Source of the DNA: Komagataella phaffii GS115
Lineage: Eukaryota > Ascomycota > Pichiomycetes > Pichiales > Pichiaceae
Direction of reading: 5' to 3'
DNA: 64,000 bases
Assembly (NCBI RefSeq): GCF_000027005.1
Contig: NC_012966.1
Span: 1,674,001 to 1,738,000, forward strand
A model generated the notes under the pieces. The model saw only the letters and a list, made by a program, of their open reading frames with translations. It was not told the origin of the DNA and made no database searches. Each line of letters begins with the position of its first letter. Positions within the stretch are counted from its first letter, which is position 1. The position numbers were made by a program, and so were the translations under genes. Of the stretch, positions 1 to 64,000 are shown piece after piece.

Positions 1-1688
1 TAATCACCCGAGTTTCAGACGTTAAACCTGCTGTCCGTGTGAATGCATACACTTGTGACAGTTGTGGGTACGAGGTGTTTCAAGAAGTGACTACCAAAAC
101 ATTTACGCCACTATCACAATGTACGTCTCCACAATGTAGTAACAACCAGAGCAAAGGCCAGTTATTCATGTCAACAAGAGCATCTAAATTTTCCGCATTT
201 CAAGATGTAAAAATTCAGGAGTTATCCAACCAAGTTCCTGTGGGACATATTCCAAGAACATTGAGCATACATGTCAACGGAGATTTAGTTCGCTCAATGA
301 ATCCTGGTGATATAGTTGATGTCTCGGGGATATTTTTACCGTCTCCGTATACGGGGTTCAGAGCATTGAAGGCAGGTCTTCTTACAGAAACATATTTAGA
401 GGCACAATCAATCCGACAGCACAAAAACAAGTATGGCAAGAATATCCTCACCTCAGAAGTAGAGACAAAGATTCGAGAGATACAGCAGGACGGAAACGTA
501 TACAGTAGGCTAGCTTCTTCTATTGCTCCTGAAATTTTCGGACTCTTGGACGTCAAGAAGACCCTTCTGCTCCTACTCGTCGGAGGCGTTACAAAGGAGC
601 TGGGTGATGGTATGAAAATACGAGGGGATATTAATGTCTGTTTGATGGGTGATCCTGGAGTCGCCAAGTCACAGTTGCTGAAAAGCATAACACACATCGC
701 TCCGCGAGGGGTATACACTACTGGTAAAGGTTCCTCTGGTGTGGGTTTAACTGCTGCAGTAATGAGAGATCCCATCACAGACGAAATGATTCTTGAAGGA
801 GGAGCTTTAGTTCTTGCAGACAACGGAATATGCTCCATTGATGAGTTTGATAAGATGGATGAAAATGATAGAACCGCCATTCATGAAGTGATGGAGCAGC
901 AAACGATTTCAATTTCTAAAGCTGGTATCACTACTACTCTTAATGCAAGAACTTCTATACTGGCTGCTGCAAACCCGCTTCACGGTAGATATAATACTCG
1001 TATCTCTCCCCATGAGAATATCAACCTTCCTGCGGCACTCTTATCAAGATTTGATGTCATCTTCTTGCTACTAGATAAACCGTCTCGAGATGCGGATGAA
1101 AGACTTGCTGAGCATGTTGCATATGTTCACATGCATAATAAACATCCCGAAATGGAGTTTGAGCCTTTGGACGCCATTACCATGAGACAATATATCTCCA
1201 TGGCTAAGCAATGCCGACCAGTTATTTCCCAGCAGGTTTCAGATTATGTTGTCCAGTCGTACATCAAGATGAGAAAGGAATCTAAAGATACTGATGGCTC
1301 AAAGAAACAGTTTTCGCATGCAACTCCAAGAACACTTCTTGCCATTCTGAGACTATCTCAGGCCCTTGCAAGAATTAGATTTGATTCTCTTGTCACTTTG
1401 GAGGACGTTGATGAGGCTCTTAGGTTAATTCAAGTGTCTAAGCAATCACTGTATGATGATGACACCGAAGTTGAAGATTTCTCACCAACCACGAGAATCT
1501 ACCACTTCATCAGAGGCGAGTTCCTATCTAATGGGAAAGAGCCTCTCGATATACTAGATTTGAAAACTCGGTTATTGAATCGCAGCTTTACGGAAGTACA
1601 AATCAATCGCTGTATCGACAAGTATGAAGATCTCAATATTTGGTGGCAAATCAATGGTGAAAAGCTGACACTGACGAATAGAGACTAA
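1..1688 (+). CDS. MCM7: MCM7 replicative helicase subunit (5' truncated)
   Basis: C-terminal ~561 residues of a subunit of the MCM2-7 helicase that unwinds DNA at replication forks. The reading frame is open to the window edge (codons from position 3), so the N-terminus lies outside. Visible in order: a CxxC...CxxxxC zinc ribbon (YTCDSCG, then CTSPQC) in the first 40 residues, the OB-fold region, the Walker A motif GDPGVAKSQ near 646-672, Walker [11 protein letters not shown] near 832-861, the arginine finger LSRFD near 1045, and the C-terminal winged-helix region. The phrase [20 protein letters not shown] is typical of Mcm7 rather than of the other MCMs. Stop TAA at 1686-1688. Confidence 0.95.
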
Positions 1689-2141
1689 ATAATCGGATGC
1701 TTGTAAATATAATGCTTCAATTTAACAGGTTTTTTGCTGAAAGCCAGAATTTTATCCTCTGTTTACACCCGCTTCCACATTCTATATGTGACTTATGGGT
1801 TCACTTTCATTGTCGTTTTCGAGCGGCTTATCTGAACAAAACCAAGAAGATTTGTATACACGAAACAATCAGAATACAGAATGATGTGTCATCAAGGATA
1901 TAGGTTAATCATAGACGCATTTTTTTGGTAATTTACGTATCTCATTACTATTATGTCTTCATCATGCTCACGAATCAGAATAAGAGTACTAAATTAAAAT
2001 TGTTGATATAGCCTTGTTGGATAGTTTTGAGCAATTAGTCTCTTTGGCACAAAGCTGGATTTAACAAGCTGAATTTCATTTCTGAAATTAGTCGATATTT
2101 TTTAACTCATATTATTGATCCTTAAAAGATTACCAACGGAA
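1689..2141. other. intergenic region MCM7 to tRNA-His
   Basis: AT-rich spacer holding the MCM7 3' end and the tRNA 5' flank. A 68-codon frame at 1697-1903 has no recognisable content and is treated as chance. Nothing else supported. Confidence 0.6.
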
Positions 2142-2213
2142 GCCATTCTAGTATAGTGGTTAGTACACGTCGTTGTGGCCGACGAAACCTTGGTTCGATT
2201 CCAGGGAATGGCA
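2142..2213 (+). tRNA. tRNA-His (GTG anticodon)
   Basis: A 72-nt cloverleaf without intron. Acceptor stem GCCATTC (2142-2148) pairs with GAATGGC (2206-2212), with discriminator A at 2213. The anticodon stem CGTCG (2168-2172) pairs with CGACG (2180-2184) around loop TTGTGGC, giving anticodon GTG at 2175-2177. The D-arm contains the A-box TAGTATAGTGGTTAGTA and the T-arm contains the B-box GGTTCGATTCC. The sequence closely resembles the Saccharomyces tRNA-His gene as I remember it. Confidence 0.97.
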
Positions 2214-2216
2214 TGC

Positions 2217-2224
2217 TTTTTTTT
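2217..2224 (+). terminator. RNA polymerase III terminator of tRNA-His
   Basis: Run of eight T residues starting 4 nt after the discriminator base of the tRNA, the usual Pol III termination signal. Confidence 0.85.
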
Positions 2225-2497
2225 CTGCTCAAAACTATTGAAGTCTAAAATGATTCTTTCTAAAGTAACTTCGAAGTTCTGAAGCGAAAAGTGTTGCGAC
2301 CGTTGGTAGACAAATATCTGTAAAGGTAGATTGGTTGATTGTATGTACATTTGCCTGCTACATCCTTCACAAGACATATGTACAGCCTCTAACTTCCCGA
2401 AGAGGACAAGTGCGACTGTCGAGGGTTTCAAAGAGACTTTTTCATTCGTCAACAATTCCACCTGAAATAATCCGTACTACAAAGCTATTACCATACC

Positions 2498-2844
2498 ATG
2501 TCCACTTCGTTAAATGTAAGTTGGTTTTATAAATTTTGATTCTTGAGACTAGTTTCATTTACTGACTATGAATACAGGTTTTTAGATGGTCTGCTTTGGC
2601 CACAGGAATTGTGTATGGTGCTTACCACACCCAACAGCTGAAAGTAGCTGGAAAAATCAACCAGGACCAGTTTAATTTTGCCCGTAGACAGAATTTAATT
2701 AAAGAGGCTAAGCTAGAATATAGCAAACTGAATCCATCACAGGAAGATTCAAAGAATGATCTTGCTAAGATTAATCTGGATGATGATAAGTTAGATTTTG
2801 CGAATGTGCTTTTGAGAGCTGTAGAGTCACTGAATGATAACTAG
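2498..2844 (+). CDS. TIM11: ATP synthase subunit e (TIM11/ATP21), spliced
   Basis: Small inner-membrane subunit of mitochondrial F1Fo ATP synthase, needed for dimerisation and cristae shape. It is read as two exons: 2498-2515 (ATG TCC ACT TCG TTA AAT) and 2578-2844. The 62-nt intron 2516-2577 begins GTAAGT, has a TACTGAC branch site near 2560 and ends ACAG. The product is 94 residues, starting MSTSLNVFRWSALATG, a hydrophobic single-span segment with Gly-rich face. A charged helix and the family ending DFANVLLRAVESLNDN follow. Saccharomyces Tim11 is about 96 residues and starts similarly. Without the intron there is no Met at the N-terminus of the downstream frame. Confidence 0.88.
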
Positions 2845-3169
2845 GCCGTACGTAATGAATGCCAATGACTATATAGCAGAATACAAGTTTGGTAAAACTG
2901 ATTCGTTTTTATTTTGTGCAGATCACTTTGAAGTATTGAATACGTGTAAACGGGTTGATCTTCAGCCATGGCAATTTGTTAGCTTTTCGAGAGCACTTTC
3001 AAGTTTTTTGGTGTCCAGTTTTTGCTTTATCAGATTGATCTTCTCCTGTAATTTCTAGGCGTTGCTCCTTATAGTTGGTGTTATTATAGCTCTGTTTCAA
3101 TTTTCACCACGTTATTATACGGTTGAACACGCATTCTTGTACACCTCTCGTTCAGGCTATAATTCACCT
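2845..3169. other. intergenic region TIM11 to PTC7
   Basis: Short spacer that must contain the PTC7 promoter. The last part (3059-3169) is open in the PTC7 frame without a Met and encodes a hydrophobic stretch (LLIVGVIIALF). It is preceded by a pyrimidine-rich TTTCTAG ending at 3058 that resembles a 3' splice site. No convincing upstream exon was found. Confidence 0.5.
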
Positions 3170-4273
3170 ATGTTCTTAGGAGGTTGTGATGTTAGATTAT
3201 GCTCTAGACCATTAAGACAGTTTAGAGCCTCGCATTCCGCTTACTTCAAACTTCGGCGAGTCTGCGTTCGTTCATTCACGAAAGGGTCTGCTGGATCAGG
3301 CGGTTCAACTGGTTCAGGAGGATTTGAAAACTCATATCGAGGCTCCAAATGCGACTACAACATTGCCGTTTCATACCTTCCGAAAGACAGGTTCCAAGAA
3401 AATGAGGACGGAGAATTGATACAGATGCTCAAAGATAAACTTATGGAACAAAAATCCAAAGGTCTTACGTCACCAACTGGTGAAGACAACTATGTTTGCT
3501 CGTTGGGAAACGAGAGTATTGCAGTAGGTGTAGCTGACGGCGTCGGAGGTTGGAGTGAGCTAGGCCACGATTCTTCTGAGATTAGCCGAGTTTTATGTCG
3601 TACAATTGAATCTTTTCATAGAGACAATCAGAAGTTGGAGCCGCAAAAATTAATAGATTCTGCATTTTCTTACATAAAGGAAAATGAGATTGTTAAAGTG
3701 GGAGGAACTACTATTTGTCTGGGTGTTTTAGACGGGAACGGTGCTGCAAATGTTGCAAATCTTGGTGACTCATGGTTTGGAGTTTTCCGTCAGATGCCTC
3801 CTGGATATAAATTTGAGTGCGTTTACCAGTCGTTAGAACAACAACATTTTTTTAATGCTCCGTTTCAATTGGCTTTGATTCCCAACAAAATCTTGGAAGA
3901 TGGTAAGAGCAGAAATGCCAAGTATATTGTAGATTCTCCAGATGATGCAGAGCTATATCATTGCCAGTTGGAGCATGGTGATATTGTTTTATTTGCAACC
4001 GATGGCATCACTGATAATGTTTCAGTAGATGATTTAAGTCTTTTCTTGACAGACAAGGTGGCAGAGTTTCGCAAAGGAGCAGCAAAACCTATTGCTATAG
4101 ATTCCAAAACTCTTTTAGCAATGGGTATGGAACTAACCTCAAAAGTTAACAAGTTGAGCCTAGATGAAACATACCCCAGTGTGTTTGCACAAAGGCTAAG
4201 TCACCTCACCCGAATGAGGTACATGGGTGGTAAGTACGATGACATAACGTGTGTGCTGGTGTATGTGGACTAG
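3170..4273 (+). CDS. PTC7: mitochondrial type 2C protein phosphatase Ptc7
   Basis: PP2C-family Ser/Thr phosphatase of 367 residues. In yeast Ptc7 acts in mitochondria, where it dephosphorylates coenzyme Q biosynthesis and other matrix proteins. The chosen ATG gives an N-terminus rich in Arg, Ser and hydrophobics with no acidic residue after the first few (RPLRQFRASHSAYF, RRVCVRSFTKG), a good matrix presequence. A Gly/Ser-rich linker follows. The PP2C motifs are in order: GEDNY; VADGVGGWSELG (metal-binding Asp); VGGTT; ANLGDSWFGVFR; LFATDGITDN; and GGKYDDITCVLV at the end. The gene converges on NMD2 with a 16-bp gap. The frame continues upstream of the ATG, so a spliced alternative N-terminus is possible. 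Confidence 0.9.
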   Translation: MFLGGCDVRLCSRPLRQFRASHSAYFKLRRVCVRSFTKGSAGSGGSTGSGGFENSYRGSKCDYNIAVSYLPKDRFQENEDGELIQMLKDKLMEQKSKGLTSPTGEDNYVCSLGNESIAVGVADGVGGWSELGHDSSEISRVLCRTIESFHRDNQKLEPQKLIDSAFSYIKENEIVKVGGTTICLGVLDGNGAANVANLGDSWFGVFRQMPPGYKFECVYQSLEQQHFFNAPFQLALIPNKILEDGKSRNAKYIVDSPDDAELYHCQLEHGDIVLFATDGITDNVSVDDLSLFLTDKVAEFRKGAAKPIAIDSKTLLAMGMELTSKVNKLSLDETYPSVFAQRLSHLTRMRYMGGKYDDITCVLVYVD

Positions 4274-4289
4274 CCATGTGATCACTTGA

Positions 4290-7151
4290 TTACTGCAAAG
4301 TAGTATCGTTCATTTGGTTCAAAATAAATTTTCTAATCCTGGCATCCTCATGTTGTCGCTGGGACACGAATTTGAGGGCCTCAGATGCAAACGACGCATC
4401 CTGTGGTACTTGTATTTCACTTGAAGCAGCCTTTTTATCCTTTTTTGAAAGAATTTTGAACTTAACATTAGGGTTCTCTTTTGTGACGTTTGGTATATCA
4501 GAAGGTCGAGTTACCCTTGGTAAGGGGGCAGGTAAATTTGTTTTATGTAGTAAACGATCAAGTTTTGTTTTGTTTATTGTTTCTTTGAATCTTTGTTCAA
4601 ATTCTTCAAGAAGTTGATCATCCAAGGGTTGATATTGCTCTAATGCAGGTGCTACATTTAGATTATCGATGTCGCTTGAAGTGGGTTTCACCTGCTCTTC
4701 ATCTTCCAGTACTTCAGGTGTATATTCAACCGTTGATACGTTTTCCCTAACATTTTCCAGTTTAAATGACCCCTGCTCTATCGTTAAGCAACCTGTGAAG
4801 CCTAAAATCTGATAAACATCTAATACAGCAAGTCTGATATTGTGAGGAAGAGGCCGTTTGTTGGAACAATAATAATCAAAATGACAAAGGAAATGATCAA
4901 GGTGTGCACATTTTGAATTTTCAAGACGGACTGGTTTGGTACAATGCATCAAAAACGTGGTAATCATAAGGACTCTGGTATAGTTGTTAGGAGGATCCAA
5001 ACTTGAATTTCCCATACTCTTCAACGTCAAGTCAGAATATCCGTAAAAAAGGATATAGTTTAACAAATTCACCATAAAATAAACAAAATGATCATTAAAT
5101 ATCCCTGCATTGCACAATTCTGCAAGATAGCGCATATCTGCCAATCTCTTATTACTCATTTTATAGTCGTTGTCCTCGAGGCCAACAGAGACTCTTTCCA
5201 TAATTTTATCTACAATAGAAGTGACAAACCATTTGGGACAAGAAGTTTGTAGAAGTTCAGCAACCAGCTGTAGGGAATCAGACGGCAAAGTCTCTGGCTG
5301 TGTGAAAAGCAGTTCTAATGTGCAAAAAGTCTCCGAGCTTTCGAACGTTAGGCTTGCCACTATTTTCTTTACCACAGCAATGCTGTTGGGATTCAGTTCC
5401 ACCCTTATCAATTGCTTAAAAAAGTTACTTTGGACACTTTCCTTTGAAATCGCACTTCTTTGCGATGCCTTGGGAGGATATAGTATCATCAAAAGATCAT
5501 TTATTTGACTTTTCAGTTGAAAAGACCTGGTACCAGAAAAGCTAAGCTCTTGAATTAGCTCCACCATTTCATCCATCATCATTTGGTATTCTTTCTCCCT
5601 AGTTAGTACTCTTCCACAATTATCAAATATGATTGAGAGTATTTCAAAATATTTTGATCTGGATTCAAGGGATATAATTAAGGTTCGAATTTTGTGAAAA
5701 ATTATAAACGTTGGAACAATCTTAAATTTTATTAATTCACAAAAAAAAATGATATCTTTCAAATTAAATTTAGCAGAATTGAGCTGTATTCTAAACTTCT
5801 TATCCAAAAAGTCTACTATCTCATCCTTTATTGGTCTTAATGATGGCTGGGAAATAGCAAGAAAACGGGAATAATATTTAACAGGATGTTGATTAGAGTT
5901 GGCTAGCATATGTCTCATCAAATGTTTGTCTGACGCCTTGCACTGTAATCCTTTTTGGAAGTAGACAATTGCCAAGGAATCAACATCTGAAGCAGATTTG
6001 CACCGATCTAACTTTTCTAACAATTTCTCCATTCTTTCCGCCCTGTTCTCTAGCCCGGGACGTATAATATTCTCAGAACTGGAACTTGACAATGAGTCGT
6101 CACATGGATATGGATCAACAAATGGTTCGGGAAACGTCTCGTAAAATCTTCTATCGGCCTCATCCTCAAAGACCCAATAGTGATGCAAACTGGTTAGGAT
6201 AACCCCAGACGTTGAAGTTTTATCATTAGCAACCAAAGAACTGCATGACGGCATTTCTAGGCCCATGATGCTAGTTAAATCTTCCAGGCTGGACTTTATT
6301 TGTCTCAGAGTATGGATTTGATCAGATATAGAACTTTTATCACGTTGGCTTTCACGGCCAGTTTTCATTGCCGCCCGATCACTAGTCACCAACAGGTTGT
6401 CTAGAGATCTGTCTAATTTTTCACATAAAGAGATAGCCTTCGTAGTATACTTAGCAATTTCATCCTTTAATCTTTTTTGAGTGGCATTGCTTAAAAGAGA
6501 GTTTGGTTCAAAAAAGACCCAGGAAAACCGCTTAACATATGAGGTCACAAAGGAGAGATTATACTTGATTATGCTATCATTCAGAAAGAACATCAATGTC
6601 TGTTCCAGTAAAGCATTCATAAGTGATTTGTGACTTGGAGATTCGAAAAGAAAAGGAACTTCACAATTTCTTAAGGACGACTCGTTCATGAATAGTCCAA
6701 CTAAATACAACTCCGTAAAGATACGCATGAGCCTTCTTAATACGGTGAGTCTGCTTAAAAAAACTTCTGGTTTAGAGTCAAAATTTATTGTACCTTGATC
6801 ATAAATGTAGAAAAGTAGTCGAGTTATCATTGCCTCAGTAAAAGTTGCTTGAAATCTTTGATGAAGAGCTGAAACTAATTCGACAGTGGCGTATACATCT
6901 GATGCCCTTACTGTTAAAGCAAAACCCTCAATCAGGTTATCTACAATTTCAGATAAGTATCTTTCCAAGGATAAACTTTTGACTTCTTTCACCATCTTTT
7001 CGGCATCTTGAAATGGAGCCTTCAACTTTCTTACAAACGTACTATTTTTTTTCAACGAGGAATCTAAGTTGGAACTTAAAGGTAATTGGTACTGTCCAGT
7101 CCAAGCTCGTAGATTAAGGTCAAAAAGTTGTTTTCTGTGGCTCACATCCAT
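4290..7151 (-). CDS. NMD2: NMD2/UPF2 nonsense-mediated decay factor
   Basis: A 953-residue cytoplasmic scaffold that bridges Upf1 and Upf3 in nonsense-mediated mRNA decay. The N-terminus (HRKQLFDLNLRAWTGQ, then LDSSLKKNSTFVRKLK) follows the Nmd2 pattern. The body is helical, consistent with three MIF4G repeats; the repeat covering about residues 560-760 includes RVLMITTFLMHC. An acidic linker (EVLEDEEQVKP) precedes the C-terminal Upf1-binding segment, which is rich in charged and Pro residues. Saccharomyces Nmd2 is 1089 residues and has a 5' intron; none is evident here, since the ATG at 7151 begins the conserved N-terminus directly. Confidence 0.92.
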   Translation of the reverse strand: MDVSHRKQLFDLNLRAWTGQYQLPLSSNLDSSLKKNSTFVRKLKAPFQDAEKMVKEVKSLSLERYLSEIVDNLIEGFALTVRASDVYATVELVSALHQRFQATFTEAMITRLLFYIYDQGTINFDSKPEVFLSRLTVLRRLMRIFTELYLVGLFMNESSLRNCEVPFLFESPSHKSLMNALLEQTLMFFLNDSIIKYNLSFVTSYVKRFSWVFFEPNSLLSNATQKRLKDEIAKYTTKAISLCEKLDRSLDNLLVTSDRAAMKTGRESQRDKSSISDQIHTLRQIKSSLEDLTSIMGLEMPSCSSLVANDKTSTSGVILTSLHHYWVFEDEADRRFYETFPEPFVDPYPCDDSLSSSSSENIIRPGLENRAERMEKLLEKLDRCKSASDVDSLAIVYFQKGLQCKASDKHLMRHMLANSNQHPVKYYSRFLAISQPSLRPIKDEIVDFLDKKFRIQLNSAKFNLKDIIFFCELIKFKIVPTFIIFHKIRTLIISLESRSKYFEILSIIFDNCGRVLTREKEYQMMMDEMVELIQELSFSGTRSFQLKSQINDLLMILYPPKASQRSAISKESVQSNFFKQLIRVELNPNSIAVVKKIVASLTFESSETFCTLELLFTQPETLPSDSLQLVAELLQTSCPKWFVTSIVDKIMERVSVGLEDNDYKMSNKRLADMRYLAELCNAGIFNDHFVYFMVNLLNYILFYGYSDLTLKSMGNSSLDPPNNYTRVLMITTFLMHCTKPVRLENSKCAHLDHFLCHFDYYCSNKRPLPHNIRLAVLDVYQILGFTGCLTIEQGSFKLENVRENVSTVEYTPEVLEDEEQVKPTSSDIDNLNVAPALEQYQPLDDQLLEEFEQRFKETINKTKLDRLLHKTNLPAPLPRVTRPSDIPNVTKENPNVKFKILSKKDKKAASSEIQVPQDASFASEALKFVSQRQHEDARIRKFILNQMNDTTLQ

Positions 7152-7393
7152 TCTTAACTTGAAACTTGAAAAATGCCAATAAATCGTAACTTGCTAAAAG
7201 AAAGGATGAAAGTCCTTTGAGGTTTAGGCGAGTATTTTTCCTATATGTTCGAGGTTCTCACCAAAATACAGGTTAGCAGATGTTGTAAATCCTGGGGAAA
7301 GAGTGGAAAAGTGTTGATTAAACTGTTTACAAGCCGCCAAAATCTTTATATCATTTGACTCTATTTACAATAGCATTATTCTATAAGTTCGGC

Positions 7394-8416
7394 TTATCTT
7401 CGAACCCTATGAAATACTCTGCCTTTTGGAAGTCCATACATATCCCGAACATTGGGGACGTTCCTGTCCCATCCCGACCTCCAGATATGTGCACCGACAG
7501 CAGTAAGACTGTGTTGGGCAACAAATCCACGTATATCAAAAAATTCTCTGGCGACCTCGGAATCGGTCAACTCCTTTTGGTTCTGCCTGAAAACCCAAAC
7601 TACTAACCGGTTAACAGGGGCATTCTTATCAGGTACTGGGGGGAGATAGCTAACTAATTCTCTTTCTGGACATTCTTGGAGCTTCAAAGCATCAATAGAA
7701 ATATCAGAACTGGATAATGGTACATTTCTCAAAGCCCAATGCAGCGTGGTTGAAAAAGTATCATTCTCTAAGTCGGGCGTATCAGGATTGACAATCAAAA
7801 CCGTGTAAAGATCATCAGGGATCGGATCAAACTCAACAACTTCCAGACTTGGAGGTTTCTTCGTGACATTAGAAGAAAGTAATTGTCCAGGCTCTACTGT
7901 AGTATGGACATTATTATGAGGAAATCTCAATACAACGTCGCATCTAGGATCTAACGTAGAAAGAGTATCTGGAATGGCATGCAAGGACTCCAAACGTTGC
8001 ATCAGCAACATCTTGTCATGGTTTTCCCACTTTTCTCTCAAATATCTTCGATAAACGGGTTGCGTTCGGTCTAATGAATTGGTCTGAAAGTGAGATTTGA
8101 ATACCACTTCAGGGTTGTGATACTCTGCCCGCACTAAAAGCTCTTCTTTCTGTTCCATAGATAGTTCATTTGCCTGCCGTGATAAAATTTTATAAATTTG
8201 AGTGCTTTCCAACTCCAATATCTCATAGGCCAGTGGATAAACCGTAGAGAGACCAATGGGAGGCGAGTACTTTATTCTAGAGGACCTTTTTCGGAGAGTT
8301 GCTGGGCCAAAAGGTAAACCAGCATTCAATAAGCCCTGCTTAATCTTATTACTACTGACAGTCAAAGAGGTAGACCTCTTGGAAAAGTTACTCCATATGC
8401 CAGTTCCAAACGACAT
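7394..8416 (-). CDS. MRPL35: mitochondrial large-subunit ribosomal protein MRPL35 (mL38)
   Basis: A 340-residue mitoribosomal large-subunit protein with a phosphatidylethanolamine-binding-protein (PEBP) fold. The frame is open further upstream but the first ATG is at 8416 (MSFGTGIWSN), leaving a basic, Ser-rich import sequence. The C-terminal half has the PEBP core: LYTVLIVNPDTPD, then HWALRNVP, then RLVVWVFRQ. The start of the mature region contains RKRSSRIKYSPP. Saccharomyces MRPL35 is 367 residues. It is transcribed in the same direction as NMD2, which lies downstream. Confidence 0.88.
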   Translation of the reverse strand: MSFGTGIWSNFSKRSTSLTVSSNKIKQGLLNAGLPFGPATLRKRSSRIKYSPPIGLSTVYPLAYEILELESTQIYKILSRQANELSMEQKEELLVRAEYHNPEVVFKSHFQTNSLDRTQPVYRRYLREKWENHDKMLLMQRLESLHAIPDTLSTLDPRCDVVLRFPHNNVHTTVEPGQLLSSNVTKKPPSLEVVEFDPIPDDLYTVLIVNPDTPDLENDTFSTTLHWALRNVPLSSSDISIDALKLQECPERELVSYLPPVPDKNAPVNRLVVWVFRQNQKELTDSEVAREFFDIRGFVAQHSLTAVGAHIWRSGWDRNVPNVRDMYGLPKGRVFHRVRR

Positions 8417-8877
8417 CACTAATTGTTGAGGTGACTTTGAGTAAAATTTTACGTAAAACGACAATTTAGATTATATAAGCGATTATTTGCCAACGCGCAG
8501 TCAGAAATTTTGCCTGTCAATTGATTTTACTAATAGGCCATTGGACCTTTAGTATTTAAAAGAAAAAGAACAACCCTTAGTTTTAAAAAACCACACAAAC
8601 TTATGCTTATCCATACTGTACTATAAACAAAGAATGAAAACAAATAAGGAGAAAGAAGCGGAGATAGTGGCGGCTCTTTTTTAAATACATCGAGACACCT
8701 CGCAAAGATTATATGGGGATGTTCAATAGCCAACTTTAGTCCCAAAGTAACTTCCTGCACATGGTTCTGAATTTTAGTACGCAACCAATGCGATAGCCTT
8801 CTTTATTAATTTTTAGGTGAGTGCAATGTTGGCGGCCGTCATTTTCCTCGCTCAGGTGAAAAAGAACAGCCTAATCT
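8417..8877. other. intergenic region upstream of MRPL35
   Basis: About 460 bp. It holds the MRPL35 promoter and an 84-codon antisense frame (8530-8784) with no recognised content. No other feature supported. Confidence 0.5.
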
Positions 8878-9454
8878 TTATGTGTATTCAGAATTGAACT
8901 TGGAAAACGCAACTGGATGATAGGTGTCCACAAGGTACTGATAGGTCACACCCCACAAAAGTTCCATATCATTCCTTCTATACTGTGGTTTTGTGATTGT
9001 GCTCGTAAAGGTCGAAAATGAAATTTCTAGGCTCTCCATGGCTACATTTAAGCTGATTTTAATAAATCCGTGGTGCCTTAGGACAATTTGAAATTCAGCA
9101 ACTTTAAGATATTCTGCCACGACATTTTAGACCTCGAGCGGGTTCAAGTTTCTGGATTAGTCCATATTCTTTTTCTGAAACGTGGGTTGTTCCCGTTCGC
9201 AACCGCTGAGATCTTGTCATTTTCTCCCATGTTGAAAGAGAGAGGATATCCGCTTTATGCACTTGAATTATAATGCTAAGTACTGGCTGTTGCGTAAAAT
9301 TTACCTTGTAAAAGATTGGATATGCTAAAACTGAGCTCATTCTTATCTTGTCTTGTAGAGCCTGGGAAAGAAAAGGTCTTCCATCTTCAAAATGAAAAAG
9401 GCTGAGGAATGAGCATTCTCCGATAGAATTAAAGGATCGATCGTTATGCCTCAA
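8878..9454 (-). other. possible uncharacterised gene broken by a frameshift
   Basis: Two minus-strand frames abut: 9104-9454 (up to 116 codons) and 8878-9120. Near 9126-9130 the coding strand reads GGTCTAAAATGTCG. With one A fewer in that AAAA run the two frames would join into one continuous ~190-residue frame running ARGL-NVVAEYLKVAEF. The combined product has amphipathic strands (FYKVNFTQQPVLSIIIQV, LEISFSTFTSTITKP) and looks protein-like. I do not recognise the family. It could instead be two chance frames. No ATG-initiated alternative was preferred (ATG AGC TCA at about 9342 is one candidate start). Confidence 0.35.
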
Positions 9455-9852
9455 AGAAAAAATTAGTTCAAAACATCTCGCAGAGTGAGCGCAACGTGGG
9501 TACGTTAGTTCCTTGGGGAACGATTGAAGATTTAAAGGCAGGAATTTTGGAAGGGCGTTATCTTAATAATCATTTTATATTACTTCTAGGACGCAATTAT
9601 CGGACTATTATTCACTAGACTTTTAAGATCCTTTAACGGTGTATATCTTCAATGATAATAATAATTGATGAAAGTTGGCAAGAAAACTAACGTCCCGATA
9701 CAATATGCCCAAACAGATTCCTTAACTTGGATGGCATTGTAGGTTATTGGGGTGGTTCCATCACGTGATTACGCGACTGAAGTTAGGCTCCTTAAAATCT
9801 TTCTGGTTCAACATCATCATCATCTCTTGACTAAGCAACCTTTTTTTGTTCC
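9455..9852. other. ZRC1 upstream region
   Basis: About 400 bp 5' of the zinc transporter gene. It contains a perfect E-box TCACGTGA (9761-9768) and a T-rich stretch next to the start codon. No other gene seen. Confidence 0.6.
9761..9768. promoter_or_regulatory. E-box TCACGTGA upstream of ZRC1
   Basis: Palindromic TCACGTGA about 85 bp before the ZRC1 ATG. It matches the Cbf1 consensus (TCACGTG) and the general bHLH core CACGTG. Binding is inferred. Confidence 0.5.
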
Positions 9853-11232
9853 ATGATTTCTTCCAAGGAGATACGAATATTATCGCTCCTGGTGCTCGAT
9901 ACGATCTTTTTTTTGCTGGAGGTAGTCATCGGTTATGCTGTCAACTCTCTGGCCTTGATCGCAGATTCATTTCATATGTTGAATGACATTATTGCACTGT
10001 TGGTTGCATTATGGGCTGTGAATGTTGCAAAGAACAAGGCTGCCAACTCAAAGTATACATATGGATGGCAAAGAGCCGAAATCCTGGGTGCTTTAGTAAA
10101 TGCTGTATTTTTACTGGCTTTGTGTTTCACTATTTTTATCGAAGCTATCCAAAGGTTTATCATACCACAAGCTATCTCGAATGCCAAACTAATCCTTATA
10201 GTAGGCTTCGCAGGGCTTATTTCTAATGGAGTAGGGCTTGTTTTATTCCACGAGCACGGTCATGATCATAGCGATGTTTCTGATAGTAACGCTGAATCAC
10301 AGCATGGGCACGGCCATGGTGTAACTTATGAAGACGAAGAGTTACAAACAGGCGTTCAGGATGAAGAACGCGATAACTTATTGGCTTCGACATCTTCGCC
10401 CTATTCAAGTCGTGCTCGACGCTCTATCTATTCGTTGGAGGACGACAATATTGATTCAATTTTGCCCAACAATGTAGTATCAGAAATTGAGAGAGCAACA
10501 TTTCAGGAGCAAACTATGTCACGGTTGAAAGACAAAAAAAGTATCAGAAGAAAACCACAAAATCCAAAATCCCTGAACGTTCAAGGAATTTTCCTACATG
10601 TTTTAGGTGATGCATTGGGCAATGTGGGTGTAATTGCAACAGCTCTAATAATTTGGAAGACAGATTATTGGTGGCGTTTTTATGCCGATCCCGTTGTTTC
10701 ATTGTTAATAACAGGAATTATTTTCTCATCTGCCTTACCCTTATGCAAATCTGCTTCCAAAATACTATTGCAAGCCACACCTACCGCCATCGAATTCGAA
10801 GAAGTATTAGAACAGATCCTGAATGTTCCAGGTGTTGAATCGGTTCATGATTTTCATATCTGGAATCTCACGGAGCGTCTCTATATTGCATCACTACATG
10901 TCGAAATCAATCGCAACCCGGAAGAGTTCCTTTCGATTGCAAAAGAAATCAAATCTTCTCTTCATGAGTTTGGGATCCATTCTGTCACAATTCAACCCGA
11001 GTTTGTGAAGTATTATGCGCAGCAAAATAAGCTCCCCCAACGATTCTCTTCGACTACAATTTTGGCAAACGAAGAGCCTCACGTCAACGGTAATGACAGT
11101 ACTCCATTGAGTAATGTTCAGGGATCACAGCAACAGTATGGTTCAGTTTCTGATCCCGATTGTAATTGCATGGTTGATGCTACAATTGGGTGTGATGCTG
11201 ATAAATGTCTACAAATCGAAACCATCAAGTAG
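9853..11232 (+). CDS. ZRC1: vacuolar zinc/cobalt transporter (CDF family, ZRC1/COT1)
   Basis: A 459-residue cation diffusion facilitator that exchanges Zn2+ (or Co2+) for protons into the vacuole. Six membrane spans are visible. Metal-site motifs HxxxD occur in span 2 (ADSFHMLND) and span 5 (HVLGDALGNVG). Between spans 4 and 5 lies a His-rich cytosolic loop (HEHGHDHSD, HGHGHG) followed by a long Ser/Arg-rich insert, a ZRC1/COT1 hallmark. The cytosolic C-terminal domain (SVHDFHIWNLTERLYIASLH) is followed by a Cys-rich tail (CNCMVDATIGCDADKC). It is convergent with the thioesterase gene. ZRC1 and COT1 cannot be told apart by eye. Confidence 0.92.
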   Translation: MISSKEIRILSLLVLDTIFFLLEVVIGYAVNSLALIADSFHMLNDIIALLVALWAVNVAKNKAANSKYTYGWQRAEILGALVNAVFLLALCFTIFIEAIQRFIIPQAISNAKLILIVGFAGLISNGVGLVLFHEHGHDHSDVSDSNAESQHGHGHGVTYEDEELQTGVQDEERDNLLASTSSPYSSRARRSIYSLEDDNIDSILPNNVVSEIERATFQEQTMSRLKDKKSIRRKPQNPKSLNVQGIFLHVLGDALGNVGVIATALIIWKTDYWWRFYADPVVSLLITGIIFSSALPLCKSASKILLQATPTAIEFEEVLEQILNVPGVESVHDFHIWNLTERLYIASLHVEINRNPEEFLSIAKEIKSSLHEFGIHSVTIQPEFVKYYAQQNKLPQRFSSTTILANEEPHVNGNDSTPLSNVQGSQQQYGSVSDPDCNCMVDATIGCDADKCLQIETIK

Positions 11233-11442
11233 CAAACGAACTTGCAACTTTAAACTGATCGGCATGAAAGAACTCTGATCAGTTGAGGCTATAATAGATT
11301 CCAAAAATTCAGAGCAATTACAAACCAATTATGACGGTGAAGGGATAAATTTAAAAAAAAAAAGTAACTATATGTTTCTAAATATCTCAAAATTCGTAAG
11401 ATAGGACTAAATCTTGCGCTTTTAATTTTCTTCCTTGCAGTT

Positions 11443-12227
11443 TCAGGATAATTTATCGGCCCACCGTGGCTCAATGACAAGCATCTCGGCCTCTGCAAGC
11501 AGCTTAGGGGCATCCGAATTCATAGACAGCGTTTCTATGATACCTTTGACGTGTACCTTGCGACCGCTCTTGGACGTTGTCCACGCCTTTAGAACCACAA
11601 AACTATTAGCCAGTGTTGGACTTCGGTAATCGATCTTCAATGACGCAGTAACCCCTATCTTACCACTAAACAAAGGAAATGCACAGCGACACAAATTTTC
11701 ATCCAGAAGCGTTGCCAGCATTCCTCCGTGGACAATTCCTGGATGCCCACACACTTCCGAACCTAAGTGAAAAATGGCAGTCAGCTTATTCTCATTTAAT
11801 TCATTGGAGTTCTCCAAATGTTCCACCATGGAAAAAATCACCGGATGCTTTGCAATCTTGTGTTCGCCAGAAAGTGTGTTTCCAGTTAACGAGACCTTGT
11901 TCTTGCTTTCATCAATTTGCAATGCGTGATGGACTTGAGTTAATTGGGACTCGTCTCGAAGGTATATGTAGTAAGGATGTTGTAGCACGGTAGAATGGGG
12001 ATCCATGATGCTTCTATAAAACAATCCTTGGAGGTTACAAATAAACAAGACTTGTGCGGCAGCCAAAAGTAAGATGACGGATACGAAAAGAAAGCAAAAG
12101 TTTACAATTTGGTGACAAGTATTCGATTGTTTATAAATGAATCTATAGGAGTCTGCTTTCAACCGAGGCCGATCGTATGTTAGAGAGATACACTACCTAC
12201 TAGAATTTGAATCTTACCAGTACCCAT
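11443..12227 (-). CDS. membrane-anchored hotdog-fold thioesterase (4HBT), spliced
   Basis: Acyl-CoA-thioesterase-like protein of 239 residues, with architecture like Saccharomyces Fmp10 (N-terminal membrane span plus 4HBT domain). The long frame has no early ATG. A ten-base exon ATGGGTACTG (12227-12218) joins in phase to 12152 through a 65-nt intron (12217-12153). The intron starts GTAAGA, has a CTCTAAC branch site and ends GCAG. This gives MGTDSYRFIYK, then a ~24-residue span (FCFLFVSVILLLAAAQVLFI). The catalytic-type motif CGHPGIVHGGMLATLLDE and LKIDYRSPTLANSFVVLKAW mark the hotdog domain. Without splicing, the first Met (12006) would lose the membrane anchor. Confidence 0.75.
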
Positions 12228-12379
12228 TTATGAAATGGATCTTAATAGACGATGTTGAGTTGTATAGTGATTGGGTTGATACTAAGTATTCGGGAAAAGA
12301 AGCAATAAAGTCTAAAGGTGAGTTACCATCAGAACCAGTCTTAAAACAAGTGAGACAGGTTCCATTCTCAAAATACATG

Positions 12380-13429
12380 TCACCGATTTCGTTTGCTACT
12401 GAGGGAGCAAGATGTCCAATCCATTTCATTTCCTGGGCGTTTCAAGGAGCCTGACTCTGACAAACTCCTCCCTGCCAGGCAATAGTTCACTGCAAGGTCA
12501 TCAATTTTACCGACTAACATGATGGTCCGGTAATAATACATGTCAAGAACATCATTTGTGGCACTGACTGACAACTTGATTTCAGAAACTGGGGAGGCAG
12601 ACCTAATACAGACAGTTTCGTGATTGAAATCTCTGGGCACGATACGCCAATTAACTTTATTGAGAAACTCTACCTCTAGTATGTTCAGTTCACTGACATG
12701 AATGCCACCAACCTTAGCGTAATGAGTATTGGAACAAAAACTATCACATAATCCCTTAGCTGCAATGGTAGTTGCTGTAAGCAGAAACCTATGTACAGTC
12801 AACGAGTTCAGAGAAAAAACTGGGTAAGACAAAGAAAGCAGATCAATATAATATACTGCTGTCAACAAAATAGAATTCTCTAGGTAAGAATATTGAGCCA
12901 ACCTTCCTAAGTAATGTTCAATGGAAATGTTTGGAGGTGCTCTGGAGTGGAACCTTGTCAATTTTTGTGTGTGAATTTGCTTTGATTCAGTCATGCTATC
13001 ATTCATGTCAACCAAAGATTGAAGTATACGGGCCAGTAATACAACCAGGTGATCCCTAGGACAGTGAATAAACTCTACCGGTAACACAATGGATGGGGCC
13101 CCAGTTTTCGAAGGACTACCGGGATTAGATACTGAGAACACCTCGGAAGAGTTATTATCCATTTCGGGCTCTAAAATACTAGTACCTCTGTTAGCCACAC
13201 TCAACCGTTTGGTGGGCTCTTTCGAGTGGTTTGAAGTGTTTTCTAGTCTTGCCATCTCCAGTTGATCCTGGCTAGTTATGTTGTTTGAATCAATTCTTCC
13301 AATACCTGAAATTTCGGAAACATTGGTCTCAGATTTGGATTTAGTCAAACTGTAAGCAGACCAATTACTCGCAAGACCGAATCTCACGGATCCATCCACA
13401 TTGGGGCTTTGTTGAATATGCAAGCTCAT
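12380..13429 (-). CDS. PHO80: Pho85 cyclin Pho80
   Basis: A 349-residue cyclin partner of the Pho85 kinase, which phosphorylates and exports the transcription factor Pho4 in high phosphate. The first ATG in frame is 13429 (MSLHIQQSPN). A Ser/Asn-rich N-terminal third is followed by the cyclin box from about residue 140: IHCPRDHLVVLLARILQSLV, LTRFHSRAPPNISIEHYLGR, YYIDLLSLSYPVFSLNSLTV, HRFLLTATTIAAKGLCDSF, HYAKVGGIHVSELNILEVEF and NWRIVPRDF. The YYYRTIMLVG stretch near the C-terminus also matches Pho80 rather than Pcl6/7. The N-terminal extension is longer than in Saccharomyces (293 residues). Confidence 0.88.
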   Translation of the reverse strand: MSLHIQQSPNVDGSVRFGLASNWSAYSLTKSKSETNVSEISGIGRIDSNNITSQDQLEMARLENTSNHSKEPTKRLSVANRGTSILEPEMDNNSSEVFSVSNPGSPSKTGAPSIVLPVEFIHCPRDHLVVLLARILQSLVDMNDSMTESKQIHTQKLTRFHSRAPPNISIEHYLGRLAQYSYLENSILLTAVYYIDLLSLSYPVFSLNSLTVHRFLLTATTIAAKGLCDSFCSNTHYAKVGGIHVSELNILEVEFLNKVNWRIVPRDFNHETVCIRSASPVSEIKLSVSATNDVLDMYYYRTIMLVGKIDDLAVNYCLAGRSLSESGSLKRPGNEMDWTSCSLSSKRNR

Positions 13430-13558
13430 TGAATCTAAAGTGTGAAGGTGCAAGACTCATATCATGTCAATCAGTAAAGATAACCAAGAAAACAAGAGCA
13501 AAAGAAGGTGGAAGAAAAAAGGTAAGCGAAACGAGGCATACACCCATTCTAGGTAGAG

Positions 13559-13564
13559 CACGTG
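13559..13564. promoter_or_regulatory. E-box in PHO80 promoter (GCACGTGC context)
   Basis: CACGTG in the context AGCACGTGCCC, about 130 bp upstream of the PHO80 ATG. The GCACGTG half matches the high-affinity Pho4 site. Binding is inferred. Confidence 0.45.
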
Positions 13565-13670
13565 CCCTTAAAAGAAGAATTACATAAGCTAAAAGTTAAA
13601 CGTAAAGGACGATAATAGATCTCGGGCAGAAATGTAGAATTTCCGCTTTCATTAGGGAAGCAAATTAGTT

Positions 13671-14288
13671 TCAACATCCACACGTTGAACTCTCTCCATC
13701 CAAGTGGATGTTGATGGCATCTGTATAGTCATCTCCAAAATCTAGGCTCTCTTCCTGTTGGAGCGCATTTCGTGCTACAACGTCAAAGGCTTGGTCAATG
13801 TTGACTGCTTCTTTGGCTGAAGTTTCGAAATAGGGTATATTCCCTAGCTGTGCGCAGAGTTGCTGAGCCTTTTTGTTGTTGATTTGTCGTTTGTTCTCCT
13901 CTACGTCAATTTTGTTACCGATTAAGATAAACGGAAAAGTCTCAGGGTTTTTGATATTCGCCTGAACTAAAAATTCATCCTTCCAGGATACGACATTATC
14001 ATACGATTTATTGTTGGTAACATCGTAAACTAGTACACAACAATCTGCTCCTCTGTAAAAAGCAACTCCCAGAGACTGGAACCGCTCCTGGCCTGCAGTG
14101 TCCCAAAGCTGGATAGTCACATTTTTGTTGTCGATAACAAGTTCCTTTGTTAGGAAGTCTGCTCCGATAGTAGCTTTATACTGTTGGCTAAATTTTCTGT
14201 TGACAAACTGCTGCATTAACGAAGTTTTGCCGACACCAGAGTCGCCTAGTATAATCACTTTTAAAATAGTCTTTTTCTTTGAAGACAT
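13671..14288 (-). CDS. YPT7: Rab7-type GTPase Ypt7
   Basis: A 205-residue Rab GTPase of late endosome and vacuole membranes, required for homotypic vacuole fusion through HOPS. Nucleotide motifs are intact: GDSGVGKTS (G1), the effector-loop Thr in KATIGADF (G2), WDTAGQERF (G3), NKID (G4) and ETSAKEA (G5). The C-terminus ends SSTCGC, a CXC geranylgeranylation site. The Rab7-specific switch stretch [20 protein letters not shown] is present. The start at 14288 is the only reasonable ATG. Confidence 0.97.
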
Positions 14289-14718
14289 GGTTGCTTGTCA
14301 AGAAGTAGCGCTGTAGATGTTTTCACCTTACTACTCCTGCCATGGTAGCTAGAAATTCGAGCCTTTGTACCTTCCAGTACATCCTACAGAATGTCTCCAC
14401 ATCGCCTAAATTAAAGTCTAGGAGGATACAAGTAAAATCAATACAGACTGATTTCAGTTTAAACGAATATAATTATAGATGCTTTAAAACGATTATTTCT
14501 TATAAAATTCCTGGGCAGCCTTGGTGATTTTGCCGGTCTTGTCAGTCTTTACAATGACTTGCTAGGGCTGTTCATTCCTCGAAGTATTTAACTGGTATTG
14601 ATTAATGTTGCTTTGGGAAGTATGATGATGGAGTTCATTAGAAATGTAACTACAGCGTAAAAATACTATAGAGATGGAGGCCTGATGACAATTTTGGAAG
14701 GCTTTGACGATATGAATT
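14289..14718. other. intergenic region KAR3 3' end to YPT7 5' end
   Basis: About 430 bp carrying the YPT7 promoter and the KAR3 terminator region. A 61-codon frame at 14342-14527 has no recognisable content. Confidence 0.55.
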
Positions 14719-16557
14719 TTAAGCATTGTAAGAAATAACCTTGGTATTGTTTACTTTCTCTGCGAATCTTAGACTTGTCAACGTCTCGTTGAAGAATAAT
14801 TTATTGGGGTTGACGTTTACAAACATCAATGTCTTACTGCTTGGTTCCAAACTATATTGAAGCAGGTATGTCAATTTGGAGTTCCGATATGGTATATGGT
14901 GGTGGTTTTGGTGTATGGAATGAACGACGTAATTGAGGCAGCTGAGTGACTTATTGATATGTTGGGTCTCCTTAAGACGATCCCCTATCACTTTGGATTG
15001 TGATATCCGCTCGGAGCCAGCAAGATCAATAAGGTGCAAGGTACTTATTAGGCAGTTTGTTTCGCAGCTCCTAAAAACAAATCGAAACACAGTGTGGGAT
15101 CTGGATGATTTTTCGTTTATGTTAGTTGCAGAGGTTCTCTTGTTTTCTTCCGCCTTCAGTAACATCTCCTTTATCTGCTCTTGTGAATTCACAAATATTT
15201 CGTCCATCCCTAAAACCTCGGTTGTACGAGTTGTCTTGTTATGTCTAATCTCATATGGCTTATTTCTCTTGTGTTCAAGAAGATTAAACAATTTGTTATT
15301 GTAAATCTCAATTAACTGAACAAATATGCGAATATCCTTATTTCGTTCATTGAATAGCAAATCCATAGATCGAGAGATCAAGCCATCGTCAATTTTAGAC
15401 ATTGTGAATGATTTCCCGGATCCAGTCTGACCGTAAGCAAAAATTGTAACATTAGTGCCCTCCAAGGCACAATGAATCAGCGGACTGATCTCCCGGAATA
15501 TATCAGTATTGGTACTGAAAGGAGAAAAAACTTTGTCAAAATGAAACGTATATGTCTTTTGTTCCTTGATAACAGATTTTCCAATACGGTTGTTGCCTGT
15601 TGCTCCTGCATAAATGGTGATGCTTTCTTTTAAATTCCATTCCATGTCAGAAATATTAAACCCAATTGATTCTTGTTCATCTGTAACCAAAGGTCTGAGC
15701 CGACAATATACCCTCAGATTTCCCTTTAAGCCTTGAAGCTTATTGTGTAAGTTTCTAGTCTTGAGTTCCTTGTTTTGGAGCAGACGCTGGTGGTTCGCAG
15801 ATGAGGTCCTGACCTCTTGCAAGGAAGATTCAACTATCTGACTATCTTTGATTTCGTTTGCCGATGATTTCTGGGTTTTTCTAGTAATTGTCATTAATTT
15901 TAGTTGTTCTTCTGTATTGCTCTTTTGTTTTTGCATACTCCTATAATCGGACTCCAAAATTTTCCTTTCAGACATTAAACTAGGGCGCTTAACTGATATC
16001 TGGGATAGCTGATTTTCTATGCTACGTTTTCTGAGACCTTGCTTCATAATGAGCAAGCTAAACGTTTTCTGTTGACTCTGATTGGACCTTACAAGGTGTA
16101 CCATACAAGACTCAAAATCCCGAACTTGTTGCGTTAATCTTCTCTCAGACATGGTAGTAATGCCTCTCAATACTAGTTTATTCGCCTTTAAGGTCTCGTG
16201 ACATTCTCTCTCATCTACTGCAAGTTGGCTCAACTTTGTATTGATGATCTTAGTTTTAACATCAATTAGTGATTGTTTCAACATATTTGTTTCCCTCCTG
16301 AAGAGAAGGAAGGCCTCCTTCTGTTGTAAGTGTAATTTGAGTTTGAGGTTCCGTACGAGCTGTCGTCTTGTTTCAAAAACCTTCTCTATTTCACTTTCAT
16401 GCCATAGTGTCCGCTTGTAGAGAGCTTCAAACTCGTCTCTTGTCTTCTCATAGCAGTACCTTAGCTTTGCTCGTTCATTGATGAGTTGCATCAAAGTATC
16501 TTTAGCAAGATGAAATTTTTCATCTTGGCACCAACTTTCCTTTAGTAAATAACTCAT
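14719..16557 (-). CDS. KAR3: kinesin-14 motor Kar3
   Basis: A 612-residue minus-end-directed microtubule motor used in mitotic spindles and karyogamy. The N-terminal ~270 residues are highly charged and coiled-coil-like. The neck LQGLKGNLRVYCRLRPL, typical of C-terminal kinesins, leads into the motor domain. The motor has P-loop FAYGQTGSGKSFTM, switch I NEKSSRSHTVFRF, switch II LIDLAGSERIS, and the microtubule-binding segment HINKSLSCLNYVVHSI followed by HIPYRNSKLTYLLQ. The C-terminal motor position identifies kinesin-14. It is shorter than Saccharomyces Kar3 (729) mainly in the N-terminal tail. It is divergent from RRP15 over a ~165-bp shared promoter. Confidence 0.92.
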   Translation of the reverse strand: MSYLLKESWCQDEKFHLAKDTLMQLINERAKLRYCYEKTRDEFEALYKRTLWHESEIEKVFETRRQLVRNLKLKLHLQQKEAFLLFRRETNMLKQSLIDVKTKIINTKLSQLAVDERECHETLKANKLVLRGITTMSERRLTQQVRDFESCMVHLVRSNQSQQKTFSLLIMKQGLRKRSIENQLSQISVKRPSLMSERKILESDYRSMQKQKSNTEEQLKLMTITRKTQKSSANEIKDSQIVESSLQEVRTSSANHQRLLQNKELKTRNLHNKLQGLKGNLRVYCRLRPLVTDEQESIGFNISDMEWNLKESITIYAGATGNNRIGKSVIKEQKTYTFHFDKVFSPFSTNTDIFREISPLIHCALEGTNVTIFAYGQTGSGKSFTMSKIDDGLISRSMDLLFNERNKDIRIFVQLIEIYNNKLFNLLEHKRNKPYEIRHNKTTRTTEVLGMDEIFVNSQEQIKEMLLKAEENKRTSATNINEKSSRSHTVFRFVFRSCETNCLISTLHLIDLAGSERISQSKVIGDRLKETQHINKSLSCLNYVVHSIHQNHHHIPYRNSKLTYLLQYSLEPSSKTLMFVNVNPNKLFFNETLTSLRFAEKVNNTKVISYNA

Positions 16558-16722
16558 AAGGATTGAAATCTTCGATGTACGAGCACAAACAGTTACCTAT
16601 GGCATCAATACCATAGCGTTTACGAAAATAAAGTAAAACCATCTTTACACCAGATGCAGGTTTTTCCCTACGAAGATGGCTTTCGTTTGATAACTTACTT
16701 TCTTTTGCTAGAGGGAATAGCT

Positions 16723-17502
16723 ATGCCGAATCGTCAAAACTTACGAAGGGCTGAGAAAGACTCAGAAGCATCTGTCAGGTCAACTGGATATGAGGGCCCA
16801 AGCACTTGTTTGAGCAAACCAGGTTTTGGAAAGGGTGTTTCACTTGAATTCTTCAACCACATAAGTGATGTGAATCTCAAGGAAGACTCTAGCATTGTTG
16901 GGAAAGCTGGTTTTCGTCCCAATAGTAAATTTCGGGAAGTGCTAAGTGATGAAGAGGACAGCAATTCTCCAGTGGAAATGGATTTCGAAGAAGTTAGTAC
17001 AGAAGATAGCGAAGAACTTGATTTGAGCACATCGAACGATAAGCGAACAAAGTCTACAGATGGTTCTGATAGATTCAGTAAAGCCGTAACTTCTATTTTG
17101 GATTCAAAACTGAAAGCTTATGATAGAAAAGATCCTATTTTGGCAAGATCCAAGAAAGGTATCAAGAAGCTTGAAGAGGAAAAATTAGAGAAGAAAGCCA
17201 TGAGATTGATTTTGCAAGAAAAAAAAGAGAGATTAAAGCATTCTAGAAATGAACACATACTTCCCACAGATGACGATAATGTAAGAGCCATTATTGAAAG
17301 GGAAAGATTTTTCAAGAAGATTGCCCAAAAGGGAGCTATTAGACTTTTTAATGCCATATTAGCAACACAAGTGAAGACTCACAAGACGATGGAGGACACC
17401 AAAACAGAGATCTTAGGGCGTGATGCTCGGAAACGGGTAATGACAGAGGTTTCCAAAGATAATTTTTTGGATATGATTCAAAGAGCTGGAAAAAGTACCT
17501 AG
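16723..17502 (+). CDS. RRP15: ribosomal RNA processing protein Rrp15
   Basis: Nucleolar pre-60S factor needed for 27S pre-rRNA processing. Starting at 16723 (MPNRQNLRR) gives 259 residues. An upstream in-frame ATG at 16654 would add a hydrophobic, un-nucleolar 23-residue leader, so the internal start is preferred. An acidic segment (LSDEEDSNSPVEMDFEEVST) precedes the Rrp15 domain: FSKAVTSILDSKLKAYDRKD, PILARSKKGIKKLEEEKLEK, then ERERFFKKIAQKGAIRLFNA. Lysine-rich throughout. Confidence 0.88.
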   Translation: MPNRQNLRRAEKDSEASVRSTGYEGPSTCLSKPGFGKGVSLEFFNHISDVNLKEDSSIVGKAGFRPNSKFREVLSDEEDSNSPVEMDFEEVSTEDSEELDLSTSNDKRTKSTDGSDRFSKAVTSILDSKLKAYDRKDPILARSKKGIKKLEEEKLEKKAMRLILQEKKERLKHSRNEHILPTDDDNVRAIIERERFFKKIAQKGAIRLFNAILATQVKTHKTMEDTKTEILGRDARKRVMTEVSKDNFLDMIQRAGKST

Positions 17503-18401
17503 TTGTTAGGGTAGCGGTCTTTGTAGGAGTTGGTATCATTCAGAGAGATTGCCGTTAGTTTTGGCAAGCCTGAGATTTTAACTAGAATAATAGTACCCTG
17601 CTCTGTAATAACCAGCAATGATACTACAGATTATACCCTACTTAAGGAGGTCTTCGACAAGTAACAGTTCCCATGTTGAGAAAGGTTCTTTGATGGTTGC
17701 AGTTACCATTGTAGTAAGAACACGACTATCTTTGTGAACCCAGATATTGATTCATTTCATTTAAGTCCTAGTTTCAAGTAAAAGTAAATCATAACCTACC
17801 TATAAGTGATCTTATCACGCAACCTATTTGTCAACCTAGGTTACTCCTAACTTTACACACGATAGAAAAGTACTCGTGCTAAACATGTGGGTATAATTTC
17901 GTATTATTAGTCAGTCATTGGCATATTTCCGTTAAAAAAAAAAAAAAGAAACCGTATCTATTAATGTGAAGAACAAAAAATCCAGTAAGAGCTCCAAGCT
18001 CTCGTTCATCTCAGTAGTCTGTTAATATCCACATTAGGATAACCTATACAGGATTGTTGTCTATTACTCTTAAGCTTTTTTTGTTTCTTGGATTGCATAC
18101 TCATCAGTATCAAACAAGGATCAAAAGCACAATAAAATTTACTTTTTTATCCATATTCTAAGAACAGACAGTCACAGAGATGCGGGGAATGTCATTACTT
18201 CAGCTGACTGGTGTATGCCTGATATAATAGAATACCGTTGTCACATGTTAAAGCGTGACGATTTACTGGCTGAGCACGTACCACCACTATATAATCTTAT
18301 CAATTAGCCAATAAGGAACAGCAATAAGAAATTGCTGTATTATTTTGCCAACCATGCTTGCATCGATAGAAGACTTATCAAAAATGAACTTTCAAAGTTT
18401 T
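17503..18401. other. intergenic region RRP15 to PAF1 (convergent)
   Basis: About 900 bp between two convergent genes, unusually long for this genome, with an A-rich tract near 17934-17947. I looked for tRNA boxes and conserved snRNA motifs and saw none. An unannotated non-coding RNA cannot be excluded. Confidence 0.5.
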
Positions 18402-19691
<1,290 letters not shown>

Positions 19692-19757
19692 TCAACATCG
19701 ATTACTCTTATGTAAAATATATATGCACTCATCTTCTATGTAGTCATGGCTGCCGCT

Positions 19758-21620
19758 CTATCTTGTATCGTATGAAATTTTGGGGTAGTCAATGAAATCG
19801 CTTGGATCTGGTGGAGGTAATGGAGAAGGTGAAACTTGTTCTGTTCGTAATGTCACCGAGGCTTGACCTACTATGCGACCCCATTTCTTTTTTGCTTTTG
19901 TAGGAGACGGTAAGTGCTCCGCCACTTCAACATTAACTGCTGGATCAGTTTGATTGTAGCTACTTGGAGTCGCGGTTCCGACAGTTTGGACTCCAAGTTT
20001 TTGATAACTAGTATCACTATCAAACTTTGGCGCAAAAATACACCATCGGTAGTCTAATAGACTAGGGAGTTCACCCAGCTCAGAAGCTTCCCAAAGAAAA
20101 GCAGCAGAAACTATTGGAATTGACCACTTCTTAGCGGCAACTATCTTGTTCTTCGTTGACTTAGCGCCAAGTTTAGTATCACTGGGTGTATCAATTATCT
20201 CGGAGTACTCATAGCTGAAAAGGCTGGAAGATCTATCTTTCTTGAACCCAATCCCAAGGACGGAGAGGTTGATAACCAGTAAATGACCAGCCTTTGTTAG
20301 TGTGCCACAATACTCGAAGCCTAAAATTTTAATCAATTTAATGATGTGCAACAGTTCCACTCCACAGAATCCCGTAACACATACCTTGAGATTAACACCA
20401 AGCTTGGTGTAACAAAGAGGTCTGCCCCAACGGTCGTTCATTATTTTCTTGTAATGTAGTGATCGTTCCACGAACCAGTCTGTGATGATCTCAGTTGTTT
20501 TCGGAAAACTTTCCAAAAGCCTCCCTGGAATAGAGCGCCGAGTAAAACTATGTGGAACTAGCAAATGGGTCATGCAGCCAAAGTTTTCATGCTTGCCACT
20601 GTCACAGAACTTCCCACCAGATAAAGTAATAACTCTGCTTAGTATCGAAACTTGGAATTCATTGAATCCATAGCAAAAAAAATGAAAGCCAGAAAATATG
20701 TTTGATGTCGCAACTGAGATTCTACCAGCACTTGGGAAAGAATTGGCTCCCACTATCTCACCCTCTAGAGGCATCTTTTTGGCCTTTTCAAAATTCTTTT
20801 TAACTTCTCCGCCTTCTATTCTTATTGAGTCAGTACCCCAGACATTCTTGTCATGCACTGAAAAATCTGAGGGTTTAATTCCTTCCATGATAGATTTCCA
20901 AATTTTGGGATTGCGTTTCACAACTTTCAAGTGATCTTCCTCCGTATTTCGTTTTCTTTCCCGTGATTTACTGCAATCATGATACTTCTTTCTCACATCC
21001 TCTTCCGTAACGAATTCATCCAGTTCCCTCCAATTACAAGCTCCCTTTCCTAGACGGTTCGCAGGCAATTTACTAATATCATATAAGTTCATATCTAGCA
21101 TTGCCCCCCGTTTAACAGAGTCTGTAACCCAGCGTAAATCTAGTGTAGGTATCTTCCACTCTAGTGCCTTTTCATATCTTTTTCCAGATTTTTCCGAAGT
21201 AACTATACAAGACTTTCCCATTGTTAGGGCCTCACTAACTTTGCCACCACGGTCTTCAATTAACTTTTGAAATTCCTCCCTCTGGGAAGGCTCTTTTGTT
21301 CTAGTTAAGCATACCCTCAAGCCCTCGAACACAGGTAGCTCAGATCCACTAAAAGAAAGCTCCTTCCTAGTACCTTGCAGCCACTCTTCATAGATTTCCT
21401 TTATACTCTTAGGTCGAAGAAAGATGATATCGGGGCGGTATTTGACAGAGTACCGAAACTTGTCGCTATCTCTGTCACCCACAATTAGATATCTGACATC
21501 AGATGTCAAAGGATTGACGAGGGTTCCACCCATGTCAGATATCTTCTCAGCCAGATCGTCCTTTATATCCTGCGGGATACACGTAGGACAAAATAGGTTG
21601 CCTTTGAAAGGCTTAGACAT
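19758..21620 (-). CDS. DPB11: BRCT-repeat replication and checkpoint protein Dpb11
   Basis: A 620-residue TopBP1/Rad4/Dpb11 family scaffold. It links CDK-phosphorylated Sld2 and Sld3 to DNA polymerase epsilon at origins and activates Mec1. Four BRCT domains are visible in two pairs. BRCT1 runs from about residue 3 (PFKGNLFCPTCIPQDIKDDL) and BRCT2 from about 100 (FEGLRVCLTRTKEPSQREEF to LRWVTDSVKRGA). BRCT3 starts near 310 (IFSGFHFFCYGFNEFQVSIL to TDWFVERSLHY) and BRCT4 near 410 (NLKVCVTGFCGVELLHIIKL to AFLWEASELG). The start at 21620 (MSKPFKGNLF) fits the family; the upstream open frame adds an implausible hydrophobic leader. Confidence 0.87.
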   Translation of the reverse strand: MSKPFKGNLFCPTCIPQDIKDDLAEKISDMGGTLVNPLTSDVRYLIVGDRDSDKFRYSVKYRPDIIFLRPKSIKEIYEEWLQGTRKELSFSGSELPVFEGLRVCLTRTKEPSQREEFQKLIEDRGGKVSEALTMGKSCIVTSEKSGKRYEKALEWKIPTLDLRWVTDSVKRGAMLDMNLYDISKLPANRLGKGACNWRELDEFVTEEDVRKKYHDCSKSRERKRNTEEDHLKVVKRNPKIWKSIMEGIKPSDFSVHDKNVWGTDSIRIEGGEVKKNFEKAKKMPLEGEIVGANSFPSAGRISVATSNIFSGFHFFCYGFNEFQVSILSRVITLSGGKFCDSGKHENFGCMTHLLVPHSFTRRSIPGRLLESFPKTTEIITDWFVERSLHYKKIMNDRWGRPLCYTKLGVNLKVCVTGFCGVELLHIIKLIKILGFEYCGTLTKAGHLLVINLSVLGIGFKKDRSSSLFSYEYSEIIDTPSDTKLGAKSTKNKIVAAKKWSIPIVSAAFLWEASELGELPSLLDYRWCIFAPKFDSDTSYQKLGVQTVGTATPSSYNQTDPAVNVEVAEHLPSPTKAKKKWGRIVGQASVTLRTEQVSPSPLPPPDPSDFIDYPKISYDTR

Positions 21621-21798
21621 GATATGCGGTTGGAAAATACAGAAATGAAGACTCACGAATTGATAAGAGAAGAATCTAATAAGGGGATTGATTAATAGGA
21701 AGACCAAGCGAGACTGCAGACAACTCCACCCACCTCCAGTTCTTTTCGCTAGTCTCACTATTGAGAAAAAAATTTACCTTTTCAAAATTTTGAAGCAA

Positions 21799-22092
21799 AT
21801 GGCAATGCGAGGACTTCCAAGGCCATTACTTCTATCAAAGATCTCACGAACTATAAGAAGTGTCTCATCATGTTCACTTGGAACTGAACTTAACCTTAAA
21901 ATTAAGAACTCAGGCAAGGTACCGGTTGCTTTAGACGACTCTCAATACCCAGAATGGCTGTGGACTGTTCTGGATGATGAGTATCAAAATTCCAGCCTAG
22001 CTAATGATGCTATGAAACAGCGTAAGAAGGATATCAGAATAATGAACATCAAAAAGATTAAAATGAATAACTTTATCACTAAGATCAAATAG
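21799..22092 (+). CDS. MRPL37: mitochondrial large-subunit ribosomal protein MRPL37 (mL54)
   Basis: A 97-residue mitoribosomal protein of the mL54 family. The start at 21799 (MAMRGLPRPLLLSKISRTIR) gives a classic basic, hydroxylated mitochondrial targeting sequence. The family signature YPEWLWTVLDDEY is present, followed by a lysine-rich tail. The frame is open upstream of the ATG. It is divergent from DPB11, with about 180 bp between start codons. Confidence 0.85.
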   Translation: MAMRGLPRPLLLSKISRTIRSVSSCSLGTELNLKIKNSGKVPVALDDSQYPEWLWTVLDDEYQNSSLANDAMKQRKKDIRIMNIKKIKMNNFITKIK

Positions 22093-22335
22093 TGCTGTTA
22101 ATACTGTTCAAATGGTTCAAGCTGGATTATCGAAGATAGGCGTTCCGGTTTTCCTTTTCATCCTGAGTGAGACTAGACACTCTCTGGTTGAACAACTACT
22201 TCAACAATTTATAAACTATCCAGCTTTGTAGCTACCACGGAAGGTAGTAGCCTCAGGCGGCAATTTATACTATCTATTTATCTCTCATTCCTTTTTCTAT
22301 ATACAAAACAAACGTAATACTGGCTGGTGTTGAGG

Positions 22336-22821
22336 CTACTTGGCATCTTCCAAAAACTTAATCTTTTTCCGAACATCAGGTTGCTGGTCTGCAAAAGCAA
22401 CGAGATTTTGTTTGTAAGGATGTTCTGAGCTTTCAAAAACTCTTAATCTTTGAAGCCTTTGTTTCCTGAGCTTATTCTTGGGTAGCATTCTGCTCACTGC
22501 CTTGCGAAGTATTTCTCCGTATCCGTGGTCTTCAATGATTTTAGAAACTGGTGTCGACTTTCCGGACCCTGGCCGACCCGTGTGGCTCCAATAGCTCTTA
22601 TCCTTTACCTTCTTACCCGAAAGTTTTAAATGCTGACAATTTGAAACCACAACATAATCCCCTATATCTGTTGTAGGATGGTAAATGGGCTTATGCTTTC
22701 CCATAAGAGTGACGGCGATTTGCGATGCAAGGCGCCCCAAGGTACGAGAATCTCTCGACAAATCAACATTGTACCATAGCCGGGTAAATGCTGTAGTAGT
22801 CTTGCCTATTTTATTCGACAT
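22336..22821 (-). CDS. MRPL23: mitochondrial large-subunit ribosomal protein MRPL23 (uL13m)
   Basis: A 161-residue uL13 family protein. Core motifs are [49 protein letters not shown], and [20 protein letters not shown] followed by [10 protein letters not shown]. The length matches Saccharomyces Mrpl23 (163 residues). It is divergent from RPB7 across about 200 bp. Confidence 0.93.
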
Positions 22822-22965
22822 TGGTGTTCAGTTTGCCTCGTGATTTCTGCAATTCTGACAGGGTTTCGAAATTATCCCTTACTCCAATATTTTTCAATCA
22901 AAAAATGTGTTCGTGGTAGTGCACTACATAATTCTGATGTTGAATCTTCTTGAGAAGCCAGGTGA

Positions 22966-23535
<570 letters not shown>

Positions 23536-23638
23536 GCTAACATAAAAGCTGAGGAAAAGGAATAAAGAAAATGCCGAACGCCTGAGCTATACATCTCAAA
23601 GTAATCACAATGGGAAATGCTGGGTTTATTATTTTAAC

Positions 23639-24541
23639 CTATTGGAAGTTTCTATCGACCAAATTTCGAACCAGATACCAATTGTCTTGTTCAGCATAAT
23701 CCAAAATAACGATTCCAGACCCCTTTCCAAAAGACTCTTCGATGTTGGCTTTAGTTAACGCTTCAGCAATCTTCGCCGGCCAACAATTAGGGTCGAAGAA
23801 ATTAGATGCCGAGCAAAAGTTGACAAATAACTTAGGCTCACTCTTATTTGAGTTATATTCTTTAGCCCGGTAAACGTGATTTTTGATAAAGTTGGCTTTT
23901 CTTTCAATATCTTGTCCAGAAGATAGTTCACACCAATCCTGAACATTAATAGTTCCTCTGTCATCATTTTCACAGTTGTACTTCCACCAAGAAGCCTCAA
24001 TTCCAAAATCCTTCTTTCTGCTCTCATCTACAATTCCAAAGCGACGAAACAGAATTGCTTTTCCTCGGACATCTCTCAGGTTTGGAATTCCATCATTCAA
24101 GTACCACTTGTCCCTATTATTGTTAATGTAGTGATTCCAAATAGCATCCCCGAATTCGTCGTGTTCATGATTCCATTTTGCGGAACCCTCTTGCTTAAGG
24201 GAAATGATCACAAATTCAGAGCTATTTCTTTCTAGGAACTCATACACGTCCTTTAGAACCGTATCTAACTTCACATTTCCAATCAGCTTCAACGGAAACT
24301 TGCCATGAACGACTATTAGATCATTGTTCACCGCCTTTTTATTATCGATTAGTGGTTTAGACACTCGAATATCCAAAAACCGAACTCCATTTTGAAGTTG
24401 TTCTGTTATAGAAGCATCTTGACATTGGACTGAAGGTAGCGCAGTATGGTGGGCTGCAGAATTGTGCGTTCCAGGAATAGAAATTCTGCTGATGATTTCT
24501 GTGTCGCTTATATTTTGGAGCCAGGTGGTGTATTGAAACAT
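23639..24541 (-). CDS. bacterial-type phosphatidylinositol-specific phospholipase C-like protein
   Basis: A 300-residue PLC-like phosphodiesterase (X-domain only, as in Bacillus/Listeria PI-PLC). The first catalytic His lies in ISIPGTHNSAAHH and the second in IVVHGKFPLK. Between them, QLQNGVRFLDIRV supplies the barrel strand with conserved Arg and Asp. The segment KDVYEFLERNSSEFVIISLK, with Lys after the strand, and later FVNFCSAS are also family-typical. There is no PH, EF-hand or C2 domain, so it differs from eukaryotic PLC1. No signal peptide is obvious, so it may be cytosolic. It is convergent with RPB7. Substrate is unknown. Confidence 0.8.
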   Translation of the reverse strand: MFQYTTWLQNISDTEIISRISIPGTHNSAAHHTALPSVQCQDASITEQLQNGVRFLDIRVSKPLIDNKKAVNNDLIVVHGKFPLKLIGNVKLDTVLKDVYEFLERNSSEFVIISLKQEGSAKWNHEHDEFGDAIWNHYINNNRDKWYLNDGIPNLRDVRGKAILFRRFGIVDESRKKDFGIEASWWKYNCENDDRGTINVQDWCELSSGQDIERKANFIKNHVYRAKEYNSNKSEPKLFVNFCSASNFFDPNCWPAKIAEALTKANIEESFGKGSGIVILDYAEQDNWYLVRNLVDRNFQ

Positions 24542-24696
24542 TCAAACGATTCTTGTTCGTAAGGAAGAGTACGAAGGAGCACTGGTTCCATTCTATGAAA
24601 AGCTTTACTTCGGAATTTCCCGAATCTTTCGCGTGCTGCTAGGCAGCCAATGACCATAGTATTATCATATAGACAAAATAATTATTATAGCAGACT

Positions 24697-26475
24697 CTAG
24701 CTTATCAGAGCACTTAGCCCCACAATAATAAGGTTGCTGATTAAAAAGTTATTGAAGAAGATTTCAAAATTGCTTCTTTTTGTAAAATTTGTGATCATTT
24801 CCGTGTGGATTTCTTTTCTAAAGCTCACCATAGAAGTTATTATCTCTCGAAGGATCGCATCGATGAACTTGTTTGTGTTGGGATTCTGAGTAGCACTGGA
24901 AAGAGCGAGCACTCGTAGGGGATCAATACCCTCCAGCTCGTCTAACTGCCTTACCATCCTAAAGGTTATCACAGGCAAGTGGTCACTCGTATCCACATAA
25001 TGATCCCCAACATTATCCAAGGGTAAATCCATTGGGTCAAAGGATCCTGAGTCTTCTAACTCCTCAATTTTGCTTTGACTGGCAAATTTCTTGCTATTAA
25101 TAAATCTCACTAGCTTACTCAATTCTTCATGTGATATCAATGGAACACCTAGCGAATCATGAGGTAATTCTTGGGGCATAGTGCACTGTAAATCCTGGAA
25201 CGAGACTTTGAAGTCAATTATAGTATACAAAGGTTCACGTTCCTTATCTTCCAAACCTTCATCTGTACTGAATAATCTTTCAATCACTTGTGAGAACGTA
25301 GATGATTCCTGATTGCCAGTAACAGGGGCGCTAGGCAGCGTTACATCTACCAGTAACTCAACCTTCCCACTAGTAACCCAATTAAGCTTTGCGGACTTTG
25401 GCATACCGTTCAGTTCCAATTGATCGACCCTTAATCTTGCCGTTCTTTTCCAAGGATAATCTTCGGCAGTAAACGAAGTATTTCCATCGCCGAAGGTGTT
25501 CCTTAACTGCCGTTCATGAATATTGAACAAAGATTCGTTGATGGACCCGGAGCAGTGGTTAGCGTTCAATAAATCATAAAAAACCCAAAGAGGCCTTAAC
25601 TGATTCAATTCGCAGGAAAAGATAGATACCTTCAAAGACTTGTCGGGTCTGGCCAATACAAGCTCAATTCGTGCATCCTGAATCTTAACCGCATTAAAAG
25701 AATAGTTTCTGACTCTGCTGCGGCCTATTGAAAGCCTTGGTGATAATCCCTCTTCCAAAGAAGAATTGAGATAGGCTTTTCCATTGAGGCCTTTTATATC
25801 TACAGTATCAATCAGACCCCTACCCAGATACCACTTGGTAAACGAAAGAGTTAAACTCAGCGAGTTCACATGGACATCATAAAGTATGTTCTCATTCTTC
25901 TCATCCAAATTACATAGAGTAACATTTTCCAGGATGATTCGGCCATTTTCATATCGTGATTGCATATTACCATTTGAAAGAATCAGCAATTTGGTGTCAT
26001 AATTCAACAAATCTAGCAATATCCTCTTGCTCATTGTGCTGTCGCTAAGCCCAGTGTCTGCTATGTAGAGTAAGAGGCCGACAAAAGTGGTAGTTCCAAT
26101 GACGATCCAAATCAAATTTCCCATCACGACCCAAGAAAATATTGCCGAGAGTTCGTCAATATTATAAGGCCTATTTTGCCTTATGAGAAACCATTTCAAT
26201 CTAATCTTGAGCTTAGACAGAAGCGTAGTCGTATAAAGATACCTTTGGTTCTGATCTCGCTGTCTTCCATAGTACCTGAACGAGCCCTTATTCAGGATAA
26301 TCGATGGGTGGCGCTTATTCAGTACACCAGACAAATATTCATGCTTGGCTTTATATTCAAAGCAGCTTGAAAGTCCCGTACCGTTATAATATCTAAAAAA
26401 TCTCAATGAGTGTTGTACCCTTGGTCGAAAAAACCTACAACCAAAAAGTACTTCCCTATTAACTATACTTGACAT
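24697..26475 (-). CDS. MDM31: mitochondrial inner-membrane protein Mdm31/Mdm32
   Basis: A 592-residue member of the Mdm31/Mdm32 family, inner-membrane proteins needed for mitochondrial shape and lipid homeostasis. A basic presequence (RFFRPRVQHSLRFFRYYNGT) is followed by the conserved RPYNIDELSAIFSWVVMGN and the first membrane span LIWIVIGTTTFVGLLLYIA. The long intermembrane-space domain is beta-rich, resembling AsmA/Vps13-like bridge proteins (VDIKGLNGKAYL). A second span lies at the extreme C-terminus (FLISNLIIVGLSALIS). The start is ATG 26475. Assignment to MDM31 rather than MDM32 is tentative. Confidence 0.8.
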   Translation of the reverse strand: MSSIVNREVLFGCRFFRPRVQHSLRFFRYYNGTGLSSCFEYKAKHEYLSGVLNKRHPSIILNKGSFRYYGRQRDQNQRYLYTTTLLSKLKIRLKWFLIRQNRPYNIDELSAIFSWVVMGNLIWIVIGTTTFVGLLLYIADTGLSDSTMSKRILLDLLNYDTKLLILSNGNMQSRYENGRIILENVTLCNLDEKNENILYDVHVNSLSLTLSFTKWYLGRGLIDTVDIKGLNGKAYLNSSLEEGLSPRLSIGRSRVRNYSFNAVKIQDARIELVLARPDKSLKVSIFSCELNQLRPLWVFYDLLNANHCSGSINESLFNIHERQLRNTFGDGNTSFTAEDYPWKRTARLRVDQLELNGMPKSAKLNWVTSGKVELLVDVTLPSAPVTGNQESSTFSQVIERLFSTDEGLEDKEREPLYTIIDFKVSFQDLQCTMPQELPHDSLGVPLISHEELSKLVRFINSKKFASQSKIEELEDSGSFDPMDLPLDNVGDHYVDTSDHLPVITFRMVRQLDELEGIDPLRVLALSSATQNPNTNKFIDAILREIITSMVSFRKEIHTEMITNFTKRSNFEIFFNNFLISNLIIVGLSALIS

Positions 26476-26763
26476 CAAGTGAAGTAGCTACTTTAAGTTC
26501 TCAAAAATACCTGATACTACCAATCATGAAATAGCACGAGACACTGGAAGTACAGTTAAGCTTTTGTGTACCTTTTCTAGGGAAGGATACTTGCTCTGAG
26601 GCATACGTTTTTTTTAGCTACAAAGTATTATGTAAGCTTTATCACTTACTGTAAATGAGGACATGCATACATTGTATGATTGAATAATATAGGTCATAAT
26701 TACTATATATTACGATGGTAGCTTACCTGCCCTAAAGATTCCTGGTGCAAACTCTGTTTAGTA

Positions 26764-27012
26764 TCATCCACTCACCCGCCAGACTCTCTCCACCAGTTCA
26801 TAGAGTACTCCACTAGTTAATCCAAAAACAAAAGTTTTCAGGTGCTGTGATAAAAGACTCATGGTATTTTCATAGGCCCCTGCACCTACGGTCATTTGAG
26901 AACAAGGACTAGCCGCAAGAAACGATTTCTTGGGAGCTATAGCACATCGGGGTGGTGTAATCGTTCTTTTCTTCTTATTCCATTCAATTTCATCCCGTAC
27001 TCTCTGTTTCAT
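26764..27012 (-). CDS. small hypothetical single-span membrane protein
   Basis: An ATG-initiated 82-codon frame with a charged N-terminus (KQRVRDEIEWNKKKR), two Cys residues near the middle and a C-terminal hydrophobic helix (KTFVFGLTSGVLYELVERVW). The organisation resembles small tail-anchored or inner-membrane proteins, but I do not recognise it. It is the last candidate gene before the centromeric gene desert. It could be a chance frame. Confidence 0.35.
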   Translation of the reverse strand: MKQRVRDEIEWNKKKRTITPPRCAIAPKKSFLAASPCSQMTVGAGAYENTMSLLSQHLKTFVFGLTSGVLYELVERVWRVSG

Positions 27013-27407
27013 CTAGTCAATACAGATTTGAGACGTTAAGGTGGTTCATAGCTTGAGCAATTTCTGCAATACTTGTTTTCCAATTTTTGAAGTCCTTGTT
27101 TTGCAATACATCACAAATTATTTACTTATTTGCAGCGACAACCGTCGCGAGGAAATTGACACAGGTTTGTCACCTCGCTGAGGTATTCCTTCTGCACTGT
27201 TATTCAAAAGTCGACTACAAGATGTTATAAGGGGTGCAAATAATAAAGCATAATCGAAGTAAATGACATTGAATTTTACTCTCAATACATTTTTTTTTAC
27301 CAAATTGAGTTAGTTGGCTGCAGGGAATGAGGCCAAAACGAATGAAAGGTCCATTCATACGAGGAGATGATTGCAAAAAGGTTCGCGCATCATTAACAAA
27401 AATTTTG

Positions 27408-27528
27408 TCAAGGGCCAGATCCAATAGTTAATGCTTGCGTTCTCAGCGCCATGCCGTAACCAACGGAGCCAAAAACCACACCGGCAATCCCCAGCACCGG
27501 ATTCTGCTGGCGTACTTTCTTGAGCAAT
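27408..27528 (-). other. orphan exon-like segment encoding a glycine-rich hydrophobic helix
   Basis: A 39-codon frame reads LLKKVRQQNPVLGIAGVVFG then SVGYGMALRTQALTIGSGP and ends at a TGA (27408-27410). It is more GC-rich than its surroundings and looks like the C-terminus of a small mitochondrial membrane protein. Immediately upstream is an intron-like 3' end: TGATAAC (near 27548-27554) then TAATTAG ending at 27529. There is no in-frame ATG and I found no convincing first exon, so it may be a relic. Family unknown. Confidence 0.3.
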
Positions 27529-27759
27529 CTAATTAGATTTGTACATTGTTATCAAAACAGAACTTCAATTTCGGGTGTGAGAAAGCAAAGTATTCTGTTT
27601 TTTTTCACCTAGAAAATCGATAAGCATCGTATATCGTATCAAATGGTGTTAGGCGACAGGATGATCAACGCCACTGAAGAGATGAAGAATAAGGATGTAT
27701 TTTTTTATGTACATTTTGGTCCAGGAAGCCTAATGTGAGATGCTGGAACTGTGGTTCTA

Positions 27760-28530
27760 CTTCAACCATTATCTCTCCTTACCTGATCTCTCAACTGGTG
27801 TGTGGGGAAAAACAACACTACTATTAATGCAACTTTCAGTAAGATATTTTTCTGGATTAAGGGAGATTTCAAGTCAATTCCAGATCCTGGCTTTGCAACC
27901 TTCGGAAATGATTGCAAAGTATAGTCTTTTTCCTTCCAGTTACGGTGGCCTTGCAGCATTGACCAGTGGTCCCCTTATGCAGATCATAACGTTTCTGTCG
28001 TTTCGGGCAGAGAGAATGTTTCTACTATCTGTCGTTACGTGCATACTCAAAACGAAACCTCGGTTTTTGGTTTTGTTGGAAGAAGTTTACTGATATCTAG
28101 GGATCAAGATTTTACAATGCTAGCCCAAATCCGAAACGAATAGTTTCACCGTCTGGAGGGAAGATTCCCAAGTAAAACGGGCCTTTTGTCCATTTTCTCT
28201 AATTCCTTTGGAATCTATACGATCCACTAAAAGAATCCAGCGTTGCTATCCCACATTCTAACAGCTGCGTCAAGTGACACAGTCGCAGTTACGTTTCCGT
28301 CTGGGAAAGCTACGGCTACCGGCCGCGAGTCCATTTTTGATTAATAATGTCAACATACACTGTGAAGAAATCAGGTCTAGATTTGGAAAGATCTGTCTTC
28401 CAAACCAGCGCTAATCCAGTTCCATTGGGGAAAAGCAGGTAGCCCTAATACGCAAGGGACCATTATCTGATTCATAACTGCTATTTACGTTGTCTCTGGA
28501 GTCATCCCACAGCCTAACCAGAAGTTCTCT
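27760..28530 (-). pseudogene. decayed WD40-repeat gene
   Basis: Several WD40 blade remnants lie on the minus strand in different frames, separated by stops. At 28411-28521 the reading is LVRLWDDSRD...IRATCFSPMELD then a stop. At 28227-28319 it is VAVAFPDGNVTATVSLDAAV followed by RMWDSNAGFF and a stop. Near 28145-28190 it is IFPPDGETIRFGFG. At about 27880-27959 it is LQGHRNWKEKDYTLQSFPK. These match the blade consensus (GH...V..aFSPDG..vaS.S.D..VRLWD) of multi-repeat WD40 proteins of the HET-E/NLR type. No start codon or intact blade series remains. Confidence 0.65.
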
Positions 28531-29495
28531 AGTCTGGACATCAGACATCTGAGTCAGTCAATTGCAACTGTTAGTTGAAACCTGCCATCAGAACCGGCAT
28601 GAACCCACTAAACTCCTAACGCTGGCAGATAGAAGGAACGTACCATCTCGACTTCTGTCTCATTCGCTAATCAAGGTTATATGTAGCACGTAATTTGCAA
28701 TGGCTTTGTCTCTTGTCTCTAAAACGCTAAACACGCATTAAAACTCCCTAAACATGCAAATAAAGGTGGTAGCGGGCCGCAGCTACAAAGTTTCACCTAC
28801 TTTCCTCCTGGCTGTTGTTCAGAGTACCGAGCGTTGAAATTTGGAGTGGCAACGATTGGAGATAGAGGATCCATTTTCCAGCTCTACTTACCTCAGTTGT
28901 AGCTACATGTGGCTACCAGGTTTTTCCTGGTCCTGTTTCATGAAGTATTTCCTTTGGTAAGCTATTCTCGTCATTTTAATAGCTAAACTAAATTCTTTGA
29001 ACCGGATTTCGCATTTTTAGGAGGCTTCTGTCATCTGTGTACACCTAATAGCCAGTAACTCAGAGCCCACACTTACCGATTCACTGATTTTTGCCTTAAC
29101 TTTGCCCAACACCGTACTCAGTTGAAGACGATAATTTGCGCCTTGCGCTGTTAGTTGAAATCCGCAAGGATAAAAGAGCTACAAAGGGTACGAGCGTACG
29201 TGCCATCGTTTATTGCTGCTTAACTTTTAAATTTAGTTTTATTCACTGCAGGAATGATTGAAATTAGATAGATACCTTGTCACATTAAGATGAAACTACC
29301 AATTGGAACTCTCATAAAACGATTTACCCTTATGTCTCAATCAAGAAAACATGACATAACAAACACAACAAACGCACCGTCTTGTTCAAAGTTAGCAACA
29401 TAATCTTGGTTTAGTTTCTTGTTTGGCATTATGCGAAAAGAATAGGACAATTCATTTTTTCCCTGTACCCTTTGAAGAGACCACACCAATAACAA

Positions 29496-32055
29496 AAAGC
29501 GCATTTCGCGAAGTGTCACTTGATAGATATAACCTAAAACGTCAAACTATTAAATCCTCATAAGCGAACCCAATCATTCTGGTTGACAGGCATAATGGTG
29601 TTCCATTCTTCTTTCATAGAGGCTCTATTCAATTGACGTTCACAAAGAANAAGCAAGTGCCAATTAGTCCAAATACAAAACGAAGTTTTGTTAAAACTTT
29701 CAATAGCACGGATAAGTGGTTACATAAATTTTTGGTATTTCAAACCTGCGGCATTTGATCTCACATAGAACAACTAAAGGACCACGCTATCTTCGGCAAC
29801 CATCGGAAACTTAGAATGAGGAGCATGTTTGAGTAAATGAAACATACTCAACAGTGAACACAATAGGATGCATTTAAGATTACATGATCATTAGTGGATT
29901 ACTTAAGAACATCTTCAGCATTCACTAGGAAAATATTTTATATTCAAAGAAGAGTTTGTCAGCCTACGATGACTCTCATTAGTGAGACGACTAAAGTCAT
30001 TAATAAATTTCAGTGACTTAAACCAATACGTATACAATCAGGTCAAAACATATTAATAGAAAAAGGGTAGACTCGGTCACTCTTGCTAAAAACCAGAAGG
30101 AGTACTAAAGCTCAACATACATAGTAAGTAAATTAAGATCAAAATGAAACTGGCTACTTGAATACAGAGCTGGGAAAACGCATAACGTTTATAAATGTAT
30201 TAAATATGAGATGGTAGAGTTCTGTTTGATTAAAACCGCTGAAAATAGTTGCTTACCAAGTGGCTAGATCTGGACGGTTAAGAAAGTAGCTGCTGTTGTA
30301 CAAAAATCCAAACGTTGGTGATCAGAGCAAGGACTATTATGCTGATGTAATAGAATGCAATGCTTGTAGTCAATATTTGTTCATACCTGACATAAAAGTA
30401 CTTTCCAAGAAAACTGGTCAGTTACAAATAATAAGATTAGACCGGTGAGTGACTTAGCACATTCTAGGCAAAAATGAACTGTGGGATGCTTGCCACTAAC
30501 TATAATACTATACTGTAAAAATAACTGTTCAAAAAGGACACTTATCGGTTCGTAAGTAGATGACAGGAAAATAAGGGGCCATCAAACAATAGATATTGAA
30601 GGCTAGCATATTGGTAGTTGTTCCTGTAAGATTAATGTTTTTTTGGGGAGCTAGTTCATCATAAAACAGGGCAAAGGCCAGGAATCAATCAATTCACATT
30701 AGAACTTGGTTGATAACAAGGGCTCCCACAATTAATCGTCTAAGCGATTCTCAGCGGCTTGTAAGCATTACAGCGAGGTTAAACTTTAGATGAAAGGATC
30801 ATTATTCTTTGAGCGTGTTACCATTATCAGGGTAGTAGGATTGAACAGAATTATGCTTGCTAAACACAGATCTCAATCCAGCGAATACCATGATATGCTC
30901 AAAGAGTTAATCTACCCATGACCCAAGCTCAGTATACGGTGAGTATTCGGGGGCGCGCAAGTAGTTTCCTTCATTCCACTACATTTCGATACGTGTTAAA
31001 TCTAATTGTATTCTTGAAAAGAAAGCTTGGACGAGGTCATCAGAGCATCTTACTACTACGTGATGATAGACACAGAGTTGGGTTACTTTTTTAAAAAAGG
31101 GTTGACATCTATGTTTGAACTCATTTCAGTCAAGTAATCATCTGAGACCATACACCTGCATCAACTACACATTCCAGCAAATATCAGCTTTTCCAAACGG
31201 AGAATGTAGCAAAGTCAACAAAATGAAAATCGACGACCGCAGGATGGACACATCTGGAGCTTTCCAGAATATCAAGTATCAAGTGGAGCGGTGAACGAAA
31301 AATCCAACTACCCTATCCTCATTTAAAACTCTCAAGAAAAGTGATCTCTCAGTTCGGTAATCGGAATATTAAAAGATTTCAACATAAAAGAAAGAAACTA
31401 CCTCGAAACGAATATGTACAAGCATTGCATAACAATTCAAGTTTTCAAACTAGAAAAAAAATTCCTATCTTGTAGTCCCCTTAATCACTTTTGAGAAATA
31501 GAATGGGAGCAGGCAACACGAGGCATGAGTTCTTTGCTTTTAACCAAAACTTACAGAAGAATCTTTACACGTTTGGTAGGCAACAAAACTATACCGGAGC
31601 TCAGTTTGCACCAGGCAAATGCTCCAAAAGTATGAAGCTACGAGAATCAAATCGTCAGACTAATCAAGATAGGTCTTGCATTCTTGATACCGATACTTAT
31701 CCATCCCTCATCAATGCCTTCGCCTGTCTACAGCTATTGATCATATTGAGAAATTTGGTACAAGGCTTTTAGGAACGTTTCACAACTGTCAGCAGCATGA
31801 TGTCCTCTAAAAACTTCTTAATCCATATATAATCAGACAAAGCGTGACTAATCTGTACTACCTCTGTATGTGTGGTCATTCTCTTTACGATTCGTAAAAC
31901 ACTACAGCCTTCTTTGCAAAGCTAGAATAGCACATACCTAATTGAGTCCATTGCGACAGTAGGCACGAAAATCCCCTTTCTATCTAACGTCGCTCTAGCG
32001 CAACTACCGTCTTTCAGAAGAAAAAGAAAATCACAGCCAATTTATGAAAGCAATC
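29496..32055 (+). repeat. centromeric inverted repeat, left arm
   Basis: Aligns with the reverse complement of 33167-35725. Paired positions sum to 65222 from the inner end out to about 29635. There an extra T in the left arm (CAATTGACG versus CAATGACG) shifts the sum to 65221 to the outer end. An ambiguous base (n) at 29650 pairs with C at 35572, so it should read G. Inner ends share TTATGAAAGCAATC, and outer ends share AAAGCGCATTTCGCGAAG. Confidence 0.95.
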
Positions 32056-33166
32056 TAAGCTTCCTATCAAAATGATCATAGCTTATGTGGCAACAGAACT
32101 TACTTAGTTTTTAATGCTGGATGCTGTTTGCCCCGTTAATGGAATCTGTGGTTAGACTAATCTTTTCAAGCCATAAGACAGTTATCATTAGAACGAATAA
32201 ATACTAGTCTTCTAAATATACGTTTTGTTTAGCTATTTCACGAAAGTATTCATTAGGGATAGGACTTCCCAAAGCTATACCATTTGAAAAAATGATGCGC
32301 TTAGATTCGCTCGAATGCTGAATGAAAGTCATGAAACTCCCAACTTCATTGTAGTGCCAGAGAGTACCCAGCATGCGGTTTAAAAACAGCTCTTTTGCAA
32401 GAGCCATCTGCTGCTGAAGGTTCAAAATACCTTAAACGAGATTGTTAACAAAGTACAACTTATACATCATGACCTCTAAGCTAATAACTCGGAGAAGCTC
32501 AAGTTGGCCCAAATGTGTGACAAATCAGTCACGATCCAAAACTATCAGCTTTCAAAGTTCATGGTATTATTGTTTTCTTGTAAGTTGGCTGAATTTAAGT
32601 TTGGTATTCTGCTGAAAATCAAGATTTGACTTAGATACCTATCAACAACTGGCAATGATTCTTGTTTTTGTGCTATGAATCAGAAAGCATTAAACAAGGC
32701 GTAACCTCAAGAATCGTACTGGCACCTATGCAAATGATTTGGTGACAACATCCCATCTCACGAGCTTGAGCATTGATAATGCAGGTAACACTATTGCTGA
32801 ACAATTACGTCGTCTCTATTTAATATCATGGCCTTGTCAGCATCAAGCAATACATGTAGTAATTTTGGCGCCTGAGATGCTGTGCATTTTCAACGCTTGA
32901 ACATTGCTAATTTAAAAGCTAGGATTTAGTTAAAGTAGAATATGGGTAAGAATATTTTGTAAACCGGTATCCGACATTCGGTGCTGAAGTACACAGAGTT
33001 AGGTACCAGGAGTTACTTTGCCCATAGTGCGATTTTTCTCAACAATTGGGTGTACCTGTCTAGAAAATAGTCAAGAAAGCAATGAGCTGTAAGTCTTAAA
33101 TTGCAGATTATCGAGAGTATATGCAACTTTGGTCCTGAGGTCCTGATTCTTATGATGAAATGCTTG
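32056..33166. other. unique core of the inverted-repeat centromere
   Basis: 1111 bp between the arms. No credible gene: the longest frame (32204-32425, minus, 73 codons) has no recognisable content. AT-rich overall. This is where the centromeric nucleosomes would be expected to centre. Confidence 0.8.
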
Positions 33167-35725
33167 GATTGCTTTCATAAATTGGCTGTGATTTTCTTTT
33201 TCTTCTGAAAGACGGTAGTTGCGCTAGAGCGACGTTAGATAGAAAGGGGATTTTCGTGCCTACTGTCGCAATGGACTCAATTAGGTATGTGCTATTCTAG
33301 CTTTGCAAAGAAGGCTGTAGTGTTTTACGAATCGTAAAGAGAATGACCACACATACAGAGGTAGTACAGATTAGTCACGCTTTGTCTGATTATATATGGA
33401 TTAAGAAGTTTTTAGAGGACATCATGCTGCTGACAGTTGTGAAACGTTCCTAAAAGCCTTGTACCAAATTTCTCAATATGATCAATAGCTGTAGACAGGC
33501 GAAGGCATTGATGAGGGATGGATAAGTATCGGTATCAAGAATGCAAGACCTATCTTGATTAGTCTGACGATTTGATTCTCGTAGCTTCATACTTTTGGAG
33601 CATTTGCCTGGTGCAAACTGAGCTCCGGTATAGTTTTGTTGCCTACCAAACGTGTAAAGATTCTTCTGTAAGTTTTGGTTAAAAGCAAAGAACTCATGCC
33701 TCGTGTTGCCTGCTCCCATTCTATTTCTCAAAAGTGATTAAGGGGACTACAAGATAGGAATTTTTTTTCTAGTTTGAAAACTTGAATTGTTATGCAATGC
33801 TTGTACATATTCGTTTCGAGGTAGTTTCTTTCTTTTATGTTGAAATCTTTTAATATTCCGATTACCGAACTGAGAGATCACTTTTCTTGAGAGTTTTAAA
33901 TGAGGATAGGGTAGTTGGATTTTTCGTTCACCGCTCCACTTGATACTTGATATTCTGGAAAGCTCCAGATGTGTCCATCCTGCGGTCGTCGATTTTCATT
34001 TTGTTGACTTTGCTACATTCTCCGTTTGGAAAAGCTGATATTTGCTGGAATGTGTAGTTGATGCAGGTGTATGGTCTCAGATGATTACTTGACTGAAATG
34101 AGTTCAAACATAGATGTCAACCCTTTTTTAAAAAAGTAACCCAACTCTGTGTCTATCATCACGTAGTAGTAAGATGCTCTGATGACCTCGTCCAAGCTTT
34201 CTTTTCAAGAATACAATTAGATTTAACACGTATCGAAATGTAGTGGAATGAAGGAAACTACTTGCGCGCCCCCGAATACTCACCGTATACTGAGCTTGGG
34301 TCATGGGTAGATTAACTCTTTGAGCATATCATGGTATTCGCTGGATTGAGATCTGTGTTTAGCAAGCATAATTCTGTTCAATCCTACTACCCTGATAATG
34401 GTAACACGCTCAAAGAATAATGATCCTTTCATCTAAAGTTTAACCTCGCTGTAATGCTTACAAGCCGCTGAGAATCGCTTAGACGATTAATTGTGGGAGC
34501 CCTTGTTATCAACCAAGTTCTAATGTGAATTGATTGATTCCTGGCCTTTGCCCTGTTTTATGATGAACTAGCTCCCCAAAAAAACATTAATCTTACAGGA
34601 ACAACTACCAATATGCTAGCCTTCAATATCTATTGTTTGATGGCCCCTTATTTTCCTGTCATCTACTTACGAACCGATAAGTGTCCTTTTTGAACAGTTA
34701 TTTTTACAGTATAGTATTATAGTTAGTGGCAAGCATCCCACAGTTCATTTTTGCCTAGAATGTGCTAAGTCACTCACCGGTCTAATCTTATTATTTGTAA
34801 CTGACCAGTTTTCTTGGAAAGTACTTTTATGTCAGGTATGAACAAATATTGACTACAAGCATTGCATTCTATTACATCAGCATAATAGTCCTTGCTCTGA
34901 TCACCAACGTTTGGATTTTTGTACAACAGCAGCTACTTTCTTAACCGTCCAGATCTAGCCACTTGGTAAGCAACTATTTTCAGCGGTTTTAATCAAACAG
35001 AACTCTACCATCTCATATTTAATACATTTATAAACGTTATGCGTTTTCCCAGCTCTGTATTCAAGTAGCCAGTTTCATTTTGATCTTAATTTACTTACTA
35101 TGTATGTTGAGCTTTAGTACTCCTTCTGGTTTTTAGCAAGAGTGACCGAGTCTACCCTTTTTCTATTAATATGTTTTGACCTGATTGTATACGTATTGGT
35201 TTAAGTCACTGAAATTTATTAATGACTTTAGTCGTCTCACTAATGAGAGTCATCGTAGGCTGACAAACTCTTCTTTGAATATAAAATATTTTCCTAGTGA
35301 ATGCTGAAGATGTTCTTAAGTAATCCACTAATGATCATGTAATCTTAAATGCATCCTATTGTGTTCACTGTTGAGTATGTTTCATTTACTCAAACATGCT
35401 CCTCATTCTAAGTTTCCGATGGTTGCCGAAGATAGCGTGGTCCTTTAGTTGTTCTATGTGAGATCAAATGCCGCAGGTTTGAAATACCAAAAATTTATGT
35501 AACCACTTATCCGTGCTATTGAAAGTTTTAACAAAACTTCGTTTTGTATTTGGACTAATTGGCACTTGCTTCTTCTTTGTGAACGTCATTGAATAGAGCC
35601 TCTATGAAAGAAGAATGGAACACCATTATGCCTGTCAACCAGAATGATTGGGTTCGCTTATGAGGATTTAATAGTTTGACGTTTTAGGTTATATCTATCA
35701 AGTGACACTTCGCGAAATGCGCTTT
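33167..35725 (-). repeat. centromeric inverted repeat, right arm
   Basis: Mirror copy of the left arm. Blocks compared by eye include 33220-33330, 34060-34250 and 35560-35720; all are identical except one single-base indel and the n. The mirrored 93-codon frame (33450-33731) is the same sequence as 31491-31772 and is not treated as a gene. Confidence 0.95.
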
Positions 35726-38070
35726 GCCCAATTGGTGAAGATTATGTTTTTGGTTAATCCTTTTCTCGGCTTCTCGTTAAGGTGTTCACTTCCTTTTTTT
35801 GGAATGTTTGTAAAGGATAGAATTTAACTTGATACTCCGGATACTTTCGGAACCTTGTTGTAATCAATATTCAATCTAATCACTTTTTAGGAATCACTTG
35901 TAGCTATGATAGTCTTATGTTGTCCCTAATCTTGATGAGCTGCTCGTCTACATCAATTTGGTGGGGGCTTGGAATGTTTTCAAAGCTGTTATGCAAACCC
36001 GTTGATGGCCTCTGAACCACTGGAATTGAAAGAATTAATGTCCTATGATTTAATATCAGCATAGATGCAACCATAATCTGGATGTTATCGCCCCTCGATC
36101 TAAACATTCTGGGTACGCTCAGCGATATTTTTGCACCATCTTTAGGGTAGCATCTAACTGGACCCTACCCTCAGTACTGTGAGCGTCGGTAAAATAGAAG
36201 CTTTGACTGCTTAGTATTCCTCCCTCATCCTATCGTTTGAATTTTTCTAACAAGACCTCCTAGATATAGATTTTCATAGCATAAAAATTGTTGGTCTCTT
36301 ATCAGATGACTCGATTTATCTTGTTGCCTGTTGGGCGACCTTTTTTTCTACTGCATGGAGTGAAAGTAATTGAATAAAGTCGATTTTCGGGAGCGTGAAC
36401 TTATTGAGTATCTAGAAGAATATCGCCGCAAAATGTATATTGCATCTACGAAGTAGAATTTCATGCAGTCAATTTAAGAAATTTCATCTACCATGTGTAA
36501 GATATGCTTTTCTAGCACCAGTTCGGTAACATGTTAGATTTGCATTATTAGCTCTTCACTTTCTACGTTCTGCAAAAGCAAGCAACTTATGTATTGAAGC
36601 CTACTAGAATCTGAACATAAATCCATCAGACCATCCTTTGACAATTCGGACATTTGGATTCAGAGAGCAGGATTACAGTGAATATAGTTCTCACTGTTGA
36701 CTAGTTTATCATACGTCTATGAATATACGCAGGGCTGGGCAGAACTACAAAGTGTCCGACAAAAATGCTGTTTATTGTTTATTTGCTGCCCATTACGGTT
36801 AATCTCGACAACCTTAAGATTTTGTGGACGTCTCAGTTGTCCCCAGGCCCCGTTTTGCTAGTAATGGCCCCTTAGACGGTATAATGGCTAATGGGGATAA
36901 GATATAAACTACCGGCAATGCTAAAAACCACTTCATCTTTATAAGATAAGGCCGCTATTCATTCACGTATTGTCTTTATTGGAGAGCTTGAGTGTATGCA
37001 CAAAATCATAAAGATTCAAACTTGATTCAAAAGAAATGGAACTGGGGAGGGAATGAACCATCCGCTTCTGAATTCATTTTGAAACCAATTACATATTCTT
37101 CTACAGAGCCAAATTTATGGGTCATCAGTATGAGTAACACATCTCGCTTTTAGGATTAAAACAGAGTTGAAGTAAAGGGACTAATCACTTGATAATTATT
37201 CATTTGGAACATGTAGCAAACATTGATCGCTGCAGCTAAACTTTAGTCAGGTTGTATGGTGATGGATGGTCTTAGCCGCCAAAGATAATATTCTGGTACT
37301 GTAAAGTTCAAGGTTCTGCTAACTTGTCCTGCAAGCCATATCTTGCTAAAGGATGTTGTTTGAAAGTAGAACTAGCGCTTTATTACATCTCTTTTAGTAA
37401 AGTTGAACTAAGGCACATCCACCACTGGCTTCCAAGAATGTCTGCAAACTCAAAAAACTTTCTGTTTGGAAAACATAAATTACCCAAGATACAATAGCTT
37501 ATAATTTGGACTAGATTGGAAGCTACTGGCAAAATAATTGCCCTCCTGTCTTGCTTATGTGTGCCCTCTTTGTTAGTCATTAGGCTATTAGGTTCAGATA
37601 AAACTCCATCTATACCAGTCACCTCATTTTACTCCAGAAATAAGTAATAATACTCTAAATTTCAAGTACCCAAGTTAGAAAGTAAGTAAGTAAGAAAGCA
37701 AGTTTCCCCTTGTCTTTTTATGTTCTATAATTGCACGGTATTGCGAAACACCAAAGTTTATCTCCTTACAAGATCACTTGTATTCGTTTGGTTAATCCTA
37801 GATGAATCTTTTTAAGGCATCCCAGCCTCTCTTATAATTTCATTTTCCCTGAAAGAAGGATACAGAGTAGATAGAAGTATATTCTCACCTTGCAATAGGA
37901 GCGAGCCTCAAACAAACTTACTACACAATGCTTACGGCATAAGGTCGTGCCCGACAAAAATAATGACGCGAAAACATGTTGCCATCCATATAATGATCGG
38001 CAAAAAAAAACTTGACAATGCCACCTACTTGAATTAATCTTTCCATTGATTTCCAGGTTACCATTCGAAT
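35726..38070. other. right pericentromeric flank and PHO88 upstream region
   Basis: About 2.3 kb without an intact gene. Short frames at 35904-36107, 37383-37622 and 37832-38104 (all minus) have no recognisable domains. The last ~300 bp must include the PHO88 promoter. No repeat shared with the left flank was noticed. Confidence 0.6.
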
Positions 38071-38640
38071 ATGAATCCGGCTGTTTCCAATATAGTTTTG
38101 TCACTTGTTATGATGCAAGTGTCTCGCCAGCTGGACTTTGAGAACGAGTCAGTAGTATTTTATGTGAGGGCGGCATATGTGACAACAACTTTGATCGTCC
38201 TGGGAACGTACCTGTTCGTAAGACTGAAAATCCAGTCAAAGAACGATTTAACAACCCTCAAGTACGTTGAGCCTGCTAACCCCCTTTCGGGTCAAAGTGA
38301 GGAGCAACTACAAATCACGACGGTAAAGGATTACGATTTGAAACAGGCCAACAGCGCCATTCGCAGTGTCTTCACTGGTGTTGCAATGATGGGTTTCATG
38401 CATTTATATATGAAATTTACAAACCCGCTGGTGATGCAAAGTGTTTCCCCTTTAAAAAGTCTTTTTGAGAATAAAATAATTCAAATCCATTTATTAAACA
38501 AGCCAGCCGTAGGCGACCTTAAAAGACCTTTCAAAGCTGCTCCCGGACTTTTTGGCCAAGGTGCTACTGATATAAAGACCGATAAGCAGTCAATTGATAA
38601 GGCTGAAGTTAGTGGTAGAGGAGGCTTAAAAGAGGAGTGA
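38071..38640 (+). CDS. PHO88: Pho88/SND3 ER membrane protein
   Basis: A 189-residue ER membrane protein, first linked to phosphate transport. It is now also known as Snd3, part of the SRP-independent targeting route. N-terminal MNPAVSNIVLSLVMMQVSRQ and span YVTTTLIVLGTYLFVRLKIQ are typical, as is DYDLKQANSAIRSVFTGVAM followed by MGFMHLYMKFTNPLVMQS. The length matches Saccharomyces Pho88 (188). First gene right of the centromere. Confidence 0.95.
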   Translation: MNPAVSNIVLSLVMMQVSRQLDFENESVVFYVRAAYVTTTLIVLGTYLFVRLKIQSKNDLTTLKYVEPANPLSGQSEEQLQITTVKDYDLKQANSAIRSVFTGVAMMGFMHLYMKFTNPLVMQSVSPLKSLFENKIIQIHLLNKPAVGDLKRPFKAAPGLFGQGATDIKTDKQSIDKAEVSGRGGLKEE

Positions 38641-38760
38641 GTAGCTACTATATAGAATCGTCGTTAGAATCAATTACATAAGCGCTTTTGTTGTATCGCG
38701 TTATTGTTTCCTAATTTGTTGTTTTGGGTGTATATACCGCAACTGCTGATTGTTCCAGAT

Positions 38761-40041
38761 ATGACTGACATTAATGTGAAATATTCTCTACCCGGCATCA
38801 TGCGATACCTTCAAGAGCAATTTACTGCAATGGAACGCAATCGTATTGTGAATGATTTAGAAATCAACTCTCTACAGTCGAAAATTCTAGAGCTAGAAGG
38901 GCAACGCAATGCACTAAAGATCATGAACAAGAAACTCCTGACGAAGTTACAGATACTGGAAGACGCAATCGGGAAAGAATCTGACCCCAATGACGAAACC
39001 AAACATAGTGATGATCTTCATCCGACTGATTTAGATGATATGGGAGTCAAAAAGTTTGTCGAATCGAAGAACTTTCTCACAACTGCTACATGTGAGATTC
39101 TGTACCTATTGGATTCTCCCAAAATGGAACATTCGAACAACTTGATAGATCATCATCATATCACATTCAAGGGTAAGCAAGATCTGAAAACAATTTTCAA
39201 TCAGCAAGTTTCGGGCTTGAGACATGTTAGAGTTCTTGGGCACCTAGTATTATTATCGGCATCATACGACGCCAAGTCCATATTTCAAATATGGGATTAT
39301 ACTACGAGTGAACTGAAAGTCACATTGCCTATTGCTGGCGATGTTGTTGACATTTTCGCCCACTCAGAATATGCTTTGATTGTGGGCGAATCGCAGACGA
39401 CAGTATTCCAAAACTACTCATTAGTCAACATCTTTCCAGACCTAAATGTCATAGATTTATTTAACAAAAAGGTGCTTTTACAGTCAAACGGATGTACTTC
39501 TGTTGTAGAAATAAGACAGATATTGGAAGAAGGTACAAGGGAGGGAGTTGACATTCCTACGTTTTCAGGATTGCGTCAGGCGCAATTCTTGAACGATAAT
39601 GAGTTGATAATTCCAGATCGAGAACGAGACCTTGTCCTATTTAATTTTTCTAATGGAGAGCAACGAGTAGTATCGAGCGTTCTCCCCTTTGGTTGGATTA
39701 ATCATGGTGGTTTAGTCGTCGTTAACCAGTTGGTGGTTGTGAGGTTTACCCCTTCTGAGTTGCTCTACTTTCACACAGGAGTTTCAACACAAGCAAAGAA
39801 GACTAGTATACCGGGCCTAATTCTGTTTGCAGTAAACGAACATCACAAAGTAGTAGCTGTCACGAGTGATAATCAACTGTTGCAATACCAATACTCTAGG
39901 GAGTTGGACAGGCTTGAGTTGATATCTTCGTATAGTAGCACTCCAGTTAAGCTTGACCCCGCTAGTCGACTAATTTACAGCGAGGATGCAATATTTATCT
40001 GCAATAAAAGTCAGGGAACATTGTCTGTTATGTTGGTGTAA
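38761..40041 (+). CDS. FAR8: striatin-like STRIPAK subunit Far8
   Basis: A 426-residue striatin homologue. In yeast Far8 is part of the Far/STRIPAK complex controlling pheromone arrest and TORC2 signalling at the ER. The ATG at 38761 gives MTDINVKYSLPGIMRYLQEQ, the striatin N-terminal motif. A coiled coil follows (MERNRIVNDLEINSLQSKIL, ELEGQRNALKIMNKKLLTKL). An acidic linker leads to a divergent C-terminal beta-propeller (LRHVRVLGHLVLLSASYDAK, IFQIWDYTTSELKV). An upstream in-frame stretch lacks Met. Assignment rests on the N-terminal motif and architecture. Confidence 0.75.
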   Translation: MTDINVKYSLPGIMRYLQEQFTAMERNRIVNDLEINSLQSKILELEGQRNALKIMNKKLLTKLQILEDAIGKESDPNDETKHSDDLHPTDLDDMGVKKFVESKNFLTTATCEILYLLDSPKMEHSNNLIDHHHITFKGKQDLKTIFNQQVSGLRHVRVLGHLVLLSASYDAKSIFQIWDYTTSELKVTLPIAGDVVDIFAHSEYALIVGESQTTVFQNYSLVNIFPDLNVIDLFNKKVLLQSNGCTSVVEIRQILEEGTREGVDIPTFSGLRQAQFLNDNELIIPDRERDLVLFNFSNGEQRVVSSVLPFGWINHGGLVVVNQLVVVRFTPSELLYFHTGVSTQAKKTSIPGLILFAVNEHHKVVAVTSDNQLLQYQYSRELDRLELISSYSSTPVKLDPASRLIYSEDAIFICNKSQGTLSVMLV

Positions 40042-40533
40042 CGCAACTCATAGTATGGGGAATGACTTACAAGACAATTAACATGGAACGGGAACTTTGG
40101 TTTCCATTAAGGACCAATGATATCGAGGGAGATCTTTACACCGATAAAAGCGGAAACCAAGACTTTGACAGAACATGACGAATCCCAATACGGAAATAAC
40201 ATCCTTTTTATCCAAGGAGCTGGGTGATTAATCTAGTGAGTGTGAGGGTTCTTTTTTTATACAACTAGGACACAGGTATGAGGGCAGCAGTTAGTTAGGA
40301 CGGTCATAGTAAGTGCCTTTCATATCGTCCAAATGTGAGTCTGTAGCGATGAGATTGATTAGATCAGAATACCAGCGAACGGGTGAAATATTAATTTGGG
40401 CCCCATATGCAGTATGGATTTTTCTTGTCATATTACAAACGAGTCCCGATAAAACCGTATATATAGAAGTATTTAGACCCAGTAACTTTTCGTCCGACAC
40501 AAAAAACTTCAATCAACTAACCAACGAATCGTA
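40042..40533. other. upstream region of the BIM1-like gene
   Basis: About 490 bp with a TATA box at 40458-40465 (TATATATA), 69 bp before the start codon. No other gene seen. Confidence 0.55.
40458..40465 (+). promoter_or_regulatory. TATA box of the BIM1-like gene
   Basis: TATATATA 69 bp upstream of the ATG, in a spacing suited to a regulated, TATA-containing yeast promoter. Confidence 0.5.
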
Positions 40534-41289
40534 ATGAAATTGTTATCATTAGTATCTATTGCTGCTACAACTGCGCTAGCAAAAGCTAAAGCCGTCCCCT
40601 ACGCCAACCCTATTGCCTTTGCCGAGGCTCTAGCTGCTTTATCCCATGGAGCTGAATATGCCCAAACCATGGGTGAGATCGCTATGATGTTCCCTCCCGA
40701 CAGAGAGTGGTCTGAGGACACTGAAAATGAAGCTCCTTGCGGAACGTCAGCCGGAGTCGGTAATAGAACGGATTTCCCGCTGGACGATGGTTTCGTCGCA
40801 CTTGTTGCACAGTCATCGAGTGCTTGGTCCGTGGAGTTGAAGATTTCTTACAATGAGAATCCTACCTCCAATGGTGACTTTGACACTTGGGCGACTGGTA
40901 ATGTTACCAATCAAATTGATATAGGCCACTCATGTTTTTATTTGCCTGACCAGCCTTCTGATAAAGTTACAGGAGATGTGGCCACCATACAGTTATTGTA
41001 TATGGCTCTCGAGGAGGATGATAGAAATGTCACTCACTATGCTTGTTCCGACATTCAATTTGTGGAGGAGTCAGTATTCATGGCAACAAGTTATGCAAGA
41101 ACATGTTTCAACATCACTGACAATGACTACTACTCTTATTCAATCTATGCTCCAGACGACGAGGAGAGTGCAGCGGTTGAGAGCACAGCCGAGAGCAGTT
41201 CTTCAACTAATGCTGCTGCTCAAGGTATGATTGGTGTCTCTGTTGGAATTCTTGGCTCTGCCGCACTTCTAGCTGCCAGTTTGCTTTAA
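40534..41289 (+). CDS. GPI-anchored BIM1/LPMO-like (X325-type) cell-surface protein
   Basis: A 251-residue secreted protein with signal peptide MKLLSLVSIAATTALAKAKA. Its C-terminus is Ser/Ala-rich and ends in a hydrophobic GPI-addition tail (IGVSVGILGSAALLAASLL). Four N-glycosylation sequons (NRT, NVT, NVT, NIT) are present. The core MMFPPDREW...EAPCGTSAGVGNRTDFPL with DFDTWATGN and Cys-containing strands (HSCFYL, HYACSD, RTCFNI) fits the BIM1-like copper-acquisition/LPMO-like family. In that family the mature protein begins with a copper-binding His just before (Y/F)PPxR; here that position is not His and is not N-terminal, so copper binding is doubtful. No enzymatic activity is claimed. Confidence 0.65.
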   Translation: MKLLSLVSIAATTALAKAKAVPYANPIAFAEALAALSHGAEYAQTMGEIAMMFPPDREWSEDTENEAPCGTSAGVGNRTDFPLDDGFVALVAQSSSAWSVELKISYNENPTSNGDFDTWATGNVTNQIDIGHSCFYLPDQPSDKVTGDVATIQLLYMALEEDDRNVTHYACSDIQFVEESVFMATSYARTCFNITDNDYYSYSIYAPDDEESAAVESTAESSSSTNAAAQGMIGVSVGILGSAALLAASLL

Positions 41290-41830
41290 GTCATTGTAAT
41301 ATATGGTTATAGTTGGGCCTGTTCATATGAAGAAGTTATGACATGTGTCAGCATATGTACTTTGAAATACTAATGGTGTCTTCATAAAGCAACACAATAG
41401 GGGGCGCAGCAAGTCAAGCATTTCCCTTTTCCCTGAGATTAGCATATTTTGTACTAGCTACTTGGACGATGGGAAAAGCATGTTACAATGTAATGAAAAA
41501 GCTGAGAGTTCCGTTCTTCTACCTAGAATATAAAAATTTAATTCTCATTTGTGGCATAAGTCGGTGACCCGAAGAAATCCACGGTAATTTTGACTCAATT
41601 CAATTGTGCTGTCAACTCATTTCCACGTAGACATGTCAAGCAAGACGACTGACCATAGACCGTATATGTGTTACACTATAGTATTGTAAAAAGCCTACTC
41701 CTGAGCGGCATCGCTCTCTGAAGTACCAAGATCTTCTATTACGTGATTTGGTGTAAGGTTGTATGGCTCTATCTTGCCCAACGAATCTAGAGGAAAATAC
41801 TGCTCCTCTACTTTGTTCAATTCTTTGAAG
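41290..41830. other. intergenic region before MIC19
   Basis: About 540 bp. No RNA gene or credible ORF. Holds the MIC19 promoter. The reading frame upstream of the MIC19 ATG is open for 24 codons without conservation. Confidence 0.5.
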
Positions 41831-42271
41831 ATGACGTCCAAACAAACCAAGACTTTTATTCCTGAGACTCCTGTAGAATTCAACTCCTCTCTATTATCGC
41901 AACTTGATGGTGCTACTGAATCCAACTACGCAAGAGAACAATACGCAGAGGCCTATATACAACAGCGAGTTCATAAGGAATTAAAGAAAATTGAGTCGGA
42001 AAAACTGAGCAATTTGGATGCTATGCTCTACAATTCCCTCCAGGAAAGCGAAAGTGTTAAGAATCAAATATTGAGCGTTGAAGCAATAAATGAAAAATTG
42101 AGTCAGGTCTCTAATGAATTAGATGATATCAAAATTAATAGACCCGAGAAGCTGGAGAAAGTAGCTGTGGCGGAGAAAAACTTAGCCGACTGCCTAAAGG
42201 ACAATACTGGTAAGCCTTTAAACTGTTGGAAAGAGGTTCAGACTTTCAACAAGTTGTTCGATCATGTTTGA
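41831..42271 (+). CDS. MIC19: MICOS subunit Mic19
   Basis: A 146-residue intermembrane-space component of the MICOS complex, which holds crista junctions together with Mic60. A central coiled coil (LDAMLYNSLQESESVKNQIL, EKLSQVSNELDDIKINRPEK) precedes the C-terminal CHCH domain CLKDNTGKPLNC (CX10C), then WKEVQTFNKLFDHV. The start at 41831 (MTSKQTKTFIPETP) matches the family N-terminal TP-motif region. It lacks the MG myristoylation start found in some Mic19 proteins. It converges on UBP6 with a 17-bp gap. Confidence 0.82.
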   Translation: MTSKQTKTFIPETPVEFNSSLLSQLDGATESNYAREQYAEAYIQQRVHKELKKIESEKLSNLDAMLYNSLQESESVKNQILSVEAINEKLSQVSNELDDIKINRPEKLEKVAVAEKNLADCLKDNTGKPLNCWKEVQTFNKLFDHV

Positions 42272-42288
42272 TACGTATTTCTAAATAG

Positions 42289-43735
42289 TCACTGCAGCCC
42301 AAATGCTTTGTATAACAGTATCATGGCACTGTCACTTTCACCTCCACCGGAAAGCTGTTCAATCTTGTCTTTTCCAACAATAGAGACCTCGCTATCATTA
42401 AACTTCCACCATTGCTCTCCCGTAATATCTTCAGAATTCTTTACAAATGCTTGGTAATGCCCAGAGTCCGCTGACGACCCCTGATGAGTTACTACGGAAA
42501 CTAATTCATATAGGGACGATGGATTTTCCCCTCTGAGAGGATCGTAATCATCAGGGAAAGCTTTCTTGAAATTCCTTGTCCATTTCTCGTTCATAGCATA
42601 TAATTCCTGCTGATTCTTCTCAGCGTAATCTCTGGTAGATACTTCTGCAATACGATTATTTAACCTTGCTTTCTTCAATTCACGACCCTCGTCTTCATTT
42701 TCTTTTTCGATTTTGTAGAGTTCGTCACGTACTTTAATCTTACTCTCCCTAACCTCTTCGTCGAGCAAATCCGCAAGATCAAGTTGGAAGGGAAACTGCA
42801 CCTTTCGTAAAATCTTTGACTTTTTGCTGGTGTCTCTTCTCCAAAAAAATCTCACAAAGTGAATCGTTAGATACTTGGGGAGTCTTGTAACCCATTTGGA
42901 AATTTCATACTTTGCATCTCTTCCCAAGCTTTGGTTATTCTTCTCCAGCGTCTCCTTGAGATTGTTGATTAAACCATCCTTGAGAAAATTTGTATTTATA
43001 CTGATGTGACAGTTCAACTTCAGTGAATCTTCGTATCCAATAACTGGAGATTCGTTTGTTTCAAGACATCTCGTGGAGGTTTTGAACTCCACTCTAAAGA
43101 AACTAGCAAGGTCAGGGTATTTCCGCAATAAAACACTCAATAGCTGCGAGTAAAGCTCTTCTGCATCCTGCTGCTTAAAAAAGCCTTGATCATTTCGTTC
43201 GTTGAATTGTGGAAACTGAGTTCTAAGGGTAGCCAGTAAGTTAAGTGGGCGTATCCCAACCTCCTTGCTAGTCATTCTTTGAAAAAGCTGATATAGATGA
43301 TTTACAATGGGTTCGCTACGAGTCTCAGAATCCAATCTCTCCTTTATTTCTTTAATCTCAAACATTACCTGAAGGGAGCTATTCAGGTAACAGGTGTTTA
43401 CCCAAATTTACAAGTCCAGATGGCTCATTGTGGTATCCAATAAAGTGTTCATCTTCGTCGATGTCTTCGATGAACTTGGGAGCAGGCATTTTATTATCGG
43501 TCACATTGATTTTCTCTGGTGTCCCTAAAACCATGACAGACTGACCTTCCTTCAGAGAAAACTTAGATAGGTCGCTATCATCTTTCACCTGACCGCCTTT
43601 GAGTAAAATTTTCTGACGATCAGGGGGGATGTTAGTCAACGAGTAAATTTGCAGCTTCAAAGTAAGGCCCGGCTCCTTAAGATCAATTTCCAGTGGATAT
43701 ACTTTCCCAGCATTTTTTATTGTCACTTGAATCAT
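42289..43735 (-). CDS. UBP6: proteasome-associated deubiquitinase Ubp6, frameshifted in this sequence
   Basis: Ubiquitin-specific protease that trims ubiquitin on the proteasome. Starting at 43735, the N-terminal ubiquitin-like domain (VTIKNAGKVYPLEI ... LGTPEK) binds Rpn1. The USP domain has QQDAEELYSQLLSVL, YLTIHFVRFFWRRDTSKKSK and the catalytic His box GSSADSGHYQAFVK, and ends GGGESDSAMILLYKAFGL. The frame breaks at an AAA run (43397-43399) inside GLVNLG-NTCY, immediately before the catalytic Cys. With one A fewer, the reading continues NTCYLNSSLQVMFEIKEIKE. Corrected length is 481 residues (Saccharomyces 499). As written, the gene yields only the UBL fragment. Confidence 0.92.
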
Positions 43736-44067
43736 TAGTAAAGTCTCCAAAGCGTAGAGTTGTAAAACAGGTAAAAGAAAACGCATTAATGCGCCCTTGC
43801 TACAGCGTTGCATATTCACTTCTGAAGAAAAAAAATACTAACCTTTCAAATGAGACATCAGGTGTAGATTTAGGAACAAAGGTCAATAAGAAAAGGAACG
43901 TGGTTCGTGTATAATATGTAATAGGTAGGATTGACAATAGGGGTGGCAATCGAGCTTACCAGTTTGAAATATAGAACCTAACACCAGAGGACGCTGGTAT
44001 GATTCTTGGTTAATATGGAAACTCTAGCAAAATGAAAAATGCTCATGACATTAACTAATGTTATACT
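43736..44067. other. intergenic region LAS21 3' end to UBP6 5' end
   Basis: About 330 bp containing the UBP6 promoter, with a PACE-like motif at 43942-43950. No gene. Confidence 0.5.
43942..43950 (+). promoter_or_regulatory. PACE-like (Rpn4) element upstream of UBP6
   Basis: GGTGGCAAT differs from the proteasome-associated control element GGTGGCAAA at the last base only. It lies about 207 bp upstream of the UBP6 ATG. UBP6 is a proteasome-associated gene, so Rpn4 control is plausible but inferred. Confidence 0.4.
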
Positions 44068-46595
44068 TTATATGCTTAAGAGCGCAGCAACTCCAAACAA
44101 AGAATCAAATAAAAGGTTGTGAAGACCAAACCAGCTCAAGAAAAAAAGTAATTTGGGACTAAACACAGTCCAAATAAATAGATGAAACCTTAAATTGAAG
44201 CAGGACATTAGAAGACTGGAACCTGCCACCGAGTAAAATAACATGTTAAACAATAGTTTCAAACGAATCAGAGATTCAATTGGATTGTTCTGGGAAGCAG
44301 AATTCTTTATTAATTGCAATGATCCCAACGATGCTACAATTGGCAAGGACCAATTGGAAATGAAAGTTAGTATCCCTACCGGTATCACATCATAACTTCT
44401 TAACCCATTAAACGAATTGGAAAGGTCAATTGAAGAGAGAGCATTGGTGTTTCCCATGCAGAAAAATGAAAAATTCTGTAAGAGAAGGTTGTAGGTGAAC
44501 AAATATGAAGGAGAAGCTGAAGGTCCCAAAAGACGACATACTAGCTTTTGAACTAGTATCACACATACTAGCAGGCCCATGTTTTCCAATTTTGTCTGAT
44601 TCAATAGAAATAGATTGAATAGAGATAACAGCCCAGGAAAGATATGGCTTGATTTTCTATCCAATACAGATCGAAGCAAAGTTAATGCGGTCGTTACAGT
44701 ATAAATTTCAAACGACAACTGCAAAAGTGGGGTTACACAGTCCTTCCATTCATCTAATTTGTAGAAAGCTGTCACATAATTCAAGATGAAGCGCAGTAAG
44801 GGGGTGACCTTTAACTGCCCAGCTGCTGAGTAAAATCCAATCAGTTTAGCCAGCACACTTGAGAGTGCTTCAAAACATGAAACAATTGTTATGAAGGTTC
44901 GAAATCCAGTTGACTCTTTGTTAAATGATCTGTTGATATCATTCAGAACAACACAGTATGCCAGAATACCAATCGACCAAATGGATATGCTTGAACCCTG
45001 CAAAAGAGAAGACGTCGTCACGACGGATAGAATATTGAACTTTTGCCCACTATAATTCCATGCTCTCATTAACCGGAGAAATGCCATTATGGCAAAAAAA
45101 TTCCAGTACTTATGTTGTACTTTGATGTCTATGAGCAAGAAGTAGCTGAATAGAGAGAAGAGAACAATCAATCCCCACCAAGTTTGGTGCTCCTCTTCCA
45201 CCAAAGATGATCCATGCATCGTAACCGAATAGGTAAAGATGAATAGTTGTATAAGCTTGTCAACGTTCGTTTTACTTTGAAAATTGCAACTGAAATCGGC
45301 CAGTACTACCAGTGAACAGAGAAGAAAAAGAATGAAACCGAAATAGATATCAAAGTAGTTGTAATCAGAATATGAACTCATCAGAAAATCTTGGGCAGTA
45401 TTAATAAATGCGTGAATGGATGCTTCTTCTTCGACTTCAACGCTGTGAGCAAAGAGACTAGATAATAAATGAAAGTCAGAGTTGTCATCGTTTGTTTCAT
45501 TCAGTTCCCTTCCGAATGCCTCCTCAAGTATCCTTTTTAACTGATAAGCATTCTGAAAAAGCAGGGACTTTCTTTCATGTTCACAGTAAAGATTTAGGAT
45601 TTCAGGAATCAGCTTGCCAATGTTATTTTTGGGAATGGGAATACCCAGCAGACCTGATAGTGTAGGGACAAGGTCGATTTGTTGGATGATATCCAAGAAC
45701 TGGTACGAGTTAGTAATATCCTCTTGAGGAACAGTACGATTGGAGTGGAAAGAAAACTGCTCACTAATAAAAACTAGTCCAGCAGATGTTTCTCCTGCGG
45801 AAGAGCCTCCATGATTCCCAGCATCGTTCATACCATGATCACCCAAGAGTATCATCAGTGTATTAGGGTTGTTCAGAAGGTGCTTGCTGTATATTGTTTT
45901 TACAACTTCATCCATTTCTTTCTGTTTGGGAGGCATATTGGGAGAGTTTGGGCCACCCTTATGGCCAATATGATCCAAGCCCAAATAATGTAGGATCATA
46001 CAATCCCAGTCCTTCGCGTTCTGCAGTTCGTAATTCAAATGTCTCGTCACATTATTATCCACCTCAGTAAAATCTGCAACGTAAAAGCTTGATGTGCCAT
46101 CAACTTTATTGAAATATTCGGGAAACAGCTTAGTCCAAGTATCATCACCAAACATGTTCACTTTCGCTCCAGATTTCCACAACTGTTTGACCCAACTGTC
46201 TTGCTTACTTAGTGAGGATGATTGATCGTCCTCTGCTATATTCAAGATAGCATCTAGAAAACTCGGTGTGGAACCAGTGGTGATGGCCTTTAACCTGGGG
46301 AGAGTCACTGTAGGAGGATTTGAATAGGCTGTATATCCCAGAGCCTTGCCTCCATTCAGAAGACTATGGACAAACTCCATTGAAGAGTGGTTAGAAAAAA
46401 CGAAATCACTCCTCAGTGCATCAACAACCATAAATATGAGTTTATCAAATTTAGGGTCAGGCACTTGATAATTTTCTATACAATGCTGATCACCCTCCCC
46501 CTGTAGTACAGCTTTCACGGGAAAAAACCTTTTAGAAACCAAATATATCCGATACATTGCACTATGTAGAGTACCAACAGCAGATAAATCTTCAT
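44068..46595 (-). CDS. LAS21: GPI ethanolamine phosphate transferase 2 (Las21/PIG-G), frameshifted in this sequence
   Basis: ER multi-span enzyme that adds ethanolamine phosphate to the second mannose of GPI anchors. The lumenal alkaline-phosphatase-fold domain has KLIFMVVDALRSDFVF (metal Asp), MFGDDTWTKLFPEYF, HYLGLDHIGHKGGP and LLGDHGMNDAGNHGGSSAGE. About 10 membrane spans follow. The natural N-terminus is ATG 46595 (MKIYLLLVLYIVQCIGYIWF then LKGFFP). The frame breaks at a homopolymer (46522-46527, six A on the plus strand); with seven the reading is LKGFFPVKAVLQGEG. Corrected length 842 residues (Saccharomyces 830). The downstream frame alone lacks a good start. Confidence 0.9.
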
Positions 46596-46771
46596 GCTTA
46601 CACAATAAGAAACAAATAAGTTGTTTATGAGAATATGAGAGCGGTGAAAAGATAGCACTGGAGAGACAAATCCTTCCTTACATACCAGCTGTAGATGGCA
46701 TAATTCGCGAATAATGTAGCTGAAATAAAACTCAATGGGTAGCTTACCCCTTGCAACAATATCTTGCTTCA

Positions 46772-47188
46772 ATGCTTCGTTTCCGCCTGCGAAATTTGCT
46801 ATCAAAGAACGTCATACGACTAAACCATTCATCTTCTTTCAAACCAGAATTTGTGCCAGGACCTCCTAAATTACCTAAAAAGGAACAAGAGGAATTTGAA
46901 AAATTGCAAAAAATAGCAAACTCACAATCGGCTATCGACCAGTACAATAATTCACTAAAGGATCACCCTTCTAACATGCAGGCTGTCTCTGAGGGACGAG
47001 CATTTTCAGAGCAACGTCCACCAATCCTAAAATCCGATATTGGAGCTTTCTCTCCGGAGTACCTCAAGACTGTGGCAGAGTTTGAAGGTGAAAAAAATCC
47101 AGAAACTGGAGAGGTAGGAGGCCCAAAACAAGATCCTCTCAGAAGATCTTCTGAATGGACATACAACGGGCGAACTATTGATTTTTAA
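46772..47188 (+). CDS. SDH8: succinate dehydrogenase assembly factor Sdh8 (SDHAF4)
   Basis: A 138-residue mitochondrial protein that binds flavinylated Sdh1 during complex II assembly. The start at 46772 (MLRFRLRNLLSKNVIRLNHS) gives a strong presequence. The diagnostic C-terminus is intact: NPETGEVGGPKQDPLRRSSE followed by WTYNGRTIDF. The charged linker (KEQEEFEKLQKIANSQSAID) is like other fungal homologues. It is divergent from LAS21 over about 175 bp. Confidence 0.92.
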   Translation: MLRFRLRNLLSKNVIRLNHSSSFKPEFVPGPPKLPKKEQEEFEKLQKIANSQSAIDQYNNSLKDHPSNMQAVSEGRAFSEQRPPILKSDIGAFSPEYLKTVAEFEGEKNPETGEVGGPKQDPLRRSSEWTYNGRTIDF

Positions 47189-47265
47189 AATGTTACGTAT
47201 CGTATATGACATTATGCCCTACTGTCCCCCTAACCGCATTCAATCTTCACACTTAGATCAAACGC

Positions 47266-47736
47266 TCAAGCAGATTCATGCAAGTCTAACACAGCCAGTT
47301 TATCATTGACCAGGCGTAACTGCTTAGACAACAATTGCCGAGCTTCGCGTGATTTCTGCTCATTTCTAATTAATTGTTCTTTCATGTTTTTCCAGCTGTT
47401 GAATTCCAGCGGACGGTTACTTGTGAGTACTTCTTTAACCGTTGGGATTAAAAGTGATGCATTTGTTTTGTTTTTGTTGTAGGTCTGTAATTTCATTTGG
47501 AGGTATTCCACTTGATTCACTAGAAACTTAAACTGTGATTGAATTCCTTGCTCTCTATTGACAACTTTGGCCTTTATTAAATTCAATTCTCTGAAGTACT
47601 CCTTCTCAGCAGCAGATATTGGTAGCGACTTCCTAGTGGATGATTCTAAACTGCACAAAAGTGCGGTCAACGAAGACTGAATAGAGGAGCATCTCGATTT
47701 CATTCTTTCCAGCCTATTGGAGTACTGAGTAAACAT
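47266..47736 (-). CDS. coiled-coil C-terminal part of Nup82, separated by a stop codon
   Basis: A 156-codon frame from ATG 47736, rich in heptads (YFRELNLIKAKVVNREQGIQ, LVNQVEYLQMKLQTY, EQKSREARQLLSKQLRLVND). It is in the same reading frame as the upstream 571-residue Nup82 frame, separated by TAA (47764-47766) and nine further codons. Together the two would make about 740 residues, near the 713 of Saccharomyces Nup82, whose C-terminal third is coiled coil. Either one gene is interrupted, or this is a separate small coiled-coil ORF. Confidence 0.55.
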   Translation of the reverse strand: MFTQYSNRLERMKSRCSSIQSSLTALLCSLESSTRKSLPISAAEKEYFRELNLIKAKVVNREQGIQSQFKFLVNQVEYLQMKLQTYNKNKTNASLLIPTVKEVLTSNRPLEFNSWKNMKEQLIRNEQKSREARQLLSKQLRLVNDKLAVLDLHESA

Positions 47737-47763
47737 ATATTTCACTGCAGCAGCGTGTGAATC

Positions 47764-49479
47764 TTAGTTTTTTTTTGTTTTCATAAAGTCTATAATTTGA
47801 TCTTTGAATTCTTTCTGCTGCAATGCGAGTCTATGCAAAAGCATCAATGACAGCTTATTGAGTGCAAAAATTCGATGCAACATCTCATCACCAAGTTTTT
47901 GCACCTCCATGAGGGTGGCCTCATCGGAAACAAAAGAGCCAACGGAAATGGTTCGCAAGTGCTCAGCATTTTTTCGCTTTATAGATTCCAGAAAACGAAA
48001 TACTTCCTGAAAAGGTATGTTCATGAGAGAATTTTTACGCACCGTTGCTATTAATCTTTCAATAGGTTTACTGACTTGCTGACACAAAATGCTTTGCGAA
48101 GGTGCAACAACAACTGAGGTTGGAATCGTGACACATTCTACAGTTTGCTTCGTTAGTATTATCGCTTTCTTACCTTCAGCGAAACCAGTTAACTGTGCTA
48201 CGCCAAGGACAGTGTCCGAAAAACTGGAACCGTCCCTATGCCGCAGCTTTGAAAGCCTGGGTTCCCTGTTATCAGCAGTTAACAAATGGTAATCACGATT
48301 CTTTATCAACACTGAGTTAAATGAAGGGAACATTAGACATTTGGATTGAGTTTTAAAGTGGGCGATGACAGTCAACACCGAACCATTATGAGAGCCTATG
48401 TCATTCCTAACATTCTTACTTCTCCATTTCATACACAAATCTTTTTGTTGTCTCAGAACCAAAATACTTCCATTACTCCAGGAGCTAACTAGAATCACTT
48501 GATCCTGTGAGTTAACGTGGCAAATATCAATACCGTCCTCTGTGTACAGTTCATCAGGAAATTTCGAGATGATCAATGGTCCCTGCAACTCCATGGAATT
48601 AATGAGATCTATGTTTACTGGTATCACGTAATGCTTCTCAACTAAGCCAGTCGTTTTACTAATTTTAAACTCAACGGGGAACTTTTCCTTATTTTTCAGC
48701 ATTTGTGAAACAAGTTTAAGTTGAACAAGAGCTTCGATACTATCTGGACTACTCTTAGCTAGTTCAATAGTTTGATCTGTTAGTTGTTTCAAGAATGAGA
48801 GAGAAACGGACAAAATGGTGGGGAAAAATGGAAAAATAGTGTACACATCACCAATCTCTGTGTTAACATACAATGATAAAGAGCCCACAGCATTCACGGA
48901 TGATCCAAAACTAATAGACGTTGCATTTAATGTGTCTTGGTAACCCAACCCTTTGCATTCAAGTTTTTCATTCAAAGGAAAGATATGGAACGGGATTTCA
49001 GACGATAAATTTATGTCAAATGATCGCACACAGCCATCTGAAGCCAACACGACAACATTCGACTCAGCTTTGCTCACCTCATTAAATAAAACTTTGCAAA
49101 TATCTGTAGACTCAAACTTTCCAACCACTTGCGATTTAGCATACAAGATACCATCAGACGTTGATGCAACTGCTTCACTGGTGGGTAGCGATACCAACAT
49201 CAAATTCTTAGCTCCATGAAGTGCCATTAAAGTTCCAGAGTTGTTCAACAAAGCTTTAACCGGATCAAATCCTATGGTCTCTGATAACTGCAGTAGTTTG
49301 TATTGTGAAGAGTGGACATTGCAGGTTCTAATTGATCTTTGAGTTACAAGGAAGAGTTCGTCATCGTTCCTAGAACAAAGCAGGTCAAAATTCAAAATGC
49401 TCTCTTCAAGCAGCTGTTCCGATGAAGCATTAAACCCAAGATCTTCTGTAAACTTGAATATTGGATGGTTGAGGTCCAT
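47764..49479 (-). CDS. NUP82: nucleoporin Nup82 (N-terminal propeller and first coiled coil)
   Basis: A 571-residue frame resembling Nup82/Nup88, the cytoplasmic-face nucleoporin that anchors Nup159 and Nsp1 for mRNA export. The N-terminus MDLNHPIFKFTEDLGFNASS is followed by beta-propeller strands (LFLVTQRSIRTCNV, LMALHGAKNLMLVSLP, DICHVNSQDQVILVSSWSNG, SILVLRQQKD). After about residue 490 the sequence becomes helical (FLESIKRKNAEHLRTISVGS, LMLLHRLALQQKEFKDQIID). The frame stops right after an A-rich codon run (KTKKN), where homologues continue as coiled coil. Identification rests on architecture and N-terminal pattern. Confidence 0.7.
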   Translation of the reverse strand: MDLNHPIFKFTEDLGFNASSEQLLEESILNFDLLCSRNDDELFLVTQRSIRTCNVHSSQYKLLQLSETIGFDPVKALLNNSGTLMALHGAKNLMLVSLPTSEAVASTSDGILYAKSQVVGKFESTDICKVLFNEVSKAESNVVVLASDGCVRSFDINLSSEIPFHIFPLNEKLECKGLGYQDTLNATSISFGSSVNAVGSLSLYVNTEIGDVYTIFPFFPTILSVSLSFLKQLTDQTIELAKSSPDSIEALVQLKLVSQMLKNKEKFPVEFKISKTTGLVEKHYVIPVNIDLINSMELQGPLIISKFPDELYTEDGIDICHVNSQDQVILVSSWSNGSILVLRQQKDLCMKWRSKNVRNDIGSHNGSVLTVIAHFKTQSKCLMFPSFNSVLIKNRDYHLLTADNREPRLSKLRHRDGSSFSDTVLGVAQLTGFAEGKKAIILTKQTVECVTIPTSVVVAPSQSILCQQVSKPIERLIATVRKNSLMNIPFQEVFRFLESIKRKNAEHLRTISVGSFVSDEATLMEVQKLGDEMLHRIFALNKLSLMLLHRLALQQKEFKDQIIDFMKTKKN

Positions 49480-49612
49480 AGTATTGTATAAGTTGGAAAA
49501 GTGATAAAGACAAGAGGACGTAATAGAATAGAAGGATTACGTACAGAGGATAAAGGCTTGGGCGCGAATTCAGAGAAAAATGAAATTCATAAGGGCTGAT
49601 TTATGGGATCTC

Positions 49613-52285
49613 TTATTTACTGTTACATCTACAACTGCAGTCAGGAATTGCACACACGAAATGTTTGGAGAACCAGTGTTCTGCATGCCCCGCATGCATC
49701 CCGTGGTTGCAGGTCAAACAATAGCTAAACCAATTTTGGAACTGGGAATGGTCTTTGTTCATATCTGCTGTTTGGATAGCCACCGCAAAGGAATCGTCTT
49801 CTGGAGCTGCAGCTCCTAGAGACAAGAGGCAAATGGAACAATGGGGAAATTGAGAATGACAGTGAAGGCAGCGCGTACCGCTAGCTATTGGACGATGGCA
49901 CCGAGTACATTGCAAATATACCTGGCGTGGTACCAGTCCTTTAGATGAAGACGACGGGAACAATGACTTTGATAGTTTGGTTCTAGCAACATCAAACTGG
50001 GCACGGACCGAGAAGGCTCCCCAACTATTCAGAACCGTTCGATAAGCATCGATCCATGCGTTGGCCCTCTTATCCACAAAGAACCGGGGACAACCATATG
50101 AGCAAAGCAGGGATGCAGTTTGCACATCGGCGGTACGATCCACGTAAGATTGCAGCAGATCCATTCCCGTCGGTGTAATTCCAGTCAAAACGAGGCCTTC
50201 TATTTCCCCACGAGCAATCACCGTCTTAGAAACCCTATCAAGAAACATATCTAGGTCATGATCAGGAAGAAATCTGAGGGCAACGCCTAGCCGCTCTCTT
50301 AGCGGCAGTGCTGTTTCACTCAACACGTCCCACCAATCATTATCCGCAACGAACGCAAAAATCACTCTCAGATAAGGATTCTGCAATTCGGAAGCCATCC
50401 TGCGACATTGGTCCCTCCAAACGGAAGTACCACTCAAAGAATTTGATTGAAGATATCCAGCTATTGCGGCTCCTATCACTCGAGTTTCTTGAGATGGCGA
50501 ACTTGCAAGAATCTCCACTGCCCTGGCCACATCACCGTGAAACACTGCCCAGCCCGCAGCTTTCTCGTGCAATCCTAGCTCAACTAACCTTTCCAGTTTC
50601 TGATGAAGTTCTTCAATCCCAAAATCCCAGCCAGCAACGACTAGGCATAGGCGGCGTTGCGTTTCCTTAGCAGATTTTACCTTCACACCAATACCTGGCT
50701 CTCTTTTCGAAATAATAACGTGAGCTGCTTCTATAAAGTACTCTTGTTCTAGAAAAGCTGGGTGTAACCTATGCTGTGATTTTAATGCATCGATGCCGAT
50801 CCAGATACCAAGAACTCCTTCATATGCCAGGTCTACGCCTTCTGTTTTCATGGTACCATTAAATACGTTCGAATTGTTGATTGCCAACCATTTCCAAACA
50901 TTTCGTAAACCTAAATCGTTTGGTTTTAGTTCCTCTAAGATGACAATATTGGAGCCTGCATCCGTTGAATATCCTCTGATGGTCCTGTAACGCATCAAAG
51001 TACAAGCGTCGTCCAATATTAAAGCATCAGTTGCAGAATCTGTAGCATGTTCAACAATTGTTCTTGAATTAGCAGGTCTATCCTCCATTTCTGAAGCTTT
51101 ATCGGCAACATCATCTAATATTGAATCTTGGGCATGTGCTAGTGCAGTGTTTTCGATAGCTCCAATTCGTGTGTACATACCTTCACTGCTTGCTAAAGTG
51201 ATGTCGTTGAAACAGCTCCACGTTATAGCCTGAGCTGGCTCATGAAGAGACATTCGAAAGATTGTTCCGGATTGCCGCATGCATATAATATCCACTCCAA
51301 AATCTGTATCTTGTCTTGGAGCGTAATCATAGGATACAACGCGATCATATGTAGTAGCAACATCTACCACTGATGCTACGAACAGTTCATTATCCTCGTA
51401 TCGGTCAACTGATCTAGAACACAAACGTGAGCCGGTCTGCCACCTACGAATAAGTTCGCCACTGAAAAGCGTTGAGAACTCACCAGGTCGCACAGAGCTC
51501 AATCTCAAACAAGATGAACCAGTAGGGATTAGCCTCGAAAATGATAGTAAGGGATACTCAGTTATCACCGATCCAGCTCCAGTACTGTGTAACTTTCTTC
51601 GATCCCAAAATGCCAAGGTACCATCTTCACCGCTAGATGTAAATATGTTTGGGTTATAAGGGTCTCTCTGTATACCAGATGTACATCTTGTCGCCACCTG
51701 GAGAGAAACAGCGTCGGCACGTAAATCTAACTCTCTCAGAAACTTATACCCACCTGCCAATAATGCTTCTTGCTCATGTTGAATAAATTCTGTGCTCACA
51801 ACCCCCTCATTAGGAAAAAATTGTGACATAGGCTGTGCTGAAATTCCTCGACTGCTGGCATGCCGAATGTCCCAAATCTGAACACTGTGATCTTGTCTAG
51901 CTTTGTCGTAACCAACACTTAGTAAGCCACCAGTTGAACTAATAGCAACACTGTTGCAAGGGCGCAGTTGTTTTGGCTTAAGCAAAATAGCTGACCCAGA
52001 CGCTCCGTCAATCATGTCAGTAATATGTGTGACTCCATCTAGTTGGCCGACGGCAACTATACCAAAATCTCGTGGAGAATAAGTTGCAGTTTGAATGTTC
52101 TCAAAATGAGTGCGGGTTGATATTTTTCGAATCTCTGAATCTGCTGTCTCATGAATTGAAATCTCTTCACCGTTGGGATGAACACATACAAACGAATTGA
52201 TGGGGCCATTGTTCCATGTAGTGGCTCTTAGAACAATTCCTGACATGTAAAGATTAATTAGTAGCCGACTATACAAAAATTCCAT
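49613..52285 (-). CDS. SEA4: SEACAT complex subunit Sea4 (Mios homologue)
   Basis: An 890-residue (851 if started at the second Met, 52246) component of the SEA/GATOR2 complex on the vacuole that relays amino-acid signals to TORC1. The N-terminal WD40 propeller includes SVQIWDIRHAS, SGEDGTLAFWDRRK and FSTLFSGELIRRWQTG. A helical solenoid follows. The C-terminal zinc module has CTRCHRPIASGTRCLHCHSQ, FPHCSICLLSLG, and CLTCNHGMHAGHAEHWFSKH with CAIPDCSCRC, the RING-like arrangement of Mios/Sea4. The second Met (MSGIVLRATTWNN) resembles the family start better. Confidence 0.87.
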   Translation of the reverse strand: MEFLYSRLLINLYMSGIVLRATTWNNGPINSFVCVHPNGEEISIHETADSEIRKISTRTHFENIQTATYSPRDFGIVAVGQLDGVTHITDMIDGASGSAILLKPKQLRPCNSVAISSTGGLLSVGYDKARQDHSVQIWDIRHASSRGISAQPMSQFFPNEGVVSTEFIQHEQEALLAGGYKFLRELDLRADAVSLQVATRCTSGIQRDPYNPNIFTSSGEDGTLAFWDRRKLHSTGAGSVITEYPLLSFSRLIPTGSSCLRLSSVRPGEFSTLFSGELIRRWQTGSRLCSRSVDRYEDNELFVASVVDVATTYDRVVSYDYAPRQDTDFGVDIICMRQSGTIFRMSLHEPAQAITWSCFNDITLASSEGMYTRIGAIENTALAHAQDSILDDVADKASEMEDRPANSRTIVEHATDSATDALILDDACTLMRYRTIRGYSTDAGSNIVILEELKPNDLGLRNVWKWLAINNSNVFNGTMKTEGVDLAYEGVLGIWIGIDALKSQHRLHPAFLEQEYFIEAAHVIISKREPGIGVKVKSAKETQRRLCLVVAGWDFGIEELHQKLERLVELGLHEKAAGWAVFHGDVARAVEILASSPSQETRVIGAAIAGYLQSNSLSGTSVWRDQCRRMASELQNPYLRVIFAFVADNDWWDVLSETALPLRERLGVALRFLPDHDLDMFLDRVSKTVIARGEIEGLVLTGITPTGMDLLQSYVDRTADVQTASLLCSYGCPRFFVDKRANAWIDAYRTVLNSWGAFSVRAQFDVARTKLSKSLFPSSSSKGLVPRQVYLQCTRCHRPIASGTRCLHCHSQFPHCSICLLSLGAAAPEDDSFAVAIQTADMNKDHSQFQNWFSYCLTCNHGMHAGHAEHWFSKHFVCAIPDCSCRCNSK

Positions 52286-52396
52286 TCAAATCGCGGTTTT
52301 CTATCTATTCTTGTCGGAAGTTTGTTTGTCTCTCTTACACCAACAAAGTACAATACCTTTTACCCATGCCAAATGACACAACCGTATCACCTTTTG

Positions 52397-54327
52397 TTAC
52401 AATGCATCACTCAAATTCTCCTCTGCCAAAACTTCTTTTCCGATCCACGGCACAAACCTGATATCTGTTGTTTCGTTGGTATCCATATAATTTGATCGAA
52501 GAAAGTCTTTGTCTCCCAATAGATGGTGTTCCAGCTTTGAAGCCTCTAGATAAACCGAAGGAGCAAGTTTCCTCCATCGATTAAATCTTCGCACAAAAAT
52601 GGTAAATTTTGTGGTAAATTCTGATACAGTTTTGAAGTGGTAACTATCTAGATGATTTAAAAGATCATTGAATTGTTGATTCTGTGAAAGAAGATATTTT
52701 TCAGAAGAATTCAGATTGTTCAAAACATGATTTCGAATGATATATGTGGCTGGAAAATTTAGGAGCTCCATAGTACCCACTCTAAAATCAACAGTCCCTA
52801 ACTGTAACTCAGACCTCAAAACTATTCTCATAGCGAGTTTGCTCAGTTGTTGAACGTCTCTCTTCAAAATGCTTAACGATTCTATACGTTCTGAAATCTC
52901 CTTAGACGACATTTGACCGTAGTAATGTATTGGATCTAGTCTTTTAATCAGGGACAGCCCGTATTTTGCTTGTCGTTTAAGCGCCCAGTAACCGCATAGT
53001 TCGTAGATAGTGGCCTTGGGAGAGTCTACATGGATGTTAAAATCGTCAAAGAAATGCCCTAATTTATTTGCAAACATTTCCGGTGCTATGTGAGTCCCTG
53101 ACGATGTCCTCCAAGAAAAAACGTCACCTTCTTCAGGGCCCAATAGTGAGACCTGTCGGCTAAATCCACGTTGGCAATATCGTCTTGTTCGGCAAATTCC
53201 TTGATCCAAATCTAACTTTCCGTTTGAAGGTATAGGCGAATGCTTGTCGCAGTAGCTAACTAAGTAGCGAGGATTGTTTAGGCACGCTTGTAACCCTTTA
53301 CTTAAATCCAAAAACAAGCCCGCTCGCTTGGCGCATGTCACATGGTACGCAGTAAAACAGTTCTTGTTGGAACACTGAATACATGCGCCTATCTTAAGCT
53401 TGCAAATAAAGCATTTGAGCTTCCAACGGCTTCGAGGAATTAATTGAGTACCTTCAATGGGCTCCATGTATATCGGATTAGCAAAATATAACTCGTTGAT
53501 CCATAATCCACATATTATGTGACTCCATGAACCTGTATCCGTCTGTTTGAAGGCACCAGTAACAGACGGACAAAACTGGCATCTCTTGGGTGCACCTTTG
53601 GCTATAATGCATCGCCTACAAAACCAGGGCCCTTCAGGAATAAACGTTATTCCATAGCATTCCTGATGCACTGCTATGTTACATCCATCGCAGAATATAA
53701 TCACATTATTGACATCGCAGTCACTCTCATTGCATACTGCGCACGGTTGATCTTCTGCATATATTCCAATGCCATCATCTGATCCATACTTACTATCTCG
53801 AAGCGTTTCTGAAGCTTGATTAGGGGGAAGAAGCTTCTCTAAAAAAACCACTGGAACTCAAGGTAAGTCATTGCAACCTCTAAAATCTCTAGCGATACTT
53901 TTGAAAGTCTTGCTCCTTTTCTTCGTTCATTGAGGAGTTTAAGATAGCAATAATCCTGTTCGTCAATATCGTAAAGGACTTCAAAACAATTATCACAGTT
54001 AGAAACACCTTTAACAAGACTATTAGTCTTCATATTTCCTCTCCCATACAATTCGGCATGCCTTTTTTGTTTACGAAGATATCCAAGAGTTCGAAAATCA
54101 GCGTTGCGGACCTTGGAGTCATGCAGCCTAGATTTATACCGCGTATTCCTAAACGAAGGGAATCTCTTCGTAGATGCATCCAAAAAAAAACCAGATCTAG
54201 TTGATTGGCGTTGATTTTGTTTAAACCTTTTGGCCAGTATTATTCGGAGAGGAGCTTTCTCATCTAAATCGGGATAAAACTCCCTGTAATCAGTTTCTTC
54301 CCTAGGTTTATCGATGTTGTATACCAT
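52397..54327 (-). CDS. NTO1: NuA3 subunit Nto1 (BRPF-like PHD protein), frameshifted in this sequence
   Basis: PHD-finger scaffold of the NuA3 histone H3 acetyltransferase. The start at 54327 (MVYNIDKPREETDYREFYPD) leads to the EPC-N-like segment FEVLYDIDEQDYCYLKLLNE. This is followed after the break by the PHD1-zinc knuckle-PHD2 module: CAVCNESDCDVNNVIIFCDG, IAVHQECYGITFIPEGPWFC, GSWSHIICGLWINELYF and AYHVTCAKRAGLFLDL. The frame breaks at seven A on the plus strand (53841-53847). With eight, the sequence reads TYLEFQWFFLEKLLPPNQ continuously. Corrected length is 643 residues (Saccharomyces 748). A bromodomain is absent, as in yeast Nto1. Confidence 0.88.
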
Positions 54328-55520
54328 TGTATTATTGTTTGCAACTTGCTGGGGGACAAGAGACGAGTGTGAACAGTGTGGTAATTTCTGAAATGCACGT
54401 AGATATTGCAGAGTAATGATATTGATATTGAGAATCAATAGTTAATCAACTGGAAATAAGAATCAACAGGAAGCTGTGGTAGTTTCCTGCTCAAAGTCAA
54501 TATGGCGTACTTGGTCTCTGGAGGTATAGTGGCCTACCCTATTCGCGGCTTTGATGTTGGTATCCATGGATAATTTGCAGTAATAGGCAGAAATATACTC
54601 CAAACCGACCACCTTACTGTCGGTCCAACAAAGCTGACCGAAAAGTAAGCTACCCCACCCCACCCTCTTTAAGTAGTTCATTCAAGGAAAATATTAACCG
54701 GGACTTCATAAGCTCACCCACTCCAAAGATTTTTAATTGATCAGTAAACGAAGCTCCTAAATGGATGTCCTAAGTTCTTGCATTTTTTTCTCAGTAATTG
54801 AGGCCACTTATTCCTGTCAGTGATAATCAACCATTTTGAATTTCTTATGCGATAGGAATATAGCATTTGAGATTAAAATACAGAACATTGCCCATAACAA
54901 ACACCCCTCTTTGAATTAAAGCTTAAGTTTGATTTTATTTGTGCTTGAGATTAAATGTTTTGGGCACGGAACGAAATACCAAGATTTAAGTTTGAATAGA
55001 CTATCTGAGCTGCAAATTCTAGCATAGATAATAATGCCAGTATTATATAAGGCTATCATGAGGAAAACCTTAGAATGTCACATCATACAATCTAGTCTAA
55101 CCCACCTATTTCTTTATATTTTCCAGAACAGAGTGACTAGAGAGTCATCTGCATTCTATTATGAAAGAGCTCGAAGGTGTATGTATGTCTTTCTACAAAA
55201 CGGCTTTTAGACAGCTGCAATTGAGTGAACAGAAGGAGTTAGAGTTTGGGTTGTGGTCCAATTAAGACAAACAAACACCATCACCTGGGAGATATATGAA
55301 GAGAAAAGAAAGCAAATGCATTTCATTCAATGAAGAGCCAGTGACTACAAACAGTGGCAAAACTATATCAAATGTCGTTCATAACGTATAGTTAGAATGC
55401 AAGAGAGTGAGATTAATCCTCAAGTGTAAGCGCGAACTTCCATTACAAAGTACTACAGCATCCGCAATTCATACTGTCCGCCAATTTTAGTTTCGTCTTC
55501 AAAATTCTTACCATTCTAAG
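54328..55520. other. long divergent intergenic region NTO1/RTG3-like
   Basis: About 1.2 kb, the longest promoter region outside the centromere. The length suits a regulated transcription-factor gene. A 72-codon minus frame (54463-54681) has no recognisable content. No RNA gene seen. Confidence 0.55.
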
Positions 55521-56549
55521 ATGGCACAAGATGCTCCCTTTGATCTTTTCACCGATACTACCAATGATTCACATGAAAGAAAATCTTCTATAAGCTATAA
55601 TGATGATGATTTTGATAAGTTTCTAAATTTCGAACAAATTGACAACATGAGCCCGCTACAAGAAGACCCTACCGATACTCATTTGATGAGCAAAATGATT
55701 TCAGGAGGAGAAGCATTTGAAGAACCCTTTGACTTGCAATCTCAGCAAAATCTGCACCAGGATTTAGAATCTTTTAGTTCTTCTGCAAACCAGAGCTATC
55801 AACCACAAGATCAATATGGCTTTCAAGGTAGCAATTTTGACATAGATACTTCCATTGCAACCTCTTCGGGAAATTACAATGCTGGTCTATTGAATTCACA
55901 GTATTTCTCACCTCGTATCAAACCAACGGTAGGTAGACCTGGGACTGCAATTTCCCCTCTTCCCGGAACTCTGTCAACACCTCAGGTTACCCAGTCAGCA
56001 ACTGGTCACGCACCTGTAAGTCATGGCTCTAGTACAAGTGAAGCTATAAAAATTGCATCACCTCCGTATGACTTAGGTTCTGATGCGGGGACTTCGTTTG
56101 GCACTCCTTTTGGCACTTCGTTTGGGGCAGAGTCTTACAATAGCCTGGATAATTCATACATAAAGTCCCCATCGTTCAAAGGAAGCTTGGGATCACCTGG
56201 GACTGCGCAAGGCTCTCTAAGCTCAAAAAGTGCTCTGAATAGAGAAGAGAAAATGAGACGGAGAAGAGAATTCCACAATGCTGTGGAACGTCGGCGGCGA
56301 GACCTTATCAAGGAAAAAATTAAAGAGTTAGGATCATTAATACCACCGCCTTTTTTGTACGATCGGGCGGGTTCGAACAAGGAACTTAAAGCAAACAAGA
56401 GTGTCATTTTGAGCAAGACCCTTCAATATATCGAAAAGCTGAGTGAGATTAAAGCATCTCAAGACATCCGCCTCAAGCATCTTCGTGAATGCATTGACCT
56501 TTATGAAAACATCGACACGGGTAATAATTTCCTTGACGTTCCGAACTAA
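55521..56549 (+). CDS. RTG3: bHLH transcription factor, Rtg3-like
   Basis: A 342-residue regulator. The N-terminal two thirds are Ser/Gln/Asn-rich and acidic, with a SP/TP-rich centre (SPRIKPTVGRPGTAISPLPG). The bHLH near residues 250-310 has basic region REFHNAVERRRRDLIKEKIK, carrying the E-box-reading His-Glu-Arg pattern. Helix 1 and a loop with LGSLIPPPFLYD follow, and helix 2 is KANKSVILSKTLQYIEKLSE. This arrangement matches Rtg3 (retrograde mitochondrial signalling, MITF/TFEB-like). The C-terminal leucine-zipper-like tail is short. Orthology to Rtg3 rather than another fungal bHLH factor is likely but not proven. Confidence 0.72.
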   Translation: MAQDAPFDLFTDTTNDSHERKSSISYNDDDFDKFLNFEQIDNMSPLQEDPTDTHLMSKMISGGEAFEEPFDLQSQQNLHQDLESFSSSANQSYQPQDQYGFQGSNFDIDTSIATSSGNYNAGLLNSQYFSPRIKPTVGRPGTAISPLPGTLSTPQVTQSATGHAPVSHGSSTSEAIKIASPPYDLGSDAGTSFGTPFGTSFGAESYNSLDNSYIKSPSFKGSLGSPGTAQGSLSSKSALNREEKMRRRREFHNAVERRRRDLIKEKIKELGSLIPPPFLYDRAGSNKELKANKSVILSKTLQYIEKLSEIKASQDIRLKHLRECIDLYENIDTGNNFLDVPN

Positions 56550-56658
56550 CGTGATAAAAAGTCCTCCTTTTATGTGTCCAAGGGTCTGCAGACCGCGGTT
56601 GCATGTTAAGGATTGTTCTCGCGCGCAAGTGTTTCGTTGTTTTTCTGCTTTCTTGATA

Positions 56659-57327
56659 ATGTCCCTAGAGGAACAATTCATCCATCAATTTAAAGATTGG
56701 AAAAAGAAAAACGGTCTATTACTATCCAACAACAAGTATCATCTGCAATCTAAATTTTACCAACACTTACCTACTTTTGGTACAGAAAATGGGGAGACTT
56801 TTGTCCCTTTATATAGGGAGCAAGCATCGGAAGAACATCAGAATGCCGGGGCTTCTAATGAGCCAAATTCAACAACAGTAGATGCAATTCCTTGCCCTAC
56901 AGAATTGAAGCTACCTTCCATGACACGTGTGGCCGGCTTTTTGGGAGCACAAGTTGCTGCAATACTATGCTTTATCATCGCCTTTTATGAGTTGATACAT
57001 TCGTTTAGTGCGAAAAGTTTTGCTTTGTTGTGGAGCAGCGGATTAATACTCTTCGTTTTCAGTTTCACTTTATTGCAGGGCCCAAGAGCTTACATTCACC
57101 ACTTATTATCTTGGAAGCGAGCACCGACTACTGCGATATTTCTAGGTAGCTTATTGTCAACTTTCTACAGTGCTGTGGTGGTTAAGTCGAGTGTTTTAAC
57201 CTTCCTTAGTGGAATGGCTGAAGTCTTCTGCCTGGTATACTATGTAGCAAGTTACTTTCAATATAGCGGACAGCGTCTGCTGATGTTTATGGCCATGGAG
57301 GCTCGACAGTTGGTGGGGTTGGTGTAA
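56659..57327 (+). CDS. SFT2: SFT2-family Golgi membrane protein
   Basis: A 222-residue protein from ATG 56659 (MSLEEQFIHQFKDWKKKNGL). The soluble N-terminus is followed by four tightly spaced spans: RVAGFLGAQVAAILCFIIAF, FALLWSSGLILFVFSFTLLQ with GPRAY, AIFLGSLLSTFYSAVVVKSS and LSGMAEVFCLVYYVASYFQY. This is the Sft2 domain, which helps retrograde endosome-to-Golgi fusion with the SNARE Sed5. Length is similar to Saccharomyces Sft2 (215). It starts about 110 bp after the RTG3-like stop, so the promoter is very short. Confidence 0.88.
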   Translation: MSLEEQFIHQFKDWKKKNGLLLSNNKYHLQSKFYQHLPTFGTENGETFVPLYREQASEEHQNAGASNEPNSTTVDAIPCPTELKLPSMTRVAGFLGAQVAAILCFIIAFYELIHSFSAKSFALLWSSGLILFVFSFTLLQGPRAYIHHLLSWKRAPTTAIFLGSLLSTFYSAVVVKSSVLTFLSGMAEVFCLVYYVASYFQYSGQRLLMFMAMEARQLVGLV

Positions 57328-57635
57328 ATAAATAAGATCATCAATATCATCTCTCATGTCAGAGCATTTTTTGGTCCTCGTTATTTTTCACATAATCAAC
57401 AACTTCTAGAATGGAGCCTGCTACTACTATTAGCAAGGCTTCCTTTTAAGCCTTTTTTAAATCTCCACATTAAGAACGATAGTTGAACTCGCGACGCGAG
57501 CCCCGCCTTTAAAGAGAATGATAGATACACTCACATTGGCTCACATGGAGGAACAGATACTCCACTCTTCCTTTTTTTCCAAAGTTTAGTAAGTCAACTA
57601 ATTATTTTATTTCAATCACTATATACTTGAATCAA
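57328..57635. other. SFT2-HNT1 intergenic region
   Basis: About 310 bp including a GC-rich 13-bp palindrome at 57488-57500. No gene. Confidence 0.5.
57488..57500. promoter_or_regulatory. GC-rich perfect palindrome CTCGCGACGCGAG
   Basis: CTCGCG and CGCGAG are inverted about a central A, in otherwise AT-rich sequence about 136 bp upstream of HNT1. It could be a dimeric transcription-factor site. Its factor is unknown. Confidence 0.35.
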
Positions 57636-58076
57636 ATGGCTACGGAGGCTTCCTGTATTTTTTGCAAAATCATCAAAAATGAAATTCCCTCTTTCAAGTT
57701 GATTGAGACAGAAACAGTATATTCATTTCTTGATATTCAGCCTACTACTGTTGGTCACTTGTTGGTTGTCCCAAAGTACCATGGTGCTAAGCTCCACAAC
57801 GTACCAGATGCATATCTGAAGGATATTCTTCCTGTGACGAAGAAATTGGCTGTTAGTCTGGGTCTTGATGTGGATTCTCCTCTTGGAGCTGGCTACAATG
57901 TCTTACAGAACAATGGCCGCATAGCTCATCAAGAGGTTGATCATGTTCACTTTCACTTGATCCCTAAACGTGATTCAGTCACGGGGCTGGGAGTTGGATG
58001 GCCTGCTAAGCAAGCTGATATGAAAGATCTTGCTGCATTGCACGAAGAATTGGTTCGAAAACTAGGTGATAAGTAG
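57636..58076 (+). CDS. HNT1: HINT-type adenosine 5'-monophosphoramidase Hnt1
   Basis: A 146-residue histidine-triad nucleotide hydrolase that removes lysine or amine from AMP. N-terminal CIFCKIIKNEIPSFKLIETE and LDIQPTTVGHLLVVPKYH are followed by the ligand segment NVLQNNGRIAHQEVDHVHFH and LIPK, containing the HxHxH triad. A C-terminal tail follows. The ATG at 57636 (MATEASC) is the first Met. No intron is needed, unlike the Saccharomyces gene. Confidence 0.93.
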   Translation: MATEASCIFCKIIKNEIPSFKLIETETVYSFLDIQPTTVGHLLVVPKYHGAKLHNVPDAYLKDILPVTKKLAVSLGLDVDSPLGAGYNVLQNNGRIAHQEVDHVHFHLIPKRDSVTGLGVGWPAKQADMKDLAALHEELVRKLGDK

Positions 58077-60967
<2,891 letters not shown>

Positions 60968-61056
60968 TGCGTTCAATCAAAGTCTGAACTCAACTCGATG
61001 CGGCTGACCCGTTAGATAGGTAAATATAAGAAGTACATATATTGCTTTATCACGCT

Positions 61057-61884
61057 TCACGTAGCCAGTTCTCTAGATATTAAGTGTTCACATTTCGGTC
61101 GAAGCTCCGATTCGTGAGTTGAAGAGAGTATACTTTTGGAGTTTGTGAGTGCCATTCTGGCCGATAACTTAAGTGGTCTAAGATTTAATTCATGACAAAA
61201 GTCTCCCCCCTCAGTAGTAGATGTATAAGTTACAACTGAATTGGTAGAGGTGGAAGAAATCAGAGACGGGATGGAGCTGACGGAGCAGTAAGCAGTTTTG
61301 GAGTGTCCGGAGTTTTGTGAAGGGGATTTGTCCACCGTTAAAGATGGCGCAAACTTAGTAATCCGTGCATTTTTAGACTCTCTCAAACTGTATGTGATAG
61401 GACTCAAAAAGGGAGCAAGAATGTTCAGGAGATCATTGGTGTGAATTCGGAGATCCCAGTTAAAATACCCAAGCAATTCTCTTTCTAACGTGTTGACATC
61501 GTCTAGCGATAACAACCCATCAGTATAGGAAGCCCAATGATGATTCAAAGGTGAACTGTCGTTCAAGGTCTTGGCAGCCACAATAAGACATCCTAAGAAT
61601 ATTCTATGATGGGTGCTAGCATGGATACCTGTTGCACTAGGAGGAAGGACGCCTCTCAGCTTGACTAAGAAATATAATGTGGACATTAGTGTGTTAGTCT
61701 GGACGTTCGAGTGAAGGATTAATGAATTGATAAACGTCTTTAAAGGGACAGTTGCCAGGTTTTTTATTGAATATGTTTCTTGTTTAAGTCGAATTACGCT
61801 TTCTGTAGTAACCACCAAGTAGTCCACCATCGACATCGAAACCGGGCTTCGAAGAAATATACTAAGAGCTTCCCTGTCAGACAT
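61057..61884 (-). CDS. Pho85 cyclin of the Pcl1/Pcl2 type
   Basis: A 275-residue G1-type cyclin. From ATG 61884 the N-terminus is MSDREALSIFLRSPVSMSMV. The cyclin box contains LKTFINSLILHSNVQTNTLM, STLYFLVKLRGVLPPSATGI, HRIFLGCLIVAAKTLNDSSP and LERELLGYFNWDLRIHTNDL. This order (NSPLKNKHWAxY-like SPLNHHWASYT, then GYFNWDLRI) is that of Pcl1/Pcl2/Pcl9, which activate Pho85 in G1. The C-terminus is Ser/Thr-rich and disordered. An MCB element precedes the gene. It converges on CDC48 with an 89-bp gap. Confidence 0.8.
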   Translation of the reverse strand: MSDREALSIFLRSPVSMSMVDYLVVTTESVIRLKQETYSIKNLATVPLKTFINSLILHSNVQTNTLMSTLYFLVKLRGVLPPSATGIHASTHHRIFLGCLIVAAKTLNDSSPLNHHWASYTDGLLSLDDVNTLERELLGYFNWDLRIHTNDLLNILAPFLSPITYSLRESKNARITKFAPSLTVDKSPSQNSGHSKTAYCSVSSIPSLISSTSTNSVVTYTSTTEGGDFCHELNLRPLKLSARMALTNSKSILSSTHESELRPKCEHLISRELAT

Positions 61885-62209
61885 TAATAATGAAGAAATA
61901 TGTTTTGAGGTGCTTGAATGGAACTGTTGAAGCAATATATAGTCCCCCTTCAGTAGGAGTCTCCTATTAAGGCAAATATTTCACAGGAGTATAAACGCGT
62001 CTGGTGTGGGGTGTAGGGATGTATTCTTGAAATGCTCCTGCTAGAATATTGCAAAGGTTAACGCGATCCAATAAAACTCAAAATAGCCTTAACCATCAAA
62101 GTGACTTATATCAATATAATGCACAGTGTTGTCTCAGAGACAAAAAAACTTCTTGATTAGAGCCAATGCTGGACTAAACCGACAAAATCCTGTCTTTTTG
62201 TCTTGGGTC
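61885..62209. other. promoter region of the PCL gene
   Basis: About 325 bp between two same-strand genes, with an MCB hexamer at 61995-62000. No other gene. Confidence 0.55.
61995..62000. promoter_or_regulatory. MCB element (ACGCGT) upstream of the PCL gene
   Basis: ACGCGT, the MluI cell-cycle box bound by MBF, lies 111 bp upstream of the cyclin ATG. This fits G1/S expression of Pcl1/Pcl2-type cyclins. Binding is inferred. Confidence 0.5.
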
Positions 62210-63808
62210 TCACCAAGCATCTTCAATGCTGACGCAGGCCAAGTCACGTGATATCCTTCTTACTTTTTCCTTATCAGTGTAAAATGCGTTTCGTAAGGTA
62301 CTATAAGAAGGAAAGGGTCCCCAATTTGGAGTCATGCAGACATGTCCTGCAGAACATTCCTCACACCTATAAAATGAGGCCCAGTCAAGCATAGTAATAA
62401 TTTCTGAAAGACGACCATGTAATGAGGCTAGATCAAACGACGTCAGATTCCTGGTTTCTTTGTGCATTGCAAGACCGCGATGCGTATCAAATAAAAATGT
62501 GACAACATGTTCTACGACTACCCGCAAAGCACTATGAATTAAAACCTCTGAATCAGAGTGTATAGGAAAGATTGGTATAGTCAAGTCATCAACCGCACTT
62601 TCTATTGCCTGTTTATATCTGATATCAAGTTCTTCTACAGAGCTGTCCAGATACCGTATCGCGTGGTTGCCCAATAGAAGATATGCACGATTGGCAAATT
62701 CAGCTATGTTGGTTTCAGCTGCCGTATAGTTTTGTAATGATAAAAGAAAGGGCGTATACTTATCCATGCAACGACCGATAAGGGCCTTCCAGTCGTTTGC
62801 TGGAGTTTTCGTATCCTTTTTTGGCATTTTCAGTGCCTTGTGGACTTCTTGTCTCATAGATCGAATTAATTTCGGAGAGGAATCCAGCAAACGTCGCTTA
62901 TATGCGTCTATCGCAAAGGATTGTCGATTGATAGGAGTTATCAAAGACAATAAGTCAATCTCAAGAGGTATGAATCCGTGATCTCTAGTTGCCACCGCTA
63001 AGTGTTCGTAGTTCTTTAGCTTTAATAGGGTGGCCGTATCGGAAACTGAAAGGCCTGATGTTTCAGAGATATACTGAAGGGAGACGTTGCTATAAATATG
63101 GTATTCCTGTAAGTTGCAAAGAATAACCTCAAAGTCAGCCTCCATTCTGATAATTCCATCAATATCGTAGATTTCGCAAATCTCTCGAGCTAAAATCTCC
63201 TCGTTAACTATTTCAGAAAGATTGCGGCCAGCAAGAAGCAATTGAGAATCCATATTGCCAGCCGTAGTTTTTGCAGCAGAGTTTCCGTCCAAAAGCAGCA
63301 GGCGATTAAGGTCTCGAGTCAGCTTCAACGAAAGCAGTCGTCTGTCTCCAAAACATAGTGGTGTCACGGAGTTGAATGTGGTGCCAGATCCAAAATCAAC
63401 ATCTCTCTTTTTCATACCACTTCCTCTAACGGGTCGGAAGTTATAGGAGACCTCATAATTAAACGCATAGTACTCAGGGGACGCAAGATCGGTGGTATTA
63501 CAGCTGGTATGATAAAGCGTGGTACCTTTGGGCAAAGACGCAAGAACCATAGACATACCGTTTGGGTGAATACTTGAGCCTTTAACATCAAAAAGATCGT
63601 GAATCATATTGAAAATAATAGAAGCATTACCCAAGTCCATCTCAACAGTACTTTTCAGTCGATACGGCAGAAGGGGCGCTGAATTTTCTTGCGTAGCAGA
63701 AAACATAGTTTGTGACTGAATATCCCATACTAAAAGTAAAATGACTAGAATTTGAGCCGTTATAACGATCGAAATCTTATGACTACTGGAAAGCCAGTCA
63801 TTAAACAT
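62210..63808 (-). CDS. uncharacterised single-pass membrane glycoprotein
   Basis: A 532-residue protein that I do not recognise. A short cytosolic N-terminus is followed by one hydrophobic span (ISIVITAQILVILLLVWDI) acting as a signal anchor; the rest would be lumenal or extracellular. At least six N-glycosylation sequons (NAS, NTT, NLS, NVS, NYT, NLT) and scattered Cys residues support the secretory pathway. The C-terminus has a compact Cys motif, FYRCEECSAGHVCMTPNWGP. Segments such as EEILAREICEIYDIDGIIRM look conserved-like. The ATG at 63808 is the only sensible start. Confidence 0.65.
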   Translation of the reverse strand: MFNDWLSSSHKISIVITAQILVILLLVWDIQSQTMFSATQENSAPLLPYRLKSTVEMDLGNASIIFNMIHDLFDVKGSSIHPNGMSMVLASLPKGTTLYHTSCNTTDLASPEYYAFNYEVSYNFRPVRGSGMKKRDVDFGSGTTFNSVTPLCFGDRRLLSLKLTRDLNRLLLLDGNSAAKTTAGNMDSQLLLAGRNLSEIVNEEILAREICEIYDIDGIIRMEADFEVILCNLQEYHIYSNVSLQYISETSGLSVSDTATLLKLKNYEHLAVATRDHGFIPLEIDLLSLITPINRQSFAIDAYKRRLLDSSPKLIRSMRQEVHKALKMPKKDTKTPANDWKALIGRCMDKYTPFLLSLQNYTAAETNIAEFANRAYLLLGNHAIRYLDSSVEELDIRYKQAIESAVDDLTIPIFPIHSDSEVLIHSALRVVVEHVVTFLFDTHRGLAMHKETRNLTSFDLASLHGRLSEIITMLDWASFYRCEECSAGHVCMTPNWGPFPSYSTLRNAFYTDKEKVRRISRDLACVSIEDAW

Positions 63809-64000
63809 AAGGAGTGTTATCAGGTCCGTAAATGTAAACTGTGGTAAAATGTTTGGGTTTGGGCTATATATATCTGATCCCTTAAAGTCGAGCGTAAAAG
63901 GAAGGTCGAAGTACGAACAAAAAAAAAAAAAATGTGTGCCACACAGTATACGGGAGCTAAAAAGTGCTCTACAAAATCAATTACGAGCCCAGTGTATCCG
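63809..64000. other. upstream region of the membrane glycoprotein gene
   Basis: The last 190 bp of the window contain TATATATA near 63865-63873 and an A13 tract near 63919-63931. No further gene is visible before the edge. Confidence 0.4.

What the first reader, a model, noticed from the sequence alone, without database searches (positions are those of the whole stretch)
29496..35725. Large inverted repeat with unique core, a probable centromere
Two ~2.56 kb arms mirror each other around a 1111-bp core in an ~11 kb stretch with no intact gene. Paired coordinates sum to a constant (65222, then 65221 after one indel), so this is one intact palindromic structure and not scattered repeats. Komagataella centromeres are established to be simple inverted repeats; the assignment here is inference from shape.
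Basis: partly seen in the sequence, partly recalled or inferred. Interest (0 to 1): 0.85.

Follow-up and report, generated by a model that had tools for sequence, protein, structure and literature searches.

The report
Known yeast centromere, Komagataella chromosome 4

Summary
Two 2.56 kb arms (29496-32055, 33167-35725) mirror each other around a 1111 bp core (32056-33166). The arms differ by a one-base indel and one N. They lie in 11.6 kb where no ATG ORF exceeds 117 aa and none of 11 ORFs tried matched Pfam. The centromere reading is also right, and in print. PMC7332064 cloned K. phaffii CEN4, giving its place as GS115 chromosome 4, 1703369-1709958. With the window at C4:1674001-1738000 that is window 29369-35958. 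All 4 CEN4 primers match the window perfectly, the outer two exactly at those ends. At the published places on the other three contigs the genome has inverted repeats of the same design but unrelated sequence. Papers report Cse4 binding strongest in the core, and that a CEN4 plasmid is more stable and at lower copy number than an ARS-only plasmid. I could not test Cse4 binding, transcription or Hi-C, and the primary paper (Coughlan et al. 2016) is not held. Verdict: already known, low interest.

The parts
29496..32055 (+). left arm of the CEN4 inverted repeat, 2560 bp
   Evidence: self-BLAST and base-by-base alignment
32056..33166 (.). unique core (mid) of CEN4, 1111 bp; papers place the strongest Cse4 signal in the core
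   Evidence: arm boundary by alignment; Cse4 statement from passages of PMC8709784 and PMC7829337
33167..35725 (-). right arm of the CEN4 inverted repeat, 2559 bp
   Evidence: self-BLAST and base-by-base alignment
29369..35958 (.). segment published as the K. phaffii CEN4 amplicon (GS115 chromosome 4, 1703369-1709958; plasmid pPICH-CEN4)
   Evidence: primers Cen4-F and Cen4-R match exactly at the two ends, Cen4c-F and Cen4c-R in the core; coordinates in PMC7332064, converted
29466..30103 (.). published AT-type ARS core (GS115 chr4 1703466-1704103), outer end of the left arm
   Evidence: coordinates in PMC7332064, converted; activity not tested here
35118..36114 (.). published AT-type ARS core (GS115 chr4 1709118-1710114), outer end of the right arm plus unique flank
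   Evidence: coordinates in PMC7332064, converted; activity not tested here
26476..38070 (.). gene-poor stretch holding the centromere; longest ATG ORF 117 aa
   Evidence: 11 ORFs or frames tried against Pfam, 0 with a match (1, 10)
24697..26475 (-). left flanking gene, MDM31/MDM32 family
   Evidence: PF08118, E 1.9e-76
38071..38640 (+). right flanking gene, Pho88 family
   Evidence: PF10032, E 3e-80

Best explanation
This is centromere 4 (CEN4) of Komagataella phaffii GS115, a small regional centromere with inverted-repeat structure. The unique 1.1 kb core carries most of the centromeric histone Cse4 (CENP-A), with less along the two arms; the kinetochore assembles there and segregates chromosome 4. 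The near identity of the arms is best explained by recombination or gene conversion between them, which can also flip the core. Shown here: the anatomy and the coincidence with the published locus. Reported in papers: Cse4 binding, lack of transcription, early replication, polymorphic core orientation and plasmid stabilisation. Inferred: kinetochore assembly at this very place, and how the arms stay alike and what they contribute.
For: Coincidence with the published CEN4 coordinates and perfect matches of 4 of 4 CEN4 primers; 0 of the 12 CEN1-3 primers match the window. The sister loci lie at the published coordinates on C1, C2 and C3 (6 of 6 outer primers exact), each an inverted repeat with arms of about 2.0, 2.7 and 2.65 kb at 99.8-99.9% identity and cores of 1316, 1199 and 883 bp by BLAST ends. 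No blastn hit at E 1e-2 in 6 of 6 pairs between the four, and no word of 10 bases is shared by all four, in line with the published statement that they are unrelated in sequence. [quoted passage not shown] Papers report Cse4 ChIP signal strongest in the core.
Against: Nothing that speaks against the identity. Two loose ends: (1) PMC6894112 speaks of untranscribed regions of 6-9 kb around the centromeres, while the ORF-poor gap here is 11.6 kb, so part of the gap may be transcribed. (2) The same paper gives the CEN4 midpoint as 61,908 in another reference assembly, while here it is 71,685 bases from the C4 end, a difference of 9.8 kb; CEN2 (847,025 against 847,809) and CEN3 (37,477 against 37,576), counted from the contig end, and CEN1 (1,404,200 against 1,404,539), counted from the start, agree within 1 kb. 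A different assembly of an invertible chromosome end may explain this; I did not test it. Cse4 ChIP-seq, Hi-C and RNA-seq data were not examined, and the primary paper is not held.
Confidence: 0.98

Rival explanations
1. The inverted repeat is one of the mating-type switching repeats of chromosome 4, not a centromere.
For: K. phaffii switches mating type by recombination between inverted repeats on chromosome 4 (PMC8709784 passages), and the window appears to lie in that region: a MATalpha HMG-box match sits at C4:1649126-1649347, and the contig end (1778074-1778296) is an inverted 97% match to a piece about 6 kb beyond it.
Against: By the review the MAT repeats contain genes (DIC1; SLA2, SUI1, CWC25) and the two loci lie about 135 kb apart. 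The arms here hold no ATG ORF above 89 aa, enclose 1.1 kb and sit at the published CEN4 coordinates. I did not search the arms for those four genes by name.
Confidence: 0.01
2. Assembly artefact: a palindromic misjoin or a duplicated copy of one arm.
For: The arms are almost identical, and their only two differences, an indel and an N, lie 17 bases apart.
Against: The outer flanks of the two arms differ. PMC7332064 amplified CEN4 in two halves with primers in unique flank and core, then assembled and cloned it. The published places on the other three chromosomes have the same design with unrelated sequence.
Confidence: 0.01

Closest known systems
Komagataella phaffii CEN4 (Coughlan et al. 2016, not held, known through papers that cite it; coordinates in Piva et al. 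2020, PMC7332064)
   Same: The same coordinates in the same reference: both ends of the published amplicon and both inner primers match exactly.
   Different: No difference found; only the primer sites and coordinates could be compared, not a published sequence of the whole segment.
K. phaffii CEN1, CEN2, CEN3
   Same: An inverted repeat with arms of 2.0-2.7 kb and a core of 0.9-1.3 kb at each published place.
   Different: Sequence unrelated to CEN4; different arm and core lengths.
Inverted-repeat centromeres of Candida tropicalis, Candida parapsilosis and Pichia kudriavzevii (passages of PMC12711049)
   Same: A kilobase-scale inverted repeat at the centromere.
   Different: By that paper those of C. 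tropicalis and P. kudriavzevii are homogenised between chromosomes, those of K. phaffii are not. No sequence of these species was compared here.

Membership tests
K. phaffii inverted-repeat centromere (CEN4) | position equals the published locus | tested here: met
   published amplicon chr4 1703369-1709958 = window 29369-35958; 4 of 4 CEN4 primers match perfectly
K. phaffii inverted-repeat centromere (CEN4) | two near-identical arms of about 2-2.7 kb around a unique core of about 1 kb | tested here: met
   2560 and 2559 bp arms, 1111 bp core
K. phaffii inverted-repeat centromere (CEN4) | lies in a gap without transcription | tested here: inconclusive
   no ATG ORF above 117 aa in 26476-38070, 0 of 11 ORFs tried with a Pfam match; transcription not tested; papers give 6-9 kb untranscribed
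K. phaffii inverted-repeat centromere (CEN4) | one such structure per chromosome, unrelated in sequence | tested here: inconclusive
   one at each published place on C1, C2, C3, C4, no cross-similarity in 6 of 6 pairs; the CEN4 arm has no third copy among the scored candidates; contigs were not scanned end to end for extra inverted repeats
K. phaffii inverted-repeat centromere (CEN4) | Cse4 (CENP-A) bound, strongest in the core | not testable with these tools
   reported by PMC7332064, PMC8709784 and PMC7829337, citing earlier work
K. phaffii inverted-repeat centromere (CEN4) | confers mitotic stability and low copy number on a plasmid | not testable with these tools
   reported for pPICH-CEN4 in PMC7332064
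MAT switching inverted repeat | repeats contain DIC1 or SLA2/SUI1/CWC25, with the two MAT loci about 135 kb apart | tested here: not met
   no ATG ORF above 89 aa in the structure, repeats 1.1 kb apart; definition; the named genes were not searched

The most novel reading that the evidence does not exclude
The mirror arrangement of CEN4 may serve to place two equal replication origins (the published ARS cores at the outer arm ends, 29466-30103 and 35118-36114) so that forks converge on the Cse4 core from both sides. The palindrome would then be a replication-timing device rather than a recombination relic. Against its generality, the paper that lists these ARS cores says that CEN1 has none inside its cloned segment and that the stability of the CEN1, CEN2 and CEN4 plasmids was comparable.
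Probability: 0.04. Interest if true: 0.45.

Novelty: already known. Interest (0 to 1): 0.08.

Why it matters
As a finding it confirms a published locus. It is a useful positive control: a reader without tools drew the boundaries to the base (arms, core, indel) and the right function from raw sequence. The open question, why several yeasts keep unrelated but near-perfect inverted repeats at their centromeres, is not moved by this window.

Tried and rejected
Novel-element reading: rejected once the published CEN4 primers and coordinates matched. MAT switching repeat: rejected on position and content. Assembly artefact: thought unlikely because of the differing outer flanks and the published cloning in two halves.

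A motif shared by the four centromeres: none found. The words shared by all four (7-mers 325, 8-mers 26, 9-mers 2, 10- to 12-mers 0) lie within the range of 30 Markov-resampled controls (means 303, 24.6, 1.07, then 0.03 or less). This used one arm plus core per centromere and exact words only, so a degenerate motif is not excluded.

Structural RNA or tRNA in the gap: none. The only Rfam match at gathering score and the only ARAGORN gene in the window is a tRNA-His at 2142-2213.

Direct comparison of C4:1628000-1657999 with C4:1748000-1777999 in 10-kb pieces (9 pairs) gave no hit. A genome search then found an inverted match in the last 223 bases of C4, just beyond those pieces (1 of 2 candidates scored).

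Full report
Observation. Self-BLAST of the window returns one inverted pair, 29496-32078 against 35725-33144. Aligned base by base, the eight substitutions all fall between 32056 and 32074, so I end the arms before them: 29496-32055 (2560 bp) and 33167-35725 (2559 bp), with a core of 1111 bp at 32056-33166. The only differences within the arms are a one-base T indel near 29633 and an N at 29650 opposite a G. An equality test printed False because the slices were of unequal length; the corrected test is. A simple estimate for random sequence gives a longest perfect inverted repeat of about 16 bp in 64 kb. GC content is unremarkable: arms 0.37, core about 0.38 (measured on 32079-33143), window 0.397.

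Surroundings. The flanking ORFs are an MDM31/MDM32-family gene ending at 26475 (- strand) and a Pho88-family gene starting at 38071 (+ strand). The 11,595 bp between them hold no ATG ORF above 117 aa. That ORF and 10 further frames of 63-95 aa have no Pfam match; most of the shorter frames listed were not tried. Rfam and ARAGORN find nothing there.

Identity. The window is C4:1674001-1738000 of a 9,216,378-base, four-contig genome. PMC7332064 (text parts 1-3 of 5 read) cloned K. phaffii centromeres with primers designed on GS115 and gives the regions as chr1 1401429-1406917, chr2 1543739-1550657, chr3 2204800-2211493 and chr4 1703369-1709958. All 4 CEN4 primers match the window perfectly: Cen4-F at 29369-29388, Cen4-R at 35939-35958, Cen4c-F at 32707-32727 and Cen4c-R at 32748-32768, the last two inside the core. 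None of the 12 CEN1-3 primers has an exact match in the window. The published chr4 coordinates convert to window 29369-35958. The outer primers for CEN1-3 (6 of 6) fall exactly at the published ends on C1, C2 and C3. Of the six inner CEN1-3 primers, three were searched genome-wide and each matched once; the other three were not searched outside the window. The genome is therefore K. phaffii GS115, or a sequence with the same coordinates at these four places.

Sister loci. Each of the three other places is an inverted repeat: CEN1 C1:1401524-1406876, arms about 2.02 kb, core 1316 bp; CEN2 C2:1543811-1550465, arms 2.73 kb, core 1199 bp; CEN3 C3:2204861-2211042, arms 2.65 kb, core 883 bp (BLAST ends, not refined). 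The four are unrelated: 6 of 6 pairs gave no blastn hit at E 1e-2, and no exact 10-base word occurs in all four.

Function, from papers. PMC8709784 and PMC7829337 (passages) and PMC7332064 state, citing earlier work, that Cse4 binds most strongly to the core and less along the repeats. PMC8709784 adds that the regions are untranscribed and replicate early, and both reviews say that core orientation varies between isolates. [quoted passage not shown] their transformation efficiency was lower, and CEN3 could not be cloned. The strains used there derive from X-33, so the cloned segment need not be identical to this window at every base. The paper lists AT-type ARS cores at chr4 1703466-1704103 and 1709118-1710114, that is, window 29466-30103 and 35118-36114. 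The inner ends of the two are mirror positions to within one base (30103+35118 = 65221), as expected if they come from sequence shared by both arms. The authors call the role of these ARS cores in plasmid stability unclear.

Chromosome context. [quoted passage not shown] In this genome a MATalpha HMG-box match lies at C4:1649126-1649347, left of the window, and the last 223 bases of C4 are an inverted 97% match to C4:1655112-1655334. So the window appears to lie inside that region, and the contig appears to stop within the second repeat; this is inference.

Loose ends. PMC6894112 gives untranscribed regions of 6-9 kb, smaller than the 11.6 kb ORF-poor gap here. Its CEN4 midpoint in another assembly, 61,908, differs by 9.8 kb from the 71,685 bases between the CEN4 midpoint and the C4 end here, whereas CEN1-3 agree within 1 kb. 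I did not resolve either.

Verdict. I tested no chromatin data, the primary paper is not held, and contigs were not scanned end to end.

Noticed in passing
29650 and about 29633: The only N in the window and the only indel between the arms lie 17 bases apart in the left arm, so the arms of the real chromosome may be fully identical there.
   Followed up: partly
G000:C4:1778074-1778296 and C4:1655112-1655334 (outside the window): The contig ends inside an inverted 97% match to a stretch about 6 kb beyond the MATalpha HMG-box match, which suggests that the assembly stops in the second MAT repeat and lacks the chromosome end.
   Followed up: partly
G000:C4 end: The CEN4 midpoint is 71,685 bases from the contig end, against 61,908 given for another assembly; the other three centromeres agree within 1 kb.
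   Followed up: partly
27740-28093: A 117 aa ORF in the left part of the gene-poor stretch, without Pfam match; probably not a gene.
   Followed up: partly
L010 (C3:2203000-2212999): The authors of PMC7332064 could not clone CEN3 and suspected repetitive motifs unlike those of the other centromeres; I did not look for them.
   Followed up: no
14719-16557: A kinesin-motor gene (PF00225) with a microtubule-binding domain lies about 13 kb from the centromere; no link is claimed.
   Followed up: no
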